From: Erysipelothrix sp.
Lineage (GTDB): Bacteria; Bacillota_I; Bacilli_A; Erysipelotrichales; Erysipelotrichaceae
Reading direction: 5' to 3'
Assembly: GCA_012727815.1 (NCBI GenBank)
Contig: JAAYGI010000005.1
Coordinates: 1-64,000, forward strand
DNA: 64,000 bases
Below, piece after piece: positions 1 through 64,000 of this stretch. Both the position numbers and the translations under genes were made by a program. Each line of letters starts with the position of its first letter. Position 1 is the first letter of the stretch. Below the pieces are notes generated by a model. That model did no database searches, was not told where the DNA came from, and saw only the letters and a list, made by a program, of their open reading frames with translations.

Positions 1-262
<262 letters not shown>

Positions 263-379
263 TCATTTTAAAAACTCTGACGAGTTGTTAATATTTTATT
301 TATTTTTAATTTTGAAATTGACGTTTCTTGTTCAGTTTTCAAAGACCATTTCCTGAGGTGTTTCCCTCAAGGCTTATTC

Positions 380-408
380 ATAATATCATTCACCTATAGG
401 TATGTCAA
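380..408 (-). promoter_or_regulatory. rrn operon promoter
   Basis: Minus strand TTGACA, 17-nt spacer, TATTAT, about 120 nt upstream of the 16S 5' end. Confidence 0.8.
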
Positions 409-491
409 CACTTAAATGCTTTTTTGTTCATTTTCTTTTAGAATATGCCAAATACCCTATTAAAACGGTAGATAATGAGACAAAAAGAATT

Positions 492-1028
492 TTATTCTGC
501 CTCATTATCGAGATTTAAGTACTTTTCAAAGTAACCATTGATGACTTTATCCTTAAATGGATACTCTTTTGCCATCGCTACATTCATTAGACGATCTTTT
601 TCTGTTTCAACTATATGAATAATATCTTTTGGATAATGCATTTGGTTTTGGTGTCTTGAGAATTCATCTTCATCAAGTAAGACTATATTACCATCAGGAT
701 ACATCTTTACATCCAAATCATAATCTATATTCTTTATTGCTTCTCCATCATATATAATAGGTGATGCTAAATTGCAGTAATAATATATACCACGTTTACG
801 AATCATCGCCATTACGTTATACCATCTATCAAAGTAATAAAACAATATTGCTGGTTCACGTGTGAACCATTTTCTATTATTGGATTCAACCACCCATGTT
901 TTATATGTAATCGCAACAATTTTTGATGCATCAACATCTAACACCGTTGCACTAGACCATGTGCGGTGAATCGATCCATCATGTTTATATGTTTGCACAT
1001 ATACAACATCTCCCACTTTTGGTTTCAT
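492..1028 (-). CDS. DUF402 / nucleoside tri-diphosphate phosphatase-like protein
   Basis: DUF402-like core (RTWSSATVLD...WFTREPAILFYYFDRWYNV...YYCNLASP...DYDLDVKMYPDG). Start moved to MKPKVGDVV. Confidence 0.8.
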   Translation of the reverse strand: MKPKVGDVVYVQTYKHDGSIHRTWSSATVLDVDASKIVAITYKTWVVESNNRKWFTREPAILFYYFDRWYNVMAMIRKRGIYYYCNLASPIIYDGEAIKNIDYDLDVKMYPDGNIVLLDEDEFSRHQNQMHYPKDIIHIVETEKDRLMNVAMAKEYPFKDKVINGYFEKYLNLDNEAE

Positions 1029-1362
1029 ATCACACATCCTAACTACCTTATATATTATATACAATATAATGACTAATTGGTAATTTTTCTTAAAAATATA
1101 ATATTTATCTACATAAGGTCTTCTATCATCATTTACTATCTTTATATAATTAATGCTTTCTCCTCTATTATATATACATTTTTAACCCTTGATATTCACC
1201 CCTTATATATAGATAGAATAATGTATCTATAATACACATCAAAAGAACAACTTATAAATCACTAATTTTAACACCTTTAACAATGTAGATATTGAACTAA
1301 TATGCTACACTATAATAACAATCTTAGTTCTAGCCATATTAACTAAGAGATGGGAGAGAAAA

Positions 1363-1833
1363 ATGCATAACTTAATGATTCAACAAATCGAAAGCATTAT
1401 TGAAGACGAAAAGAATATTATAGCTAACCTTGCTAATATTAGCGCCCTAATAAATATGAACTTTGAAAATATTAATTGGGTTGGTTTTTATTTCTATGAA
1501 AATTCTCAACTTATTCTGGGACCTTTCCAAGGTAATGTTGCTTGCACAAGATTATATCCTGGTAAAGGTGTTTGTATGAAAGCTATGGAAACAAGAACCG
1601 TTCAAAATATTGCAGATGTTCATACATTCAAAGGTCATGTTGTTTGTGATAGTGCATCAATGAGTGAACTGGTCATACCTTTAGTAATTAACGATGAACC
1701 CTATGGAGTTTTAGATATTGATTCTCCTGTAAAAAACAGGTTCTCAGAAAAGGATCAAAAAGCATTCGAAGAAATAGGACATATAATCGAGCGCATGATA
1801 AGCGAATCGACAAAAAAAGGTAAATCCGAGTAG
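1363..1833 (+). CDS. GAF-domain free methionine-(R)-sulfoxide reductase
   Basis: fRMsr signature INWVGFYFY...LGPFQGNVACTRLYPGKGVC...HVVCDSASMSELVIPL; RBS GGGAGAG upstream. Confidence 0.9.
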   Translation: MHNLMIQQIESIIEDEKNIIANLANISALINMNFENINWVGFYFYENSQLILGPFQGNVACTRLYPGKGVCMKAMETRTVQNIADVHTFKGHVVCDSASMSELVIPLVINDEPYGVLDIDSPVKNRFSEKDQKAFEEIGHIIERMISESTKKGKSE

Positions 1834-1848
1834 GATTTACCTTTTTTT
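1812..1848. terminator. Bidirectional rho-independent terminator
   Basis: aaaaaaaggtaaatcc-gagta-ggatttaccttttttt between convergent genes. Confidence 0.85.
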
Positions 1849-2515
1849 ACTTATTTCTAATTGCTTCGATTAAATATCGATAACGTTCACCATATACAAC
1901 GGGTGAATTCCCCTCGTACTGGGTATTACCTTTAAATTGATCTGCCGCTTGGTCTTTATCAAATTCTACATCTAGATAAGAATGTTGGATATCTCCATAG
2001 AGGCATACATTTCTTTTGATGATTGCATCATCTTCTAAAATAGCATACTTCAAAGGATACGCACCTTCTTCTTCACCTATACTCAAATAGATAGCATTCA
2101 TATCATATAAATCATTAAAGATAGAATTTTTACCATATGGGAAATCTAAGGACTCATGTCTTGTTAAAAAGCTCGCGTGCTTACCACTTACAGCAATTTC
2201 AACAGAAGGATGTTTTACATACTGTACGCTTGTACTTAGTTCAAACATCTTTAATATTGGTTTTCTAAAGATTACATTTCGGTTAAGTTCTGGTATTGTT
2301 GATAACTCTTCAAGATTTGTTTCACTTGAATTAAATCCACAATCTCCAATAATACACAATGTTCCATTTATCAAACTTGTTTTTAAATTTTCAAGAATAG
2401 ACTTTAATAAGCCTTTATCAACGTCATTTGACACATTTAAAATTACGATGTCATTATCTTGGATATTTAATCGTTTTAATAAAGTATGTATTGATTGGTT
2501 GACATTACCCTTCAA
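1847..2515 (-). CDS. Diverged aminoglycoside N(3')-acetyltransferase-fold-like protein
   Basis: Resembles the AAC(3)/YokD order: IPELNRNVIFRKPILKMFELSTSVQYVKHPSVEIAVSGKHASFLTRHESLDFPYGKNSIFNDLYDMNAIYLSIG. Confidence 0.45.
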   Translation of the reverse strand: MKGNVNQSIHTLLKRLNIQDNDIVILNVSNDVDKGLLKSILENLKTSLINGTLCIIGDCGFNSSETNLEELSTIPELNRNVIFRKPILKMFELSTSVQYVKHPSVEIAVSGKHASFLTRHESLDFPYGKNSIFNDLYDMNAIYLSIGEEEGAYPLKYAILEDDAIIKRNVCLYGDIQHSYLDVEFDKDQAADQFKGNTQYEGNSPVVYGERYRYLIEAIRNK

Positions 2516-2945
2516 TTAAACTGTTATCCTTTAACATGTCTAAAAGTTTACCATACTCTAAGTAACCAACTTTTGACTCTTTAATTTCTTTTTGATCAAC
2601 AATGAAAAGTGTTGGTGTTGCATTAACAACGAATCCGTACGTTTCTTTTGTTAGTTCTTTAAATTCGTCTTTATCTTCATCTGACCACTTACTATTATCG
2701 ATTTGAACATAAAATACCTCTAGTGAGTGATTTGCATTAAGTTCTTCAAGTACAGACTTGAACTCTTTACATGCTGAACAATCAACATTTCCAATAACGA
2801 CCATAAATTTATCGTCTGTTTTAATTTTTTCTTCATATTCTTCAAGAGATAAATAAGTAATTTTACCTGGTTCAAAAGGCTCTTTTTTTGTACATCCACT
2901 TAAGAATACTAAACCCACCATCATAACTAATAATATTTTTTTCAT
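2505..2945 (-). CDS. Thioredoxin-like lipoprotein
   Basis: Lipobox FLSGC; CSACKEF thioredoxin-like motif; TPTLFIVD cis-Pro region. Confidence 0.8.
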   Translation of the reverse strand: MKKILLVMMVGLVFLSGCTKKEPFEPGKITYLSLEEYEEKIKTDDKFMVVIGNVDCSACKEFKSVLEELNANHSLEVFYVQIDNSKWSDEDKDEFKELTKETYGFVVNATPTLFIVDQKEIKESKVGYLEYGKLLDMLKDNSLIEG

Positions 2946-3415
2946 TTCGCCACTCCTTTGTGTGCATGTTTCGATGCAGCTGCGGCTGCAATAGCACCGA
3001 CCACATCATCTAAATACGTATTACAGACACCATCTTTATGTTTATTAAGTTCACCAATGATTCCTGGCTTCACTCTGTCTATAAAACCAAAGTTAGTAAG
3101 AGCAATTGAACCATATAGGTTACAGATGCTATACGCTAAGACTTCATCTATTCCATAAAGACCATTGTCCTCATTAATAATATCACAAATAATTTTGTTT
3201 CCAAAGTTTTTTTGTTCTACCGCCATGTCAATTGATATCCCCGTCATAACAGTATGTTGAACCTCTCTTTTATCCAAAATGCCCATGATATCACTCATGA
3301 TTATTTCTCTATCAATATGAGAGTTAAACTCTTCTTGTAAATAAGCAACACATTCTACAATATCTTCTAATTCTACTGTTCTTTCTTTTAATAAATCTAT
3401 ACATAGTTGACGCAT
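2942..3415 (-). CDS. Phosphatidylglycerophosphatase A family protein (YutG-like)
   Basis: [36 protein letters not shown]...[14 protein letters not shown]-type PgpA motifs; start at MRQLC with RBS AAAGGGGCG. Confidence 0.8.
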
Positions 3416-3524
3416 TTGTAATCGCCCCTTTCTATTTCTTTCATTATACATAATTCCTTGGCACATTGATAGACTTTATTTTCGCTCTTTGGTAAGGTTA
3501 GTATACAAAGAAAAGGAGAGTTTT

Positions 3525-4130
3525 ATGACATACAAATTACCAAATTTAGATTACGCATATGATTCACTTGAGCCTCAAATCGATGCTCGTACTATGGAAA
3601 TTCACCATACTAAACATCACCAAGCTTATATCGACAATGCACTTGCTGCACTTGAGGGACACGCTGATTTAATAGCTAAAGACCCTATTGATTTACTTAA
3701 AGATATAGATTCAGTTCCTGAGTCAATCCGCGGTGCTTTACGCAACAACGTTGGAGGGCACGTTAACCACGCATTATTTTGGAAAACTTTAACACCTGCT
3801 AAAGGTCAATTACCTGAAGGCGACTTACTTGCTGCTATTAATAAAGATTTCGGTTCACTTGATGGATTGAAAGAAAAATTAGATACAGCTGCAAAAACTC
3901 GTTTCGGTAGTGGATGGGCATGGCTTGTAAAAGACAATGACAAACTTGCTGTTATATCAACAGCTAACCAAGACTCACCTTACATGGATGGTCTTACACC
4001 ATTATTAGGACTAGATGTATGGGAACATGCATACTACCTAAACTATCAAAACCGTCGTCCTGATTATATCAGCGCATGGTTCGAAGTAATTAACTGGGAT
4101 GAAGTTGCTAAAAACTTAGCTAACGCTTAA
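3525..4130 (+). CDS. sodA: Superoxide dismutase (Fe/Mn)
   Basis: [34 protein letters not shown]...[13 protein letters not shown]...[20 protein letters not shown]. Confidence 0.97.
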
Positions 4131-4142
4131 ACCCTTTCTCCA

Positions 4143-4172
4143 AAGAGACACCTTAAAGGTGTCTCTTTTTTA
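4143..4172 (+). terminator. sodA terminator
   Basis: aagagacacctt-aaa-ggtgtctctttttt. Confidence 0.85.
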
Positions 4173-4259
4173 ATTATGAACAAAGAGCAAAGATTCCTTA
4201 GAAGTTTCATTACTTAGATATAAGTAAATATCGATACTTTAGGTTCTTTGCTCTTTATT

Positions 4260-6335
4260 TTAGTCTTCTAACTCTTTTTTTCTTCTATTTATAACTGTTT
4301 CGGAAATATGATCCGGTGCTGGGTCATATCTTAAGAATTCTTGAGTATATGTAGCACGTCCTTGTGTAATAGATCTTAAATCTGATAGATATCTTCCAAC
4401 CTCTACAAGTGGAACTTCAGCTGTAATTAGTTGATCATCACCATTTACAAGATCCATACCCACGATCATACCGCGTCGTTTGTTTAAATCACCAATTACA
4501 GCCCCAGTAAAATCATCTGGACATGTAACTTTAATTTCAACTATAGGCTCTAATAAAATTGGCTTGGCTTTTGGCATAGCATCTAAATAAGCCAAACGTC
4601 CTGCTTGAACAAATGCAATCTCTTTAGAGTCAACATCGTGATACTTTCCATCAATTAATGTTGCTTTAACACCTACAACCTTATATCCTGCAAGAACACC
4701 TTTTTCCATAGCTGCTTGAATTCCTTGTTCAACAGCTGGGAAGTACTGTCTTGGCACCGCTCCACCAAATACTTTTTCTTCAAATACCATGGCTTCAGTA
4801 TCATAAGGTTCAAATTCAACAAAGACATGACCAAATTGTCCTGCACCACCTGATTGTTTCTTATGTCGTCCCTCACCTGTTACTTTGCTTCTGATAGTTT
4901 CTCTATAGGCAATTTCAGGAACTGTCATCTCAACACTTACATCGTATTTATCTTTTAACTTTGTGATCATTACATCTAGGTGTTGATCACCCAGTCCATA
5001 TAGAATAAATTCTTTAGTTTCAGGATTACTTTCTGTATAAGCACTGATTTCTTCTTCAATAATTCTTGAAATCGCTGTACTCATTTTATCTTCATCTTTT
5101 TTACTTGTTGGCCAAATTGCCATAGCTAGAGCAGCTTGCGGTAAATCTGGTCTATCAAAGACAAGTGGTCTTTCTTTTGTTGATAATGTATCAAATGTTT
5201 TGGAATGTTGAAGTTTTGTTACTGCACCAATATCACCAGTGAACAATTTCCCAACTCCCAATTGGTGTTTTCCAGAAATACTATAGACTGCTGATATTCT
5301 CTCACTCTCTCTTGAAGCTTCATTATAAACAACAGAGTCTGATGATAATATACCACTCATAACTTTTAGATAACTAATACGTCCAACAAATGGATCAACT
5401 ATAGTTTTAAATATTTGCGCACTGAATGATTCAGATTCATTAGTTTGGAGTTCCACTTCTTTTCCAGATATATCTTTAGCAACAACAGTTTCTCTTTCAC
5501 CATAAGTAGGTAGGTATTCAGTAATTAAATCTAATAACCTTCTGATTCCTACACCATTTTTGGCACTTCCTGTATAAACAGGACGAATATCACCCGTTCT
5601 AACACCAATAGAAACACCTTTTAATATTTCTTCATCGGATAAATCACCGTTTTCAAAGTATCTTTCCATTAACGCATCATCTGTCATTGCTACCGCTTCG
5701 CAAATTTCTTCCCAATGTTTCGCCACTAGATCTTCATAATCATCAGGAACTTCATGAGGTGTTTCAGGTTTACCGTAATACCAAACCTTTTTACTTAAAA
5801 GGTTAATACTACCAATAACTTTGCCATCTTCTCGAATTGGTATTTCAAATGCAATAACACTGTTTCCAAATGTTTCTCTTAGTGATTCATAGATTTTATG
5901 GAATGATACTTCTTCTTCGTCCATTTTATTAACAAAGAAAATTGTTGGCTTATTGTCACGTTCAACCATATTGAATGCAGAGCGTGTTCCAACATCAACA
6001 CCCTCTTTTGCATCTACTACAATTAAAGCATTGTCTGCAACTGAGTATCCGGAAATTGTTTCGGATATAAAATCTAGGTAACCAGGCGTATCTATTACAT
6101 TTATTTTCTTATTTTCCCACTCAATTGGGACCAAACTCATATAAATAGATTGTCCTCTTTTAATTTCTAAAGGTTCAAAGTCGACAGGTGACTGCCCACT
6201 TTCAGCATCTACGATTTTATTAACTTTTTTAGTTTTATAAAGGAAAGATTGCACAAGTGCACTTTTTCCACTTCCAGCATGCCCAAGAAGGACCAAATTA
6301 CGGACATCTTGGGATAAATAGTCTTTCATCGTCAT
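4260..6335 (-). CDS. Elongation factor G-like GTPase
   Basis: EF-G domain order with diverged G1 GHAGSGKSAL, IDTPGYLDF, NKMD; shorter and more divergent than canonical FusA. Confidence 0.9.
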   Translation of the reverse strand: MTMKDYLSQDVRNLVLLGHAGSGKSALVQSFLYKTKKVNKIVDAESGQSPVDFEPLEIKRGQSIYMSLVPIEWENKKINVIDTPGYLDFISETISGYSVADNALIVVDAKEGVDVGTRSAFNMVERDNKPTIFFVNKMDEEEVSFHKIYESLRETFGNSVIAFEIPIREDGKVIGSINLLSKKVWYYGKPETPHEVPDDYEDLVAKHWEEICEAVAMTDDALMERYFENGDLSDEEILKGVSIGVRTGDIRPVYTGSAKNGVGIRRLLDLITEYLPTYGERETVVAKDISGKEVELQTNESESFSAQIFKTIVDPFVGRISYLKVMSGILSSDSVVYNEASRESERISAVYSISGKHQLGVGKLFTGDIGAVTKLQHSKTFDTLSTKERPLVFDRPDLPQAALAMAIWPTSKKDEDKMSTAISRIIEEEISAYTESNPETKEFILYGLGDQHLDVMITKLKDKYDVSVEMTVPEIAYRETIRSKVTGEGRHKKQSGGAGQFGHVFVEFEPYDTEAMVFEEKVFGGAVPRQYFPAVEQGIQAAMEKGVLAGYKVVGVKATLIDGKYHDVDSKEIAFVQAGRLAYLDAMPKAKPILLEPIVEIKVTCPDDFTGAVIGDLNKRRGMIVGMDLVNGDDQLITAEVPLVEVGRYLSDLRSITQGRATYTQEFLRYDPAPDHISETVINRRKKELED

Positions 6336-6362
6336 ATATATTTTCCTCCACTTAGTGACAAA

Positions 6363-7031
6363 TTACTTGAAATAGTTTTTCAAATCTTCAAAACTGTGTT
6401 GACGTACATAATGAATTGCGAGATTTCCATCTTTGTCTGCAATCTTTATATCTGCCCCATGTCCTAGAAGATAAACAATCAGTTCTTCAAACCCTGAGTA
6501 ACTTGCACGCATAAGTGCAGTACAACCATTATGATCTTGTGCATTTACATCCGCACCCTCACTTACAAGAACTTTAATTACATCTGTTCTAAATGCAAGT
6601 GCCGCTTCCATTAATGCAGTTCTTCCCAGTTCATCACTTAAGTTAACTTGAGATCCTGCTTCTATTAAACGCAATACTACAGGCGTCTGCCCTAAGAAAG
6701 AAGCCCTCATCAATGCATTTCGCCCACGATTATCTTGTAAGTTAACATCAGCACCGTGTTCGATTAATAGGTTTACGATGTCTAAATGACCCTTTTTAGC
6801 TGCTGCCATTAATGCATCCTTACCATTTACATCTATCTTTGTAGCATCAGCACCATTCTCAATGATATACTTAATCACATCTAAGTGACCTCGTTTTGAT
6901 GCCCTCATCAATGCGGTTCGATTTTCACCATTCACCACATTTACGTTCGCTCCATCAGCAAGTGCATTTTTCACGATATCTAAATCACCGTGCGCACAAG
7001 CATCAAAGAATACTTTATCTGTTTGATCCAT
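6363..7031 (-). CDS. Ankyrin-repeat protein
   Basis: Repeated ANK units such as GRNALMRASFLGQTPVVLRLIEAGSQVNLSDELGRTALMEAA; RBS AAGGAGG before MDQTDK. Confidence 0.92.
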   Translation of the reverse strand: MDQTDKVFFDACAHGDLDIVKNALADGANVNVVNGENRTALMRASKRGHLDVIKYIIENGADATKIDVNGKDALMAAAKKGHLDIVNLLIEHGADVNLQDNRGRNALMRASFLGQTPVVLRLIEAGSQVNLSDELGRTALMEAALAFRTDVIKVLVSEGADVNAQDHNGCTALMRASYSGFEELIVYLLGHGADIKIADKDGNLAIHYVRQHSFEDLKNYFK

Positions 7032-7087
7032 ATTGATAACCTCCTTGTCAAACAAAGTAATAAAAAAGATAGACTTACAAAAATAGC

Positions 7088-7159
7088 CTATCTCATTTTA
7101 AAAATTTCATGATGCACATGTTTAATCACTCTTGAATTGTTTTTGACAACGCTAACCAT
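7088..7159 (-). CDS. Candidate 23-aa small protein or leader peptide
   Basis: ATG..TAG encoding MVSVVKNNSRVIKHVHHEIFKMR, preceded by the strong SD AAAGGGGTGAT. Confidence 0.4.
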   Translation of the reverse strand: MVSVVKNNSRVIKHVHHEIFKMR

Positions 7160-7301
7160 CGTGCATCACCCCTTTGTTATCTATATTGTAAACGATTACA
7201 AATATAAAACAAGTCTTTTCACCTATTTTTAACATTGTATCTTTAATGACACGCTTGTTTTATCATGGTACTATTGAGTTATTAATAGATGGAGGAAAGT
7301 T

Positions 7302-7733
7302 ATGAAAAAATTTATGAGTGAATTTAAAGAATTTGCTTTAAAGGGTAATGTATTTGATTTAGCTATCGGGGTTGTAATTGGTGGGGCATTTACTGCTATT
7401 GTAACTTCACTTGTTACAGACATCATCACACCACTACTCAGTGTTATTGCTAATACTGAAAACATTGAGAACCTACAATTTATATTAAAGAAAGCAGTTG
7501 TTGAAAATGGTGTTGTCATCAAAGAAGCAACAGTCCTTAGATATGGTAGTTTCATTGATGCTGTTATCTCATTTCTAATCATCGCACTGATTATATTCAG
7601 TATGATCAGTATGATTAACAAATTAAGTAGAGCTAAAGAAGCTGAAGTTGTTGAAGAATTAGCACCTGAACCTTCTCAAGAAACTGTACTACTTGAAGAA
7701 ATACTAAACGAACTTAGAAAATCAAATAAATAA
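7302..7733 (+). CDS. mscL: Large-conductance mechanosensitive channel
   Basis: [34 protein letters not shown]... MscL N-terminus. Confidence 0.97.
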
Positions 7734-7754
7734 TTTCAACTATCAAGAAAATAA

Positions 7755-7790
7755 AATAGAGTCTGTATCGTGATACAGACTCTATTTTTT
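7755..7790. terminator. Terminator between convergent mscL and punA
   Basis: aaatagagtctgtatc-gt-gatacagactctatttttt. Confidence 0.85.
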
Positions 7791-7811
7791 ATATATATTA
7801 TAATCTTCTAC

Positions 7812-8636
7812 TTAGTCTATTGAATCTTCTTCTAATAATTTTTCAACCCACTCACAAAGTTTTAGACTTGTTCTATTTGCAATTTCAACCACTTCTTCAT
7901 GAGAGTGTTTTCCATCTCTTAAACCTGTAGCCATATTTGTGATAACAGAAATACCTAATGTTTTAAAACCAAGGTAGTTAGAAACTATTGTTTCAGGTAC
8001 TGTTGACATACCAATAGCATCAGCCCCCCATTTACCATACATTTTAATTTCTTCACGCGTCTCATAGTATGGGCCTTGGAAAAATGCATAGACACCTTCG
8101 TGGTGTTCAATGTCTAGATCCGATGCAACTTTTTTAGCAATTTTTCTAAAATCATTGTTATATGGTTCTGACATATCTGGGAATCGCGGACCAAAACGTT
8201 CATCGTTTGGACCATGTAATGGGTTTGTTGATACTCCATTTATAAAGTCATCAATAATCATTAAGTCTCCTGGTGCAAATGTTGGATTGATTCCACCACA
8301 TGCATTGGTAACGATAAGGTGTGTAACGCCCATTAATTTCATTACAAATAAAGGATATGTTACTTCTTTCATTTCAAAACCTTCATAGAAATGGAAACGT
8401 CCTTGCATTACTGCAACATCATAATTACCTAAAGTTCCCATTACTAAGTTTCCAGCATGCCCTTCTAATTTAGATTTAGGAAAGTGTGGAATATCTTCGT
8501 AAGGTAATGATTTTTTAATATCGATCTTATCTACAAGTGATCCAAGACCACTTCCTAGAATAATCCCTACCTTCGGCTTAACATCTGTTTGAGTTTGAAT
8601 ATATTCAAACGATTCTAATACTTTATCATAAAACAT
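7812..8636 (-). CDS. punA: Purine-nucleoside phosphorylase
   Basis: GIILGSGLG, VMQGRFHFYEGF, VTNACGGINPTFAPGDLMIIDDFIN, GPYYETREEIKMYGKWGADAIGMSTVPE. Confidence 0.95.
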   Translation of the reverse strand: MFYDKVLESFEYIQTQTDVKPKVGIILGSGLGSLVDKIDIKKSLPYEDIPHFPKSKLEGHAGNLVMGTLGNYDVAVMQGRFHFYEGFEMKEVTYPLFVMKLMGVTHLIVTNACGGINPTFAPGDLMIIDDFINGVSTNPLHGPNDERFGPRFPDMSEPYNNDFRKIAKKVASDLDIEHHEGVYAFFQGPYYETREEIKMYGKWGADAIGMSTVPETIVSNYLGFKTLGISVITNMATGLRDGKHSHEEVVEIANRTSLKLCEWVEKLLEEDSID

Positions 8637-8653
8637 ATATATATTTCCTCCTA

Positions 8654-10777
8654 TTATTTTAATCTTTCTTTTAAGTATGTATTGCGTGTATCTTCTTGTC
8701 CGTTACTTACTGCCTTTTTAAATGCACTCACATCACCCAGTAATATCAATGATTTAGATGATCTAGTTACTGCTGTATAGTACAGCCTTCTTGATAACAT
8801 GAATCGATAACTGTTTTCTGCTAGTAAAACGACAATTGGGTATTCACTTCCTTGCGCTTTATGAACACTTAAACAATAAGCATGCGTAATATTCATTAAA
8901 TCACTAATTGCATATTCAACGAAGTTTCCTTCGTAATCTACAATAACCTTTCGGTCATAAGTGATTTCAACTAGAACTCCAATATCACCATTGAAGACAA
9001 AATCATCTGGTTGATTTTTAAGTTGTAATATCTTATCTTGTTCTCTAAATATTCTTGTTCCAAACTTAACTTCTTTACGTGTTTCGTCCGCTGGATTAAA
9101 AGCTTTTTGTAAAAAGAAATTCAGATTATCTATACCGGTTGCCCCTGCATAGACAGGTGCTAAAACTTGTATATCAAATATGGAATATCCACGATTTAAA
9201 GCTTCTTGAACTAATTGTAACACAACTTCAACTGCTGGATATCGTTTGGAATCGAAAAATTTAACATCTTTATGGTAATCCTCAATCTCAAAAATACCTT
9301 TGTTCATATTCAAAGCCAAATCAATAACCTCTGACCCTTCAGCTTGTCTATAGTTATAATCCAGTGTAATTACTGGATACTTTGATGATTCTAGTAAATC
9401 TTTGAGTACAAAACCAGGTCCTACTGATGGCAATTGATCTTTATCTCCAACAATAAGTATCTTCTTAATCTTGGATGATGCACTTATTAATTTTGAGAAC
9501 AGCCATACATCAACCATAGAAAATTCATCTATGATTAATATATCTGTATCTAAAGGATTGTGAGCATCATGTGCGAACTCATTAGACTCAATACTCCACT
9601 TCAAAATAGAGTGAATGGTTGATGCTGATACATTGGTCAGTTCTTTCAACCTTTTTGCAGCACGTCCCGTAGGAGCACACAATGTGATATGAAATGCAGG
9701 ATATGTCAATTGTAAATAAGAGACAATCCCTGAGAGCAGTGTACTTTTGCCAGTTCCTGGACCCCCTGTTAATATTACAACACTTTCTTTTAAGAAGGTT
9801 TCAATTGCATCTTTTTGAGTTTCACCAAATTCAATGTTCAACTTCTCTTCTACAAGCTTTACTTGATCATCAAATTGATCAGTTAATAAATCTGATTTGC
9901 TTTGTGAAAATCTATTTAAAAAGTTTGCGACCTCAACTTCTGAATCATACTGAGTGTAATGGTATAAACGTGTATCATCTTGAATCAAAATTCCTTTTTT
10001 TAACAATGATGTATACGCTGTTTCTAATAACTCTGGATGAAATGAACTTAATCGTTCCATCAATACTTCTTTCGATATAAATGAGTGTGATGCATCAAAG
10101 CAAACTTTCTTATAAGTTTCGCTCATAAGTGCTTCAATTCTATAGGGGTGCGTCTCTCCAAATTCAAGAGACCTACCAATAGTATCAGCCACTTCAAATC
10201 CAACACCATGTACTTCATCAACAATACGATAAGGATTTTCAGTCACAAGATACTCAGCATCATCTTTATAGTAATTTAGAATACTTCCAATTGTCTTACC
10301 ACCCAACCCCAATACACTGAGTGTTGATATAAATTTATCACGTGGGTCTTCTTGTAATACATTATTCTTAAGGTTTTCAAGATTTGCTTTTGATACACCT
10401 TTAATTTCAAGAATCATTTGAGGGTTTTCTTGAATAAGATTTAGAATATCCTCACCATACTTTTCAACAAGAGCAGTAGCACTTTTAATACCTATCCCTT
10501 TAAAACTTGGTCCGCTTAAGTAATTAATAATATGTTTTTTATTCTCATGGTTTATCTTGATATATGATTCCACCTTGAACTGCATACCATAGCGCGCATT
10601 TTCGACATATTGTCCTATAAATTCATAACGTGTTTTAAGTTCTATCTGATAGAAATTACCTACAATCGTTAAAGGCATATCATGATCATTTTCTGAAGAT
10701 ATTAAAAATATTCCGTAATGATTTTGTTCATTATAGAATATTTTAGTTTCGACAATACCTTTAACTGTTTCAAACAT
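8654..10777 (-). CDS. recD2: RecD2-like ATP-dependent helicase
   Basis: N-terminal RecD2 domain plus GGPGTGKSTL, DEFSMVD, GDKDQLPSVGPG, LSVHKAQGSEYP. Confidence 0.93.
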   Translation of the reverse strand: MFETVKGIVETKIFYNEQNHYGIFLISSENDHDMPLTIVGNFYQIELKTRYEFIGQYVENARYGMQFKVESYIKINHENKKHIINYLSGPSFKGIGIKSATALVEKYGEDILNLIQENPQMILEIKGVSKANLENLKNNVLQEDPRDKFISTLSVLGLGGKTIGSILNYYKDDAEYLVTENPYRIVDEVHGVGFEVADTIGRSLEFGETHPYRIEALMSETYKKVCFDASHSFISKEVLMERLSSFHPELLETAYTSLLKKGILIQDDTRLYHYTQYDSEVEVANFLNRFSQSKSDLLTDQFDDQVKLVEEKLNIEFGETQKDAIETFLKESVVILTGGPGTGKSTLLSGIVSYLQLTYPAFHITLCAPTGRAAKRLKELTNVSASTIHSILKWSIESNEFAHDAHNPLDTDILIIDEFSMVDVWLFSKLISASSKIKKILIVGDKDQLPSVGPGFVLKDLLESSKYPVITLDYNYRQAEGSEVIDLALNMNKGIFEIEDYHKDVKFFDSKRYPAVEVVLQLVQEALNRGYSIFDIQVLAPVYAGATGIDNLNFFLQKAFNPADETRKEVKFGTRIFREQDKILQLKNQPDDFVFNGDIGVLVEITYDRKVIVDYEGNFVEYAISDLMNITHAYCLSVHKAQGSEYPIVVLLAENSYRFMLSRRLYYTAVTRSSKSLILLGDVSAFKKAVSNGQEDTRNTYLKERLK

Positions 10778-10801
10778 AGTACCAACCTTCCAGTTATATT
10801 A

Positions 10802-11542
10802 TTAAAGTATAATTATTAAAGTAGCAATTAGATTATTAATAAAGTGGATTAAGATTCCACCCCAAAGTGAGTCTGTATCTTTAACTGATTTAACCATAAA
10901 GAATCCCATTGATGCATATGGTAATATGTATAATAAATCAATGATGTTTCCCGATTGCGCTACTTGAGCTACCACATGGATCGCTCCAAATGATACTGAA
11001 CTGATAAGAACAGCCCATAATTCTCCAACCTTGGATTTAATACCTAGGTATAAACCACCTCTAAATACAATTTCTTCTATTAAAGGAGCAAATAATACTG
11101 TCACTGCTAGCATTGCTAATGGAAGATCATTCACCATAGATTCAACCATCTGTTGATTATCACTAGATTCTGTCATTTTAAATACATATACAAGTACTAT
11201 ATTGATTGCAATACTTGCAAGCATTGATAACCCATAGTTACGTAAGACTTTCAAAACATTTGCACTTGCATTTGTTAAAAACTTCTTAAGTTCATTCAAC
11301 AATTTATGTCTTGTTAGAAATAGTAAAATGAGTGTTCCAATCAAAAAGACAAAAAACTGCAAACTTGGAAGCAATTCATTTGGAATTACACCAGGCTCCA
11401 AACCTGAACTTATATCTTTATTAAAGAGCTTAATTGCAGGTATAAGAATAACAGGCAAGACTGCCTGAATCCCTACTACGTAAATAAGCACTAAAGTCAC
11501 TGCGTCCTTTAAGTTAAATGTTTTATTGTCCTTTTGTGTCAT
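10802..11542 (-). CDS. CPBP-family intramembrane metalloprotease
   Basis: Multi-TM protein with PLIEEIVFRGGLY, SSVSFGAIH, ILIHFINN. Start moved to MTQKDNKTF. Confidence 0.88.
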   Translation of the reverse strand: MTQKDNKTFNLKDAVTLVLIYVVGIQAVLPVILIPAIKLFNKDISSGLEPGVIPNELLPSLQFFVFLIGTLILLFLTRHKLLNELKKFLTNASANVLKVLRNYGLSMLASIAINIVLVYVFKMTESSDNQQMVESMVNDLPLAMLAVTVLFAPLIEEIVFRGGLYLGIKSKVGELWAVLISSVSFGAIHVVAQVAQSGNIIDLLYILPYASMGFFMVKSVKDTDSLWGGILIHFINNLIATLIIIL

Positions 11543-12644
11543 AGATAACCTCTTCCCCGTCTTGATTAAAGACCCTTGCGATTCTACCTCCACCTAAAAC
11601 AAGCATGTCATCATAGAACACAGCTTCTTGTCCTAATGTTACAGCTTTAACAGGTGTTTTCATTATTACTTCTAAAGTACCATCTTCTAAAAATTTATAG
11701 GATACATCAATATCTTTTTGTCTGTATCTAAATTTAGCAGTTGCATCTTTTGGTGATTTATCATCTGAGAACCAGTTTAAATCATCAATGATTGCTTTTG
11801 TATAATATAATTTGGGATGATCAGATCCTTTTCCAACATATAAATTGTTTGTACTTAGATCTTTCCCTACCACAAACCAAGGTCCTACAAAATCAGTAAT
11901 GTTTAGCCCATGTCTTTGACCTATTGTATAAAACATAACACCATTGTGTTTTCCAAGAACTTTATTTGTATCATAATCTATGATGTCACCTTCGACATCT
12001 TTTAAATAATTTTTTAAGAAATCACGATATTCTCTTTCGCCAATAAAACAGATTCCTGTTGAATCTTTTTTAGTTGCTACTGGAATATTCGCTTTAATCG
12101 CAATGTCTCTTACTTCTGTCTTATCTAGATTTCCAAGTGGAAATATAACATTTTCTAAAACATCTGGATTCACTCTACTTAAGAAGTATGATTGGTCTTT
12201 ATTACCATCAATACCTCTGTACATTTTTGCAGCGTCAATTTGCGCATAATGTCCTGTTGCTAATTTATCAAAACCGTTTTTTTCCATATAATCATAAAAT
12301 GCATCAAACTTAACAAATTGATTACATAAGATATCTGGATTGGGAGTAAACCCTTTTTCTGTTTCTTCTATGAAGTAAGAAAAAACATTGTCCCAGTATT
12401 CTTTTACATAATCAACGCGTAAAAGTGGCAACCCTAAATGATTTGCAACACGCAATGCGTCTTGATAATCAACTTCTTGTGAACATGTTTCATCAAGAAT
12501 TGTAGGATTGCCTAAGATATCATTATTCGTTAAAGAGTCCCAGTTTCGCATAAATGCACAGGTAACATCATGGCCTTGTTCTTTGAGTAGATATGCAGCA
12601 ACTGCACTATCCACCCCGCCTGATAAACCAACTAGTATTTTCAT
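11523..12644 (-). CDS. mnmA: tRNA-specific 2-thiouridylase MnmA
   Basis: LVGLSGGVDSAVAAYLLKEQGHDVTCAFMRNW; GICFIGEREYRDFL. Confidence 0.96.
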   Translation of the reverse strand: MKILVGLSGGVDSAVAAYLLKEQGHDVTCAFMRNWDSLTNNDILGNPTILDETCSQEVDYQDALRVANHLGLPLLRVDYVKEYWDNVFSYFIEETEKGFTPNPDILCNQFVKFDAFYDYMEKNGFDKLATGHYAQIDAAKMYRGIDGNKDQSYFLSRVNPDVLENVIFPLGNLDKTEVRDIAIKANIPVATKKDSTGICFIGEREYRDFLKNYLKDVEGDIIDYDTNKVLGKHNGVMFYTIGQRHGLNITDFVGPWFVVGKDLSTNNLYVGKGSDHPKLYYTKAIIDDLNWFSDDKSPKDATAKFRYRQKDIDVSYKFLEDGTLEVIMKTPVKAVTLGQEAVFYDDMLVLGGGRIARVFNQDGEEVIYDTKGQ

Positions 12645-12646
12645 TT

Positions 12647-13066
12647 TTATCGCTTCCCGCCTATATTAAATAATTCTTTGTCATTATCATCTAAAATTGA
12701 ACTATGACCACGTAATTCGTGTGGTAAAAATGCGTCAATTTCTTCTTCATCATAACCTATTAGGAAAGATTTTTCATTCATAACGATTGGTCTTTTTAAA
12801 ACACTTGGGTGACGCTGGATAAATACTATCAACTCACTAATGGACAATTCGTCAACATCTACGTTTGATTCTTGCATAACTTTAGAACGCTTAGAAATAA
12901 TATCCTCTGCGCCATTATCGGTACGCATTAATAAATACTTAATTTCTTTCTCACTTAACATAGAAGTAAAGATGTTTTTTTCAATGAACTTTAAGTTTCT
13001 ATCTTTAAGCCACTGTCTTACTTTTCGGCATGATGCACAGCCTGGTGATGAATATAATATAATCAT
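12647..13066 (-). CDS. spx: Spx/ArsC-family transcriptional regulator
   Basis: MIILYSSPGCASCRKVRQWL with CxxC; RP(I/V)xxNEKSFLIGYDEEEIDAFLP; RBS AAAGGAGG. Confidence 0.88.
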   Translation of the reverse strand: MIILYSSPGCASCRKVRQWLKDRNLKFIEKNIFTSMLSEKEIKYLLMRTDNGAEDIISKRSKVMQESNVDVDELSISELIVFIQRHPSVLKRPIVMNEKSFLIGYDEEEIDAFLPHELRGHSSILDDNDKELFNIGGKR

Positions 13067-13124
13067 ATCTAACGCCTCCTTTCCTTTATTATATATGTAA
13101 ATGGACATTTTTCCTAGTTTTTTT

Positions 13125-14111
13125 TTATTTAAGTTCTAAGCCCATCTTTTTTTGAACAGTTTTTAAAGTTCTTTGAGCTTGGATTCTTGCTTTATTTGCA
13201 CCTGCTTCTAAGACTTCTTCTAAGACACCACTTGCTTTAATTGTATGATATTTATCCTGGATCATTTCTAGTTCTTCAATAACAACATCTGCTACTTCTT
13301 TTTTGAATGCTCCATATTGGTGTGATTTGAATTTCTCTTCTGCAGCTTCAATACTTGTATTTGTAAGTGAAGCATAGATTGTTAATAGATTTGAGATACC
13401 TGGTTTATTTTCTTTATCAAAGTATACCTTTGTATCTGAATCTGTTTGAGCAGACATAATCTTCTTACGTGCCTTCTTTAAATCATCACCTAAATAGATT
13501 ACACCTTTATCTCCTTGTGTATCTGATTTACTCATTTTACGCATTGGGTCAGAAAGTGACATAATACGTCCTCCAAGTTTTGGAGTAATGGGCTCAGGTA
13601 CAATAAATGTTTGACCAAATCTATTATTGAATCTCTCAGCTAAATCTCTAGCCAATTCAACGTGTTGTTTTTGATCATCACCTACAGGTACACCTTTTAC
13701 TTGGTGTATTAAGATATCTGATGCCATCAATGTAGGATAAGTATAGAATCCTGCACTTAAAGGCTCTTTAGATTCACGTTTGTCTTTGTATTGTGTTTGT
13801 CTGTTTAACTCTCCCATTGAAGTAAGTGTTGATAAGATAAAACCAAGTTGTGCATGTTCTAGAACATCACTTTGTAAAAATATTGTTGTTTTGTCTGGAT
13901 CTAATCCTACTGCAAGGTAATAAATAAGCGCATCTTCTAGATTAGTCTTTAATTCTTTTGGATCAATTGGCATTGTAATACAGTGTAGGTTTGCAATAAA
14001 CACACTTACATCATATTCATCTTGAAATGAAACAAAAGGCTTCAGTGCACCTATATAGTTTCCTAAGTGCATTTGACCTGTTGGTTTAATACCACTAATC
14101 ATTTTATTCAT
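13125..14111 (-). CDS. trpS: Tryptophanyl-tRNA synthetase
   Basis: SGIKPTGQMHLGNYIGALK; KMSKSD. Confidence 0.96.
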   Translation of the reverse strand: MNKMISGIKPTGQMHLGNYIGALKPFVSFQDEYDVSVFIANLHCITMPIDPKELKTNLEDALIYYLAVGLDPDKTTIFLQSDVLEHAQLGFILSTLTSMGELNRQTQYKDKRESKEPLSAGFYTYPTLMASDILIHQVKGVPVGDDQKQHVELARDLAERFNNRFGQTFIVPEPITPKLGGRIMSLSDPMRKMSKSDTQGDKGVIYLGDDLKKARKKIMSAQTDSDTKVYFDKENKPGISNLLTIYASLTNTSIEAAEEKFKSHQYGAFKKEVADVVIEELEMIQDKYHTIKASGVLEEVLEAGANKARIQAQRTLKTVQKKMGLELK

Positions 14112-14820
14112 ATCCTTTAATCTCCTCTTTTAATATATTATCTGCGGTTTCTTTATTTATTTTACCGCTTTGCTCTAATCGATATAAGACATGTTTCTGT
14201 CTCTGTCTTGCTAAGTCAAAGTTTTGAGTCAAATCATAAACTGAAGGTGCTTGTGGTAATCCTGCCAATATTGACAACTCCCCTTCATTTAATTCCCATA
14301 CATTGAGTTCGAAATAGTTACGAGATGCATGTTGCACACCATAACCACCATTTCCATAATAAATAATATTAACGTATGTTGTTAAAATCTCTTGTTTACT
14401 CAACTCTTTTAAAACATCTTTTGTTAAATAGTATTCAGTTACCTTCTTTACAAAAGATGTACTGTTGTCTAAATATAAGTTTTTCGCTACTTGTTGCGGT
14501 ATAGTTGATCCACCCTGTTCTAAACTTAATGATTTAATATTAACCCATGTTGCACGTAATATTGCTTGTACATCAATAGGTAGATTTCTTGAATAGAACC
14601 TTTCATCTTCTACTGCTACTGTAGCATCTAGAAAGAAGGTCGGGATGGTATCATATGGAACGTAATGCTTATATGCGCGCACTTCATCCATTTTAGATTG
14701 TACTGAACTTTCTTCAATTAATTTAGTATATTCTTTATATCCTGTATACCAAACAGCAGAACTCGCAACAATTACTGCCAGTACAATAAGACCTATAAGT
14801 CTTTTAATTAATTTTTTCAT
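14104..14820 (-). CDS. Monofunctional peptidoglycan glycosyltransferase (GT51)
   Basis: VAVEDERFYSRNLPID...LEQGGSTIPQQVAKNLYL...KQEILTTYVNIIYYGNGGYGVQHAS; no transpeptidase domain. Confidence 0.92.
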   Translation of the reverse strand: MKKLIKRLIGLIVLAVIVASSAVWYTGYKEYTKLIEESSVQSKMDEVRAYKHYVPYDTIPTFFLDATVAVEDERFYSRNLPIDVQAILRATWVNIKSLSLEQGGSTIPQQVAKNLYLDNSTSFVKKVTEYYLTKDVLKELSKQEILTTYVNIIYYGNGGYGVQHASRNYFELNVWELNEGELSILAGLPQAPSVYDLTQNFDLARQRQKHVLYRLEQSGKINKETADNILKEEIKGYE

Positions 14821-14825
14821 AGTAA

Positions 14826-14853
14826 AGAAAAAACACAGTCTCCTGTGTTTTCT
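14826..14853 (-). terminator. Terminator downstream of yneF-like gene
   Basis: Minus strand AAAACACAG-GAGA-CTGTGTTTTTT. Confidence 0.8.
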
Positions 14854-15077
14854 TATTGTCCCAGTGACTTCATCGTTTGACGAATCTGTGCTTCAGTTGG
14901 TTTACGACCCATCTGCATATACATTGCACGAATCATCTTTTCGTTGATTGGCGGGTTTTCTTTCATTTGCTTTTCAAACAAACGTTTAGTTATGAAGAAT
15001 GTTGCTATGGCTGAAACCAATGCACCACCTAAGAATAACCCAAAGTTTGCCCATAATGTGCTTGCTAAAATTAACAT
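14853..15077 (-). CDS. YneF family (UPF0154) membrane protein
   Basis: N-terminal TM, then NPPINEKMIRAMYMQMGRKPTEAQIRQTMKSL. Confidence 0.9.
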   Translation of the reverse strand: MLILASTLWANFGLFLGGALVSAIATFFITKRLFEKQMKENPPINEKMIRAMYMQMGRKPTEAQIRQTMKSLGQ

Positions 15078-15147
15078 ATCTATTACACCTACCTCATATA
15101 TCTTCTTATATTATAACTTATTTTGTTTAAAGTTTCAATCATAAATT

Positions 15148-15297
15148 AACCCAAAAGGTGATATGTATTCCCTGTAAGTACAGGTGGGTATCCTGCTTTA
15201 AGTTTGGGATCTCGATAAATTACCGATTTTCACACCCCTTAATGCTTTCAGATTCCCTTATATCAAAATGTTGGAAATATATTGGTCCTTTTGGGTA
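15148..15297 (-). ncRNA. ssrS: Candidate 6S RNA
   Basis: Closing stem ACCCAAAAGG/CCTTTTGGGT, inner helix CAATATATTTCC/GGAATACATAT, a bubble with small 3'-side hairpin CCTGTACTTACAGG, then a distal imperfect hairpin. TATAAT lies just upstream of the predicted 5' end. Confidence 0.6.
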
Positions 15298-15357
15298 TAC
15301 TCATTATAGCACATTTACTATTATATGTTATACTAAATAGGATAAAAGAGGTGACTT

Positions 15358-17043
15358 ATGAAATTAAGTAGAGATTATTTTTACACTCTAAGAGAAAATG
15401 TTAGAGACGAAGATTCCAATTCTGGTAACTTATTAGTACGTGCCGGATATATTAAAAAAAGTTCATCAGGGGTTTATATGTTCTTACCCTTAGGGTTAAG
15501 AGTCAAAAGAAAAATCGAAGCTATTGTTCGTGAAGAAATGGAAAATATCCATTCAATGGAAGTAAGCATGCCAGCAATTATTCCTGAAGAGGTTTATATT
15601 GCTTCTGGTAGAAGAGATATCATCGGTACTTCAATGTTCACATTGAAAGATAGATATGACAAACCATTTGTTTTAGGACCTACACATGAAGAATTATTTG
15701 CACAAGCTGCTAAATCAATGATCCGTAGTTATAAAGATATGCCTGTTAGTTTATATCAATTCCAAACAAAATTCAGAGACGAAGCAAGACCACGTTTTGG
15801 ACTTATTCGTGTTAGAGAGTTTGTGATGAAGGATGCTTATACATTTGATGTAGATTTAGAATCTGCTGACAAAGCATATGATGATGTATTCCAAGCTTAT
15901 AAACGTATCTTCGATCGTCTAGGACTTGATTATAGAGTCGTAAAGGCTGATACAGGAATTATGGGTGGATTACTTTCTGAAGAATTCCAAGCTATCTCCC
16001 CTATTGGTGAAGATACTTTAGTACTGGGTCATGATACAGGATATGCAAGTAACCTAGAGGTTGCTGAACATGTTGGTAAGATTGTATCTACAGAAGATTT
16101 CAAATCATACGAAGAAGTTTATACACCTGATGCTAAAACAATTGAAGAAGTTTCTGCTTTCCTTAAACAAGATGTTCAAACTTTTGTTAAAACATTAATA
16201 TACGATGTCGATGGAAAACATGTTGCTGTACTTGTTTTAGGTGATAGAGATGTTAACGAAACAAAACTTAGAAAACTATACGGAGCAAACGAAGTTGAAC
16301 TGGCTGACTTTGCTAATGTTGAAGAAATAACAGGTGCTGTTGTTGGATTTGCAGGTCCTATTGGACTTAAGGATATCGACATTGTTGTAGACCAACATAT
16401 TGAAAACTTACGTAACTTCACAGTGGGAGCAAATAAAACAGATGCACACTTCATTAATGTTAACCATTCAGATTTCGAAAGAACTCACCTAGTAGACATT
16501 TCAAATGTTAAAGAAGGAGACCCTAACCCTGAAGGTGAAGGTGTATTATCTTTCTCTAAAGGTATCGAAGTTGGAAATACATTTAAATTAGGAGTTAAGT
16601 ATTCACAAGCTATGAACCTAGATTACCTAGATAACCAAAACCATCTACAAGATGTATACATGGGATCTTATGGAATCGGTATTGGACGTACAATGGCTGC
16701 TCTTGCAGAACAATACTCAAGTGACAAGCAATTAGCTTGGCCTGAAGTTGTTGCACCTTTCAAAGTTGCTATCATCATCATTAACATGAAAGATGAAGCT
16801 CAAGTTGAATATGCTAATACACTTTATGAAACACTACTTTCTAAAGGTATTGAAGTTGTACTGGATGATCGTGATGAAAGAGCTGGTGTTAAGTTCAATG
16901 ATATGGAACTTATCGGTGTACCCTATCGCGTTACAGTAGGACGTTCATTAAAAGATAATGAAGTTGAATTTAAACACAAAGATGACACTGAAAATACTAT
17001 GGTAAGTACAGATGCTATCTTAGACAAAATTATTAATCTATAA
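15358..17043 (+). CDS. proS: Prolyl-tRNA synthetase
   Basis: Bacterial-type ProRS with LVRAGYIKKSSSGVYMFLPLGLRV, GPTHEELF, FRDEARPRFGLIRVREFVMKDAYTF. Confidence 0.97.
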   Translation: MKLSRDYFYTLRENVRDEDSNSGNLLVRAGYIKKSSSGVYMFLPLGLRVKRKIEAIVREEMENIHSMEVSMPAIIPEEVYIASGRRDIIGTSMFTLKDRYDKPFVLGPTHEELFAQAAKSMIRSYKDMPVSLYQFQTKFRDEARPRFGLIRVREFVMKDAYTFDVDLESADKAYDDVFQAYKRIFDRLGLDYRVVKADTGIMGGLLSEEFQAISPIGEDTLVLGHDTGYASNLEVAEHVGKIVSTEDFKSYEEVYTPDAKTIEEVSAFLKQDVQTFVKTLIYDVDGKHVAVLVLGDRDVNETKLRKLYGANEVELADFANVEEITGAVVGFAGPIGLKDIDIVVDQHIENLRNFTVGANKTDAHFINVNHSDFERTHLVDISNVKEGDPNPEGEGVLSFSKGIEVGNTFKLGVKYSQAMNLDYLDNQNHLQDVYMGSYGIGIGRTMAALAEQYSSDKQLAWPEVVAPFKVAIIIINMKDEAQVEYANTLYETLLSKGIEVVLDDRDERAGVKFNDMELIGVPYRVTVGRSLKDNEVEFKHKDDTENTMVSTDAILDKIINL

Positions 17044-17048
17044 TAACT

Positions 17049-17084
17049 AATGGTTTTATGTTCATTCATAAAACCATTTTCTTT
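17049..17084 (+). terminator. proS terminator
   Basis: aatggttttatg-ttcatt-cataaaaccattttctttt. Confidence 0.75.
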
Positions 17085-17133
17085 TGCTTGATAAAGTAGG
17101 AATTGTAAACTATACTGTAATCAGGTGATAAAT

Positions 17134-17403
17134 ATGAAACATGAAGATTTTTATAAAGCAGTTTTAGAATTAAAAACAGTTGAAGAATGCCATGACTTCT
17201 TTGAAGACATCGCTACTAAAAATGAAGTTCAAGATTTTTCAGACCGACTTATGGTTGCAAAACTCTTACATGAAGGAAACACTTATGAATCTATTACTAA
17301 AGAAACTCAGATTAGCAGTGCAACAATCGCACGCATTAACCGTGCTTTAGCTCATGGAACTGGTGCTTACAAAAAGATATTAGATCGACTAAAAAAAGAT
17401 TAA
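17134..17403 (+). CDS. TrpR-like YerC/YecD family DNA-binding protein
   Basis: LKTVEECHDFFEDIATKNEVQDFSDRLMVAKLLHEGNTYESITKETQISSATIARINRAL. Confidence 0.9.
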   Translation: MKHEDFYKAVLELKTVEECHDFFEDIATKNEVQDFSDRLMVAKLLHEGNTYESITKETQISSATIARINRALAHGTGAYKKILDRLKKD

Positions 17404-17480
17404 GTTCTTTTTTTTGAACACTTTACTTTACTTCGTTAAAGCATTAAAGTATAATGGTACTTATACAAAGGAGAATCACT

Positions 17481-18281
17481 ATGAAAAAACTACTTATAAT
17501 ATTACTAATCGCTTTAACCTTAGCAGGATGTACACCTAAGGATGCAGATAAAGATAAGAACACTAGCAGTCTTCAAGAAATAAAGGATAACAGAAAGATG
17601 ATTGTAGGTTTCACCAACTATCCTCCCCTTGGATTTAAAGATGAAACTGGTAAAGAAACTGGTTTGGATTTAGATTTAGCCAAAGAAGTTGCAGAGATTA
17701 TAGGGGTGGATGTTGAATTTCAATATATAGATTGGGATAATAAAACATTTGAACTTAACAATAAGAATATTGATATGATATGGAATGGTTTTACAATCAG
17801 TGAGGACCGCAAAAAAGAAGTAAATTTCTCTAAGCCTTACATGGATAACCAAATTGTTATATTATCTCGCGCAGATAAACCTATCAAAAAGATTTCTGAA
17901 TTAGAAGGGCTTGATGTTGCTGTAGAAACACAATCTTCAGGACAAACAGGACTTGAGAAAAGTGATGTCTTTACATCAATTAAAGAAATGCAAAAGTATA
18001 CTAACATCGCTGATGCTCTACTTGCTCTGAATGCAAAAACTGTAGATGCTGTAGTCGCTGATATCACTTATGCAGGATATGTCTTATCCAAAAATAAGAG
18101 TGACTATGTTATATCAGATGAAAAACTAGATTCAGAATACTATGGAATTGGTTTTAGAAAAAATGACGATGATTCATTAAGAGATGCAGTTGATGCAGCT
18201 ATTGATTCACTAATAGCAGATGGAACTGCAAAAGATATCTCAATTAAATGGCTTGATAAAGATTTAATCTTAAGACCATGA
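17481..18281 (+). CDS. Amino-acid ABC transporter substrate-binding lipoprotein
   Basis: Lipobox LTLAGC; FTNYPPLGFKDETGKETGLDLDLAKEVAEIIG (SBP_bac_3). Confidence 0.93.
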   Translation: MKKLLIILLIALTLAGCTPKDADKDKNTSSLQEIKDNRKMIVGFTNYPPLGFKDETGKETGLDLDLAKEVAEIIGVDVEFQYIDWDNKTFELNNKNIDMIWNGFTISEDRKKEVNFSKPYMDNQIVILSRADKPIKKISELEGLDVAVETQSSGQTGLEKSDVFTSIKEMQKYTNIADALLALNAKTVDAVVADITYAGYVLSKNKSDYVISDEKLDSEYYGIGFRKNDDDSLRDAVDAAIDSLIADGTAKDISIKWLDKDLILRP

Positions 18282-18928
18282 GTTTACAGTATATAATTTC
18301 AATACTTCAAGAAGTATCTATGGGATTTAAAAATACAATGATTGTATTTTGGGTTACACTACTTGTATCCCTTCCCATTGCTTCACTACTCGCACTTATT
18401 TACCAAACAAAAGCTAAAAAAACGCAAGCCTTATTATCTAGTTTTATTTGGTTTATAAGAGGATCACCTTTAATGTTACAGTTAATATTTGCAATGTTTG
18501 GACTTCCCGTTATACTGGGTATTCCTTTTAAAAACAGACTACTCATTGCCACAGTCACATTTATCATAAATTATACTGCATATTTTATTGCAACATTTCA
18601 AAATGGTTTGGCACTCATCGCCCAGAATCAATGGGACGCAGCTCAAATGTTACAAATACCTAAGATTAAGATGCTATTTAAAGTTATTTATCCTCAAATG
18701 TACAGAAATACATTGAGAACGATTGAAAATGAAACCATTACTTTAATTAAAGATACAGCACTTATCTCAACAGTTGCACTCAATGAAATTTTGAGAGCAT
18801 CAAAAGAAATTCTCAATAGAGATTTACGAATAGAACCTTTATTTGTTGCACTTGCATTTTATTTAGGTTTTAGTTTCTTAATTATCCAATGTTTTAAACT
18901 CTTACAAAGAAAGGCGCGACTCATATGA
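18278..18928 (+). CDS. Amino-acid ABC transporter permease
   Basis: HisM/GlnP-type: FKNTMIVFWVTL..., IWFIRGSPLMLQLIF, QWDAAQMLQIPKIKMLFKVIYPQMYR. Confidence 0.92.
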   Translation: MSLQYIISILQEVSMGFKNTMIVFWVTLLVSLPIASLLALIYQTKAKKTQALLSSFIWFIRGSPLMLQLIFAMFGLPVILGIPFKNRLLIATVTFIINYTAYFIATFQNGLALIAQNQWDAAQMLQIPKIKMLFKVIYPQMYRNTLRTIENETITLIKDTALISTVALNEILRASKEILNRDLRIEPLFVALAFYLGFSFLIIQCFKLLQRKARLI

Positions 18929-19560
18929 TTGAAATCAGAAATGTTAGTGCAAGCTATGGGAAAGATATTGTATTTTCCAACCTTGATCTATCTATCAAAA
19001 AACAAGCTTTCTTTGGAATTGTTGGTCCTTCTGGCGTAGGTAAATCTACATTACTTCGCATAATTGCAGGACTTCATACACCTGATTCAGGATCGGTTAT
19101 GATTAATAATAAGTACCTTGTTAATAATGATAAGAAAATAAACAAGAAAGAAAAACTCCTTATTACTCAAGATATTGGCTATATTTTCCAGGATTTTGCA
19201 CTTTTCGACAATTTAACAGTCTGGAATAACATGAAACTGGTTAAAAACAATAAAAAAGACATCGAATCTCTATTAAAAAGATTTGATATCCTGGATAAGA
19301 AAGATAGTTTCCCTGATAATTTATCAGGTGGACAAAAACAAAGATTGGCTATTGCAAGAGCCTTGCTGCTAAGCCCTAAAATACTATTAATTGATGAAGC
19401 TACAAGCTCTCTCGATGATAAATTAACACACGAATTCATGCAATATATGCAAGAACTCAATAAAATGGAAGGACTCACAATTGTTCTTATTACCCATGAA
19501 ACCGATCTAGTTGACACATATTGTACTGATAAATACACACTTTCACAAAATAAAAGTTGA
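18925..19560 (+). CDS. Amino-acid ABC transporter ATP-binding protein
   Basis: GPSGVGKSTLL, FQDFALFDNLTVWNN, LSGGQKQRLAIARAL, LLIDEATSSLD. Confidence 0.94.
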   Translation: MIEIRNVSASYGKDIVFSNLDLSIKKQAFFGIVGPSGVGKSTLLRIIAGLHTPDSGSVMINNKYLVNNDKKINKKEKLLITQDIGYIFQDFALFDNLTVWNNMKLVKNNKKDIESLLKRFDILDKKDSFPDNLSGGQKQRLAIARALLLSPKILLIDEATSSLDDKLTHEFMQYMQELNKMEGLTIVLITHETDLVDTYCTDKYTLSQNKS

Positions 19561-19584
19561 GACTCTACAGCCTCAACTTTTTTT
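19551..19584. terminator. Bidirectional terminator
   Basis: aaaagttgagactctacagcctcaactttttt between convergent genes. Confidence 0.75.
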
Positions 19585-20710
19585 ATAAACTCTTCATAAA
19601 TGCTTCTAATCTATCCAATGATTTCTCTAAGACTTCCATTGAATAACAGTATGATAATCTAATATAATCATCGCTACCAAAATAAACACCAGGTATCATT
19701 GCTAACTTTTGTTCATTTGCACATTTCAAGCAAAAATCATAAGAAGACATCTTATATTTACTGATATTTGGGAATATATAGAATGCACCTTCTGGTAACA
19801 TAACATCCATTCCCATATCGACAAGTCTTTTATATACATAATCTCTACGTTTTTTGTACTCGATACGCATGTAATTATTGTCTACTTCAAATGTACTGAG
19901 TGCTGCTTCTTGAGCAATACTGTTAACACCTGCCATTAAATTTTGATGTAGTTTATGCATTTCATCAATTAGATCTTTAGGTGCAATAACATAACCAATT
20001 CTCCAACCTGTCATTGCATGAGATTTTGAGAATGCTTGAACAACAATAAGTCTATCTCGTAAATCATCATACTCACGCATTGAATGTAACTTTGTATCAT
20101 ATACAAATACATCGTATACATCATCTAAAATTGCGTATAAGTTTGGATAATCGCGCATCACACTTGCTACAGCAACAAGACTTTCCTTATTCAATACTTG
20201 TCCAGTTGGATTATTTGGTGATGTTAATAGAATCGCTTTTGTATCATTATCAACAAGATTTCTTAATGCACTTTCATCTATTTGAAACGCATTATTACTT
20301 ATGTCTAATGTTAACACCTTACCACCAGCAAGTGTAACTTGTGAACCATATAAGGTATAACCAGGACTTGGCTGAATGAGTGTATCCCCTTCACTAAGAA
20401 GAGTCCACATTGCTAAAACAAGCCCTTCTGTAGCACCGTTTGTAATAATGACATTATCAATCGATATATCCTCATTAAAAAGAGTCGCCTCATAACTTGC
20501 TATTTTTTCTCTTAAAGATGTTAAACCTAAAGCTGGTGGATAATGTGTTTTATTATCATCTAACGCCTTTTTAGCTGCATCTTTAATTGCTTGTGGTGTG
20601 TCAAAATCGGGTTCGCCAATTGTTAAATAAAGCATGTCATCCATTTGAGAACACAATGCTGTAAAACTACGAATACCACTAATTCCTATGTTTTCGATCC
20701 TATTTTTCAT
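19583..20710 (-). CDS. Class I/II pyridoxal-phosphate aminotransferase (PatA-like)
   Basis: LTIGEPDFDTP, TNGATEGL, SPNNPTGQVL, VVQAFSKSHAMTGWRIGY. Confidence 0.93.
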   Translation of the reverse strand: MKNRIENIGISGIRSFTALCSQMDDMLYLTIGEPDFDTPQAIKDAAKKALDDNKTHYPPALGLTSLREKIASYEATLFNEDISIDNVIITNGATEGLVLAMWTLLSEGDTLIQPSPGYTLYGSQVTLAGGKVLTLDISNNAFQIDESALRNLVDNDTKAILLTSPNNPTGQVLNKESLVAVASVMRDYPNLYAILDDVYDVFVYDTKLHSMREYDDLRDRLIVVQAFSKSHAMTGWRIGYVIAPKDLIDEMHKLHQNLMAGVNSIAQEAALSTFEVDNNYMRIEYKKRRDYVYKRLVDMGMDVMLPEGAFYIFPNISKYKMSSYDFCLKCANEQKLAMIPGVYFGSDDYIRLSYCYSMEVLEKSLDRLEAFMKSL

Positions 20711-20720
20711 ACTACGTCTC

Positions 20721-21359
20721 CTAAGCTAACTCATTATGAAAGGATTTATAAAACTCTAAAAGTGTCTTGTGTCTTCCAAGTCCTATCTCTTTACCTTTTA
20801 TTGTATAAAGATAGTCTTTAAGAATCAATAACTTCTCATCAAAATGGGTCATTATATTGCGTTTTTTATTTCTGTATTCTTCATAATTATCGGCAGTAAC
20901 ACCTACAAGTTCTTCTTGGTGAAATGGTAATCCTTTAGACCCCGCATAATAAAATGCACGCCCTATTCCGATTGCACCCATTGCATCAAGTGTATCAGCA
21001 TCTGACACTATTTGTGCCTCTATACTCTTATCAGTACTTGTAAATCCACCTTTAAAACCAATACTTTCAATACCTTTAATAACTTCAAGCTCATATCCTT
21101 CTAAATCTAAATCGTAGGATGCTAAAAGTGATTCAAGTGTATCATATTTTGACTCTAATTTATCATCTAATACCTCATGGAAATACGCAATAAGGTATGT
21201 TACAAAGGGATTGGCTTCCTCTATAAGTAAGCGTGTTGTAAGATTTACAACACGCTTTATATGATCATAGTCATGCCCTGAAGATTCTTGTGAATATTGA
21301 TCATGGATCAATTTATCAACATCTTTAAGGATATTTGTTTGATTATGCGTTAAGTGCTT
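20721..21359 (-). CDS. HD-domain phosphohydrolase
   Basis: [13 protein letters not shown]...[11 protein letters not shown]...[22 protein letters not shown]. Start MKHLTH inside the 3' end of ptsI. Confidence 0.88.
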
Positions 21360-23052
21360 CATCAAGTAATGCCAATACTTCATCAGTTGTACCACAGTTA
21401 AGTGCTTTATCTGTTAGTTCTTGCATATCTTTGTAGCTTAAGTTACGGATAATACTACGTGCTTCTAGAATTGAAGATGCACTCATTGAGAATTCATCAA
21501 GTCCAAGACCTAATAGTAGTGGAATTGCTTTTTCATCTCCAGCCATCTCTCCACACATTCCAACCCAGATACCTTCTTTATGTCCACCGTCAATTGTTTG
21601 TTTGATCAAACGTAATAGTGATGGGTTATAAGGTTGGTATAGGTATGATACGCGTTCGTTCATTCTATCTGCAGCCATTGAATATTGAATTAAGTCGTTT
21701 GTTCCAATACTGAAGAAGTCAACTTCTTTAGCAAATTGGTCAGCAAGTACTGCTACTGCTGGAATTTCAACCATGATACCTAGTTCGATATCATCACTGA
21801 ATGCAATACCTTCTTTAGATAAGTTTTTCTTCTCATCTTCAACTAAAGCTTTAGCAGCTCTAAATTCGTCAAGTGTTGCAATCATTGGGAACATAATGCT
21901 TAGTTTACCGTAAACTGATGCACGTAATAATGCACGTAATTGTGTACGGAAGATTTCAGGACGGTCTAATGTTAGACGTACTGCTCTATATCCTAAGAAT
22001 GGGTTCATTTCTTCTGGTAACTGTAGGTATGGTAGTTCTTTATCTCCACCAATGTCTAAAGTACGTACAACAGTACGACCTGGTGACATTTTTTCTAATA
22101 CTGCTTTATAAGCAACATATTGTTCTTCTTCTGTTGGTAACTCTTGTGAGTCCATGTATAAGAATTCAGTACGGTATAAACCAACTGCTTCTCCACCGTT
22201 GTTAATTACTGAATCAACATCATTTGGTGTTCCGATATTTCCAGCTAATTCAACAACACGACCATCTTTAGTAATACTTTCAGCATCTTTAAGAACTTTT
22301 AAGCCTTCTTTATGTGCAATGAATGCTTCTGCTTTTTCTGTATACTCATCTTTTTGCTCTTGAGTTGGCCCAAAAATAATTGATCCACCAATAGCGTCTA
22401 AGATGATTTCTTCACCGTGTGTAATGTTTTCTAATAAAGGACCTGCTCCAACAACTGCTGGGATTTCAAGACTACGTGCCATGATAGCAGAGTGTGATGT
22501 ACGTCCACCGATTTCTGTTGCAAAACCTTTTACATATTTTCTATCAAGTTGTGCTGTATCTGATGGTGTTAAATCCTCAGCAACAATAACAACTTCTTCA
22601 TTTATAATTGATAAGTCAGGAATTTCAACTCCTAGTACTTTACATTTGATTCTGAATGTAACGTCTTTAATATCTGCTGCACGCTCTGCAAAGTAAGGAT
22701 CATCCATACCTTCGAACATACCAACAAACATTGTTGCTACACTATCAACTGCAAAATCAGCATTAATTCCCTCATTTTTGATCATCTCTTCGATTTGACC
22801 AATAAATTCTGGATCCTCTGCTACCATTAGGTGAGCATCAAATATTGCTAAATCTTCGTCTGTTAATTTACCAATTGCTTTTTCTTTGATTGATGCAATA
22901 TCTATCTTCGCGCTCTCTACCGCTGCGTGTAGTCGAGCAATCTCAGCCTCAACGTCTTGGTTTTCTTTTCTTACAATATTAAGAACTGGCTGTTGTAATT
23001 TAAATACTTTTGACACTGCAATTCCTGCAGATGCCGCTATTCCCTTAATCAT
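21343..23052 (-). CDS. ptsI: Phosphoenolpyruvate-protein phosphotransferase (Enzyme I)
   Basis: [56 protein letters not shown]. Confidence 0.98.
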
Positions 23053-23189
23053 AATGAATCTCCTTTTCCTCTTTTGACTAAATCAGTCATAACGTACTCA
23101 TTTTATCATTTTATCGCTTACATATCAAACATATATTTGGAAAGTAAAGATATATTAAGCGTTTTCAATTTCTTTAATATAGATAGCAT

Positions 23190-23216
23190 AAAAAAAACCA
23201 CTTCCGAAGAAGTGGT
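23190..23216 (-). terminator. pfp terminator
   Basis: Minus strand ACCACTTC-TTCG-GAAGTGGTTTTTTTT. Confidence 0.88.
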
Positions 23217-23229
23217 CTAAGTCGATGAA

Positions 23230-24438
23230 TTATCGGTTGTAGTAAGGTACTACGTGTTTTGGCATTCCAATTTCATCATATAGAATTGTTGGTTGTCCAA
23301 CTAGAAGTGGCTTGATGTAATCAAGTGCTTCTTGTGAAACTCCTGCAAAGTCTGGAAGAATCCATTCCATTGGGAAGTTTTTAACGTGGTTAGCAATGTT
23401 TGATGCATCTGTTGCGATATATTCAACATCATATGCTTCAGTATCACGGCGAACAACGCATACTGTTTTACCTGTGAATGTACCATCTGTTGAACGCATG
23501 TGTGCTGACATTCCTAAACGGAATGATTCAGTAACGTCTACTAATGATTGCTCAGTAGCATGTGATCTTTGTGCGTTTGCTAAGTCTTGAACTTTTGCAC
23601 GTGGTGATAATCCTGCTTCAAGCACGATATCGCGTAATGCTTGTCCTGAACCACCTAGTACTGCGTGACCAAAAGTATCATCTTTTGATTCTCCAGCTGC
23701 TAAGTATTGTCCATTTGCATAACGAACACCTTCAGAAACTACAATGTAGCATTTTCCTTTTGCGTCCATATGTTTTTTAACTGCTTTAATGAAGTCTTCT
23801 TTAACAAAAGGTACTTCGGGTAATACTAGAACGTCTACAATACCTGTAACACAAGCACTTGCAGCCATCCAACCAGCGTCGCGACCCATTGTTTCTAATA
23901 TAAATACGTCTTCACGTGTATATACTGTTGAATCTAAGTGTGTTTGTTTTGCAGTTGTAGCAATGAATTTTGCCGCACTTGCAAATCCTGGACTGTGATC
24001 CATAACCATTAGGTCATTATCAACAGTTTTTGGACAACCTACGAAACGACGTCCTTTAATGTTGTTTTTCTCTGCATATTGAGTTAATGCATAAACAGTG
24101 TCCATTGAGTCATTTCCACCTGTATAGAATACAGTTTCAATGTCATGTTTTTCTAATACTTCGAAAAACTTAACAAAGTCTGCTTCGTTTTCACGAAGTA
24201 ATTTGTAACGGCATGAACCTAATGCACTAGATGGTGTTTGACGTAGAATTCTGTTTTCTTCGTCGCTCATATTTGTTAAATCAACAAATCTTTCCTCTAG
24301 GATACCTTCGATACCATTTAATCCTCCAAATACCTTATCGTAATAAGGGTTCATTTGGTTTGCTTTAACTACTCCAGCAACAGTTGCATTAATAACTGAT
24401 GTTGGTCCGCCTGATTGCGCTACTAAACAATTTGCCAT
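23230..24438 (-). CDS. pfp: 6-phosphofructokinase, probably PPi-dependent
   Basis: MANCLVAQSGGPTSVIN, GGNDSMDT, PKTVDNDL; Asp and Lys residues typical of PPi-dependent PFKs. Confidence 0.85.
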   Translation of the reverse strand: MANCLVAQSGGPTSVINATVAGVVKANQMNPYYDKVFGGLNGIEGILEERFVDLTNMSDEENRILRQTPSSALGSCRYKLLRENEADFVKFFEVLEKHDIETVFYTGGNDSMDTVYALTQYAEKNNIKGRRFVGCPKTVDNDLMVMDHSPGFASAAKFIATTAKQTHLDSTVYTREDVFILETMGRDAGWMAASACVTGIVDVLVLPEVPFVKEDFIKAVKKHMDAKGKCYIVVSEGVRYANGQYLAAGESKDDTFGHAVLGGSGQALRDIVLEAGLSPRAKVQDLANAQRSHATEQSLVDVTESFRLGMSAHMRSTDGTFTGKTVCVVRRDTEAYDVEYIATDASNIANHVKNFPMEWILPDFAGVSQEALDYIKPLLVGQPTILYDEIGMPKHVVPYYNR

Positions 24439-24643
24439 AATGTATAACTCTCCTTTATGATTTTTCAATTACTATTATACACTATATATCTCTAGAACCA
24501 AAACATTTATAGCAAGTAAGCGAATACATTAATCTAAATCTTACTCACTTAGTATATATAATGAATTCCCTTGATAAATCTTCTATATAATATGATTCTT
24601 TTATCCTAGCAAGTGTATTTATTGTATATATATTTACGCTAAA

Positions 24644-26944
24644 TTATTCAGCATACTCAATACTATATAAGTTATCACTTACATTTTTTTTATTTTTCTT
24701 AAGTTTTTCTATCTTTTTATCAATTTGTGACAATGTTTTATCATAGTACTTAAGACTTATTTTTTCTTGTTTTTTTCGATTTTTCATTGTTTTTTTATCT
24801 TCTTTGATACCTTCAATTATCAAATGAGCATTCTCTAAGGCATATATACTCTTAACAATATCTCTTTGAATAGACTGAAGAATACTTAGCGATTTTTTTT
24901 CATCCTCAATACCATCAACCAGTGTTAATAGTTTTGAATTCTCACGTAATACTGCATCACTATTTTGCGATAATATTATCGCACCTAAGGCAGAGGATCC
25001 AACCCCACCCAATATACTTGCACCACTTGTAATAACAATCGTTCCTCCCGCCATTCCAAATCCACCGGCAGCAAGTGAACCACCACCTAAAGATGCCAAA
25101 CTTGCGTTGGTTAAAGCAACACCTTTTAAACCAACAAATGAACCGGACATCAAAGTAACGGCAATTTTTGGTGCGAATGCAAGCGCCAAACCACCTGTAG
25201 CCGCAGTTAATGTAATCGTTGATGCTGCTGTTAGATATACTTTTGACTTTTTATTGGTAAGTATAGCAACATTTTTTTCATATAGTTTTTTCATATTATT
25301 GTAGTCTTTTCTTAACTGTGATCGACCATCATTTAAGAATATATCATCCATGTAATTACTTTTTACCTTTAGAGAAATATACTTCGTTTTCTCTTTTTCA
25401 TCAAAAGGCAGGTACATTTGAGAAAGTCCAAGTTCTAAAGTGTATATCCTTAATTTTTCAATGCTCATGTTTGACTTTAAAAATTCATAATATATTTTAT
25501 CACGTGCTTGTATTAAATGGTTATCTGAATTCTTAGAATAAACTTCTAGATATTTAGATAGCCATTCTTGTTTTTTTTCTTTCATCTCTTTGTTTTTTGT
25601 TTTTTCAATATCATATTTGACCATGTCATAGTACATAGAAAAAAAATGTATTCGTTCCTGTTCTTCAAAAGAGAAGTATTCAAAAGTTACCAAATCCAAA
25701 GCTTCGTAGTATTCGATATATCGTGATTTATAATCAATTATCAGGGATTGTATATCTTCTACTATATATTGAGAATCATTTCTGATAGCAATACTAAGTT
25801 GTATTACACCAGGATAATTTATATTCAATAGAAATCCTGATAACCGGAAAGGATGTGGCTTTAATTTTTGTGTTAATAAATTGCGACCTTCTCTTACAGC
25901 TACAAAAACAGCAGAAGACACTGTTTTCATTCGAATTGTTCTTCTATTATTGTAGGGAAGAACATTCTTTATTTCGATAAGATAAAGTTCTTCAACAGAA
26001 TCAATTTCTTTATTTTTAATCTCTTCTGTAAGTTGTCTGATTATATAAAAACTACTCACAATTATTTCGTTAAATATTATAGGAGATGTGTCATTAAGTA
26101 AAGACTTATATAAACCAAACTCAGCCCTCAAATCAATACCTGGGACTTGCGATTTTTGCTGACCTTTATACAGTTTTACTAAATACTCGTATAAATAAAT
26201 TGAACCTGTTTTGTCTTTTATTTTAATATTTTTTATAAAAGGTAAGACAGATAATTCTTTTAATATTGATAATATTGGTCCTGGTAACCCCATGCCTTTT
26301 CCAGCCGTTTTTTCACTTCCAGCCATATCGGAAGTCATGTGCAGCAACCATTTTAAAACTCCAAAGTTCAGTTTTTCTAAAGTTGTTTCGCCTATATGTT
26401 TTGAATCATTTAAAGCTACTATTATAAAATTTCCTGCAGCATCTGACCCATATACTTTAGATGTAAACTGAGTTAATATGGAAAAAACCAGACCAATTGG
26501 TGTTGGATGGTGTGAAAAATCTCTTAGATGGTGTTCAGTTGATCCACCAAATTTATTGATCAATGAATCCGCAGGAAATTTATACTCTTTTTCTAAGGCA
26601 CTAACAGCTGATCTTATATCATTAGACTTATTTTCCGTAAATTTATGAGATACCTTGATGACAAACTCATTTATCTTATCTGAACCCCATTTTTTCGATT
26701 CCAAAAGAGAAAATTCCTTGCAATATATGATATCTAAAGTGGCAGTAAAAGCACCACTCAATGCTGCTATCATATAGTCATATCTATCCGCCCTATTTAA
26801 ATTTTCTGAAAATTTAAAATCGACTATTTCCTTGTCTAACCAACTTTTTCTATTTTCTGCTTGCTCATTAATATCAATTAAGTTTTTTGGCAATTCCAGT
26901 GCACTTAGAGTAAATGGATATTCTATTCTGTTAATGTTTTTCAT
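24644..26944 (-). CDS. Uncharacterised 766-aa protein with His-rich motif and C-terminal Gly/Ala-rich hydrophobic segment
   Basis: Long ORF with RBS AAGGTG. Segments NRADRYDYMIAALSGAFTATLD, HHLRDFSHHPTPIGLVFS, SDMAGSEKTAGKGMGLPGPI; hydrophobic stretch near residues 560-660. Confidence 0.85.
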   Translation of the reverse strand: MKNINRIEYPFTLSALELPKNLIDINEQAENRKSWLDKEIVDFKFSENLNRADRYDYMIAALSGAFTATLDIIYCKEFSLLESKKWGSDKINEFVIKVSHKFTENKSNDIRSAVSALEKEYKFPADSLINKFGGSTEHHLRDFSHHPTPIGLVFSILTQFTSKVYGSDAAGNFIIVALNDSKHIGETTLEKLNFGVLKWLLHMTSDMAGSEKTAGKGMGLPGPILSILKELSVLPFIKNIKIKDKTGSIYLYEYLVKLYKGQQKSQVPGIDLRAEFGLYKSLLNDTSPIIFNEIIVSSFYIIRQLTEEIKNKEIDSVEELYLIEIKNVLPYNNRRTIRMKTVSSAVFVAVREGRNLLTQKLKPHPFRLSGFLLNINYPGVIQLSIAIRNDSQYIVEDIQSLIIDYKSRYIEYYEALDLVTFEYFSFEEQERIHFFSMYYDMVKYDIEKTKNKEMKEKKQEWLSKYLEVYSKNSDNHLIQARDKIYYEFLKSNMSIEKLRIYTLELGLSQMYLPFDEKEKTKYISLKVKSNYMDDIFLNDGRSQLRKDYNNMKKLYEKNVAILTNKKSKVYLTAASTITLTAATGGLALAFAPKIAVTLMSGSFVGLKGVALTNASLASLGGGSLAAGGFGMAGGTIVITSGASILGGVGSSALGAIILSQNSDAVLRENSKLLTLVDGIEDEKKSLSILQSIQRDIVKSIYALENAHLIIEGIKEDKKTMKNRKKQEKISLKYYDKTLSQIDKKIEKLKKNKKNVSDNLYSIEYAE

Positions 26945-26984
26945 AATTCACCTTATTATCCTACACATTTTTTTGTTAATGATA

Positions 26985-27023
26985 TAAAAACAGGTTATGA
27001 CTTGCCAATGGAAGCCATAACCT
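26985..27023 (-). terminator. Terminator downstream of pilin-like gene
   Basis: Minus strand AGGTTATGGCTTCCATTGGCAAGTCATAACCTGTTTTTAT. Confidence 0.7.
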
Positions 27024-27108
27024 AATAGTATCACAATACTTTTATCAAATTAGTTTAATAACAAAACCTATAAACAATACTTTATGTTTATTACGATTAT
27101 TCATCAAA

Positions 27109-27489
27109 TTAAGATTCCGGTATACTTTCATCTGATGTATTATTTTTTGGATATGTTACTGTTACTGGATCTTTTTTTGAGTTTGCAACTGCTACAATGA
27201 TATTTCCATCGCCATCAACAGTTACAGTATCACCTTTACCTGATTTATCTGCTTCAGCCTGAAGTAATGGATCAAGTTGCTCTTTAGTAGTTGCTGTACC
27301 TTCAGAATGAAGTAAAATCGCTTGTGTATATAAAGCACTTGCACTTGAATCAAGACGTGATTCCTCAGCCTTAGCGATATAACCTGTAATTGCAGGAATT
27401 AAAATAAGTGCTAAGATTGCTAGAATTGCAATAACAACGATAAGCTCTACAAGTGTAAAACCTTTTTTGTTTTTTCTAATAAGTTTCAT
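27109..27489 (-). CDS. Type IV pilin-like prepilin (likely major subunit)
   Basis: Class III signal KKGFTLVELIVVIAILAILALILIPAI; own promoter. Confidence 0.9.
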   Translation of the reverse strand: MKLIRKNKKGFTLVELIVVIAILAILALILIPAITGYIAKAEESRLDSSASALYTQAILLHSEGTATTKEQLDPLLQAEADKSGKGDTVTVDGDGNIIVAVANSKKDPVTVTYPKNNTSDESIPES

Positions 27490-27517
27490 ATAGTTTCCCC
27501 CTTTTCTTATTGACTAT

Positions 27518-27546
27518 ATTGTATCATTAATTCGTATTATTGTAAA
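27518..27546 (-). promoter_or_regulatory. Pilin gene promoter
   Basis: Minus strand TTTACA, 17-nt spacer, TACAAT. Confidence 0.7.
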
Positions 27547-27714
27547 CGTATTCAGGTGTTTTTCTCCATAATTTCTTTTGTTTTTAAAAAGATGTATTTT
27601 ACGGTGTATTTTTCTCGTGATTAAGAGATTGTTTTTCAATATTCCCTTTAAAAAGTGACTATTCCACCTTATTTTATCAAAGATTATCATTTTGATTATG
27701 AAGGGTTAAATGAC

Positions 27715-29367
27715 TTAACTTACACTAAATAGGATTTTTTTAGCTTCTGTAATACTTGTCTTACCTTCTTGGATTAATCTGATAACATCATCCCTTAAAA
27801 ACTTAGTTCCTTGTGATGCTACATATTCTTTTAATTTATTCATTGAGGCGTTTTCTGAGATCATATTTTCTAAGACTTCGTCGATAAATACGATTTCAAA
27901 TACCGCAACGCGTCCAGTATATCCACTATGTGAGCATCGTTCACATCCCTTACCAACTGATGCTTGTTTCAGTTCGATATCTTGAAAGAGTAATTTGTCT
28001 TCATTAGCAAGTTCATGGACTTCACTACATTTTGGACAAATCTTTTTAACAAGTCTTTGTGCGATAACTGCTTTTAATGATGATGCAACCATGTAAGGTG
28101 CTACACCCATATCAATTAAACGAACTACTGATGAAAGTGCATCATTTGTATGCAGTGTTGAAAGTACAAAGTGACCTGTAATCGCTGCACGAATTGCAAT
28201 AGTTGCAGTTTCAGCATCACGTATCTCACCTAGCATGATTACATCAGGGTCTTGACGTAAAATAGATCTAAGTCCTGCTGCAAAAGTTAAGCCTGCACGT
28301 TCATTGATTTGAACTTGAGTAATTCCTTCAAATTGTTTCTCAACTGGGTCCTCAACTGTAACAACAGAAACTTCAGGTGTTGATATTTCATTCAATAAAG
28401 AATAAAGTGTTGTCGTCTTACCAGAACCTGTAGGTCCTGTTAACAATAATATACCGTTCGGCACTTGTGATATGGCCCTTAGTTTATCTTTAATATCTTC
28501 GTTGATTTCAATTGAATCAAGTGAATAAGATATATTTTGATCCGCTCCCAGAAGTCTCATTACAATCTTTTCACCAAGAGGTGTTGGAATGGATGATACA
28601 CGAAGGTCTAGTTCCAAAAATTCAGATGTATGTCTTATTGCTCCATCTTGAGGTTTTCTTTTCTCTGCAATATTCATACCAGATACTATCTTGATTCTTG
28701 TTGTAACAAGTTCATGAAGTTCTTTCTTTAGAACCATATGCTCTGAAAGTGTACCATCGACTCTAAATCTTATACGTGTTGCATCTTGACCCGGTTCAAT
28801 ATGTATATCTGATGCATTTACATTATATGCTGAATCTATCAGCGCATTAACCATCTTTACAACCGGTGCAGATTCTACACGTTGTAGTAAGTCAGTATCT
28901 TCAGTATTAAGTACTAAAGCTTCATCTTCAATGTCATCTGTTTCTGAATACATAACTGCAAGACCTTGTTGAATTGTTGCATAAGGTGAGATAACGGCTT
29001 GTGTATCAAAACCTGTTATCATACCTAAGTCTTCCATTGTGATGAAATCTAATGGATCACTTGTTGCAAACACCAATCGCCCATCTCTAATATGGAGTGG
29101 TAGTATCTTTTTTGAACTTGCAAAATCAAATCCTACCATCTCTTTAACACTGATATCCATAACAGATGATGGATTTTCAATATACTCAAATGATAACTCT
29201 TGGGCTAGGGTCACAAGCATTTCACGCTCGCTAATAACCTTCATATCTAAGAGTATTTGTCCTAATGTTTGTTTTGTTTGCTTTTGTTTTTCTATTGCCT
29301 CATACAATTGAGTTTGATTGATTAACTTTTGTTCTATTAATATTTCAGCAAAATTTAATCTCTTCAT
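27715..29367 (-). CDS. pilB: Type IV pilus/type II secretion assembly ATPase (PilB/GspE)
   Basis: GPTGSGKTTTLYSLL, VVTVEDPVEKQFEGITQVQINERAGLTFAAGLRSILRQDPDVIMLGEIRD; CPKC/CERC zinc motif. Confidence 0.95.
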   Translation of the reverse strand: MKRLNFAEILIEQKLINQTQLYEAIEKQKQTKQTLGQILLDMKVISEREMLVTLAQELSFEYIENPSSVMDISVKEMVGFDFASSKKILPLHIRDGRLVFATSDPLDFITMEDLGMITGFDTQAVISPYATIQQGLAVMYSETDDIEDEALVLNTEDTDLLQRVESAPVVKMVNALIDSAYNVNASDIHIEPGQDATRIRFRVDGTLSEHMVLKKELHELVTTRIKIVSGMNIAEKRKPQDGAIRHTSEFLELDLRVSSIPTPLGEKIVMRLLGADQNISYSLDSIEINEDIKDKLRAISQVPNGILLLTGPTGSGKTTTLYSLLNEISTPEVSVVTVEDPVEKQFEGITQVQINERAGLTFAAGLRSILRQDPDVIMLGEIRDAETATIAIRAAITGHFVLSTLHTNDALSSVVRLIDMGVAPYMVASSLKAVIAQRLVKKICPKCSEVHELANEDKLLFQDIELKQASVGKGCERCSHSGYTGRVAVFEIVFIDEVLENMISENASMNKLKEYVASQGTKFLRDDVIRLIQEGKTSITEAKKILFSVS

Positions 29368-29409
29368 AATAACTCCCCTTTCTTTGCTATAATGTGAGTG
29401 GTGATAGAT

Positions 29410-30150
29410 ATGTATTATTTGATTTCATTTATATTCGGGTTAATTATTGGTTCATTTCTTGGAGTTATCATTGATAGACTTCCTTTGAAACTGTCAATTG
29501 CAACAGGTAGATCACGTTGTGATACCTGTAATCGAAATTTAACAGCATTTGAGCTGATACCAATTTTTAGCTACTTTATTCAAGGCGCTAAATGTAAGAA
29601 CTGTAAAACTCCTTTATCTTTTAGATATCCACTCTTAGAGTTGATTACAGGATTTTCTTTTCTACTGGTTTATCATAATTTTGGATTAACCCTTGAAACC
29701 TTATTTGGAATCATATTTACATCTATCTTAATCATTATTGCTTTTATCGATATAGATACAATGCTTATCTATGATCGCTTCCACATCATCATAATAGTGC
29801 TAGCCATCATTGAAGCTTTTGTTTTTAAAAAGAATCTTATTCATTTATTAATAGCATCTTTAATTGTCAGTATTCCACTTCTAATTGTTGCCAATATTAC
29901 AGGTGGCATGGGTGGTGGTGACATCAAGTTGATGTTTGCATCTGGATTATTACTTGGTATTAACAAAATCATTGTTGCCTTTGTTATTGCTGTTGTAATA
30001 GGTGGAACTTATGGCATCATTACTTTATTAAATAAGAAGCACAAGTCAAGCGATGCAATACCTTTTGGTCCTTACCTATGTCTTGGACTTTACATTAGTA
30101 TGCTATATGGATTAAGTATTAGTACCTGGTACTTATCCCTTCTGTCCTAA
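29410..30150 (+). CDS. pilD: Prepilin peptidase
   Basis: GLIIGSFLGVIIDRLP, CDTCNRNL/CKNCKTPLSFRYPLLEL, IDIDTM, GGMGGGDIKLM. Confidence 0.93.
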   Translation: MYYLISFIFGLIIGSFLGVIIDRLPLKLSIATGRSRCDTCNRNLTAFELIPIFSYFIQGAKCKNCKTPLSFRYPLLELITGFSFLLVYHNFGLTLETLFGIIFTSILIIIAFIDIDTMLIYDRFHIIIIVLAIIEAFVFKKNLIHLLIASLIVSIPLLIVANITGGMGGGDIKLMFASGLLLGINKIIVAFVIAVVIGGTYGIITLLNKKHKSSDAIPFGPYLCLGLYISMLYGLSISTWYLSLLS

Positions 30151-30858
30151 ATCACCTTCAATTAATGATCTATCAACTTCCAAGAAGTAAATGTCTACCG
30201 TAATGGTAGCTTTTTCTTCTTTTTGGGGTGTCGCAATTATTTCCTCATCAAGTATTTCTGCCTGCTCTGTTTTTTGCTCATAAGATACATTTCTTACAAA
30301 GAAGGTAGGTCCTGAATTGTTAAGATCACTTAATAACTTTTGAACTGTTAAATAAGAGCCTTTTATATCTATTGTGATTGTTTGTTTTAGGAGTTCATGT
30401 TCAGTTTCTGAATCAGTTGTAGCAGTCGGACTATGTCCTGACACTAAATCGACTAAAGTCTTTAAATTGTGTTCATACTCTTGAACTGGTGTTCCAATGG
30501 CCGAAGGAGTAATAGTCTCTATGGGTCCATAGCCAATCTTTGTAACTTCAAATCGTCCTAACTTTGCAAGACTTTGGAGATGAAGATCAAAACTTTCCCC
30601 TGCTAGTTGCTCAGAAACATCATCGAGCATAATATCTATATCGCTTTCGATTTGTTCTTTTTTAGCTTCAAGACTTCCCTTTTGAGCAATCTTAATTTCC
30701 ATATCAGTTTTTCTTACTGTTAAATCATTTTTGTTTGCTTTAAGACTGTCTAGTTCTGTTTTTAGTGGCAAGACCCAATACATAATACCTACAATTAAAA
30801 ATATCCCTGTAAATAATATGATAAGTAGTGTCTGTTCTCTTTTTGTAAGTTTTTTCAT
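30133..30858 (-). CDS. PilO-like pilus inner-membrane protein
   Basis: Single N-terminal TM then coiled-coil; position after PilM/PilN-like genes. Confidence 0.65.
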   Translation of the reverse strand: MKKLTKREQTLLIILFTGIFLIVGIMYWVLPLKTELDSLKANKNDLTVRKTDMEIKIAQKGSLEAKKEQIESDIDIMLDDVSEQLAGESFDLHLQSLAKLGRFEVTKIGYGPIETITPSAIGTPVQEYEHNLKTLVDLVSGHSPTATTDSETEHELLKQTITIDIKGSYLTVQKLLSDLNNSGPTFFVRNVSYEQKTEQAEILDEEIIATPQKEEKATITVDIYFLEVDRSLIEGDLGQKG

Positions 30859-30859
30859 A

Positions 30860-31429
30860 TTAGAAGTTCCCCTTCAATACAAGCGTTAATTTTCCTTCAT
30901 ATGGTCTACCCTTATCATCGTCTTTTTTCTCATAACCGCTATATTCAATTTCTTTAATGATTGAACTTTCTTTTAGTTGTGATACAAATTTACTAGAATC
31001 ACTTTCAGTATCTGAAGAATACTCAAGAGATACGATTGCGCCTGATATATGCATCTTGTCGATAGTTACATTACTAGGCTTAGCAGTTCCAATTTCTGTA
31101 AGTATATAACTGCTTACTTCATCTTTCTCTGTAAATACTGCATCAATCTCATTCAAACTAGATTGTAGTTCCTTCAATTTTTTAGAATCTTCACTAATCG
31201 CATTTGATACTTCATATGCTTCTAAATTTTGTGAATTTTCAAGATATGCATTAAGTTTATCAATATCACTTTGAATCAGCATTTTTTCTATTGTGAAGCG
31301 GACCCCCACTGCTGCTACAAATAGCAACAATACAAAAGATATGATTATATATATTCCATTTTTACCCAGAGATCTACGTTTAACAGAATCCTTTTTATAC
31401 TTTTTATATAAATTCATAGTATTTTTCAT
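30860..31429 (-). CDS. PilN-like pilus assembly protein
   Basis: Single TM, coiled-coil, small C-terminal domain; adjacent to PilM-like gene. Confidence 0.65.
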   Translation of the reverse strand: MKNTMNLYKKYKKDSVKRRSLGKNGIYIIISFVLLLFVAAVGVRFTIEKMLIQSDIDKLNAYLENSQNLEAYEVSNAISEDSKKLKELQSSLNEIDAVFTEKDEVSSYILTEIGTAKPSNVTIDKMHISGAIVSLEYSSDTESDSSKFVSQLKESSIIKEIEYSGYEKKDDDKGRPYEGKLTLVLKGNF

Positions 31430-32310
31430 AGTAGCACTCCCATGGTATTTCCATAGTCATAGAGTTCTTTATCTTCTGGACTGATGGATTCGAATATATT
31501 TGGTACTGATGTACTCATTTTTAGATATGTTTCAGAAAGTGCTGACATCATGCCGAAACGTTTCTCAAACCCTAAGAGTTTTACACGCCCTACAGGCTTA
31601 CCTGTATCTTTGAGTTGTGATTGTGACATCAATTCAAGAACGTGTAGTACACGTTTAGATATTGCAATATGATCATCATCAACATGAATATATAAAGTTC
31701 TCATTAGGACAAACTTTTTATCACTGAATAAGTAATATCTAATATATGAAGATGATGCATCAATAATAATCATTGGTTCTTTAGTATCGACAACATTTGT
31801 CTTATGGACAAAGTTCATAAAGGATACGTTAGCTACATCAATTGATGTTATCTTCATACCAAGTGCATCAAAGAGATTTTCTAGTCCTTTAAGGGTACTT
31901 CTTCTAATAGCACAAGTGAGTGTCCTTATCTTTTGAATACCATCTTGTGATACTTCGTCTAAAACTGTATAGTCTACGATGAAATCTTTGGTCAAATTAA
32001 AAAGTGAGACCATCTCATTCTCAACAATAAGTCCTAATTTCTTATTGTCAGTTTTTGGTACAATAATATCCTTTGTTAATGCTATTCTATGATTAATAAC
32101 AACCTGGACTTTTGTATCCTTAATTTTATGATTTTCAAAAGCACTTGATATTTGATTAATTACAGATTCTGTAAATACTACTTCGTTATTTTTAAACAGT
32201 GAATCTGATAGGTAAACTCTAAATGCGCGTGATACGCTAATTTTACCTTTACTCTTATTGGCGACCATGACATAGAGTTCCTGGTCCCTTATTTCTATTA
32301 CACAAGCCAT
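31426..32310 (-). CDS. PilM-like actin-fold pilus assembly protein
   Basis: VIEIRDQELYVMVANKS, phosphate-loop-like MIIIDASSSYIRYYLF; position before PilN-like gene. Confidence 0.7.
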   Translation of the reverse strand: MACVIEIRDQELYVMVANKSKGKISVSRAFRVYLSDSLFKNNEVVFTESVINQISSAFENHKIKDTKVQVVINHRIALTKDIIVPKTDNKKLGLIVENEMVSLFNLTKDFIVDYTVLDEVSQDGIQKIRTLTCAIRRSTLKGLENLFDALGMKITSIDVANVSFMNFVHKTNVVDTKEPMIIIDASSSYIRYYLFSDKKFVLMRTLYIHVDDDHIAISKRVLHVLELMSQSQLKDTGKPVGRVKLLGFEKRFGMMSALSETYLKMSTSVPNIFESISPEDKELYDYGNTMGVLL

Positions 32311-32325
32311 AATTCATCTTCCCCT

Positions 32326-33513
32326 TTATTCAATATGATCATATGCTCCAAACATTGGTTGAAGTATTGATATAACAATTACTCCTACTACAAGCCCCAT
32401 CCAAACAATCATGACAGGCTCTATAAGACTTACAAGACGTGTCAGTGCTGCATCTGATTCTTGGTCAAAGTAATCCGCAGTCTTACTTAAAATCTCTTCT
32501 AAGTCTCCTGTTTCTTCCCCAACACTAATCATTGCTCCTAACATACTGTCAAATACTTCTATCTCTTCTATTGATGTTGATATTAACTCTCCCCGACTTA
32601 CCGCAACATATACTTGATCAAATAAATCTTCAATATATACATTACCAATAACCCCACCTGTCAGTTCAATCATATCCAAGGCTGGTACACCATGTGAATA
32701 GAGTGAAGCAAAGGAGCGTGCACAGCGTGCTGAGTAAACAGTTTTTAACATGTTACCAACCTTTGGTATTTTAAGTAATATCCTATCCACTACAATACGG
32801 CTTGCTCTTGTATTTAATACTACATAAATAACAAATGCCAAACCTGCAAGTAACAAGAGTAAGACATACCATTTTTGTATAATAAAGTTTGATATCGCCA
32901 TCAAAATCTTTGTAAGTACTGGTATATCAGAATCTGGAAAGGAGCCTAAAATTCCTGGTAAGACAAATGTTACAAGAATCAGTACAACCAGTATCGATAC
33001 AATAAACAATACCATCGGATAAATACTTGCTGTTTTCAGTTTTTGATTTAATTTCTTTTCTCTATCATATTGATCAGCCATTGTAACAAGTACCTGGTCA
33101 ATGGACCCACTTGATTCTCCGGACTTAACCATACTTATAAGCAAATGGTCAAAAGCTCCCCCTTGATCCATCATCGCCGCTGATAATGAGTTACCTTTTT
33201 GAACCTCTTCATAAAGGTTACGATAGATGCGTCTTTCCTTATCATTGGATGCTTTAGTTTGGATCATACGCAATGCATCAATAATATTGACACCCGCTGA
33301 TAACATGGCACTCAATTGATATGTAAATACCACCAGTGAGTCAATCTTCAACTTACCACCAATTTTTTCAACCAATTCTATTTCTTGATAATTTAGTAAG
33401 TAATTCCCTGATTCCTTAACATTAGCCAGTAATTCTTGCTCATTACTAGCTGGCAATGTCTCGGTGATATTCTTCCCCGTTTTATCAATCATCGTTACTT
33501 TATAACTTTTCAT
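32326..33513 (-). CDS. pilC: Type II secretion F / PilC platform protein
   Basis: FTYQLSAMLSAGVNIIDALRMI, two GspF-like repeats, IEPVMIVWMGLVVGVIVISILQPMF. Confidence 0.92.
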   Translation of the reverse strand: MKSYKVTMIDKTGKNITETLPASNEQELLANVKESGNYLLNYQEIELVEKIGGKLKIDSLVVFTYQLSAMLSAGVNIIDALRMIQTKASNDKERRIYRNLYEEVQKGNSLSAAMMDQGGAFDHLLISMVKSGESSGSIDQVLVTMADQYDREKKLNQKLKTASIYPMVLFIVSILVVLILVTFVLPGILGSFPDSDIPVLTKILMAISNFIIQKWYVLLLLLAGLAFVIYVVLNTRASRIVVDRILLKIPKVGNMLKTVYSARCARSFASLYSHGVPALDMIELTGGVIGNVYIEDLFDQVYVAVSRGELISTSIEEIEVFDSMLGAMISVGEETGDLEEILSKTADYFDQESDAALTRLVSLIEPVMIVWMGLVVGVIVISILQPMFGAYDHIE

Positions 33514-35546
33514 TCGTCCACCTCTTTTGTTACCCCATCAAACAGAGATCCAAGCAATGTATTTTCCCCACCTGATCCTGGCACTAATATCTCACTTAAT
33601 ATTTCATCAACCAATGATTTATCAATTTCAGTATTATAAATAAAACTTCCATTACTACCGAAAGTTGTACTTTCTGTAACTGCAATTCCTTTGAAAGGAC
33701 CACCTGCTATATGTAGTTCAGCTTTGGGTGCAAATACTAGATTTGACTCTGCCGTTCCACCATTGTTTCCAAGGTAGACCATTTCTCCTTTACTGGATAT
33801 AAAACTTCCATTTAAGTATCCATTAGATTTTAAGTTTAAGTTGTCTGAGAAAACAGACATCCCTACTGACTTTGTCCCACCCAGGTTTGTTGTTTGAAAT
33901 TCTAACAAATCACTTCCACTTGTTTCATAAACAATCAATTGCACTCTATGTGACTCATTTAATTTTGGTCCGTTTTTCTCTTCCATTAAATGAACAGATG
34001 CGACATTTGCCTTAAAGTTATTTTTATTAATAATACGTTTTTGTGAACCTTGATCCAGTTCACCTATGACATAAATCTTCAGTGTCCCTGTACCTATAAC
34101 CTCTAAATGGCTTCCCCATGTTAATTTTTCTGTAACAAGAACAATATTTCTTGAACCAATATCAATTTTTAAAGCTTCATTGGGTGCTCCTATCTCTATT
34201 GATTTAAAGAAGCGACTCCCTTTTTTAGTTATAGATGGATCTGTTAAGTCTAAAACAAGACCTCCATCAGCATATAAACTCCAATGTGTTGATGCATACT
34301 TAAGTTCATTTTCCTGCGTAATGACATTCACATCCCCTAATTTGTATTCAGGTACTGTAAGTGCACCATATGGATACATTTTACTTGAATCAGGTTGTTT
34401 TGGCATGACAACAGTTGGTAAGAAATCATCGATATCTACAGAATCTAAATTATCTAAAATAAAGCTAGACTTGAAGAAATCACTATAGTCATATCTCATA
34501 CCATTTTCGTCAATAGGTTCTTTTCCAAATATATCTTCAATATAACGAACGATACTTGAATCCATATCTTCAGTTTCATATGGATTAAAATCTACTGGAT
34601 CATATTCAATAATTCTTGTCCCTTTACTTAGTAGAGAGTTTTTAAAGTCATTGGACGCTTGTCCTGCTACTCTAAAGAAGCCATCTGGTGCTTTACCTGA
34701 TGGGATGAGTACATATTGAACATTTAGGGAGTTTATATTCCCACTTCTTGTAGCATTAATATATCCATCTGCTTTTAAAACAATTGTTTTAATTTCATTG
34801 GATGCATTGTTATCTATATTAACGCCTGCAGATGTAATAATGACAGCCTCTTTTGAAGATGCCTTAGGATCCGTATCTTTCCATTTTGAACCTGCTGTAA
34901 ATGTAATATCACTACTGGTTATTAAAGGTCCTGTATAAATTGCCCCTTTTGATTCAATACGTTTATTTGTGATAATGGGACCTGACAATCTAATTGCTTG
35001 TCCCCACATCATTGGTGTATCAGGATTTGGATCTAAATTAATAATCGAGTCCGGTGAATAATTAGCAGACACACTTGTTTTATCTACAAAAACTTTGCTT
35101 TCTACAATACGTGATGTTTTACCAACAAAACCTTTAGATACAAATCTGAAAACATCTTTTTCATCTTCCTTACCTAAGTATTCAAGTGTAAATTCACTTT
35201 TAGTACTTTCATTCATAATAAGACCATAATTATCTACAATAGCCTCATCAACATTTAAAGTAAAATTTCTTAAAAAATCATCAGCAAAATCTTGATCGAA
35301 ATATGCTGCAGTCTTATTGATTTCAAAGTACTCTAAGAAATGATCATAATATTTATTCAATCCTGCCTCCGCAATATAAAAGCTAGAGGAATGATCATTG
35401 GATTTTTTTGCTCTTTGGAAGTTACCATGTGCAACCATTGTTGCTGAGGTAACGATAATAACAAGTGTTAAAAAAACTACAATTACAGTCACCAATGCCG
35501 CCCCATCCTTACTTCTAAGGTTGTCGTAAGTAGATTTTTTTGTCAT
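33510..35546 (-). CDS. Large PilX-like pilus-associated protein
   Basis: N-terminus KDGAALVTVIVVFLTLVIIVTSATMVAHG...FYIAEAGLNKY, followed by >550 aa likely beta-rich ectodomain. Confidence 0.75.
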   Translation of the reverse strand: MTKKSTYDNLRSKDGAALVTVIVVFLTLVIIVTSATMVAHGNFQRAKKSNDHSSSFYIAEAGLNKYYDHFLEYFEINKTAAYFDQDFADDFLRNFTLNVDEAIVDNYGLIMNESTKSEFTLEYLGKEDEKDVFRFVSKGFVGKTSRIVESKVFVDKTSVSANYSPDSIINLDPNPDTPMMWGQAIRLSGPIITNKRIESKGAIYTGPLITSSDITFTAGSKWKDTDPKASSKEAVIITSAGVNIDNNASNEIKTIVLKADGYINATRSGNINSLNVQYVLIPSGKAPDGFFRVAGQASNDFKNSLLSKGTRIIEYDPVDFNPYETEDMDSSIVRYIEDIFGKEPIDENGMRYDYSDFFKSSFILDNLDSVDIDDFLPTVVMPKQPDSSKMYPYGALTVPEYKLGDVNVITQENELKYASTHWSLYADGGLVLDLTDPSITKKGSRFFKSIEIGAPNEALKIDIGSRNIVLVTEKLTWGSHLEVIGTGTLKIYVIGELDQGSQKRIINKNNFKANVASVHLMEEKNGPKLNESHRVQLIVYETSGSDLLEFQTTNLGGTKSVGMSVFSDNLNLKSNGYLNGSFISSKGEMVYLGNNGGTAESNLVFAPKAELHIAGGPFKGIAVTESTTFGSNGSFIYNTEIDKSLVDEILSEILVPGSGGENTLLGSLFDGVTKEVDE

Positions 35547-35964
35547 GTTTAATTTCCCGCCCCTTACTTTCACTCTTAATCTCAACTTCTAAATAATACT
35601 CTTTTTCTATGATTTTAAAACTTTCAACTTTATCCATAAGAAATACTGCATTTCTATATAGAACATTATCCACCAGCTCATAAGGTGTTTCTTTGAGTGT
35701 ACTGCCATTCTCATGGTCTTTTTCAATGATTGTATAAATATCCCCTGCAACATCTATATCTATGTACTGTGAAGACTTTCTAATATCTGTCTCTACAATC
35801 TGAGAAATACTTCTTAATGTATCTTGCATCTTTACAAATTCATTTTGTGATTCGTTTTCAAGATAAACCCTTACGAACATGAAATATACAGCTGCTATTA
35901 ATATTGTTGAAATAAACACGGCAACAATTACTTCAACCAGTGTAAATCCCTTTTTATTTTCCAT
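35515..35964 (-). CDS. Prepilin-like minor subunit (PilW/ComGF-type position)
   Basis: KKGFTLVEVIVAVFISTILIAAVYFMF. Confidence 0.85.
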   Translation of the reverse strand: MENKKGFTLVEVIVAVFISTILIAAVYFMFVRVYLENESQNEFVKMQDTLRSISQIVETDIRKSSQYIDIDVAGDIYTIIEKDHENGSTLKETPYELVDNVLYRNAVFLMDKVESFKIIEKEYYLEVEIKSESKGREIKHDKKIYLRQP

Positions 35965-36457
35965 AGCGTAGATACTCGACTGTCTGATATTTTGTCACTA
36001 CCTTTGGATTGGATGCATTTGCATCATCAAGATAAGATACTTCAATATTTAAGAGATGATCTTTTGAATAAGGATCATCCTGTTCTATAAATCTTAATTT
36101 AATCTCTTTATTCTCATATACCTTTATGAAGTATACTTCTACTGCCAAATCAAAACGTGAAAAAGGACCGATATCTATCGTGTCGTTGCAAACATTACTG
36201 CTTGGATCAACATCACTACATAGGCCAGTATTTAAGAGTCTGTCACTTAAGAAAGTGAAGTCATCAATACCAGATGCTACATACAATAGATTTTCAGTCA
36301 CATAGGTTCCCATTTCTTGGGTTTCAAGTTTTTTCTTGGAATGGTAATTGGCTTGTGCAGCGTTTATTATGATTGGATATGCCATTACAACAACGATCAT
36401 AAATACTGTGAGCGCCACTACTACTTCAATTAAAGTAAGTCCTTTTTTGTTTTTCAT
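35954..36457 (-). CDS. Prepilin-like minor subunit (PilV-type position)
   Basis: KNKKGLTLIEVVVALTVFMIVVVMAYPII. Confidence 0.85.
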   Translation of the reverse strand: MKNKKGLTLIEVVVALTVFMIVVVMAYPIIINAAQANYHSKKKLETQEMGTYVTENLLYVASGIDDFTFLSDRLLNTGLCSDVDPSSNVCNDTIDIGPFSRFDLAVEVYFIKVYENKEIKLRFIEQDDPYSKDHLLNIEVSYLDDANASNPKVVTKYQTVEYLRYGK

Positions 36458-36534
36458 TGCGTCCCCCACATAACTGCCTCCATTATACTTTATAATGAAT
36501 GCGTTTTCAAGGATTACTTTAATTGTTTTTAAAT

Positions 36535-36567
36535 AAAAAAACCAAACAAGTATGTGATACTGTTTGG
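36535..36567 (-). terminator. Terminator downstream of PPase gene
   Basis: Minus strand AACCAAACAGTATCACATACTTGTTTGGTTTTTTT. Confidence 0.75.
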
Positions 36568-36577
36568 TTCTTATTAC

Positions 36578-38221
36578 TTAAATAACTTGTGAAATAGCTA
36601 CAGAAAGTCTTGGTATAATTTGGTTTTTTCGAGATACCACATCTGAGAAAACTGAATATTTATCTCCTACATTATTAGGGAATGCTTCTGATACAGCATC
36701 TTTTAACTTACCTGCACCTAAGATAATAGATCCATTATCTGATACGGATGTAAAGACAACAACCAGTAAGTCTAAGTATTGTTCTTTTACATACTCATTC
36801 ATGCCTTTATGGAAATCATCAACAAGTTTTCTAACTTCACTAAATTCATAGACTACAACTTGTGATACCATGACATGCTGTCCTGATATTGTAAATTTCT
36901 TAATATCTTGTGTGATAATCTCTTTATAACTCTTTTTAGTTAATGAAGATGTTACTTCAAAGATATCTTTTGCAAATTTTTCTGCTTCAAGTCCTGATAC
37001 TTCAGATAAGAAAGCACCAATCTCATGGTCTTGAGTTGTCGTTGTAGGTGATTTGAAGTTTAAAGTGTCTGATATTAAGGCAGCTAATAATAATGCTGCA
37101 ATATCTTTAGGTATTTCAACATTATATTCTCTATAGATTTTTGTAATAATAGAAGCTGTAGAACCTATAATCTCATTTCTAAATAAGATAGGTTTAGCAG
37201 TACTTAAATCTCCAATTCTATGGTGATCAATTACTTCTAGAATCTCCGCTTCTTCAATACCTTCAACACTTTGAGAATACTCATTATGGTCTACCAGAAT
37301 TAATCGTTTACTACGTCTGTTTAAAACGTGGTAACGGGATACAAATCCATAGATTCTATTTTGATCATCAAGTACAGGATAAGCTCTATAACGTGTTTTT
37401 AACATACGCTTACCAACATCTTCAACAAAGTCACTCTTATTAAAGAAGACAGGGTCTGTTGTCATTACTTCTTTTACTGTTGCTGAGAAAAATAAGTAAC
37501 GGGATGTATTTAAAGTACCTAAAGAAGACATAATGATTGCACATTCGTACTCTTTAGCCTTTTCAATAACTTGAGGCGCTATGGAATCAGTCCATACAAC
37601 AACAATAGCTGCTGCCCCCATCTCAATTGCATCCATCTGTGCTTGAGCATCATTACCCATAATAACAAGTCTATTTTCTAAGTTATAGTTCATAAGTCTT
37701 GTTGATGCTAATGCTGCAATACTAACTTTTCCATTAAAACTAAAATCTAAAGGTGCATATACAAGCTTACCTTCGATTGTTTTAGTAATATTTTCAACTG
37801 ATGTACGTCCCAACATATCTATTGTATGTGCTGTATCGCCAACTGCTACATAACTTAGATTGGAGTTAGTAATAACACCCAGTAGTTGATTCTTTTCATT
37901 AACAACAGCAAGGGCTTGTCTTCCTGTTGTTGCCATAATATCCATTGCTTCACGTATTGTTGTATCAATTTTAATGGTTTGAACTCCATCCATCTCAATC
38001 TCTTCTAAAGTTGCACGTGCATCTTTAAGTAAAAGAGGTTGTGATACATTGAATCTATCTAGTAGATACTTTGTCTCATCATTAATTGATCCTATACGAC
38101 ATGCTACTGCTGACATACCTGTTTGCTGTTTAAAATGAGCATAGGCAATTGCAGAAACAATAGAGTCAGTATCGGGGTATTTATGTCCACAAACATAAAC
38201 AATATCTTGTCTACCTAACAT
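36578..38221 (-). CDS. ppaC: Mn-dependent (family II) inorganic pyrophosphatase with CBS and DRTGG-like domains
   Basis: VCGHKYPDTDSIVSAIAYA, DHNEYSQSVEGIEEAEILEVIDHHRIGD, internal CBS pair. Confidence 0.93.
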   Translation of the reverse strand: MLGRQDIVYVCGHKYPDTDSIVSAIAYAHFKQQTGMSAVACRIGSINDETKYLLDRFNVSQPLLLKDARATLEEIEMDGVQTIKIDTTIREAMDIMATTGRQALAVVNEKNQLLGVITNSNLSYVAVGDTAHTIDMLGRTSVENITKTIEGKLVYAPLDFSFNGKVSIAALASTRLMNYNLENRLVIMGNDAQAQMDAIEMGAAAIVVVWTDSIAPQVIEKAKEYECAIIMSSLGTLNTSRYLFFSATVKEVMTTDPVFFNKSDFVEDVGKRMLKTRYRAYPVLDDQNRIYGFVSRYHVLNRRSKRLILVDHNEYSQSVEGIEEAEILEVIDHHRIGDLSTAKPILFRNEIIGSTASIITKIYREYNVEIPKDIAALLLAALISDTLNFKSPTTTTQDHEIGAFLSEVSGLEAEKFAKDIFEVTSSLTKKSYKEIITQDIKKFTISGQHVMVSQVVVYEFSEVRKLVDDFHKGMNEYVKEQYLDLLVVVFTSVSDNGSIILGAGKLKDAVSEAFPNNVGDKYSVFSDVVSRKNQIIPRLSVAISQVI

Positions 38222-38267
38222 ACTCTCACATCCATTTCTCTTCATTTATATATACTGTTATAGTTTA

Positions 38268-38906
38268 TCATAAAAGTTTTAATATTTCTTCTGCATTATT
38301 GATGATATGTTTTGCACCATTTTCTAATAGCTCATCTTCATGTCTAAATCCCCATGAAACTCCAGCTGGTATAAAACCACCATTCTTAGCATTTATAATA
38401 TCGACATCTGAATCCCCTACAAATAGTATGCTTTCTGGTTTTAGATTCATTTGGTTTGCAATATGCGTTGTATAGAATGGATTGGGTTTATTTAAACCGT
38501 CAAATCTATCTCCTATTACATCTACAAAATCTATATCAGACATATAGTGTTTAACTATCTTGTCTGTCAGTTCTTGTGCTTTATTTGTATGTATTGCTAT
38601 AGGGATCTCTAATGCATTCAATCTTTTTAATAGATCATATATCCCATCATACAGGTGTGAATCCTGTGTACAAGCATCTTTATAGTCCATCAGAAAGGAT
38701 TGATAAGCTTCCTCTAGATTATCGTAGTCTTTTTCAAAAGAACGCTCTACAAGCTTGTAAACACCATTTCCTACAAAGTTCTTATAAGAAGACATATCAT
38801 GCTCTTCAAAACCATGTGCCCTTAAGACCTTATTCACACTGTTACCCAAATCATTTAATGAATTAAGTAATGTTCCATCTAAATCAAATATTATTCCTTT
38901 AATCAT
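38268..38906 (-). CDS. HAD-superfamily hydrolase (phosphoglycolate phosphatase-like)
   Basis: MIKGIIFDLDGTLLNSLNDL; IAIHTNK; ILFVGDSDVDIINAKN. Confidence 0.9.
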   Translation of the reverse strand: MIKGIIFDLDGTLLNSLNDLGNSVNKVLRAHGFEEHDMSSYKNFVGNGVYKLVERSFEKDYDNLEEAYQSFLMDYKDACTQDSHLYDGIYDLLKRLNALEIPIAIHTNKAQELTDKIVKHYMSDIDFVDVIGDRFDGLNKPNPFYTTHIANQMNLKPESILFVGDSDVDIINAKNGGFIPAGVSWGFRHEDELLENGAKHIINNAEEILKLL

Positions 38907-39579
38907 TTTGCACCTCAAAATCCTCGTTTGTATATTTAGGAAAATAAAACTTAGTTTCCTTTTCATTAGCTGCCCAATTAACAAATTCTTCTATCAAAGA
39001 AACCCTGTTGAATTGTGTTGGAAAGAAATGTTTGGGTTTTAGAAGTCTTACTGCCCTTTTTGCACCATGGTCATAATTATATCCCAGGGATGCATTGACA
39101 GGAAAGATCATCACATCTATAGGTAGATAAGCCTTTAAGCTATCGATAATTCCTAAGAAATTTTCTGTTTCCATCTGTACACGTTTTTCACTATAGTTAT
39201 CTTGATAGTGCCAATTATTTAAACTACCCGCATGGAATATCTTATGATCATCCTCTTCTATAAGATAAGATACACCTTCTCTTGTACTACTAAATGCATG
39301 TACTTTAGCAAATCCTAAATGAACCATATCTCCAGGACTCATTTTGAATACTTGATTATATGGATCTTGGGGTATATCAAATGAATAGATCACTGTCTTT
39401 CTATAAAAATATATACCCTGTGAGTAATACTCAGCATTATTATTGGATACAAAAAAGATAAAGGGTTTTTCTTTTCTAAAATATGATGAAGGAAGTAATC
39501 CATCAACAAAATCAAAGACATAAACCGCTTTATCTGTTTCAACTATATATCCATTATTACTTATATATTCAATTTTCAT
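38899..39579 (-). CDS. Metallo-beta-lactamase-fold-like protein
   Basis: MKIEYISNNGYIVETDKAVYVFDF...FHAGSLNNWHY...MIFPVNASLG; similar to MBL-fold hydrolases, divergent. Confidence 0.65.
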   Translation of the reverse strand: MKIEYISNNGYIVETDKAVYVFDFVDGLLPSSYFRKEKPFIFFVSNNNAEYYSQGIYFYRKTVIYSFDIPQDPYNQVFKMSPGDMVHLGFAKVHAFSSTREGVSYLIEEDDHKIFHAGSLNNWHYQDNYSEKRVQMETENFLGIIDSLKAYLPIDVMIFPVNASLGYNYDHGAKRAVRLLKPKHFFPTQFNRVSLIEEFVNWAANEKETKFYFPKYTNEDFEVQND

Positions 39580-39628
39580 GATATACCTCCGTTGGATAGG
39601 TATATTATATCATGATTATAATCTTTAT

Positions 39629-41419
39629 TTAACTTAATTCTGATTGTCCGTGGTAAAGGGATGCGTAGCGTCCGTTTATAGACAGAAGTTCATCATGTCC
39701 TCCTCGTTCAACTATCTCTCCTTGTTCAAGTACTAAGATAGCATCAGAGTTTCTAACTGTTGATAATCTATGGGCAATGATAAATGTTGTTCGACCTTCC
39801 ATAAGACGATCCATCCCCACTTCAATCAATCTTTCAGTTCTTGTATCAATACTTGATGTTGCTTCATCAAGTATTAGTATTTTAGGATTTGCTACAGCAG
39901 CACGGGCTATATTCAAGAGTTGTTTTTGTCCTTGTGAAAGTTCATCTCCTGCCCCTACGATAACTGTTTGATAGCCAAACTCTAGTCTTTGAATGAAATG
40001 ATGGGCATTGGCAAGTTTAGCTGCTTCAATACATGCTTCATCACTTGCATCTAAATTACCATATCTTATGTTTTCCATAATGGTTCCTGTAAATAGATTG
40101 GTATCTTGTAATACCATTGCAATGTTTTTTCTTAGACTGTATCTGTTAATATCTTGAATGGATCTTCCATCCAAAGTAATAACACCTTTATTAATGTCAT
40201 AGAACCTTGATATTAGGTTTATGATGGTAGTTTTACCAGCACCCGTTGATCCAACAAATGCAATCTTCTGACCAGATTTAGCCCAGAAGGATATTCCTTT
40301 AAGAACATCTTTTCCTTTTTCATAACCAAAGTGGACATCATCAAAGACAACATCTCCTACTACTTCATCAAGAATAATCTCATCATCATTGACAGATTCA
40401 AGGTGCCAATCTAAAAGTTCAAAGACACGCTCTGCTGCTGCAAGCGATGATTGTAATACTGTATACTGGTTTGCGGCCATATTAATAGGTCTTCCTAAAG
40501 TACGGGTCATATTAACATATGCCCCTAAGTCTCCAATACTTAAACCAAAGTTAAGGGATAGATAACCACCCACAATTCCAATCAATGCATAGTTCATTGT
40601 ATTAACATTTTGCATCAGTGGAAACATCATTGATGATGCTGTTTGGGCAAGACGTGTTTTATTACGGTAGATATCCGATAGATATGAAAGTCTTTCTTTT
40701 GATTTGTCTTCATGGTTGAAAAGTTGCATGACCATTTGTCCTTCAACACTCTCTTCAATATAAGCATTCAAATCACCCAATGTTTGTTGTTGCTGTTTTG
40801 AATAACGTTTACTGTATTTAACAATGGTACGTGACAGTAACATCAGAAGCGGAATAATTGCTAGGGTTACTATTGAAAGTACAGGACTTAGATAAATCAT
40901 AAATGCAATGGTACCAATAAGTGTCATAGCATTAACAACAAGGGATGCTGCCGCTGTATTTAAACCTTCTTGGACTAAATCCACATCATTTGTAAAACGA
41001 CTCATAAGGTCTCCATGTGCATTCATATCGTGATACTTAACATCCAACCTAACCATATGTTCATACATTTCTTGTCTGATGTTATAAACCGTTCTTTGAG
41101 ATATAACAAGCATCAACTTGGATGCACCATAACTCATTGAAATCTCACCTAAATAAATTACTGCAAGAAATAAAAGTTGTCTTACCAGATTATAGGTAAC
41201 AACACTTCTTTCAACACTTCCATTTAAACCACTCTCTATTATTTTAATAACAGGTGATACTGCATATGCTCCATATAATCCACCCAAAGTAGAAAATATA
41301 GATAATATAATTACAAGTAGGAGCATCAGTTTATTTTGTCCTAAATATGCTAATAAACGTCTTAATGTTTTCTTTTGATTAACAGGTGTTTTAGCACCCT
41401 GTGTTAGACGGCGACTCAT
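39629..41419 (-). CDS. ABC exporter half-transporter (subunit B)
   Basis: ABC membrane domain; GSTGAGKTTIINL, LSQGQKQLLNIARAAVANPKILILDEATSSID. Confidence 0.93.
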   Translation of the reverse strand: MSRRLTQGAKTPVNQKKTLRRLLAYLGQNKLMLLLVIILSIFSTLGGLYGAYAVSPVIKIIESGLNGSVERSVVTYNLVRQLLFLAVIYLGEISMSYGASKLMLVISQRTVYNIRQEMYEHMVRLDVKYHDMNAHGDLMSRFTNDVDLVQEGLNTAAASLVVNAMTLIGTIAFMIYLSPVLSIVTLAIIPLLMLLSRTIVKYSKRYSKQQQQTLGDLNAYIEESVEGQMVMQLFNHEDKSKERLSYLSDIYRNKTRLAQTASSMMFPLMQNVNTMNYALIGIVGGYLSLNFGLSIGDLGAYVNMTRTLGRPINMAANQYTVLQSSLAAAERVFELLDWHLESVNDDEIILDEVVGDVVFDDVHFGYEKGKDVLKGISFWAKSGQKIAFVGSTGAGKTTIINLISRFYDINKGVITLDGRSIQDINRYSLRKNIAMVLQDTNLFTGTIMENIRYGNLDASDEACIEAAKLANAHHFIQRLEFGYQTVIVGAGDELSQGQKQLLNIARAAVANPKILILDEATSSIDTRTERLIEVGMDRLMEGRTTFIIAHRLSTVRNSDAILVLEQGEIVERGGHDELLSINGRYASLYHGQSELS

Positions 41420-43158
41420 AAAGATACCTCCTCTTTTCTAATTTGTGATGCATAGATTTCATTGTATACAAGAGATGACTCTAAGAGTTCATCATGGGTT
41501 CCAATGGCTTCTATCTCACCTTCATTCAATACAAGGATACGATCCATTTTAGATACAGAACTTATCTTTTGAGCAATACTAATCAGAGTCATATCTTGGT
41601 AGTGAGAATTTAGATTATTCATAACCAACTCTTCAGTTTGAGCATCAAGTGCTGAAGTACTGTCATCTAGTATTAGTATTTTAGGTTCAATTACAAGGGC
41701 ACGGGCAATACATAGTCTTTGACGTTGTCCACCTGAGAAGTTTAATCCCCCTTGTTGTACTTCACTTTCAAACTTTAGTTCTTGTGATTGTATGTAATCA
41801 TAGATAAGTGATGTTTGACTTGCTTTACGCAGCAAGTCTTTACTTGCATTGTCATTACCTAGTTTTAGATTGGATGTAATAGTTCCTTTAAATAAAATAT
41901 TCTTTTGGGGCACAAATCCAAATAAGGATCTCAGTGCTTTTAAATCATAGTTTTTAATATCAATACCATCTACAGTAATGGCACCACTACTAACATCCAT
42001 TAATCTTCCCAGTAAGTTAACAAGAGTAGTTTTTCCGGATCCTGTTGATCCAATAATACCCAATCTTTCTCCTGGATATATTGAAAAGTTAATATTATTA
42101 AGGGTGTTTGCAACAGTATCATCTTCATAATATTTAAATGAAACATCCTTAAATTCTATATGACCTTTTCTAGTTTGAATCTCATCACTTTTCTCTTCAT
42201 TAACAATATCAAGTTTCTCATCAAATACTTCATTAATTCTAATCAGACTTGCCTTTGATCGGGTCATCATCATAAAGACATTGGTAATCATCATCATTGA
42301 GAACATTGTAAATCTTAAGTAGTTAATAAATACCAGTAAATCACCTATTGCAATAAGCTTTGTATCTATAATAATAAAAGATGCAAAATACATAATGACT
42401 ATGGAAGCAAAGTTAATTGCAGTCATCAGGGCTGGGTCTATCAGTAGCATTACATTATGTGCATGCATAGATGCATCATAGAATGCCTTATTATCTTGAC
42501 TAAATCTAACATCTTCAACATCTTCTCTAACAAAGGATTTAATAACCCTAACATTAATTAAAGATTCTTGAATCTTTCTATTTAAGCCATCCATCTTTTC
42601 CTGTAATTTAATAAATCTAGGAAATCCTTGTGATATAACATACATCATTACAAATGATAGAAGGATTACTGCAACAAGAGGAACCCTTGATAGAAACTTA
42701 TTTGTTGTATAAGTAAGATAAACAGTAGAAAACAAGAGCACAGGCGCCCTTACAAGCATTCTAAGCCTCATAAGCACAGTTCTCTGTATGAAGTCTACAT
42801 CATTTGTTAAGCGCGTTACAAGGGACGCAGTTTGAAACTTATTCACATTTTTGATAGAGAAGTTTTGAATCTTCTCAAATAAATCTGTTCTTAAGCGATG
42901 TGCAAAGCGTGTTGTAACAGTTGCAGGTATAATAAGACCTAAAACAGAAATTATAATACCAAGAACCGCTAATAAGAGCATTTTGACTCCTAGGTTAAGT
43001 ATCAAGGGCATGTCAGAATTTTCTATACCAACATCAATGATTGTACCCATCAATCTAATTTGATAAAGTTCAACCATGGCACTACCTGCTACAAATAATA
43101 TACCTAGAAGTACTACTGCTAAATCAACCTTTAAATATTTATATATTCTTTTCATCAT
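41416..43158 (-). CDS. ABC exporter half-transporter (subunit A)
   Basis: ABC membrane domain; GSTGSGKTTLVNLL, FSGGQRQRLCIARAL, LILDDSTSALD. Confidence 0.93.
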   Translation of the reverse strand: MMKRIYKYLKVDLAVVLLGILFVAGSAMVELYQIRLMGTIIDVGIENSDMPLILNLGVKMLLLAVLGIIISVLGLIIPATVTTRFAHRLRTDLFEKIQNFSIKNVNKFQTASLVTRLTNDVDFIQRTVLMRLRMLVRAPVLLFSTVYLTYTTNKFLSRVPLVAVILLSFVMMYVISQGFPRFIKLQEKMDGLNRKIQESLINVRVIKSFVREDVEDVRFSQDNKAFYDASMHAHNVMLLIDPALMTAINFASIVIMYFASFIIIDTKLIAIGDLLVFINYLRFTMFSMMMITNVFMMMTRSKASLIRINEVFDEKLDIVNEEKSDEIQTRKGHIEFKDVSFKYYEDDTVANTLNNINFSIYPGERLGIIGSTGSGKTTLVNLLGRLMDVSSGAITVDGIDIKNYDLKALRSLFGFVPQKNILFKGTITSNLKLGNDNASKDLLRKASQTSLIYDYIQSQELKFESEVQQGGLNFSGGQRQRLCIARALVIEPKILILDDSTSALDAQTEELVMNNLNSHYQDMTLISIAQKISSVSKMDRILVLNEGEIEAIGTHDELLESSLVYNEIYASQIRKEEVSL

Positions 43159-43576
43159 CCACCTCTTCTAGACCTTGAATCATTTTACTAAAGAGAACTT
43201 CTAAAAGATCCTTTTCTTCTTGACTCATATTTTTAAACATAGATGCATTAATATTATTGAAGTATGTTTTACATGCATCTGAAGTTTCAACTCCCAAATC
43301 TGTTAAACTTATCAGAATTCTTCTTTTATCTTTAGTATCCGCAAGTTTTCTAATTAAACCTGATTGTTCTAATCTGCGTACACTTACAGATAAACTCTCT
43401 TTAGATACATCCAGTGCATCTGTTAGTTCTGTAAGGGTCATATCAGGATTTTCCTGTAACTTAAAAAGAATACGGTGTTGTCCAATGTAAACATTTTTCT
43501 TAATTAATTGTGACTGTATAACTTCGCGGTGCCTTTTTGCTAAGTTTCTAAATGATTCTACAAGTATATTTTCCAT
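43139..43576 (-). CDS. MarR-family transcriptional regulator
   Basis: Winged HTH DMTLTELTDALDVSKESLSVSVRRLEQSGLIRKLADTKDKRRILISLTDLG. Confidence 0.92.
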   Translation of the reverse strand: MENILVESFRNLAKRHREVIQSQLIKKNVYIGQHRILFKLQENPDMTLTELTDALDVSKESLSVSVRRLEQSGLIRKLADTKDKRRILISLTDLGVETSDACKTYFNNINASMFKNMSQEEKDLLEVLFSKMIQGLEEVDDEKNI

Positions 43577-43588
43577 AATTTTCCCCTT

Positions 43589-43606
43589 TAGTTAACCGAC
43601 TAACTA
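43589..43606. promoter_or_regulatory. Candidate MarR operator
   Basis: TAGTTA-accgac-TAACTA between a minus-strand TATAAT and the marR RBS. Confidence 0.5.
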
Positions 43607-43648
43607 ATTATATCATACATTGAAGATTCAATCTTGTTTAAGCATAAG

Positions 43649-43672
43649 AAAAAAGAGGTTTCCCTCTTTATC
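43649..43672 (-). terminator. Terminator downstream of the opp region
   Basis: Minus strand AAAGAGG-GAAA-CCTCTTTTTT. Confidence 0.65.
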
Positions 43673-43847
43673 TTAGAAATAATATCCAAATGATGAAATA
43701 GAACAATGCAAGCACAAGTATTACTACTGGCATAAAGGTTGTTAATCCAGCAATGATAATTGCCTTCACATCACCCTCTTCAAGATCATCTAGTTTTTTT
43801 AAATTTTCTGCTTCATTTTTCCTTAATCTTTTTTTTAGTTTAAACAT
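43668..43847 (-). CDS. Small single-TM protein of unknown function
   Basis: MFKLKKRLRKNEAENLKKLDDLEEGDVKAIIIAGLTTFMPVVILVLALFYFIIWILFLR; directly after the oppD stop. Confidence 0.5.
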   Translation of the reverse strand: MFKLKKRLRKNEAENLKKLDDLEEGDVKAIIIAGLTTFMPVVILVLALFYFIIWILFLR

Positions 43848-44788
43848 TATTTTAAACGACAAGCCACAAAGTGACCTGGATCTACTTCTACCCAATCAGC
43901 ATCTGCTTGATTGTTCTCTTTGAAGTTTTGGAAATCAAACTTATCATTTTCTGCTGAGAATAAGTCATGTTCCATTTCTTCTTCACCTTTACGGCGTGAG
44001 ATATCTGTCTTTAAGTATGCTGCCATTAGACGTTTTGTATAAGGGTGTGTTGCATTATCAAAGATTGACAATATTGGACCTGCTTCAACTATTTTACCAC
44101 CATGCATAACAATAACATCGTCAGCCATTTGACTGATAACACCAAGGTCATGGGTAATAAACATAATTGCTGTATTGAAGTCTGTTTTTAAATCATTCAT
44201 TAATTTTAGAATTTCAGCTTGAATAATAACATCAAGTGCCGTTGTAGGCTCATCTGCAATTAATAATTTAGGATAACAAGCAAGAGCCATAGCGATCATG
44301 ACACGTTGTGACATACCACCTGACAATTGGTGTGGATATTGTTGTAATACATTATCCGCATTACTAATCTTAACAGACTCTAACATCTCTTTAGATTTCT
44401 TACTTGCTTCTTCTTTTGTTAAGTTTTGGTGAAGCATAATAACTTCATTAATTTGGTCTTCAACTGTGAATACCGGGTTTAATGATGTCATTGGCTCTTG
44501 GAAAATCATTGAAATATCATTTCCACGAATTTTTTGTAGTTCTTTTTCAGGTAAGTTGTTAATTTCAACACCATTAAAGTTGATACTACCATCAGCAATT
44601 CTTTGGTTATGTTCAAATAATTTAAGAATACTCATTGCAGTTTGACTCTTTCCAGAACCACTCTCTCCAACTATTCCTAAAGTTTGTCCTTCTTTAATTG
44701 CAAATGTAATTCCATTTACTGCTTTTACTACACCTCTTCGGGTATCGAAGTAGGTATGTAAGTTGTTTACTTCTAATAAGTTACTCAT
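43847..44788 (-). CDS. oppD: Oligopeptide ABC transporter ATP-binding protein OppD
   Basis: GESGSGKSQTAMSILKL, MIFQEPMTSLNPVFTV, LSGGMSQRVMIAMALACYPKLLIADEPTTALDV. Confidence 0.94.
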   Translation of the reverse strand: MSNLLEVNNLHTYFDTRRGVVKAVNGITFAIKEGQTLGIVGESGSGKSQTAMSILKLFEHNQRIADGSINFNGVEINNLPEKELQKIRGNDISMIFQEPMTSLNPVFTVEDQINEVIMLHQNLTKEEASKKSKEMLESVKISNADNVLQQYPHQLSGGMSQRVMIAMALACYPKLLIADEPTTALDVIIQAEILKLMNDLKTDFNTAIMFITHDLGVISQMADDVIVMHGGKIVEAGPILSIFDNATHPYTKRLMAAYLKTDISRRKGEEEMEHDLFSAENDKFDFQNFKENNQADADWVEVDPGHFVACRLK

Positions 44789-44802
44789 AATATACCCTCC
44801 TT

Positions 44803-46266
44803 CTAATCCGTTTTAGTATTTTTTAAGTTACATGCTACAAAGTGTCCTGGGGATACTTCATACCAATCTTTGTCCGCTTCGCCTGTTTCTTTGAAATGGA
44901 AATCGTAAACATCATTTTCATCATATAGTGGTAATAATTCAATAACTTCTCCAGGACGTTTCATCTTAGGAATTGCATTAAGTAATTCACGTGTATATGG
45001 GTGTTTAGGATTATTAAAGATAGCTTCAGCTGGTGCAAGTTCTACTAAGTTACCAAAGTACATTACACCAATTCTATCACTTATATAACGTACAACACCA
45101 AGGTCATGCGTAATGAATAAGTATGTTAGATTGTTTTCATCTTTTAAATCTTGTAGTAAGTTTATAACTTGTGACTGAATAGAAACATCCAGTGCACTTA
45201 CAGCCTCATCAGCTACAACAAATTTAGGATTTAGAGCAAGTGCTCTTGCTATCCCAATTCTTTGACGTTGTCCACCTGAGAATTGGTGAGGATAACGGTG
45301 AATAAATGTACGGTCAAGACCACATTTTTCCATGACATCTTCAATATATGCTTGATATTCTTTACTCTTTGTATCTGAGAATAAACCGTGAGCAATTAAC
45401 CCTTCACCAATGATATTACCAACTGTAAATCTTGGATCTAATGATGAATACGGGTCTTGGAATATAATTTGTAAATCATTTCTTAGACGTCTCATCTCTT
45501 GTTTATTTAAAGATGACAGTACAACACCTTTATCGCGTTGTGATTCAAACTCTTCAAATCTTGCATGATTTTTAAGCGGCGCTTTTAATTGTTTAATTTC
45601 TGCATCTACTGCATCAAATTCAACTTGGCGTGCTTTTAAATCTACTTTCATGTCTTCAATTTTCTTTGAAGCTTTTGGATCTTTACCACTGATTGTTAAA
45701 CGGTGTTCTTCAAAAGAAATCTTTTTAACAAGTGTCGCTACTGCGGATCCTTTTTTGAATTTTTTATCTAAAACTTCGCTTACAGCATTTAAGTTTTCAT
45801 GAACTAGAAGTCCACCAACAAGTCTTAAAATATTTCCATAGTTATTTTCAAAATGAATTTTAAATAATCTTAATTCTTCAACTACTGGGTCTGCTGCGTT
45901 TGCTGCATTTTTAGCACTTGCTGTTAATTCATTTAATTTTTCTAAATCTTTATCATAAGATTTGAATGCTTTAGGAAACTTTCTATAAGTTGTACCAACA
46001 TATTCTGGCATCATCTCTTCGATTGTTTCACCATAGTAGAGGCTTACCCCTGCTGTTTGTTCATATAATTGTATTAATGTACGTCCGAATGTGGATTTTC
46101 CACATCCTGACTCTCCAACCAATCCTAGCGTTTCACCTTCAAAGATTTCCAAGGTGATATCTTTATTGGCACGGACATAGTCCGTATGTTTTTGAAACAT
46201 GCTTTCTTTTTTCAAAGGGAAATACTTTTGTAAGTTCTCCACTCTTAATAATGCTTTTTCTGCCAT
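44803..46266 (-). CDS. oppF: Oligopeptide ABC transporter ATP-binding protein OppF with internal insertion
   Basis: GESGCGKSTFGRTLIQLYEQTAG, then ~165 aa of non-ABC sequence before LRNDLQIIFQDPYSSLDPRFTV and FSGGQRQRIGIARALALNPK. Confidence 0.92.
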   Translation of the reverse strand: MAEKALLRVENLQKYFPLKKESMFQKHTDYVRANKDITLEIFEGETLGLVGESGCGKSTFGRTLIQLYEQTAGVSLYYGETIEEMMPEYVGTTYRKFPKAFKSYDKDLEKLNELTASAKNAANAADPVVEELRLFKIHFENNYGNILRLVGGLLVHENLNAVSEVLDKKFKKGSAVATLVKKISFEEHRLTISGKDPKASKKIEDMKVDLKARQVEFDAVDAEIKQLKAPLKNHARFEEFESQRDKGVVLSSLNKQEMRRLRNDLQIIFQDPYSSLDPRFTVGNIIGEGLIAHGLFSDTKSKEYQAYIEDVMEKCGLDRTFIHRYPHQFSGGQRQRIGIARALALNPKFVVADEAVSALDVSIQSQVINLLQDLKDENNLTYLFITHDLGVVRYISDRIGVMYFGNLVELAPAEAIFNNPKHPYTRELLNAIPKMKRPGEVIELLPLYDENDVYDFHFKETGEADKDWYEVSPGHFVACNLKNTKTD

Positions 46267-46284
46267 TAAATTCTCCTTTTCTAT

Positions 46285-48135
46285 CTATTTTTCGTTTGCG
46301 CGTGGATCCATTGCTTCGCGTAATCCATCGCCCACTAAGTTAACTGATAATGCTGCTAACAGAACACAAAGTGCCGGTAAGACCCATTGCCACCAGTAAT
46401 ATTCAATTACTTTAGCTGATTGTGATGATGATAGCATATTTCCCCATGATGGTTCTGGCGCCATAACACCAAATCCTAGGAATGATAAACCTGATTCTGT
46501 TAATAAGTTACCTGCATAACTTAATGTCATTGTTACAATAATAATATTAAATACTGCTGGTAATATATGTTTAATAATAATTTTCGGTGTTGGTAAACCT
46601 AAAGCTTTAGCTGCAAGAACAAAGTCTTTCTCACGCTCTGCTAAGATTTGCCCACGAATCATTCTGGCAAGACCTGGCCATGATATAACCCCAAGGATTA
46701 CCATTACCATAAAGAGTCTTTGAGATTGAGTCAGAACCCCGGATAATATTGTTGATAGAGTTATTGCTAAAGGTAGGAATGGGAATGATGATACAATCTC
46801 TGCAATACGCATGAGAATATTATCAATACGTCCACCATAGAACCCAGCAATAAGACCAACAGCAACACCAATTGTTGTTGAGATTACAACTGCAATAACA
46901 CCAATGAACATTGTAATACGTCCACCATGAATTAAGCGTGTTGCAACATCGCGTCCCCACTCATCTGATCCTAATAAGAATCCTTTGAATCCAAATCCAG
47001 TTGCTTTTGCATCTTTATCAACTGCATAAGTCTGGTAGAATCCTGAGTGAATACTGTCATAAGTTTTTCCTTCTAATTTAGAAGCATCAGCTTGACTGTG
47101 AGAAGAATTTCCCCATGCTGTAACTGCTCCATCTTCAGTTAGTATTGTAAAGTGGTCTCGACCACCTACAACTTGTTTTACATCTTTACCATTAATTGAT
47201 TCTGGTACTACATAAGCTTCCTCTGAAGAAGAACCCCATGTATAAATTTCTCCATTACTATCAATTGCAAGACCTACTTCATTAGTAGCAGCAATATGTG
47301 TAACAGTTACTGAACCATCTTTAAGTTCTTCTGGTACTCTTGCTTCTAATGGTTTACCTTTTAAACCATTAACTGCAATTGTTCCATCATCTAAAAGAAA
47401 TATTGCGTTTGCAGAACTTGCTACAACATCAACAATTCTACCTTGAATGGCTTTGGGTACAATGTTTAATTTATTGTTCATTGTAGAACCCCAAATATGT
47501 GCAGTACCTTCTTTTGTAAGGATACCGGTGTAAAGTGTTTCAGCAAATACTTTTTCAATGCCTTCTTTTCTCGCTATACCTGACATTTTATCTGGAATAC
47601 TTCCTTGCTCAAATGAGTTAAGTCCCCATCCAACAAGTTTTCCATCATCAAGTAATGCGATCGCATGGCGGTCACCCGCTGCTATATCAACAACTTTACC
47701 ATTTTTAACTTCATCTGGTATTTTTTTAACATTTTCTGCATCAACACCCCAGAAGTATGTATTTCCTTCTTCACTTACTCCAAATGAGAAACTTACTCCT
47801 GATACGATATCTTTAATTCCTTCTTTTTGTAATTTTGAAGGAACTTTAAGATAGTTACGTCCTGGAGCTGTATTTCTAAGTGTAGAAGCATTGTCGTTGA
47901 AGTTTACTGGGAACATCACTGACCCACCAACAACAGTTACAGCCATTACTATAAACATGACCAAACCACCTACCGCAAGTTTATTACGGAAGAAGTTTTT
48001 AACAATCATCTCTTTAGGGCTCATTAAATCATCTTCTAATATTAATTCTTCACCACGATTAAACCCAAACAGTCTCTTAAATAATCCACCGATTGAGGAA
48101 AGTAGTTGTTGAAATATATTTTGTTTTTTGTCCAT
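46285..48135 (-). CDS. oppC: Oligopeptide ABC transporter permease OppC with RCC1-like propeller insertion
   Basis: N-terminal OppC_N and TM1; ~7 RCC1-like repeats; then LLGSDEWGRDVATRLIHGGRITMFIGVIAVVIS and the permease core. Confidence 0.93.
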   Translation of the reverse strand: MDKKQNIFQQLLSSIGGLFKRLFGFNRGEELILEDDLMSPKEMIVKNFFRNKLAVGGLVMFIVMAVTVVGGSVMFPVNFNDNASTLRNTAPGRNYLKVPSKLQKEGIKDIVSGVSFSFGVSEEGNTYFWGVDAENVKKIPDEVKNGKVVDIAAGDRHAIALLDDGKLVGWGLNSFEQGSIPDKMSGIARKEGIEKVFAETLYTGILTKEGTAHIWGSTMNNKLNIVPKAIQGRIVDVVASSANAIFLLDDGTIAVNGLKGKPLEARVPEELKDGSVTVTHIAATNEVGLAIDSNGEIYTWGSSSEEAYVVPESINGKDVKQVVGGRDHFTILTEDGAVTAWGNSSHSQADASKLEGKTYDSIHSGFYQTYAVDKDAKATGFGFKGFLLGSDEWGRDVATRLIHGGRITMFIGVIAVVISTTIGVAVGLIAGFYGGRIDNILMRIAEIVSSFPFLPLAITLSTILSGVLTQSQRLFMVMVILGVISWPGLARMIRGQILAEREKDFVLAAKALGLPTPKIIIKHILPAVFNIIIVTMTLSYAGNLLTESGLSFLGFGVMAPEPSWGNMLSSSQSAKVIEYYWWQWVLPALCVLLAALSVNLVGDGLREAMDPRANEK

Positions 48136-48146
48136 CTTATATTCTC

Positions 48147-49115
48147 CTAATCTAACTTAACTCTTGGGTCAACCAATGCATAACCTAAGTCCATCAGTAA
48201 GTTTGCAAATAAAGCAAGTACTGAGTAGAACATATTTAATGCAAGAACAATCATAAAATCTCGGTTATTGATTGCATTAATCATAACTGTGCCAATACCG
48301 TTGAATGCGAATATTTGTTCAGTAATCATAGAACCACCAAATACCGATACTAGTGACCCCGCTACTAAAGTAACAATAGGAATCAATGCATTTCTAAATG
48401 CATGACGGTAAATAACAATTTTTTCTGATAAACCTTTTGAACGTGCTGTTCTAATATAATCTTGACCTAACGCTTCAATCATTGCGTTACGCACATAACG
48501 GATAACACTTGCAAGTGAACCCAATGTTAGTGTTAATAACGGCAATGTTATAAATTTTAAATAGTTTAAGGCGTATATTCCACCCATATTCTTGGATGGC
48601 ATTCCACCAATTGGAAATAAACCTAACTTGATTGCAAATACATAAATCGTTATCATTGCAATAAAAAATGTAGGAACAGACATTCCCACTAACGAAAATA
48701 CTTGCCAGAAATTATCATAGGTAGACCCACGTTTAACTGCAGATTTAATTCCAACAGGTATCGATATCATAAAAGCAATTATCAATGATAGAATATTTAA
48801 AATTATTGTATTCATCATTGGTTCTTTTATTACATCAATTGCTGGACGTTTATATTGAGTAGACATCCCCAAGTTACCTTGAACTAATTCCCCCATCCAT
48901 TTTACGTATTGCACAGGAAGTGGTTTATCGAAACCATACTGTTCTATTACCTTTTGTCGTTCAACTTGAATCTGTTCTGGTGTCAGCTGCCCCTGTGGCA
49001 TCAATGCTCTAATAGGATCACCTGGCATTGATTTGAACATCCCAAACAACATTACAGATATTATTAGGACGACAGGTATCATTGATACCATTCTTTTACC
49101 AATATATTTTAACAT
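48147..49115 (-). CDS. oppB: Oligopeptide ABC transporter permease OppB
   Basis: MLKYIGKRMVSMIPVVLIISVMLFGMFKSMPGDP; YVRNAMIEALGQDYIRTARSKGLSEK. Confidence 0.94.
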   Translation of the reverse strand: MLKYIGKRMVSMIPVVLIISVMLFGMFKSMPGDPIRALMPQGQLTPEQIQVERQKVIEQYGFDKPLPVQYVKWMGELVQGNLGMSTQYKRPAIDVIKEPMMNTIILNILSLIIAFMISIPVGIKSAVKRGSTYDNFWQVFSLVGMSVPTFFIAMITIYVFAIKLGLFPIGGMPSKNMGGIYALNYLKFITLPLLTLTLGSLASVIRYVRNAMIEALGQDYIRTARSKGLSEKIVIYRHAFRNALIPIVTLVAGSLVSVFGGSMITEQIFAFNGIGTVMINAINNRDFMIVLALNMFYSVLALFANLLMDLGYALVDPRVKLD

Positions 49116-49233
49116 CTCTTACTCCTTTACATAGAAAATTAAAGGAAACAATGATTAACTCAAAGTCCCCTTTAATTCTTTTTAATAACTATTCAATTAT
49201 ACACATTTTCGTGTGTAATATCAACTTTAAATA

Positions 49234-51027
49234 TTACTTAAATTTAACATCAATAATTGCACGACCGATTCCGTAGAATGGTGTTGTATTAACATCTTTT
49301 AAGTTTGCTCCATATATATCATAGTATTGGTTTGAATATAGTGGAATATTTGGAAGTTGTTCGTTCCAGTAAACTTGGAATTCTAACCAAGTTGCTGAGA
49401 ACTCGTCTTTTTGATTTGGATCTAAGTCACGCATTTTCTCTGTTAATTCATCAAACTTCGGATCATTTGTTTGAGTTGTGTTCATCCATGTTCCGTAGTA
49501 ATCTGAGTGGTATGAGTAGTATGGGTCAAACGCAACTGCGAATGTTGACGCCAGGTTGAATGAGTGGTATTTACGAGCACCTAGTGCTGCTTCTTGTTGT
49601 CCTTCATCGTTATAGAAGTAATCTAACATTACGTTGAAGTCTAAGTGATCTACAACAAGTTCAATTCCACCTTTTTCAAATCTTCCTACTAAGTCTGAAG
49701 AAATTAAATCAGTGATTGGGTTATCTTCTGAACCAGCATGGTTGATTGTAAGTTTATCGCCTTTTTCATTGTAGCGGTATCCTGTACCTGACCATGGTGC
49801 ACCAGCAGAATCAAATTTCCATTCTGTTTGGTCTAATAATTCTTTAGCTTTGTCTGTATCATAAACGTAGTTAATTAATGTTTCTTCAATTTCTTCTTCG
49901 TTTTCTTTATACATCCATTGGCCTTTACCGTATTCACCGTTTACAGTTACACCGTATCCGCCAAGAATTCCATCAACGAATTCATTTCGGTCAATTAAGT
50001 AAGCAAGTGCTTGACGTACTCTATTGTCTTTAACAGGACCAAAGTCGTTGTGGAAACCTAAGTATCCATAACCATTACGTTCGTATGTTGTAAGTCCAGC
50101 TTTACCAGCATCAGCTGCTGCTGAAGCTTTTTCAATTTTTTCACCTTCAACAACACCTGTTACGATGTCAATGTCTCCAGCTAGTACGTAGTCAACATCT
50201 AATTTAGAGTTAACGTTTTTAACTTCTACAGTTTTAACTGAAGGTTTTTTACCTTCGAAGTCACCTTTGTAGTTAGGGTCGATTTCAAGAGTAACCATTC
50301 CTTGTTCATAACTTACGAATGTATACATTCCAGCAGTTACAGTAGGAGCAAATCTTTCTTTTGTAGAAACAAATTCAGCTACTTTTCCAAGATCTGGTGT
50401 GTCGCCACCAAATGTTAATGCTCCTGTACCGTGTTCAATGTCAGCACCTGGTGCCCAAGTATGTAGTGGGTATGGTGATGCAGCTACATATGATACTTCA
50501 AAGAAGTAAGGTAGTGAATCTGCTTTAATTGTCATTGAGAATGTATGGTCATCAATTAATTTAACACCTTCGAAATTTCCGCCGTTTTCAGCATATTCTT
50601 CCCAGCCCACGATGTTACGTGTTCCTGTGTTATCTGCTTTAGCGTCTTTATATTCTTTTGATGATGTGAATAATAATGCAAAGACATAGTCTTTCGCTGT
50701 TATTGGTTCACCATCTGACCACTTAAGGTCTTTGTGTAAGTTGAAAGTATAAGTTTTTGACTTGTCATCATTAACTGTTACTTCTTCTTTCTTAACAACA
50801 GTTTTGTTAAGAACAAATACCCCATCGTCTGTATAGTCGTATGTTGGGTTACCATAGATCATGTCACGCACGATTCTATCGTATGCACTGTTTCCCCATC
50901 CTGCAACAAAGTCACCGTTTAATGGTGGTGTACCGATTGTTAGTTTTCCAGCTGGCGCTTTTGAACCACAAGCAGTTAATGTTGCTAAGACAAGAAGTGC
51001 TACAATTGCTGTAATAAACTTCTTCAT
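49234..51027 (-). CDS. oppA: Oligopeptide ABC transporter substrate-binding lipoprotein OppA
   Basis: Lipobox LATLTAC; SBP_bac_5 features (LHKDLKWSDGEPITAKDYVFAL). Start moved to MKKFITAIVALL. Confidence 0.93.
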   Translation of the reverse strand: MKKFITAIVALLVLATLTACGSKAPAGKLTIGTPPLNGDFVAGWGNSAYDRIVRDMIYGNPTYDYTDDGVFVLNKTVVKKEEVTVNDDKSKTYTFNLHKDLKWSDGEPITAKDYVFALLFTSSKEYKDAKADNTGTRNIVGWEEYAENGGNFEGVKLIDDHTFSMTIKADSLPYFFEVSYVAASPYPLHTWAPGADIEHGTGALTFGGDTPDLGKVAEFVSTKERFAPTVTAGMYTFVSYEQGMVTLEIDPNYKGDFEGKKPSVKTVEVKNVNSKLDVDYVLAGDIDIVTGVVEGEKIEKASAAADAGKAGLTTYERNGYGYLGFHNDFGPVKDNRVRQALAYLIDRNEFVDGILGGYGVTVNGEYGKGQWMYKENEEEIEETLINYVYDTDKAKELLDQTEWKFDSAGAPWSGTGYRYNEKGDKLTINHAGSEDNPITDLISSDLVGRFEKGGIELVVDHLDFNVMLDYFYNDEGQQEAALGARKYHSFNLASTFAVAFDPYYSYHSDYYGTWMNTTQTNDPKFDELTEKMRDLDPNQKDEFSATWLEFQVYWNEQLPNIPLYSNQYYDIYGANLKDVNTTPFYGIGRAIIDVKFK

Positions 51028-51162
51028 ATTTTTTCTCCTTCTTGTAACCACTTTGGCTACTGTGATATTATTATATAAAGTTTGAAACAATAAGTCAACC
51101 AAATTATCATAATATTCAAAGAAAGTTTCAAAAGTTTTCACACATTTCTGAAACAAGTTTCA

Positions 51163-51200
51163 AAAAAAGAAGAAAAAAGAGCATTTCTGCTCTTTTCTTA
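51163..51200 (-). terminator. Terminator downstream of lipoprotein gene
   Basis: Minus strand AAGAAAAGAGCAGAAATGCTCTTTTTTCTTCTTTTTTT. Confidence 0.75.
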
Positions 51201-51230
51201 ACTCTTATATGTTATACTAAAATCTTTTAA

Positions 51231-51899
51231 TTAAGCTTTTGGTGTTGAGAACTCTAGTTTTAGATTACCTGTTTGTTCTACACCATCTAACATACCAACA
51301 AATTCAATGTAAATTACTCCACCTTGTAATACATCTTTTGCATCATAGTCGAATGTAACTTCTGCTGATGAATCATTGATTTCAAGTGCATGTAATTCAT
51401 TTAGTGCTAATATTTCTAATAGCGCTTTTGAATCTTCTACTGTAAATGTTGCTGATGTAACACCATCTTTTTCAACTTCAGTAATTTCACCTTTTGTAAA
51501 TGAAAATGCTGTTCTGAAGTCACCGTATAGTGCTGCTCCAACTTCTGCAATGTAGTCTTCTTTTGATCCTGCAAAGTCTAGACCTTCACCTTTTACAGTG
51601 TATTCGTCGCCTTTAGCTGTGATTTCAACGTCCGTGTAGTTTCCATCAATCTCAACTTTAACTTTTGCGCTTACTGTTTCATCAAGTGTAACATCACCAA
51701 AGTTATCGTATGCATAGCTTACTTTAACTTTATCTACAACACCGCTGAACGCTGTTGAAAGTGTAACTTTTAATGTAACATTTTCTTCCGTTAACATTTT
51801 GATAGCCGCTTCATGACGTGAGTCAGCAGTACCATTTGATTTTGCACTACATGCTACAAGTAACATAAGTACTAATCCACTTAATAATATTTTCTTCAT
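51231..51899 (-). CDS. Lipoprotein of unknown function
   Basis: MKKILLSGLVLMLLVAC lipobox; repetitive short beta-strand pattern. Confidence 0.75.
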   Translation of the reverse strand: MKKILLSGLVLMLLVACSAKSNGTADSRHEAAIKMLTEENVTLKVTLSTAFSGVVDKVKVSYAYDNFGDVTLDETVSAKVKVEIDGNYTDVEITAKGDEYTVKGEGLDFAGSKEDYIAEVGAALYGDFRTAFSFTKGEITEVEKDGVTSATFTVEDSKALLEILALNELHALEINDSSAEVTFDYDAKDVLQGGVIYIEFVGMLDGVEQTGNLKLEFSTPKA

Positions 51900-52097
51900 A
51901 AAAAAAGACCTCCAATTTAAAGTATACCATACCTTAATTGAGAATACACATCAATTTAGAGTTATTCATTTCTTTTTTTCATAATTATTTTCAGTACTAC
52001 ATTTCCAATTTAAAAGACAGATTAACAATGAAAACTAGGCATTATTATCACAAAGTTTTCGATAGATTATGAAAGGTATTCATATAAAAAGCATAAT

Positions 52098-52128
52098 AAA
52101 AGAGGATTCTGAAATAGAATCCTCTTTG
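52098..52128 (-). terminator. lpdA terminator
   Basis: aaaagaggattctgaaatagaatcctcttt. Confidence 0.8.
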
Positions 52129-52147
52129 TTACATTTATTCTTAAATT

Positions 52148-53554
52148 TTAGATATGGATTGGTAATCCTAATGATAATTCAGATGCATCCATAATTGTTT
52201 CTGATAGTGTTGGGTGAGCATGAATTGTTAGTGATAAATCTTCTAACATCATACGCGCTTCAACAGCAAGTGCTAATTCACCAATTAAATCTGATGCTCC
52301 AACTCCTGCAACTTGTCCACCTAGAATTAGACCAGTTTCCTTGTCTGTTACTAAACGTACAAATCCTTCAGTTTGATTTAATGATAAAGCTCTACCGTTT
52401 GCTCCGAATGGGAACTTAGATACTTTAATGCTTAGTCCTAAATCTCTTGCTTCTTTTTCTGTATAACCAACTGTTGCTAGTTCTGGATCTGTAAAACATA
52501 CAGCTGGAATTGCAACATAGTCAATCTCTACATTTTTACCAGCGATTGCTTCAGCAGCAATTTTTGCTTCATATGAAGCTTTATGTGCTAAAGGAGGTCC
52601 TGGTACGATATCACCGATTGCAAAAATGTTCTTTGTAGATGTACGGCCTTGTTTATCAACTTCAACAATACCTCTATCTGTCATTTTTACACCCGCTGCT
52701 TCAAGTCCTAGATCATCAGTGTTTGGGCGGCGTCCAACTGTTACCAGTACGTAGTCAGCTTCAACAACTTCTGATTTTCCATCAACTTCGTAAGTTACTT
52801 TAACGCCATCTGCAGTTTCTTCTGCTGATTTTGCCATAGCACTTGTTACGATGTTAACGTTTTTAGATTTGAAGTTATCTTCAACAAGTTTAATCATATC
52901 TTTATCAAAAGCACTTAATATTGAAGGTAGACCTTCTAATATTGTAACTTCTGTACCTAAGTTAGCGTAAACGCCTGCTAATTCACTACCGATGTACCCG
53001 CCACCAATAACAACTAGTTTCTTAGGAATTTCTTTTAGGTTTAATGCTCCAGTTGAATCTAGAACACGTCCCGCAAATTTAAATCCAGGAATCTCGATTG
53101 GACGTGATCCTGTTGCTACAATAGCATTTTTAAATGTGTATGATTGTGCGTCATCACCATTGATAACACGTAATTGGTTTGTATCATTGAAGAATGCTTC
53201 TCCCATGATAACTTCTACTTTATTTTTCTTAAGTAGCATTCCAACACCTTGAGTTAAAGTTTTTACAACTTGTGTATCTTTCCACTCTTGTGTTTTCTTG
53301 AAATCAATTGCAACACCATCAGTAATGATACCAAATGATGCTGAATTTTTTGCTTCTTGGTAACGGTGACCTGCGTTAATTAATGCCTTTGAAGGAATAC
53401 AACCAACGTTAAGACAAACACCACCAATAAATTCTCTTTCAACAATTGCTACTTTTTGACCCATTTGTGCTGCTCGAATTGCCGCTACATATCCTCCTGG
53501 ACCTGAACCAATAACAATTGTATCTAATTCTAATGATAAATCTCCTACAACCAT
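52148..53554 (-). CDS. lpdA: Dihydrolipoyl dehydrogenase
   Basis: [43 protein letters not shown]-terminal HAHPTLSE. Confidence 0.97.
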
Positions 53555-53555
53555 T

Positions 53556-55157
53556 CTATACCTCCATCAGTAATATTTCTGGATCGTTTAATAAACGTTT
53601 TAATTCGTTCATTGCAAGTTGTGCTGTCATACCGTCGATAATACGGTGATCAAAACTCAATGAAAGTGACATCATGCTACCAATTCCGATAGTACCATCT
53701 TCTAATACGATTGGCTTTTTATCAATACGGCCAATTCCGAAGATTGCTACTTCAGGGTAGTTAATGATTGGTGTGAACCATTGTCCACGAGCTGAACCGA
53801 TGTTTGAAATAGTAATTGTACCATCTCTCATATCTGGTCCTTTTAATTTTCCATCATTTGCTTGTGTTGCAAGTGAAACAATTTCATTTGCAATCGCAAA
53901 GATTCCTTTTGTATCTGCATTTTTGATATTTGGAACATATAGACCGTGAGGTGTATCTGCTGCAATACCAATGTTATAGAAGTTTTTGTATACAATTTCT
54001 TGAGTTGCATCATCAACACTTGCATTTAATACAGGGTATTTTTTAACTACTGCTGTAACTGCTTTTACGATATAAGCTAAGAATGTTAGTTTAATATCTT
54101 TTTCTGCTGCTACATCTTTAAAGCGTGAGCGGTGTGCCATTAATTTTGAAACTTCGATTTCATCAAATAATGTAACGTGTGGTGCTTTAGCTTTTGAGTT
54201 AACCATTGCATTAGCAATTGCTTTACGAGTCATACTCATAGGTTCACGTGTAGTTTCACCTTTTACAACAACTGGTGCTGCTGTTGCTGCTGGAGCTGCT
54301 GTTGCTGCAACTGGTGCTGCTGTTTGAGTTACTACTGTTTCTTGTGCAACTGGTGCTGCTGTTGGTGCTGATAAGAATGCATCAACATCTGAAAGAAGAA
54401 CATGTCCTCTTCTACCGCTTGCTACAACTTGTGTAAGATCTACTCCGTTGTCACGTGCGTATTGACGTACACTTGGTAATGCAAGAACGCGTCCTGCAAT
54501 TGAGTTATCAGCAAATACTGCGCCAGAAACTTGTGCTTGTGGTGCTGTAGGTGCTGCTACAACTGCTGCTGCCGCTTGAGCCGGAGCTGAAGCTGAACCT
54601 GCTGTTGCAATTTCAACAAGTGCATCTCCAACATTGGCAACTACGCCATCTCCAACAATAATCTTAGAGATAACACCAGCTATTGGTGATGGAACTTCTT
54701 GTACCATTTTATCATTTTGGATTTCAACTAATGGTGCATCTTCTACAATTGTGTCGCCTTCTTTGACTAACCATTGTACGATTTCACCTTCTAGAATTCC
54801 CTCACCTAAGTCAGGTAAGTTGAATGTAAATGTGTTTGATGATGCTGCCGCTGCAACTGGTGCTGCAGGTGCTGCTGCTTGAGCTAGAGCTGAAGCTGGT
54901 TGTGCTACTGCTGCACTTCCATCACCGTTAAATTCAACAAGGTCATCACCAACGTTGGCAACTTCACCTTCTTGGAACATAATTTTTGTTACTTTACCAC
55001 TTATTGGAGAAGGTACTTCTTGTACCATTTTATCGTTTTGGATTTCTAATAAAGGAGCATCAGCTTCAACTGTGTCGCCCTCTTTAACGAACCATTGTAC
55101 GATTTCACCCTCAACAATACCTTCACCAAGGTCTGGCATTTTAAAAATAAATGACAT
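53556..55157 (-). CDS. pdhC: Pyruvate dehydrogenase E2 with two lipoyl domains
   Basis: Two lipoyl domains with [14 protein letters not shown], Ala/Pro linkers, E3-binding domain, catalytic core [12 protein letters not shown]. Confidence 0.97.
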
Positions 55158-55165
55158 ATTTCCTC

Positions 55166-56145
55166 CTAGTCAAAGTTCATTAATTCTTGAACTTTGTTAA
55201 TGATATCTTCTTCATTTGGTAGCCAATCGTTTTCAGCCATACCAAATGGATATACTGTATCAGGTGATGCTACACGACCAATAGGTGCTTTAAGGTTAAG
55301 AATTGCACGTTCTGCAATCTCAGCCATAACAGTTGCTCCAACACCAGCTTGGCGTTGTGCTTCTTGTACTACAACTAAACGACCTGTTTTTTCAACTGAT
55401 TTTACAATTGTATCAACATCAATTGGTGATACTGTACGTAAATCAATAACTTCAACTGAAACACCTTGTGCAAGTAATGTTTCTGCTGCTTTTAATGATT
55501 CACGAACCATGTATCCGTAAGTTACGATTGTAACATCGTGACCTTCGTTTGCAATTGCTGCTTGATCTAATGGTAATGTATAGTATCCTTCAGGAACTTC
55601 TTGTCTAAATGATCTATATAATTTCATGTGTTCTAAGAATACAACTGGGTCATTACTTTCGATTGATGAAAGTAGTAATCCTTTTGCATCGTATGGGTTA
55701 CTTGGAATAACAACACGGATACCAGGTGATTGAGCAATTAGCCCCTCTAAACTGTCCGCATGTAATTCAGGAGTATGTACTCCGCCACCAAATGGTGATC
55801 TAATTGTGATTGGCATTTCACGTTTTCCACCTAAACGGAAACGAGTACGTGCCATTTGTGTAACAACTGAGTCCATAACTTCGAATACGAATCCGAAGAA
55901 TTGTACTTCAGGAATTGGACGGTATTTTTCTAAAGCAAGACCGATTGCTAAACCACCGATTCCAGATTCAGCTAAAGGTGTATCGAATACACGCTCTTCG
56001 CCATATTTTTCTTGAAGACCTTCTGTAGCACGGAAAACTCCTCCGTTAACTCCAACGTCCTCTCCAAAAATCATTGTATTTTCATCACGTTCTAAAGCGA
56101 CATCAAGTGCATCTGTTATGGCTTGAACCATTGTTAAATTTGCCA

Positions 56146-56146
<1 letters not shown>
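55166..56146 (-). CDS. pdhB: Pyruvate dehydrogenase E1 beta subunit
   Basis: [48 protein letters not shown]. Confidence 0.97.
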
Positions 56147-57309
<1,163 letters not shown>

Positions 57310-57374
57310 TCATTTCACGATTAAGCATTCAATCAAAATACTCAAATTTGTGAAATTCTTAAGCTTGTTCACAA

Positions 57375-58361
57375 CTAGTGAAATATTACACTTAACAACT
57401 CTTCTTTGGTAATGCTACCAAAGTATATACTTAGATCATGTTTAGATAAGATTTCATCAACTGCCTTCTTATCAAATCTCACACCTATTAGCTGTGATTC
57501 TAATTCACTTACATCACTTAAACCTAGGTAATCACCCATAAATCTAATAGATACAAACTTACCTTCTTCAACATCTGCCAAGACTTCAACACGTCCTCCA
57601 GCAAATCTATTTCCATTCTTTAAATTGAATTTAGGAGATGCTCCATATACCCAATCCCATGTTGAGAATTTATTTTTAGCTTCTTGTTCAATCTTCTTAA
57701 TATCTTCATCACTCAAAATAATTTCTTCATCTTGACCTTTATTAGATAGAAAGTATTGCAACTCATCCCAGAAATCTTTTAATGTTGTCCCTTGTGGTAA
57801 ATGTTCTTTAATCGTAGTAACACGACTCCTAACAGATTTAACCCCTTTAGAAACAATTTTTGATGGGTCAACATTTAATGATTGCACCATATCTTCAATG
57901 TTAACATCAAAGATTAATGTACCATGGTGCATTAATTTTCCATTAGCCATACGTTGTGCGTTACCTGATATCTTTAATCCATCAATTAAGATATCATTTC
58001 TTCCACTTGCCTGTGCATCAACACCCATTGATTTTAAAGCGTCAATAATTGGTTGAACATATTTTTTATAATTCACTGTCTTTGGATCATCAACACTAAT
58101 AACAAATGTAAAGTTTAGATTTCCAAAATCATGGTATACTGCGCCTCCACCTGACACACGTCTTGCAACATGGATTTTGTTATCATCTATAAATTTTTTA
58201 TTGACCTCTTCTGCTGCATTTTGGTTATTACCAATAATTACTGAGGGTTCATTTTGCCATAGAAAGAAAAAATCCTCCTCTACATCAATATGTCTCATTG
58301 CATACTCATCAAGTGCTAAGTTAAAAAACGGGTTGGTACTTGAATTTTTAATAAATCTCAT
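57375..58361 (-). CDS. lplA: Lipoate-protein ligase
   Basis: FLWQNEPSVIIGNNQNAAEEVN, ARRVSGGGAVYHDFGNLNFTF, KISGNAQR. Confidence 0.96.
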   Translation of the reverse strand: MRFIKNSSTNPFFNLALDEYAMRHIDVEEDFFFLWQNEPSVIIGNNQNAAEEVNKKFIDDNKIHVARRVSGGGAVYHDFGNLNFTFVISVDDPKTVNYKKYVQPIIDALKSMGVDAQASGRNDILIDGLKISGNAQRMANGKLMHHGTLIFDVNIEDMVQSLNVDPSKIVSKGVKSVRSRVTTIKEHLPQGTTLKDFWDELQYFLSNKGQDEEIILSDEDIKKIEQEAKNKFSTWDWVYGASPKFNLKNGNRFAGGRVEVLADVEEGKFVSIRFMGDYLGLSDVSELESQLIGVRFDKKAVDEILSKHDLSIYFGSITKEELLSVIFH

Positions 58362-58445
58362 CTTCTTATCTCCTTTATCATTAGTATCATTTTATGTATA
58401 ATAGAAGGTGAATTCAATACATATGAATAGAAAAGAGGACATATC

Positions 58446-58853
58446 ATGAATATTGATTTACAAACACCTTCACTTGTATTTTCAGCAACATCTCTTTTGA
58501 TGTTAGCTTATACAAATAGATTCTTAACCATTGCTGGTTTAACACGTGACCTAATCAATACACATCATACAACTAAGGATGGTGTTATATTAAATCAGAT
58601 CAGTAATTTACAAATAAGAATGGACTTAATTCGTAAGATGCAACTCTTTGGCGCATTCTCTTTTACTGCAGCCATTGCATCAATGTTATTACAAATGTTT
58701 AGTATCATTCCAATTAGCATTGCTGCTTGGGTATTTATTGCAAGTTTGATCTTCTTGTTAATCTCATTACTATACTTAGTAAAAGAGTTACAACTTTCAA
58801 ACGATGCTCTAACTTACCAGCTTAAAACACTAAAAGAAGAGAAAACCAATTAG
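58446..58853 (+). CDS. DUF2721-like membrane protein
   Basis: Hydrophobic segments with FSATSLLMLAYTNRFLTIAGLTRDLI...QISNLQIRMDLIRKMQLFGAFSF. Confidence 0.75.
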   Translation: MNIDLQTPSLVFSATSLLMLAYTNRFLTIAGLTRDLINTHHTTKDGVILNQISNLQIRMDLIRKMQLFGAFSFTAAIASMLLQMFSIIPISIAAWVFIASLIFLLISLLYLVKELQLSNDALTYQLKTLKEEKTN

Positions 58854-58871
58854 TCTTCCCTTCAATAAGTT

Positions 58872-59225
58872 TTAGTGCATCGGTCTATTTTCATCCGTTG
58901 CACGTTCGATAAATTCTTCTAATGCTTCAATAATGACATGGTATTGATCCATCTCGATATTAGCATTGAAGTTGAATATAAAGTATTCCAATAAAGGATC
59001 TGAATTTTTCTGTACTAAAGATGACCTAAAGGCCTCTAAGAACAAAATCATTTCATCTCCAAAATCTAAGCCACTTGTTCCCTTAATTTCTCTAATTAAG
59101 GCATCATAACTATCCTCTATTTCATAGATACTGATAGGACGAAAGAATGGCAAGATTAATTGTGGACCTGCTAAACCATGCTTTTGGTTTACCATGATAA
59201 TACTTTGTGTATTACTTTTAGACAT
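58872..59225 (-). CDS. Small uncharacterised protein
   Basis: Complete ORF with upstream AAAGGATGATG; divergent from pepP-like gene. Confidence 0.65.
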   Translation of the reverse strand: MSKSNTQSIIMVNQKHGLAGPQLILPFFRPISIYEIEDSYDALIREIKGTSGLDFGDEMILFLEAFRSSLVQKNSDPLLEYFIFNFNANIEMDQYHVIIEALEEFIERATDENRPMH

Positions 59226-59234
59226 ATACATCAT

Positions 59235-59266
59235 CCTTTCATGTACATATATTATATCATGAAAGG
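59235..59266. promoter_or_regulatory. Inverted repeat overlapping a divergent promoter region
   Basis: CCTTTCATG-N14-CATGAAAGG, perfect 9-bp arms; minus-strand TATAAT within. Confidence 0.5.
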
Positions 59267-59300
59267 CTTAAACTTCCATTATAATGATAAGGAGACACAT

Positions 59301-60344
59301 ATGGAGACATTAGATAAATTACAAAAGAGTATCGGTAATAAAACTTTACTCATATCAAATCCTACAACTATATCTTATCTAATCGGATATAAAGTAGATC
59401 CAGGTAAAAGATTGATCTTGTTAATCATAGAAGATGGTAAAAAACCACTCCTAGTATTAAACAACTTATTTCCAAAACCTTCAAATATCGTGATACATTC
59501 ATATAATGATGGTGAAGACATCATTGGACAAATTAATACACTACTTCCAAAAGGTGATATCTATGTTGAGGGAGATTTCGAAAGTCGATATCTCATTCCT
59601 TTATTAGATAAGAATCGTAACTTTATTGATGGATCACACTTCATCGAAAGACAAAGACAAATTAAAGATTCTAAAGAACTTGAGTTGATGAAGATCGCAT
59701 CTGAACATAATGATAGAATTATGTCTGAACTGATTCCTTACTTTAAAGAAGGCATTAGCGAAATTGAACTTGCTAAAATTATCACTGAAAAGCAAAGCAC
59801 ATCACCTTTAAGTGGTATCAGTTTTGAACCCATCTCAGTATTTACTCAAAACATTGCAGACCCACATGCAATACCTAGCACACGTAAACTTCAAAAGGGT
59901 GATGTTATCTTGATTGATATGGGCGGTATCTATAATAACTACATGTCTGATATGACACGTGCCTTCTTCTTTGGTAGAAATGAAAGCTTAGAGAAAATAT
60001 ATGATATCGTACTTGAAGCAAATCTTGCTGCAATTGATGCTATAGAAATTGGTAAACCGATTGGTCTTGTTGATAAAGCAGCACGTGATGTAATCATCAA
60101 ACATGGCTATGGTGAGTATTTCACCCATCGAACAGGACATGGTATTGGTCTAGATACACATGAAGAACCCTATGTGTTTGAACAAAATCAAACCCTTATA
60201 GAAAATGGCATGTGTTTCTCAATTGAGCCTGGCATCTACATAGAGGGTGTTGGTGGTATTAGAATTGAAGATCTAGTTTGCATCGAAAACGATAAGGTAA
60301 CCATATTAAATAAATATCCAAAAGATAAAACATTCATATCATAA
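59301..60344 (+). CDS. Xaa-Pro aminopeptidase (M24)
   Basis: IDMGGIYNNYMSDMTRAFFFG, HRTGHGIGLDTHEEPY, FSIEPGIYI, GGIRIEDLV; RBS AAGGAG. Confidence 0.95.
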   Translation: METLDKLQKSIGNKTLLISNPTTISYLIGYKVDPGKRLILLIIEDGKKPLLVLNNLFPKPSNIVIHSYNDGEDIIGQINTLLPKGDIYVEGDFESRYLIPLLDKNRNFIDGSHFIERQRQIKDSKELELMKIASEHNDRIMSELIPYFKEGISEIELAKIITEKQSTSPLSGISFEPISVFTQNIADPHAIPSTRKLQKGDVILIDMGGIYNNYMSDMTRAFFFGRNESLEKIYDIVLEANLAAIDAIEIGKPIGLVDKAARDVIIKHGYGEYFTHRTGHGIGLDTHEEPYVFEQNQTLIENGMCFSIEPGIYIEGVGGIRIEDLVCIENDKVTILNKYPKDKTFIS

Positions 60345-60348
60345 ATAA

Positions 60349-60395
60349 AAAAGCAGGAGGTGCGAATTTTAAATTCACGCCTCCTGCTTTTATTT
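60349..60395. terminator. Bidirectional terminator
   Basis: aaaagcaggaggtgcgaa-ttttaaa-ttcacgcctcctgctttt. Confidence 0.88.
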
Positions 60396-60601
60396 TAAAC
60401 AAGTGTACTTTTTTCAGGTAGTAATACCCAAAGGATGATATACACTAGTAAACCTGTACCATAAATAAGAATAAGTGCTGCCAATATGATTCTGATGATT
60501 GTTACATCTATCTTAAAATATTCAGAAAGACCTGCGCACACCCCACCTAGAATTGCTTCACTTTTATCTCTATACAGTTTTTTATTACTGTGATAAGCCA
60601 T
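60395..60601 (-). CDS. PspC-domain protein
   Basis: KLYRDKSEAILGGVCAGLSEYFKIDVTIIRIILAALILIYGTGLLVYIILWVLLP. Confidence 0.92.
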   Translation of the reverse strand: MAYHSNKKLYRDKSEAILGGVCAGLSEYFKIDVTIIRIILAALILIYGTGLLVYIILWVLLPEKSTLV

Positions 60602-60632
60602 ATTATGCCTCCTTATCTTTTTATGTGTTTTT

Positions 60633-61109
60633 TTATACTCTTTTAATTGATTCAATAACAATGTCTTCAAGTGGTTTATCTGAGTGGTCACGTGTTGCTG
60701 ATACGATCATATCTGCAATTTCGATTCCTTCAACGATATTACCAAAGCTAGCATAGTCATTGTCTAAGTGTGGAGCATCTGCAACCATTACAAAGAATTG
60801 ACTTCCAGCACTGTTTGGCATCATTGAACGTGCCATTGATAATACACCACGTGTATGTTTTAGAGGGTTGTTAAATCCGTTACTTGCGAACTCTCCAAAT
60901 ATTTGATGACCTGGGCCACCTGTTCCTGTACCTTGTGGACAACCACCTTGGATCATAAATCCAGGAATAACTCTATGGAAAATTAATCCATCATAAAATT
61001 TATCGTCTACTAACTTTAAAAAATTCTCTACTGTTATTGGTGCTGCTGTTTCATCTAACTCAGCAATCATTACACCTAAATCTTTAATCTTAATTTCTAC
61101 TTTTGTCAT
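60633..61109 (-). CDS. Cyclophilin-type peptidyl-prolyl cis-trans isomerase
   Basis: FHRVIPGFMIQGGCPQGTGTGGPGHQIFGEF, GVLSMARSMMPNSAGSQFFVM. Confidence 0.95.
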   Translation of the reverse strand: MTKVEIKIKDLGVMIAELDETAAPITVENFLKLVDDKFYDGLIFHRVIPGFMIQGGCPQGTGTGGPGHQIFGEFASNGFNNPLKHTRGVLSMARSMMPNSAGSQFFVMVADAPHLDNDYASFGNIVEGIEIADMIVSATRDHSDKPLEDIVIESIKRV

Positions 61110-61177
61110 TTTTATCTCCTTATATTTCATAACTTCAATATGAATTATATCATATCTTAATCAAAATAAATATTGAA

Positions 61178-61669
61178 CTAAATATCAAGTTCATATTTGA
61201 CTACAATAAAGTCTTGACCACCTAAATTTAAATTCTTATGGGCATCAATACGTTTAAACCCATTCTTTTCATAAAATTTATGTGCACGTTTGTTATCTTC
61301 TTGTACCCACAAGAAGACTTTGGAATAACCACGTTCTTCAAGTTCTTTAACCATTGCATTTAAAAGCAAACGACCGTGACCTTGATCAACATAATCCTTC
61401 AGTAAATAAATACTCTTTATTTCACCTGAAACATCACCATCATCACCATCATCACCATCAGAAATTTCAGCACATCCGACAACATCTTGATCTGAGAACA
61501 TGACAAAGAAATCTTTGTGGTTCTCAACACTTTCTAACCAACCTTCTTTTTCAAGTCGGTTGATAAAGGACTCTGGAATATAATCTTTATACGTATCTAT
61601 AAAACTTTCTACATATACTCTTGATATTATTGATAAATCGTCTGTTTTTAATATGTTTCGTACTTTCAT
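61178..61669 (-). CDS. GNAT-family N-acetyltransferase
   Basis: IYLLKDYVDQGHGRLLLNAMVKELEERGYSKVFLWVQEDNKRAHKFYEKNGFK. Confidence 0.92.
   Translation of the reverse strand: MKVRNILKTDDLSIISRVYVESFIDTYKDYIPESFINRLEKEGWLESVENHKDFFVMFSDQDVVGCAEISDGDDGDDGDVSGEIKSIYLLKDYVDQGHGRLLLNAMVKELEERGYSKVFLWVQEDNKRAHKFYEKNGFKRIDAHKNLNLGGQDFIVVKYELDI
61432..61460. repeat. In-frame 9-bp tandem repeat in the GNAT gene
   Basis: catcaccat x3 plus partial unit, encoding DGDDGDDGD. Confidence 0.85.
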
Positions 61670-61724
61670 AATACCACTCCTCTTTGTGCCTCTATCATAG
61701 CACTATTTCTTCAGTAAATAAATA

Positions 61725-61747
61725 AAGACGAAGTTATTCTTCGTCTT
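61725..61747 (-). terminator. Terminator overlapping the CNNM-like gene stop
   Basis: aagacgaag-ttatt-cttcgtctt; T-rich downstream on the minus strand. Confidence 0.6.
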
Positions 61748-63071
61748 GTGTTTGTGTGTCTTCTATTTTTAGTACTCTAACCTTTGATACAACTTTCTCG
61801 TCGATATCAACAATTGAGAATTTATATCCATTGTATGTGAAATCTGATGCATCTGTATGTACATCCGTTTCAGTTGGTATTCTACCCAACTCACCGATAA
61901 CGAATCCACTTACAGTATCATAATTATCCACAGGAAGTCCTGCTTGAATGATATCTTCTAGTTCTTCAATATCTGAATAACCTTCTACTAAGTATTCGTC
62001 TTTATGTACATTGGTGATGGTATCATTTTCATCTTCATCATACTCATCCATAATATTACCCATTACCTCTTCAATAAGGTCTTCCATGGTAATAATACCT
62101 GCAGTACCACCATATTCATCGATTACAACCGCGATATGTGTTTTGTGTAGTTTTAATTCTGCAAAAAGTTCATCTGTTCTTTTTGATTCAGGAACAAAGT
62201 ATGGTTCCCTCATCTCAGATTTAAATTCAAATGTTTCAAAATCTTTCCCTTCATGAATATAACTTAAGAGACTTCTTAAATGGAAGATACCGATAATGTT
62301 ATCGATACTATCTTCATATACAGGGTATCTTGTATAACGTTCATTACTTACAAGGGTCATAAGATCTTCAAAACTTGTATTAATATCAAATGCTACTATC
62401 TCAGTTCTATGGGTCATGATATCTGCTACTTCAAGATTATCAAACTCAAATATATTGCGAATCATCTCTTTTTCACTTAAATCAATCTCACCCTGTTCAA
62501 CAAGTAACCTTATTTCCTCTTCTGTAACCTCCTCAACCTTGTGAGGGTCAATTCCAAGAACTCTTAAGACCAAGTTTGTTGAAAGTGATAAAAGCCTTAC
62601 AAGGGGCTTAAATACCACTGATATTACTGTAATTGGTGTTGCACTAAAAAGTGCAAACTTTTGTGCATGTGACATGGCAAAGCGTTTTGGAACAAGTTCC
62701 CCAAACACCAAGACCAAATACATGGTCGTTAAAGTAATAATTATTACTGCAAAAGGCTTAATGCTTCCTGCACTTATTGAATTTTGTGTTATGGATACAA
62801 TCCAGTTTGTTAGACCATCAGAGAACGCATCCGATGCCAGGGCACCCGATAGGATACTTGATAGTGTAACTCCTACTTGAATTGCTGATAAAAAGTTAGA
62901 TGGGGAGCTTGTTATCTTCTCAACCTTAATTGCACGTTTATCACCACTTTTAGCAAGTTCTTTAATTTTACCAATATTTACAGAAATATAAGCCATTTCA
63001 GAGCCTGCAAAAAAAGCATTCATCAGTATTAACAGTGCCAATAATAACACTTGTACAAGTGTACTATTCAT
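61734..63071 (-). CDS. CNNM/CBS-domain HlyC/CorC family membrane protein
   Basis: CNNM transmembrane domain, CBS pair (IMTHRTEIVAFD, VIDEYGGTAGIITMEDLIEEVMGNIMDEYDEDE), C-terminal CorC/HlyC domain. Confidence 0.94.
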   Translation of the reverse strand: MNSTLVQVLLLALLILMNAFFAGSEMAYISVNIGKIKELAKSGDKRAIKVEKITSSPSNFLSAIQVGVTLSSILSGALASDAFSDGLTNWIVSITQNSISAGSIKPFAVIIITLTTMYLVLVFGELVPKRFAMSHAQKFALFSATPITVISVVFKPLVRLLSLSTNLVLRVLGIDPHKVEEVTEEEIRLLVEQGEIDLSEKEMIRNIFEFDNLEVADIMTHRTEIVAFDINTSFEDLMTLVSNERYTRYPVYEDSIDNIIGIFHLRSLLSYIHEGKDFETFEFKSEMREPYFVPESKRTDELFAELKLHKTHIAVVIDEYGGTAGIITMEDLIEEVMGNIMDEYDEDENDTITNVHKDEYLVEGYSDIEELEDIIQAGLPVDNYDTVSGFVIGELGRIPTETDVHTDASDFTYNGYKFSIVDIDEKVVSKVRVLKIEDTQTQDEE

Positions 63072-63203
63072 GGTTAATCCTCCACTCTCTCTTCTTTAAT
63101 AAGAAGCTACAACAATCATCTTTATCTTTCACTCATCATTCCTCCAGTTTATATTATATTAGAAGATGTAAGACTTAATGTCAATACTTAGACAAAATCA
63201 CTT

Positions 63204-63935
63204 TTATTTTAGAATATCTGCTGCACCTAATGTTTTGATTAATTCATCAATGATTCTATTCTCAACAGACTCCCTATTTTCTTCATTAACATGTTCATTT
63301 CCAAATATAAAAGATCCTGAATATATTGCAATATGTAATTCATCTTTATTTAAATATACAGATATATCTTGCGCTTCATTTTCATATAGACTAAGTATTT
63401 TTTGAGGCGATAAAATATAAAATGCATTCACTGGATCACTTGCATGAACTTTGAACTCTTTATTAAATGCAATACTTTCAGTCTCAACTTTTGTTAAGCC
63501 TCTTGAATCAAACCATCCAATTGCATCTGGATCTGAGTGATATAATCTTTTATCTACTATATAGAGTTCTGTATCTAAAGTAACGTGTGGCTTAATGATG
63601 AGCCATTGACCTCTAAAATATTCTACCGTATAACTGGATTTCCCAGCTGAGCGGTGGTCTGATATGTTCACATTAGCAAATTCAAACTCTAAACCATGAT
63701 ATACACCTCTGATGTAATCAGTACTGTTAAATCTATTACTGCGTCGTACAAGTCTTGTTTCTCTAATTCGCTCTTCACCAAAGCCATCCATCTCTAAATA
63801 CTCAGCACCTGGAATAACTTTTTCTAAAGCTACCTTTACAACATTCTTTTTAAAAGCTTTAACAGCTTTTGTATGAAAATATATTCCTACTGAAATTATA
63901 AGTACTGCAATAATAAATATTAAAAATAGTTCCAT
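63204..63935 (-). CDS. DUF3137-like membrane-anchored protein
   Basis: N-terminal TM then GVYHGLEFEFANVNISDHR...FRGQWLIIKPH...FNKEFKVHASDPVNAFYILSP. Confidence 0.75.
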   Translation of the reverse strand: MELFLIFIIAVLIISVGIYFHTKAVKAFKKNVVKVALEKVIPGAEYLEMDGFGEERIRETRLVRRSNRFNSTDYIRGVYHGLEFEFANVNISDHRSAGKSSYTVEYFRGQWLIIKPHVTLDTELYIVDKRLYHSDPDAIGWFDSRGLTKVETESIAFNKEFKVHASDPVNAFYILSPQKILSLYENEAQDISVYLNKDELHIAIYSGSFIFGNEHVNEENRESVENRIIDELIKTLGAADILK

Positions 63936-63943
63936 AGCCCCTC

Positions 63944-64000
63944 CTAGTTGAGAATTTCAGAAGTATGTAAGAGCGATAACAACTCATCAATAATTCTTTC
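63944..64000 (-). CDS. 3' end of a second DUF3137-like paralog (runs off the right edge)
   Basis: Minus strand encodes ERIIDELLSLLHTSEILN*, matching ENRIIDELIKTLGAADILK of the neighbouring gene. Confidence 0.6.
   Translation of the reverse strand, partial: ERIIDELLSLLHTSEILN

Follow-up and report, generated by a model that had tools for sequence, protein, structure and literature searches.

The window, that is, the whole 64,000-nucleotide stretch of Erysipelothrix sp. DNA that was analyzed, contains an operon read in the order oppA-oppB-oppC-oppF-oppD on the minus strand, from 51027 to 43847, with a Shine-Dalgarno sequence 5' of every gene (Table 1). The oppC gene is an unbroken open reading frame of 616 amino acids, preceded by the Shine-Dalgarno-like AGGAG and running from an ATG at 48135 to a stop codon at 46285-46287. 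A preliminary description of this DNA had read the frame as beginning like OppC and ending in a permease core; we found both parts, and add that the gene lies on the minus strand. For oppA, an alternative, longer frame begins at a TTG at 51156. The total number of promoter-like sites in the region was equal to the shuffled expectation.

Table 1. Features of the opp operon and of the propeller-bearing OppC in the window
Feature	Coordinates	Strand	Basis
Promoter-like site 5' of oppA, TTGACT-17-TATAAT, 11/12	51070..51098	-	Consensus match only
oppA, lipoprotein, ~597 aa from ATG 51027	49234..51027	-	SBP_bac_5 1.6e-43; lipobox LTAC; SD sequence
oppB, 322 aa, predicted scoop region GDPIRALMPQGQLTPEQ... 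retained	48147..49115	-	ORF; Pfam
oppC with propeller insert, 616 aa, stop codon included	46285..48135	-	ORF; OppC_N and BPD_transp_1; PDB OppC/DppC matches
TM1 of OppC, ~residues 52-75, K/R-containing cytoplasmic stretch before it	47911..47982	-	Hydropathy peak residues 57-71; OppC_N 42-91
TM1-to-blade-1 linker, residues 76-106, conserved PGxxYLxxPxxL	47818..47910	-	Alignment; P91 invariant
Predicted seven-bladed RCC1/BLIP-II-type beta-propeller, residues 107-383	46987..47817	-	Pfam; AlphaFold2; Foldseek
Blade 1, residues 107-130	47746..47817	-	AlphaFold2 strands
Blade 2, residues 148-171	47623..47694	-	AlphaFold2 strands; RCC1_2 over cut-off at 47605-47694
Blade 3, residues 193-216	47488..47559	-	AlphaFold2 strands
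Blade 4, residues 234-257	47365..47436	-	AlphaFold2 strands
Blade 5, residues 278-301	47233..47304	-	AlphaFold2 strands; RCC1_2 search
Blade 6, residues 319-342	47110..47181	-	AlphaFold2 strands; RCC1_2 search
Blade 7, residues 361-383, family-specific FYQxYAV motif, passes almost directly into permease core	46987..47055	-	AlphaFold2 strands; conservation scoring
Junction and permease core, residues 384-616, begins KGFLLGSDEWGRD	46288..46986	-	Pfam; PDB sequence matches; alignment
oppF, 487 aa, ATPase-domain halves separated by insert	44803..46266	-	ORF; Pfam
oppD, 313 aa	43847..44788	-	ORF; Pfam
Terminator-like hairpin 3' of oppD	43652..43669	-	Consensus match only

In a Pfam search, OppC_N matched residues 42-91 (8.8e-7, 29.2 bits against a cut-off of 23.9) and BPD_transp_1 matched residues 423-613 (5.2e-33, 114.7 bits against 26.4). 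NCBIfam Opp4C was the best-scoring model for the protein but, at 315.9 bits, stayed below the cut-off of 350 for an equivalog, and the protein is therefore not classed as Opp4C. OppA, OppB and two Opp ATPases are encoded alongside OppC, and the same operon was found in nearly all relatives. On this sequence evidence the protein is assigned to the OppC-type permeases of the Opp peptide importers (type I ABC), and peptide import is its predicted activity.

The neighboring sequence has features of its own. In OppF, an insert of ~170 aa divides the ATPase domain, which is matched mainly from residue 250 on, and relatives of this protein reach 724 aa. Coupling of the OppF insert to the insert in OppC was considered and rejected, because propeller-free sisters also have a long OppF (503-516 aa). 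Upstream of oppA, a 222-aa lipoprotein is encoded at 51231-51899 (minus strand), with a weak likeness to the SP0191 family (19.5 bits against a cut-off of 75), and a terminator-like hairpin stands between this gene and oppA. At the window edge (1-260, minus strand), Rfam RF00177 marks the beginning (5' end) of a 16S rRNA gene.

The insert in OppC consists of RCC1-type repeats, with a regularity far above that expected by chance. RCC1_2 (PF13540) matched it with E=3.4e-29 and 100.3 bits against a cut-off of 22; PF25390 (RCC1-like domain) gave E=2.8e-34, yet its 119.5 bits were below its own cut-off of 150, and PF00415 reached 18.6 bits, below its own cut-off of 21.7. A PF00415 profile search of the whole genome returned no match, because the repeats fit PF13540 instead. 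Beyond OppC, no RCC1_2 match was found in the host genome, which is 84% complete. When the protein was compared with PDB sequences using phmmer, the core led to OppC and DppC, and the insert to RCC1, BLIP-II and UVR8.

We then modeled residues 91-390 with AlphaFold2, using an alignment that included nine distant RCC1 sequences. The model had a mean pLDDT of 79, a pTM of 0.82 and 21 strands in seven triplets, and is not independent of the family assignment because RCC1 proteins were in its alignment, though its strands agree with the repeats read in the window's OppC. Predicted blades of 23-24 residues start at 107, 148, 193, 234, 278, 319 and 361, at intervals of 41-45 residues, and the predicted fold is a closed ring of seven blades. 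The span of 46990-47817 given for the propeller in the preliminary description corresponds to residues 107-382 and thus to blades 1-7, and the seven repeats quoted there are all present. A Foldseek search of the PDB with the model placed BLIP-II chains first (E 2e-17 to 3e-16, TM up to 0.85, 23-25% identity), followed by UVR8, RCC1 and the ACR4 ectodomain. RCC1, a Ran exchange factor, and BLIP-II are taken as fold relatives only, and we claim neither function for the insert. In a full-length AlphaFold model of OppC (mean pLDDT 61, pTM 0.51), the blades recurred with higher confidence and the membrane part was too poor to give a TM arrangement.

Pfam matches, hydropathy and alignment put the insertion site between TM1 and LGSDxxGRD, facing away from the cytoplasm. 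The location outside the membrane had been proposed before, and profiles, structure prediction and topology agree in assigning the propeller to the TM1-TM2 loop. In propeller-free sister OppCs, TM1 is joined to LG(S/T)DxxGRD by a short segment only, whereas in the window's OppC TM1 is followed by a linker of ~30 residues, the seven blades and GFxLG(S/T)D. About four residues separate the last propeller strand from LGSD, and of the stretches scored outside the blades none is more conserved than this junction. From the strand order we infer that both ends of the ring exit on one face, towards the membrane. Conservation beyond the repeat consensus peaks in blades 1 and 7 (I110, G113, Y367, Y370), by the membrane junction; these residues could contact the membrane subunits rather than OppA.

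The earlier statement that OppC normally has only a short loop at this site holds for the sister OppCs but not for some Bacilli OppCs, which carry other inserts of roughly 150-250 aa at the same site. OppCs of 479-564 aa with long inserts between TM1 and TM2 were seen at L130, L131, L133, L134, L161, L162 and L173, and a Pfam scan found no match in the inserts of those Bacilli OppCs that were scanned. The TM1-TM2 loop has thus acquired unrelated sequence more than once.

Next, we analyzed the distribution of the propeller-bearing OppC. The propeller was searched for in 316 genomes of the order, 395 of the class and 295 of the phylum, and the permease core in 311 and 395 genomes of the order and the class, respectively. 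In the window's family, and counting the window, we found 53 genes for a propeller-bearing OppC, spread over 52 genomes and 16 genera; 9 of the 13 genomes of the window's genus had one. None was found in the order's other family in the search of 316 genomes; outside the order, the architecture occurred in 9 genomes of the class, which belong to four families (f6, f11, f17 and f22). All OppCs of the order whose core scored above 254 bits have open frames of 551-641 aa. A misassembly, which the preliminary description had named as grounds for refutation, or a chimeric contig was rejected, because the same architecture is present in other genomes, several of which are single-contig.

In a tree of the permease core from which the insert was left out, all 38 propeller-bearing rows (38/38) formed one clade (96/96), and this clade held (98/94) when 19 rows, chosen as closest-scoring, other-insert or same-genus OppCs, were added. 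No complete member of the clade without a propeller was found. The OppC of L157 (G481) was considered as a loss of the propeller and set aside as uninformative, because it is cut by the contig end. These sequence data fit a single gain at the clade base and some spread from family to family, with no loss observed. In 38/38 proteins, six or seven blades were detectable, although total length ranged from 538 to 1144 residues, the excess lying between blades. At L135:8356-11787 (G370), long additions interrupt the propeller of a 1144-aa OppC, one stretch of them being coiled-coil-like. A recent foreign insert was rejected, because the overall GC of the propeller (0.357) is like that of the gene (0.355 and 0.386) and the core-only tree places the gain at the clade base; the GC3 of the propeller is lower, at 0.136. 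The dN/dS of the propeller was 0.04-0.09, ~1.6 to 4 times that of the core, in a rough estimate from six computable pairs (NG86) with dS often near or above saturation. At these rates, the propeller is under purifying selection.

Genome G309 carries two different propeller-OppC operons, L086 and L100, one of which is near homologues from f11 and f22; this similarity suggests transfer. No OppC relatives were found among viral contigs. RCC1-repeat proteins ~24% identical to the propeller are encoded on the IMG/VR viral contigs L138-L141. Plasmid records gave 16 hits to the propeller, with no permease annotation among the matches listed.

The preliminary description had placed the propeller outside the membrane, at the face where OppA docks. 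The OppAs of propeller operons form one clade (99/97) that matches the OppC clade. Patristic distances of propeller and OppA were correlated when the core was controlled for (partial r 0.56, 0/500 permutations) and also when both the core and OppB were (0.39, 2/500). The corresponding values were 0.17 (64/500) for OppB, with the core and OppA controlled, 0.13 (77/500) for OppD, with the core controlled, and 0.40 (1/500) for OppF. Co-inheritance of neighboring genes is expected regardless, and since the propeller also correlates with OppF, the correlation with OppA could stem from shared fast extracellular evolution or lineage effects. We regard the covariation of propeller and OppA beyond the core as suggestive only. 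Together, the matching clades and the correlated divergence lend indirect support to a propeller on which OppA would dock. The earlier idea that the propeller anchors the binding protein in place of a lipid anchor was weakened by the OppA lipobox, which is present in nearly all propeller operons. The GDP...QY region of OppB, predicted by its position to be the scoop, is retained in most of them.

The operons also differ in how their parts are combined. In the window's genus, G004, G008 and the second operon of G003 combine OppD and OppF of the genus lineage with a distant OppA and an OppC that lacks the propeller, which is consistent with OppA-B-C acting as a module. Set against the window's operon, L136, L169 and L171 have the OppD/OppF lineage of one genus paired with propeller-type or distant propeller-free OppABC. 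Gene order is A-B-C-F-D in the window's operon and A-B-C-D-F in other genera. In the trees, the window's OppA and OppC appear to come from another genus and its OppF and OppD from its own; AU tests of the core, OppB and the propeller did not reject a genus clade (p 0.08-0.17).

We propose, tentatively and with somewhat less than even confidence, that the propeller serves the lipid-anchored OppA as a rigid docking domain outside the membrane. In a single gain, OppC acquired an RCC1/BLIP-II-type propeller, predicted to be closed and seven-bladed, in its TM1-TM2 extracytoplasmic loop. At the outer mouth, the propeller would stand on the side of OppC, opposite the scoop motif of OppB, and would bind OppA so that loaded OppA docks in register; it may also help to seal the cavity that receives the released peptide. 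In the E. coli DppABCDF transporter, DppB and DppC are capped by DppA, and DppB has, between its TM1 and alpha3 helix, a scoop that fills the cleft of DppA and helps to seal the cavity (PMC12136057). By pseudo-symmetry, the TM1-TM2 loop of OppC would be the counterpart of the scoop site on the other subunit. Propellers of this kind are used to hold on to other proteins. BLIP-II is a secreted protein that binds another protein (PMC9218822). Docking is our first choice because of the site opposite the scoop, the BLIP-II-like fold, the stiff junction and the link to OppA; that OppA is the partner, and that its docking influences transport, is what we infer from these. With OppA lipid-anchored and the predicted scoop retained in OppB, the transporter should be able to function in the absence of the propeller, as its relatives do.

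Two other roles are each unlikely in our estimate. The propeller might itself bind a peptide or another small ligand, either to capture it at a second site or to signal external conditions to the permease as an allosteric sensor. Extracellular RCC1-type propellers do occur as presumed sensors: plant CRINKLY4 receptor kinases have seven repeats of ~39 aa with three strands per blade and a presumed peptide or protein ligand (PMC4617170), and ACR4 was among our Foldseek matches. The window's family has RCC1 proteins of ~565-603 aa (L107:8996-10750 and L112:9415-11109, with similar matches in L108-L111 and L113); in the two that were scanned, a helix-turn-helix at the N terminus is combined with a hydrophobic stretch and RCC1 repeats, the propeller being probably extracellular. 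They are possible transmembrane regulators that sense the outside. The predicted cargo of the transporter, moreover, is peptides. However, no conserved polar pocket was identified, the residues most conserved beyond the repeat consensus cluster by the junction, chiefly in blades 1 and 7, and not round the ring, and a peptide site is already supplied by OppA.

Equally improbable is that the propeller grips a third surface partner and so brings the production or capture of peptides close to the importer; such a partner might be the cell wall, a secreted peptidase or a protein of host or microbial origin. Partner-facing surfaces often diverge fast, and the propeller diverges faster than the core; BLIP-II is itself a secreted binder, and the annotations of further RCC1-repeat proteins from bacteria describe large, probably exported proteins. 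But no flanking gene is common to most propeller operons, the commonest, PTS enzyme I-like, being near 13/38, and conservation peaks at the membrane end rather than in the distal blades. A tolerated passenger or passive shield that binds nothing specific, for which the insertion-prone loop of other Bacilli OppCs and the large additions accepted between blades could be cited, is less probable still, because a passenger should decay or disappear, whereas this propeller has been kept in every complete clade member, has six or seven detectable blades in 38/38 proteins and shows a low dN/dS.

In the full-text literature searched, whose coverage leaves out most subscription journals, no account of a peptide permease with an RCC1 propeller was found, in agreement with the preliminary description, to which no characterized importer of this architecture was known; automated annotation may already show the combination of OppC and RCC1 domains. 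The usual picture of type I importers is that of a minimal core with a binding protein, in which only short scoop loops touch the cargo carrier. A propeller of single origin, kept across at least 16 genera and in four other families, argues for an added extracytoplasmic function that this model does not predict. It is possible, though slightly less likely than docking as such, that type I importers have here a coupling element of a new kind: a large docking platform on the C subunit that recognizes the matching OppA and controls its docking or release alongside the OppB scoop, with OppA, OppB and propeller-OppC forming a matched module exchanged between ATPase backgrounds. Such a role would bear on how a transporter matches its own binding protein among many paralogues.

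Compared with known systems, the window's OppC shares with E. coli OppC (8z21) and DppC (8z1v), M. tuberculosis OppC (8j5q) and NCBIfam Opp4C the OppC_N TM1, the LG(S/T)DxxGRD motif, the BPD_transp_1 core and an operon with OppA, OppB, OppD and OppF. Unlike in sister OppCs, ~310 residues with the whole propeller replace the short segment from TM1 to LGTD. BLIP-II (1jtd, 3qhy, 3qi0) resembles the predicted propeller in its seven blades of three strands, its extracytoplasmic location and a TM of up to 0.85, but it is secreted, whereas the window's propeller, at 23-25% identity, is built into a membrane permease. The CRINKLY4/ACR4 ectodomain (7a0j) is likewise a seven-repeat RCC1-type propeller outside the membrane on a membrane protein; that protein, however, is a plant receptor kinase with disulphide-bonded blades and no transporter. 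The scoop of DppB/OppB (PMC12136057) is, like the propeller, an extracytoplasmic element after TM1, and it meets the substrate-binding protein. It is a helix-loop-helix of ~30 residues on the B subunit, whereas the propeller has ~280 residues, sits on the C subunit and occurs with the OppB scoop region still in place.
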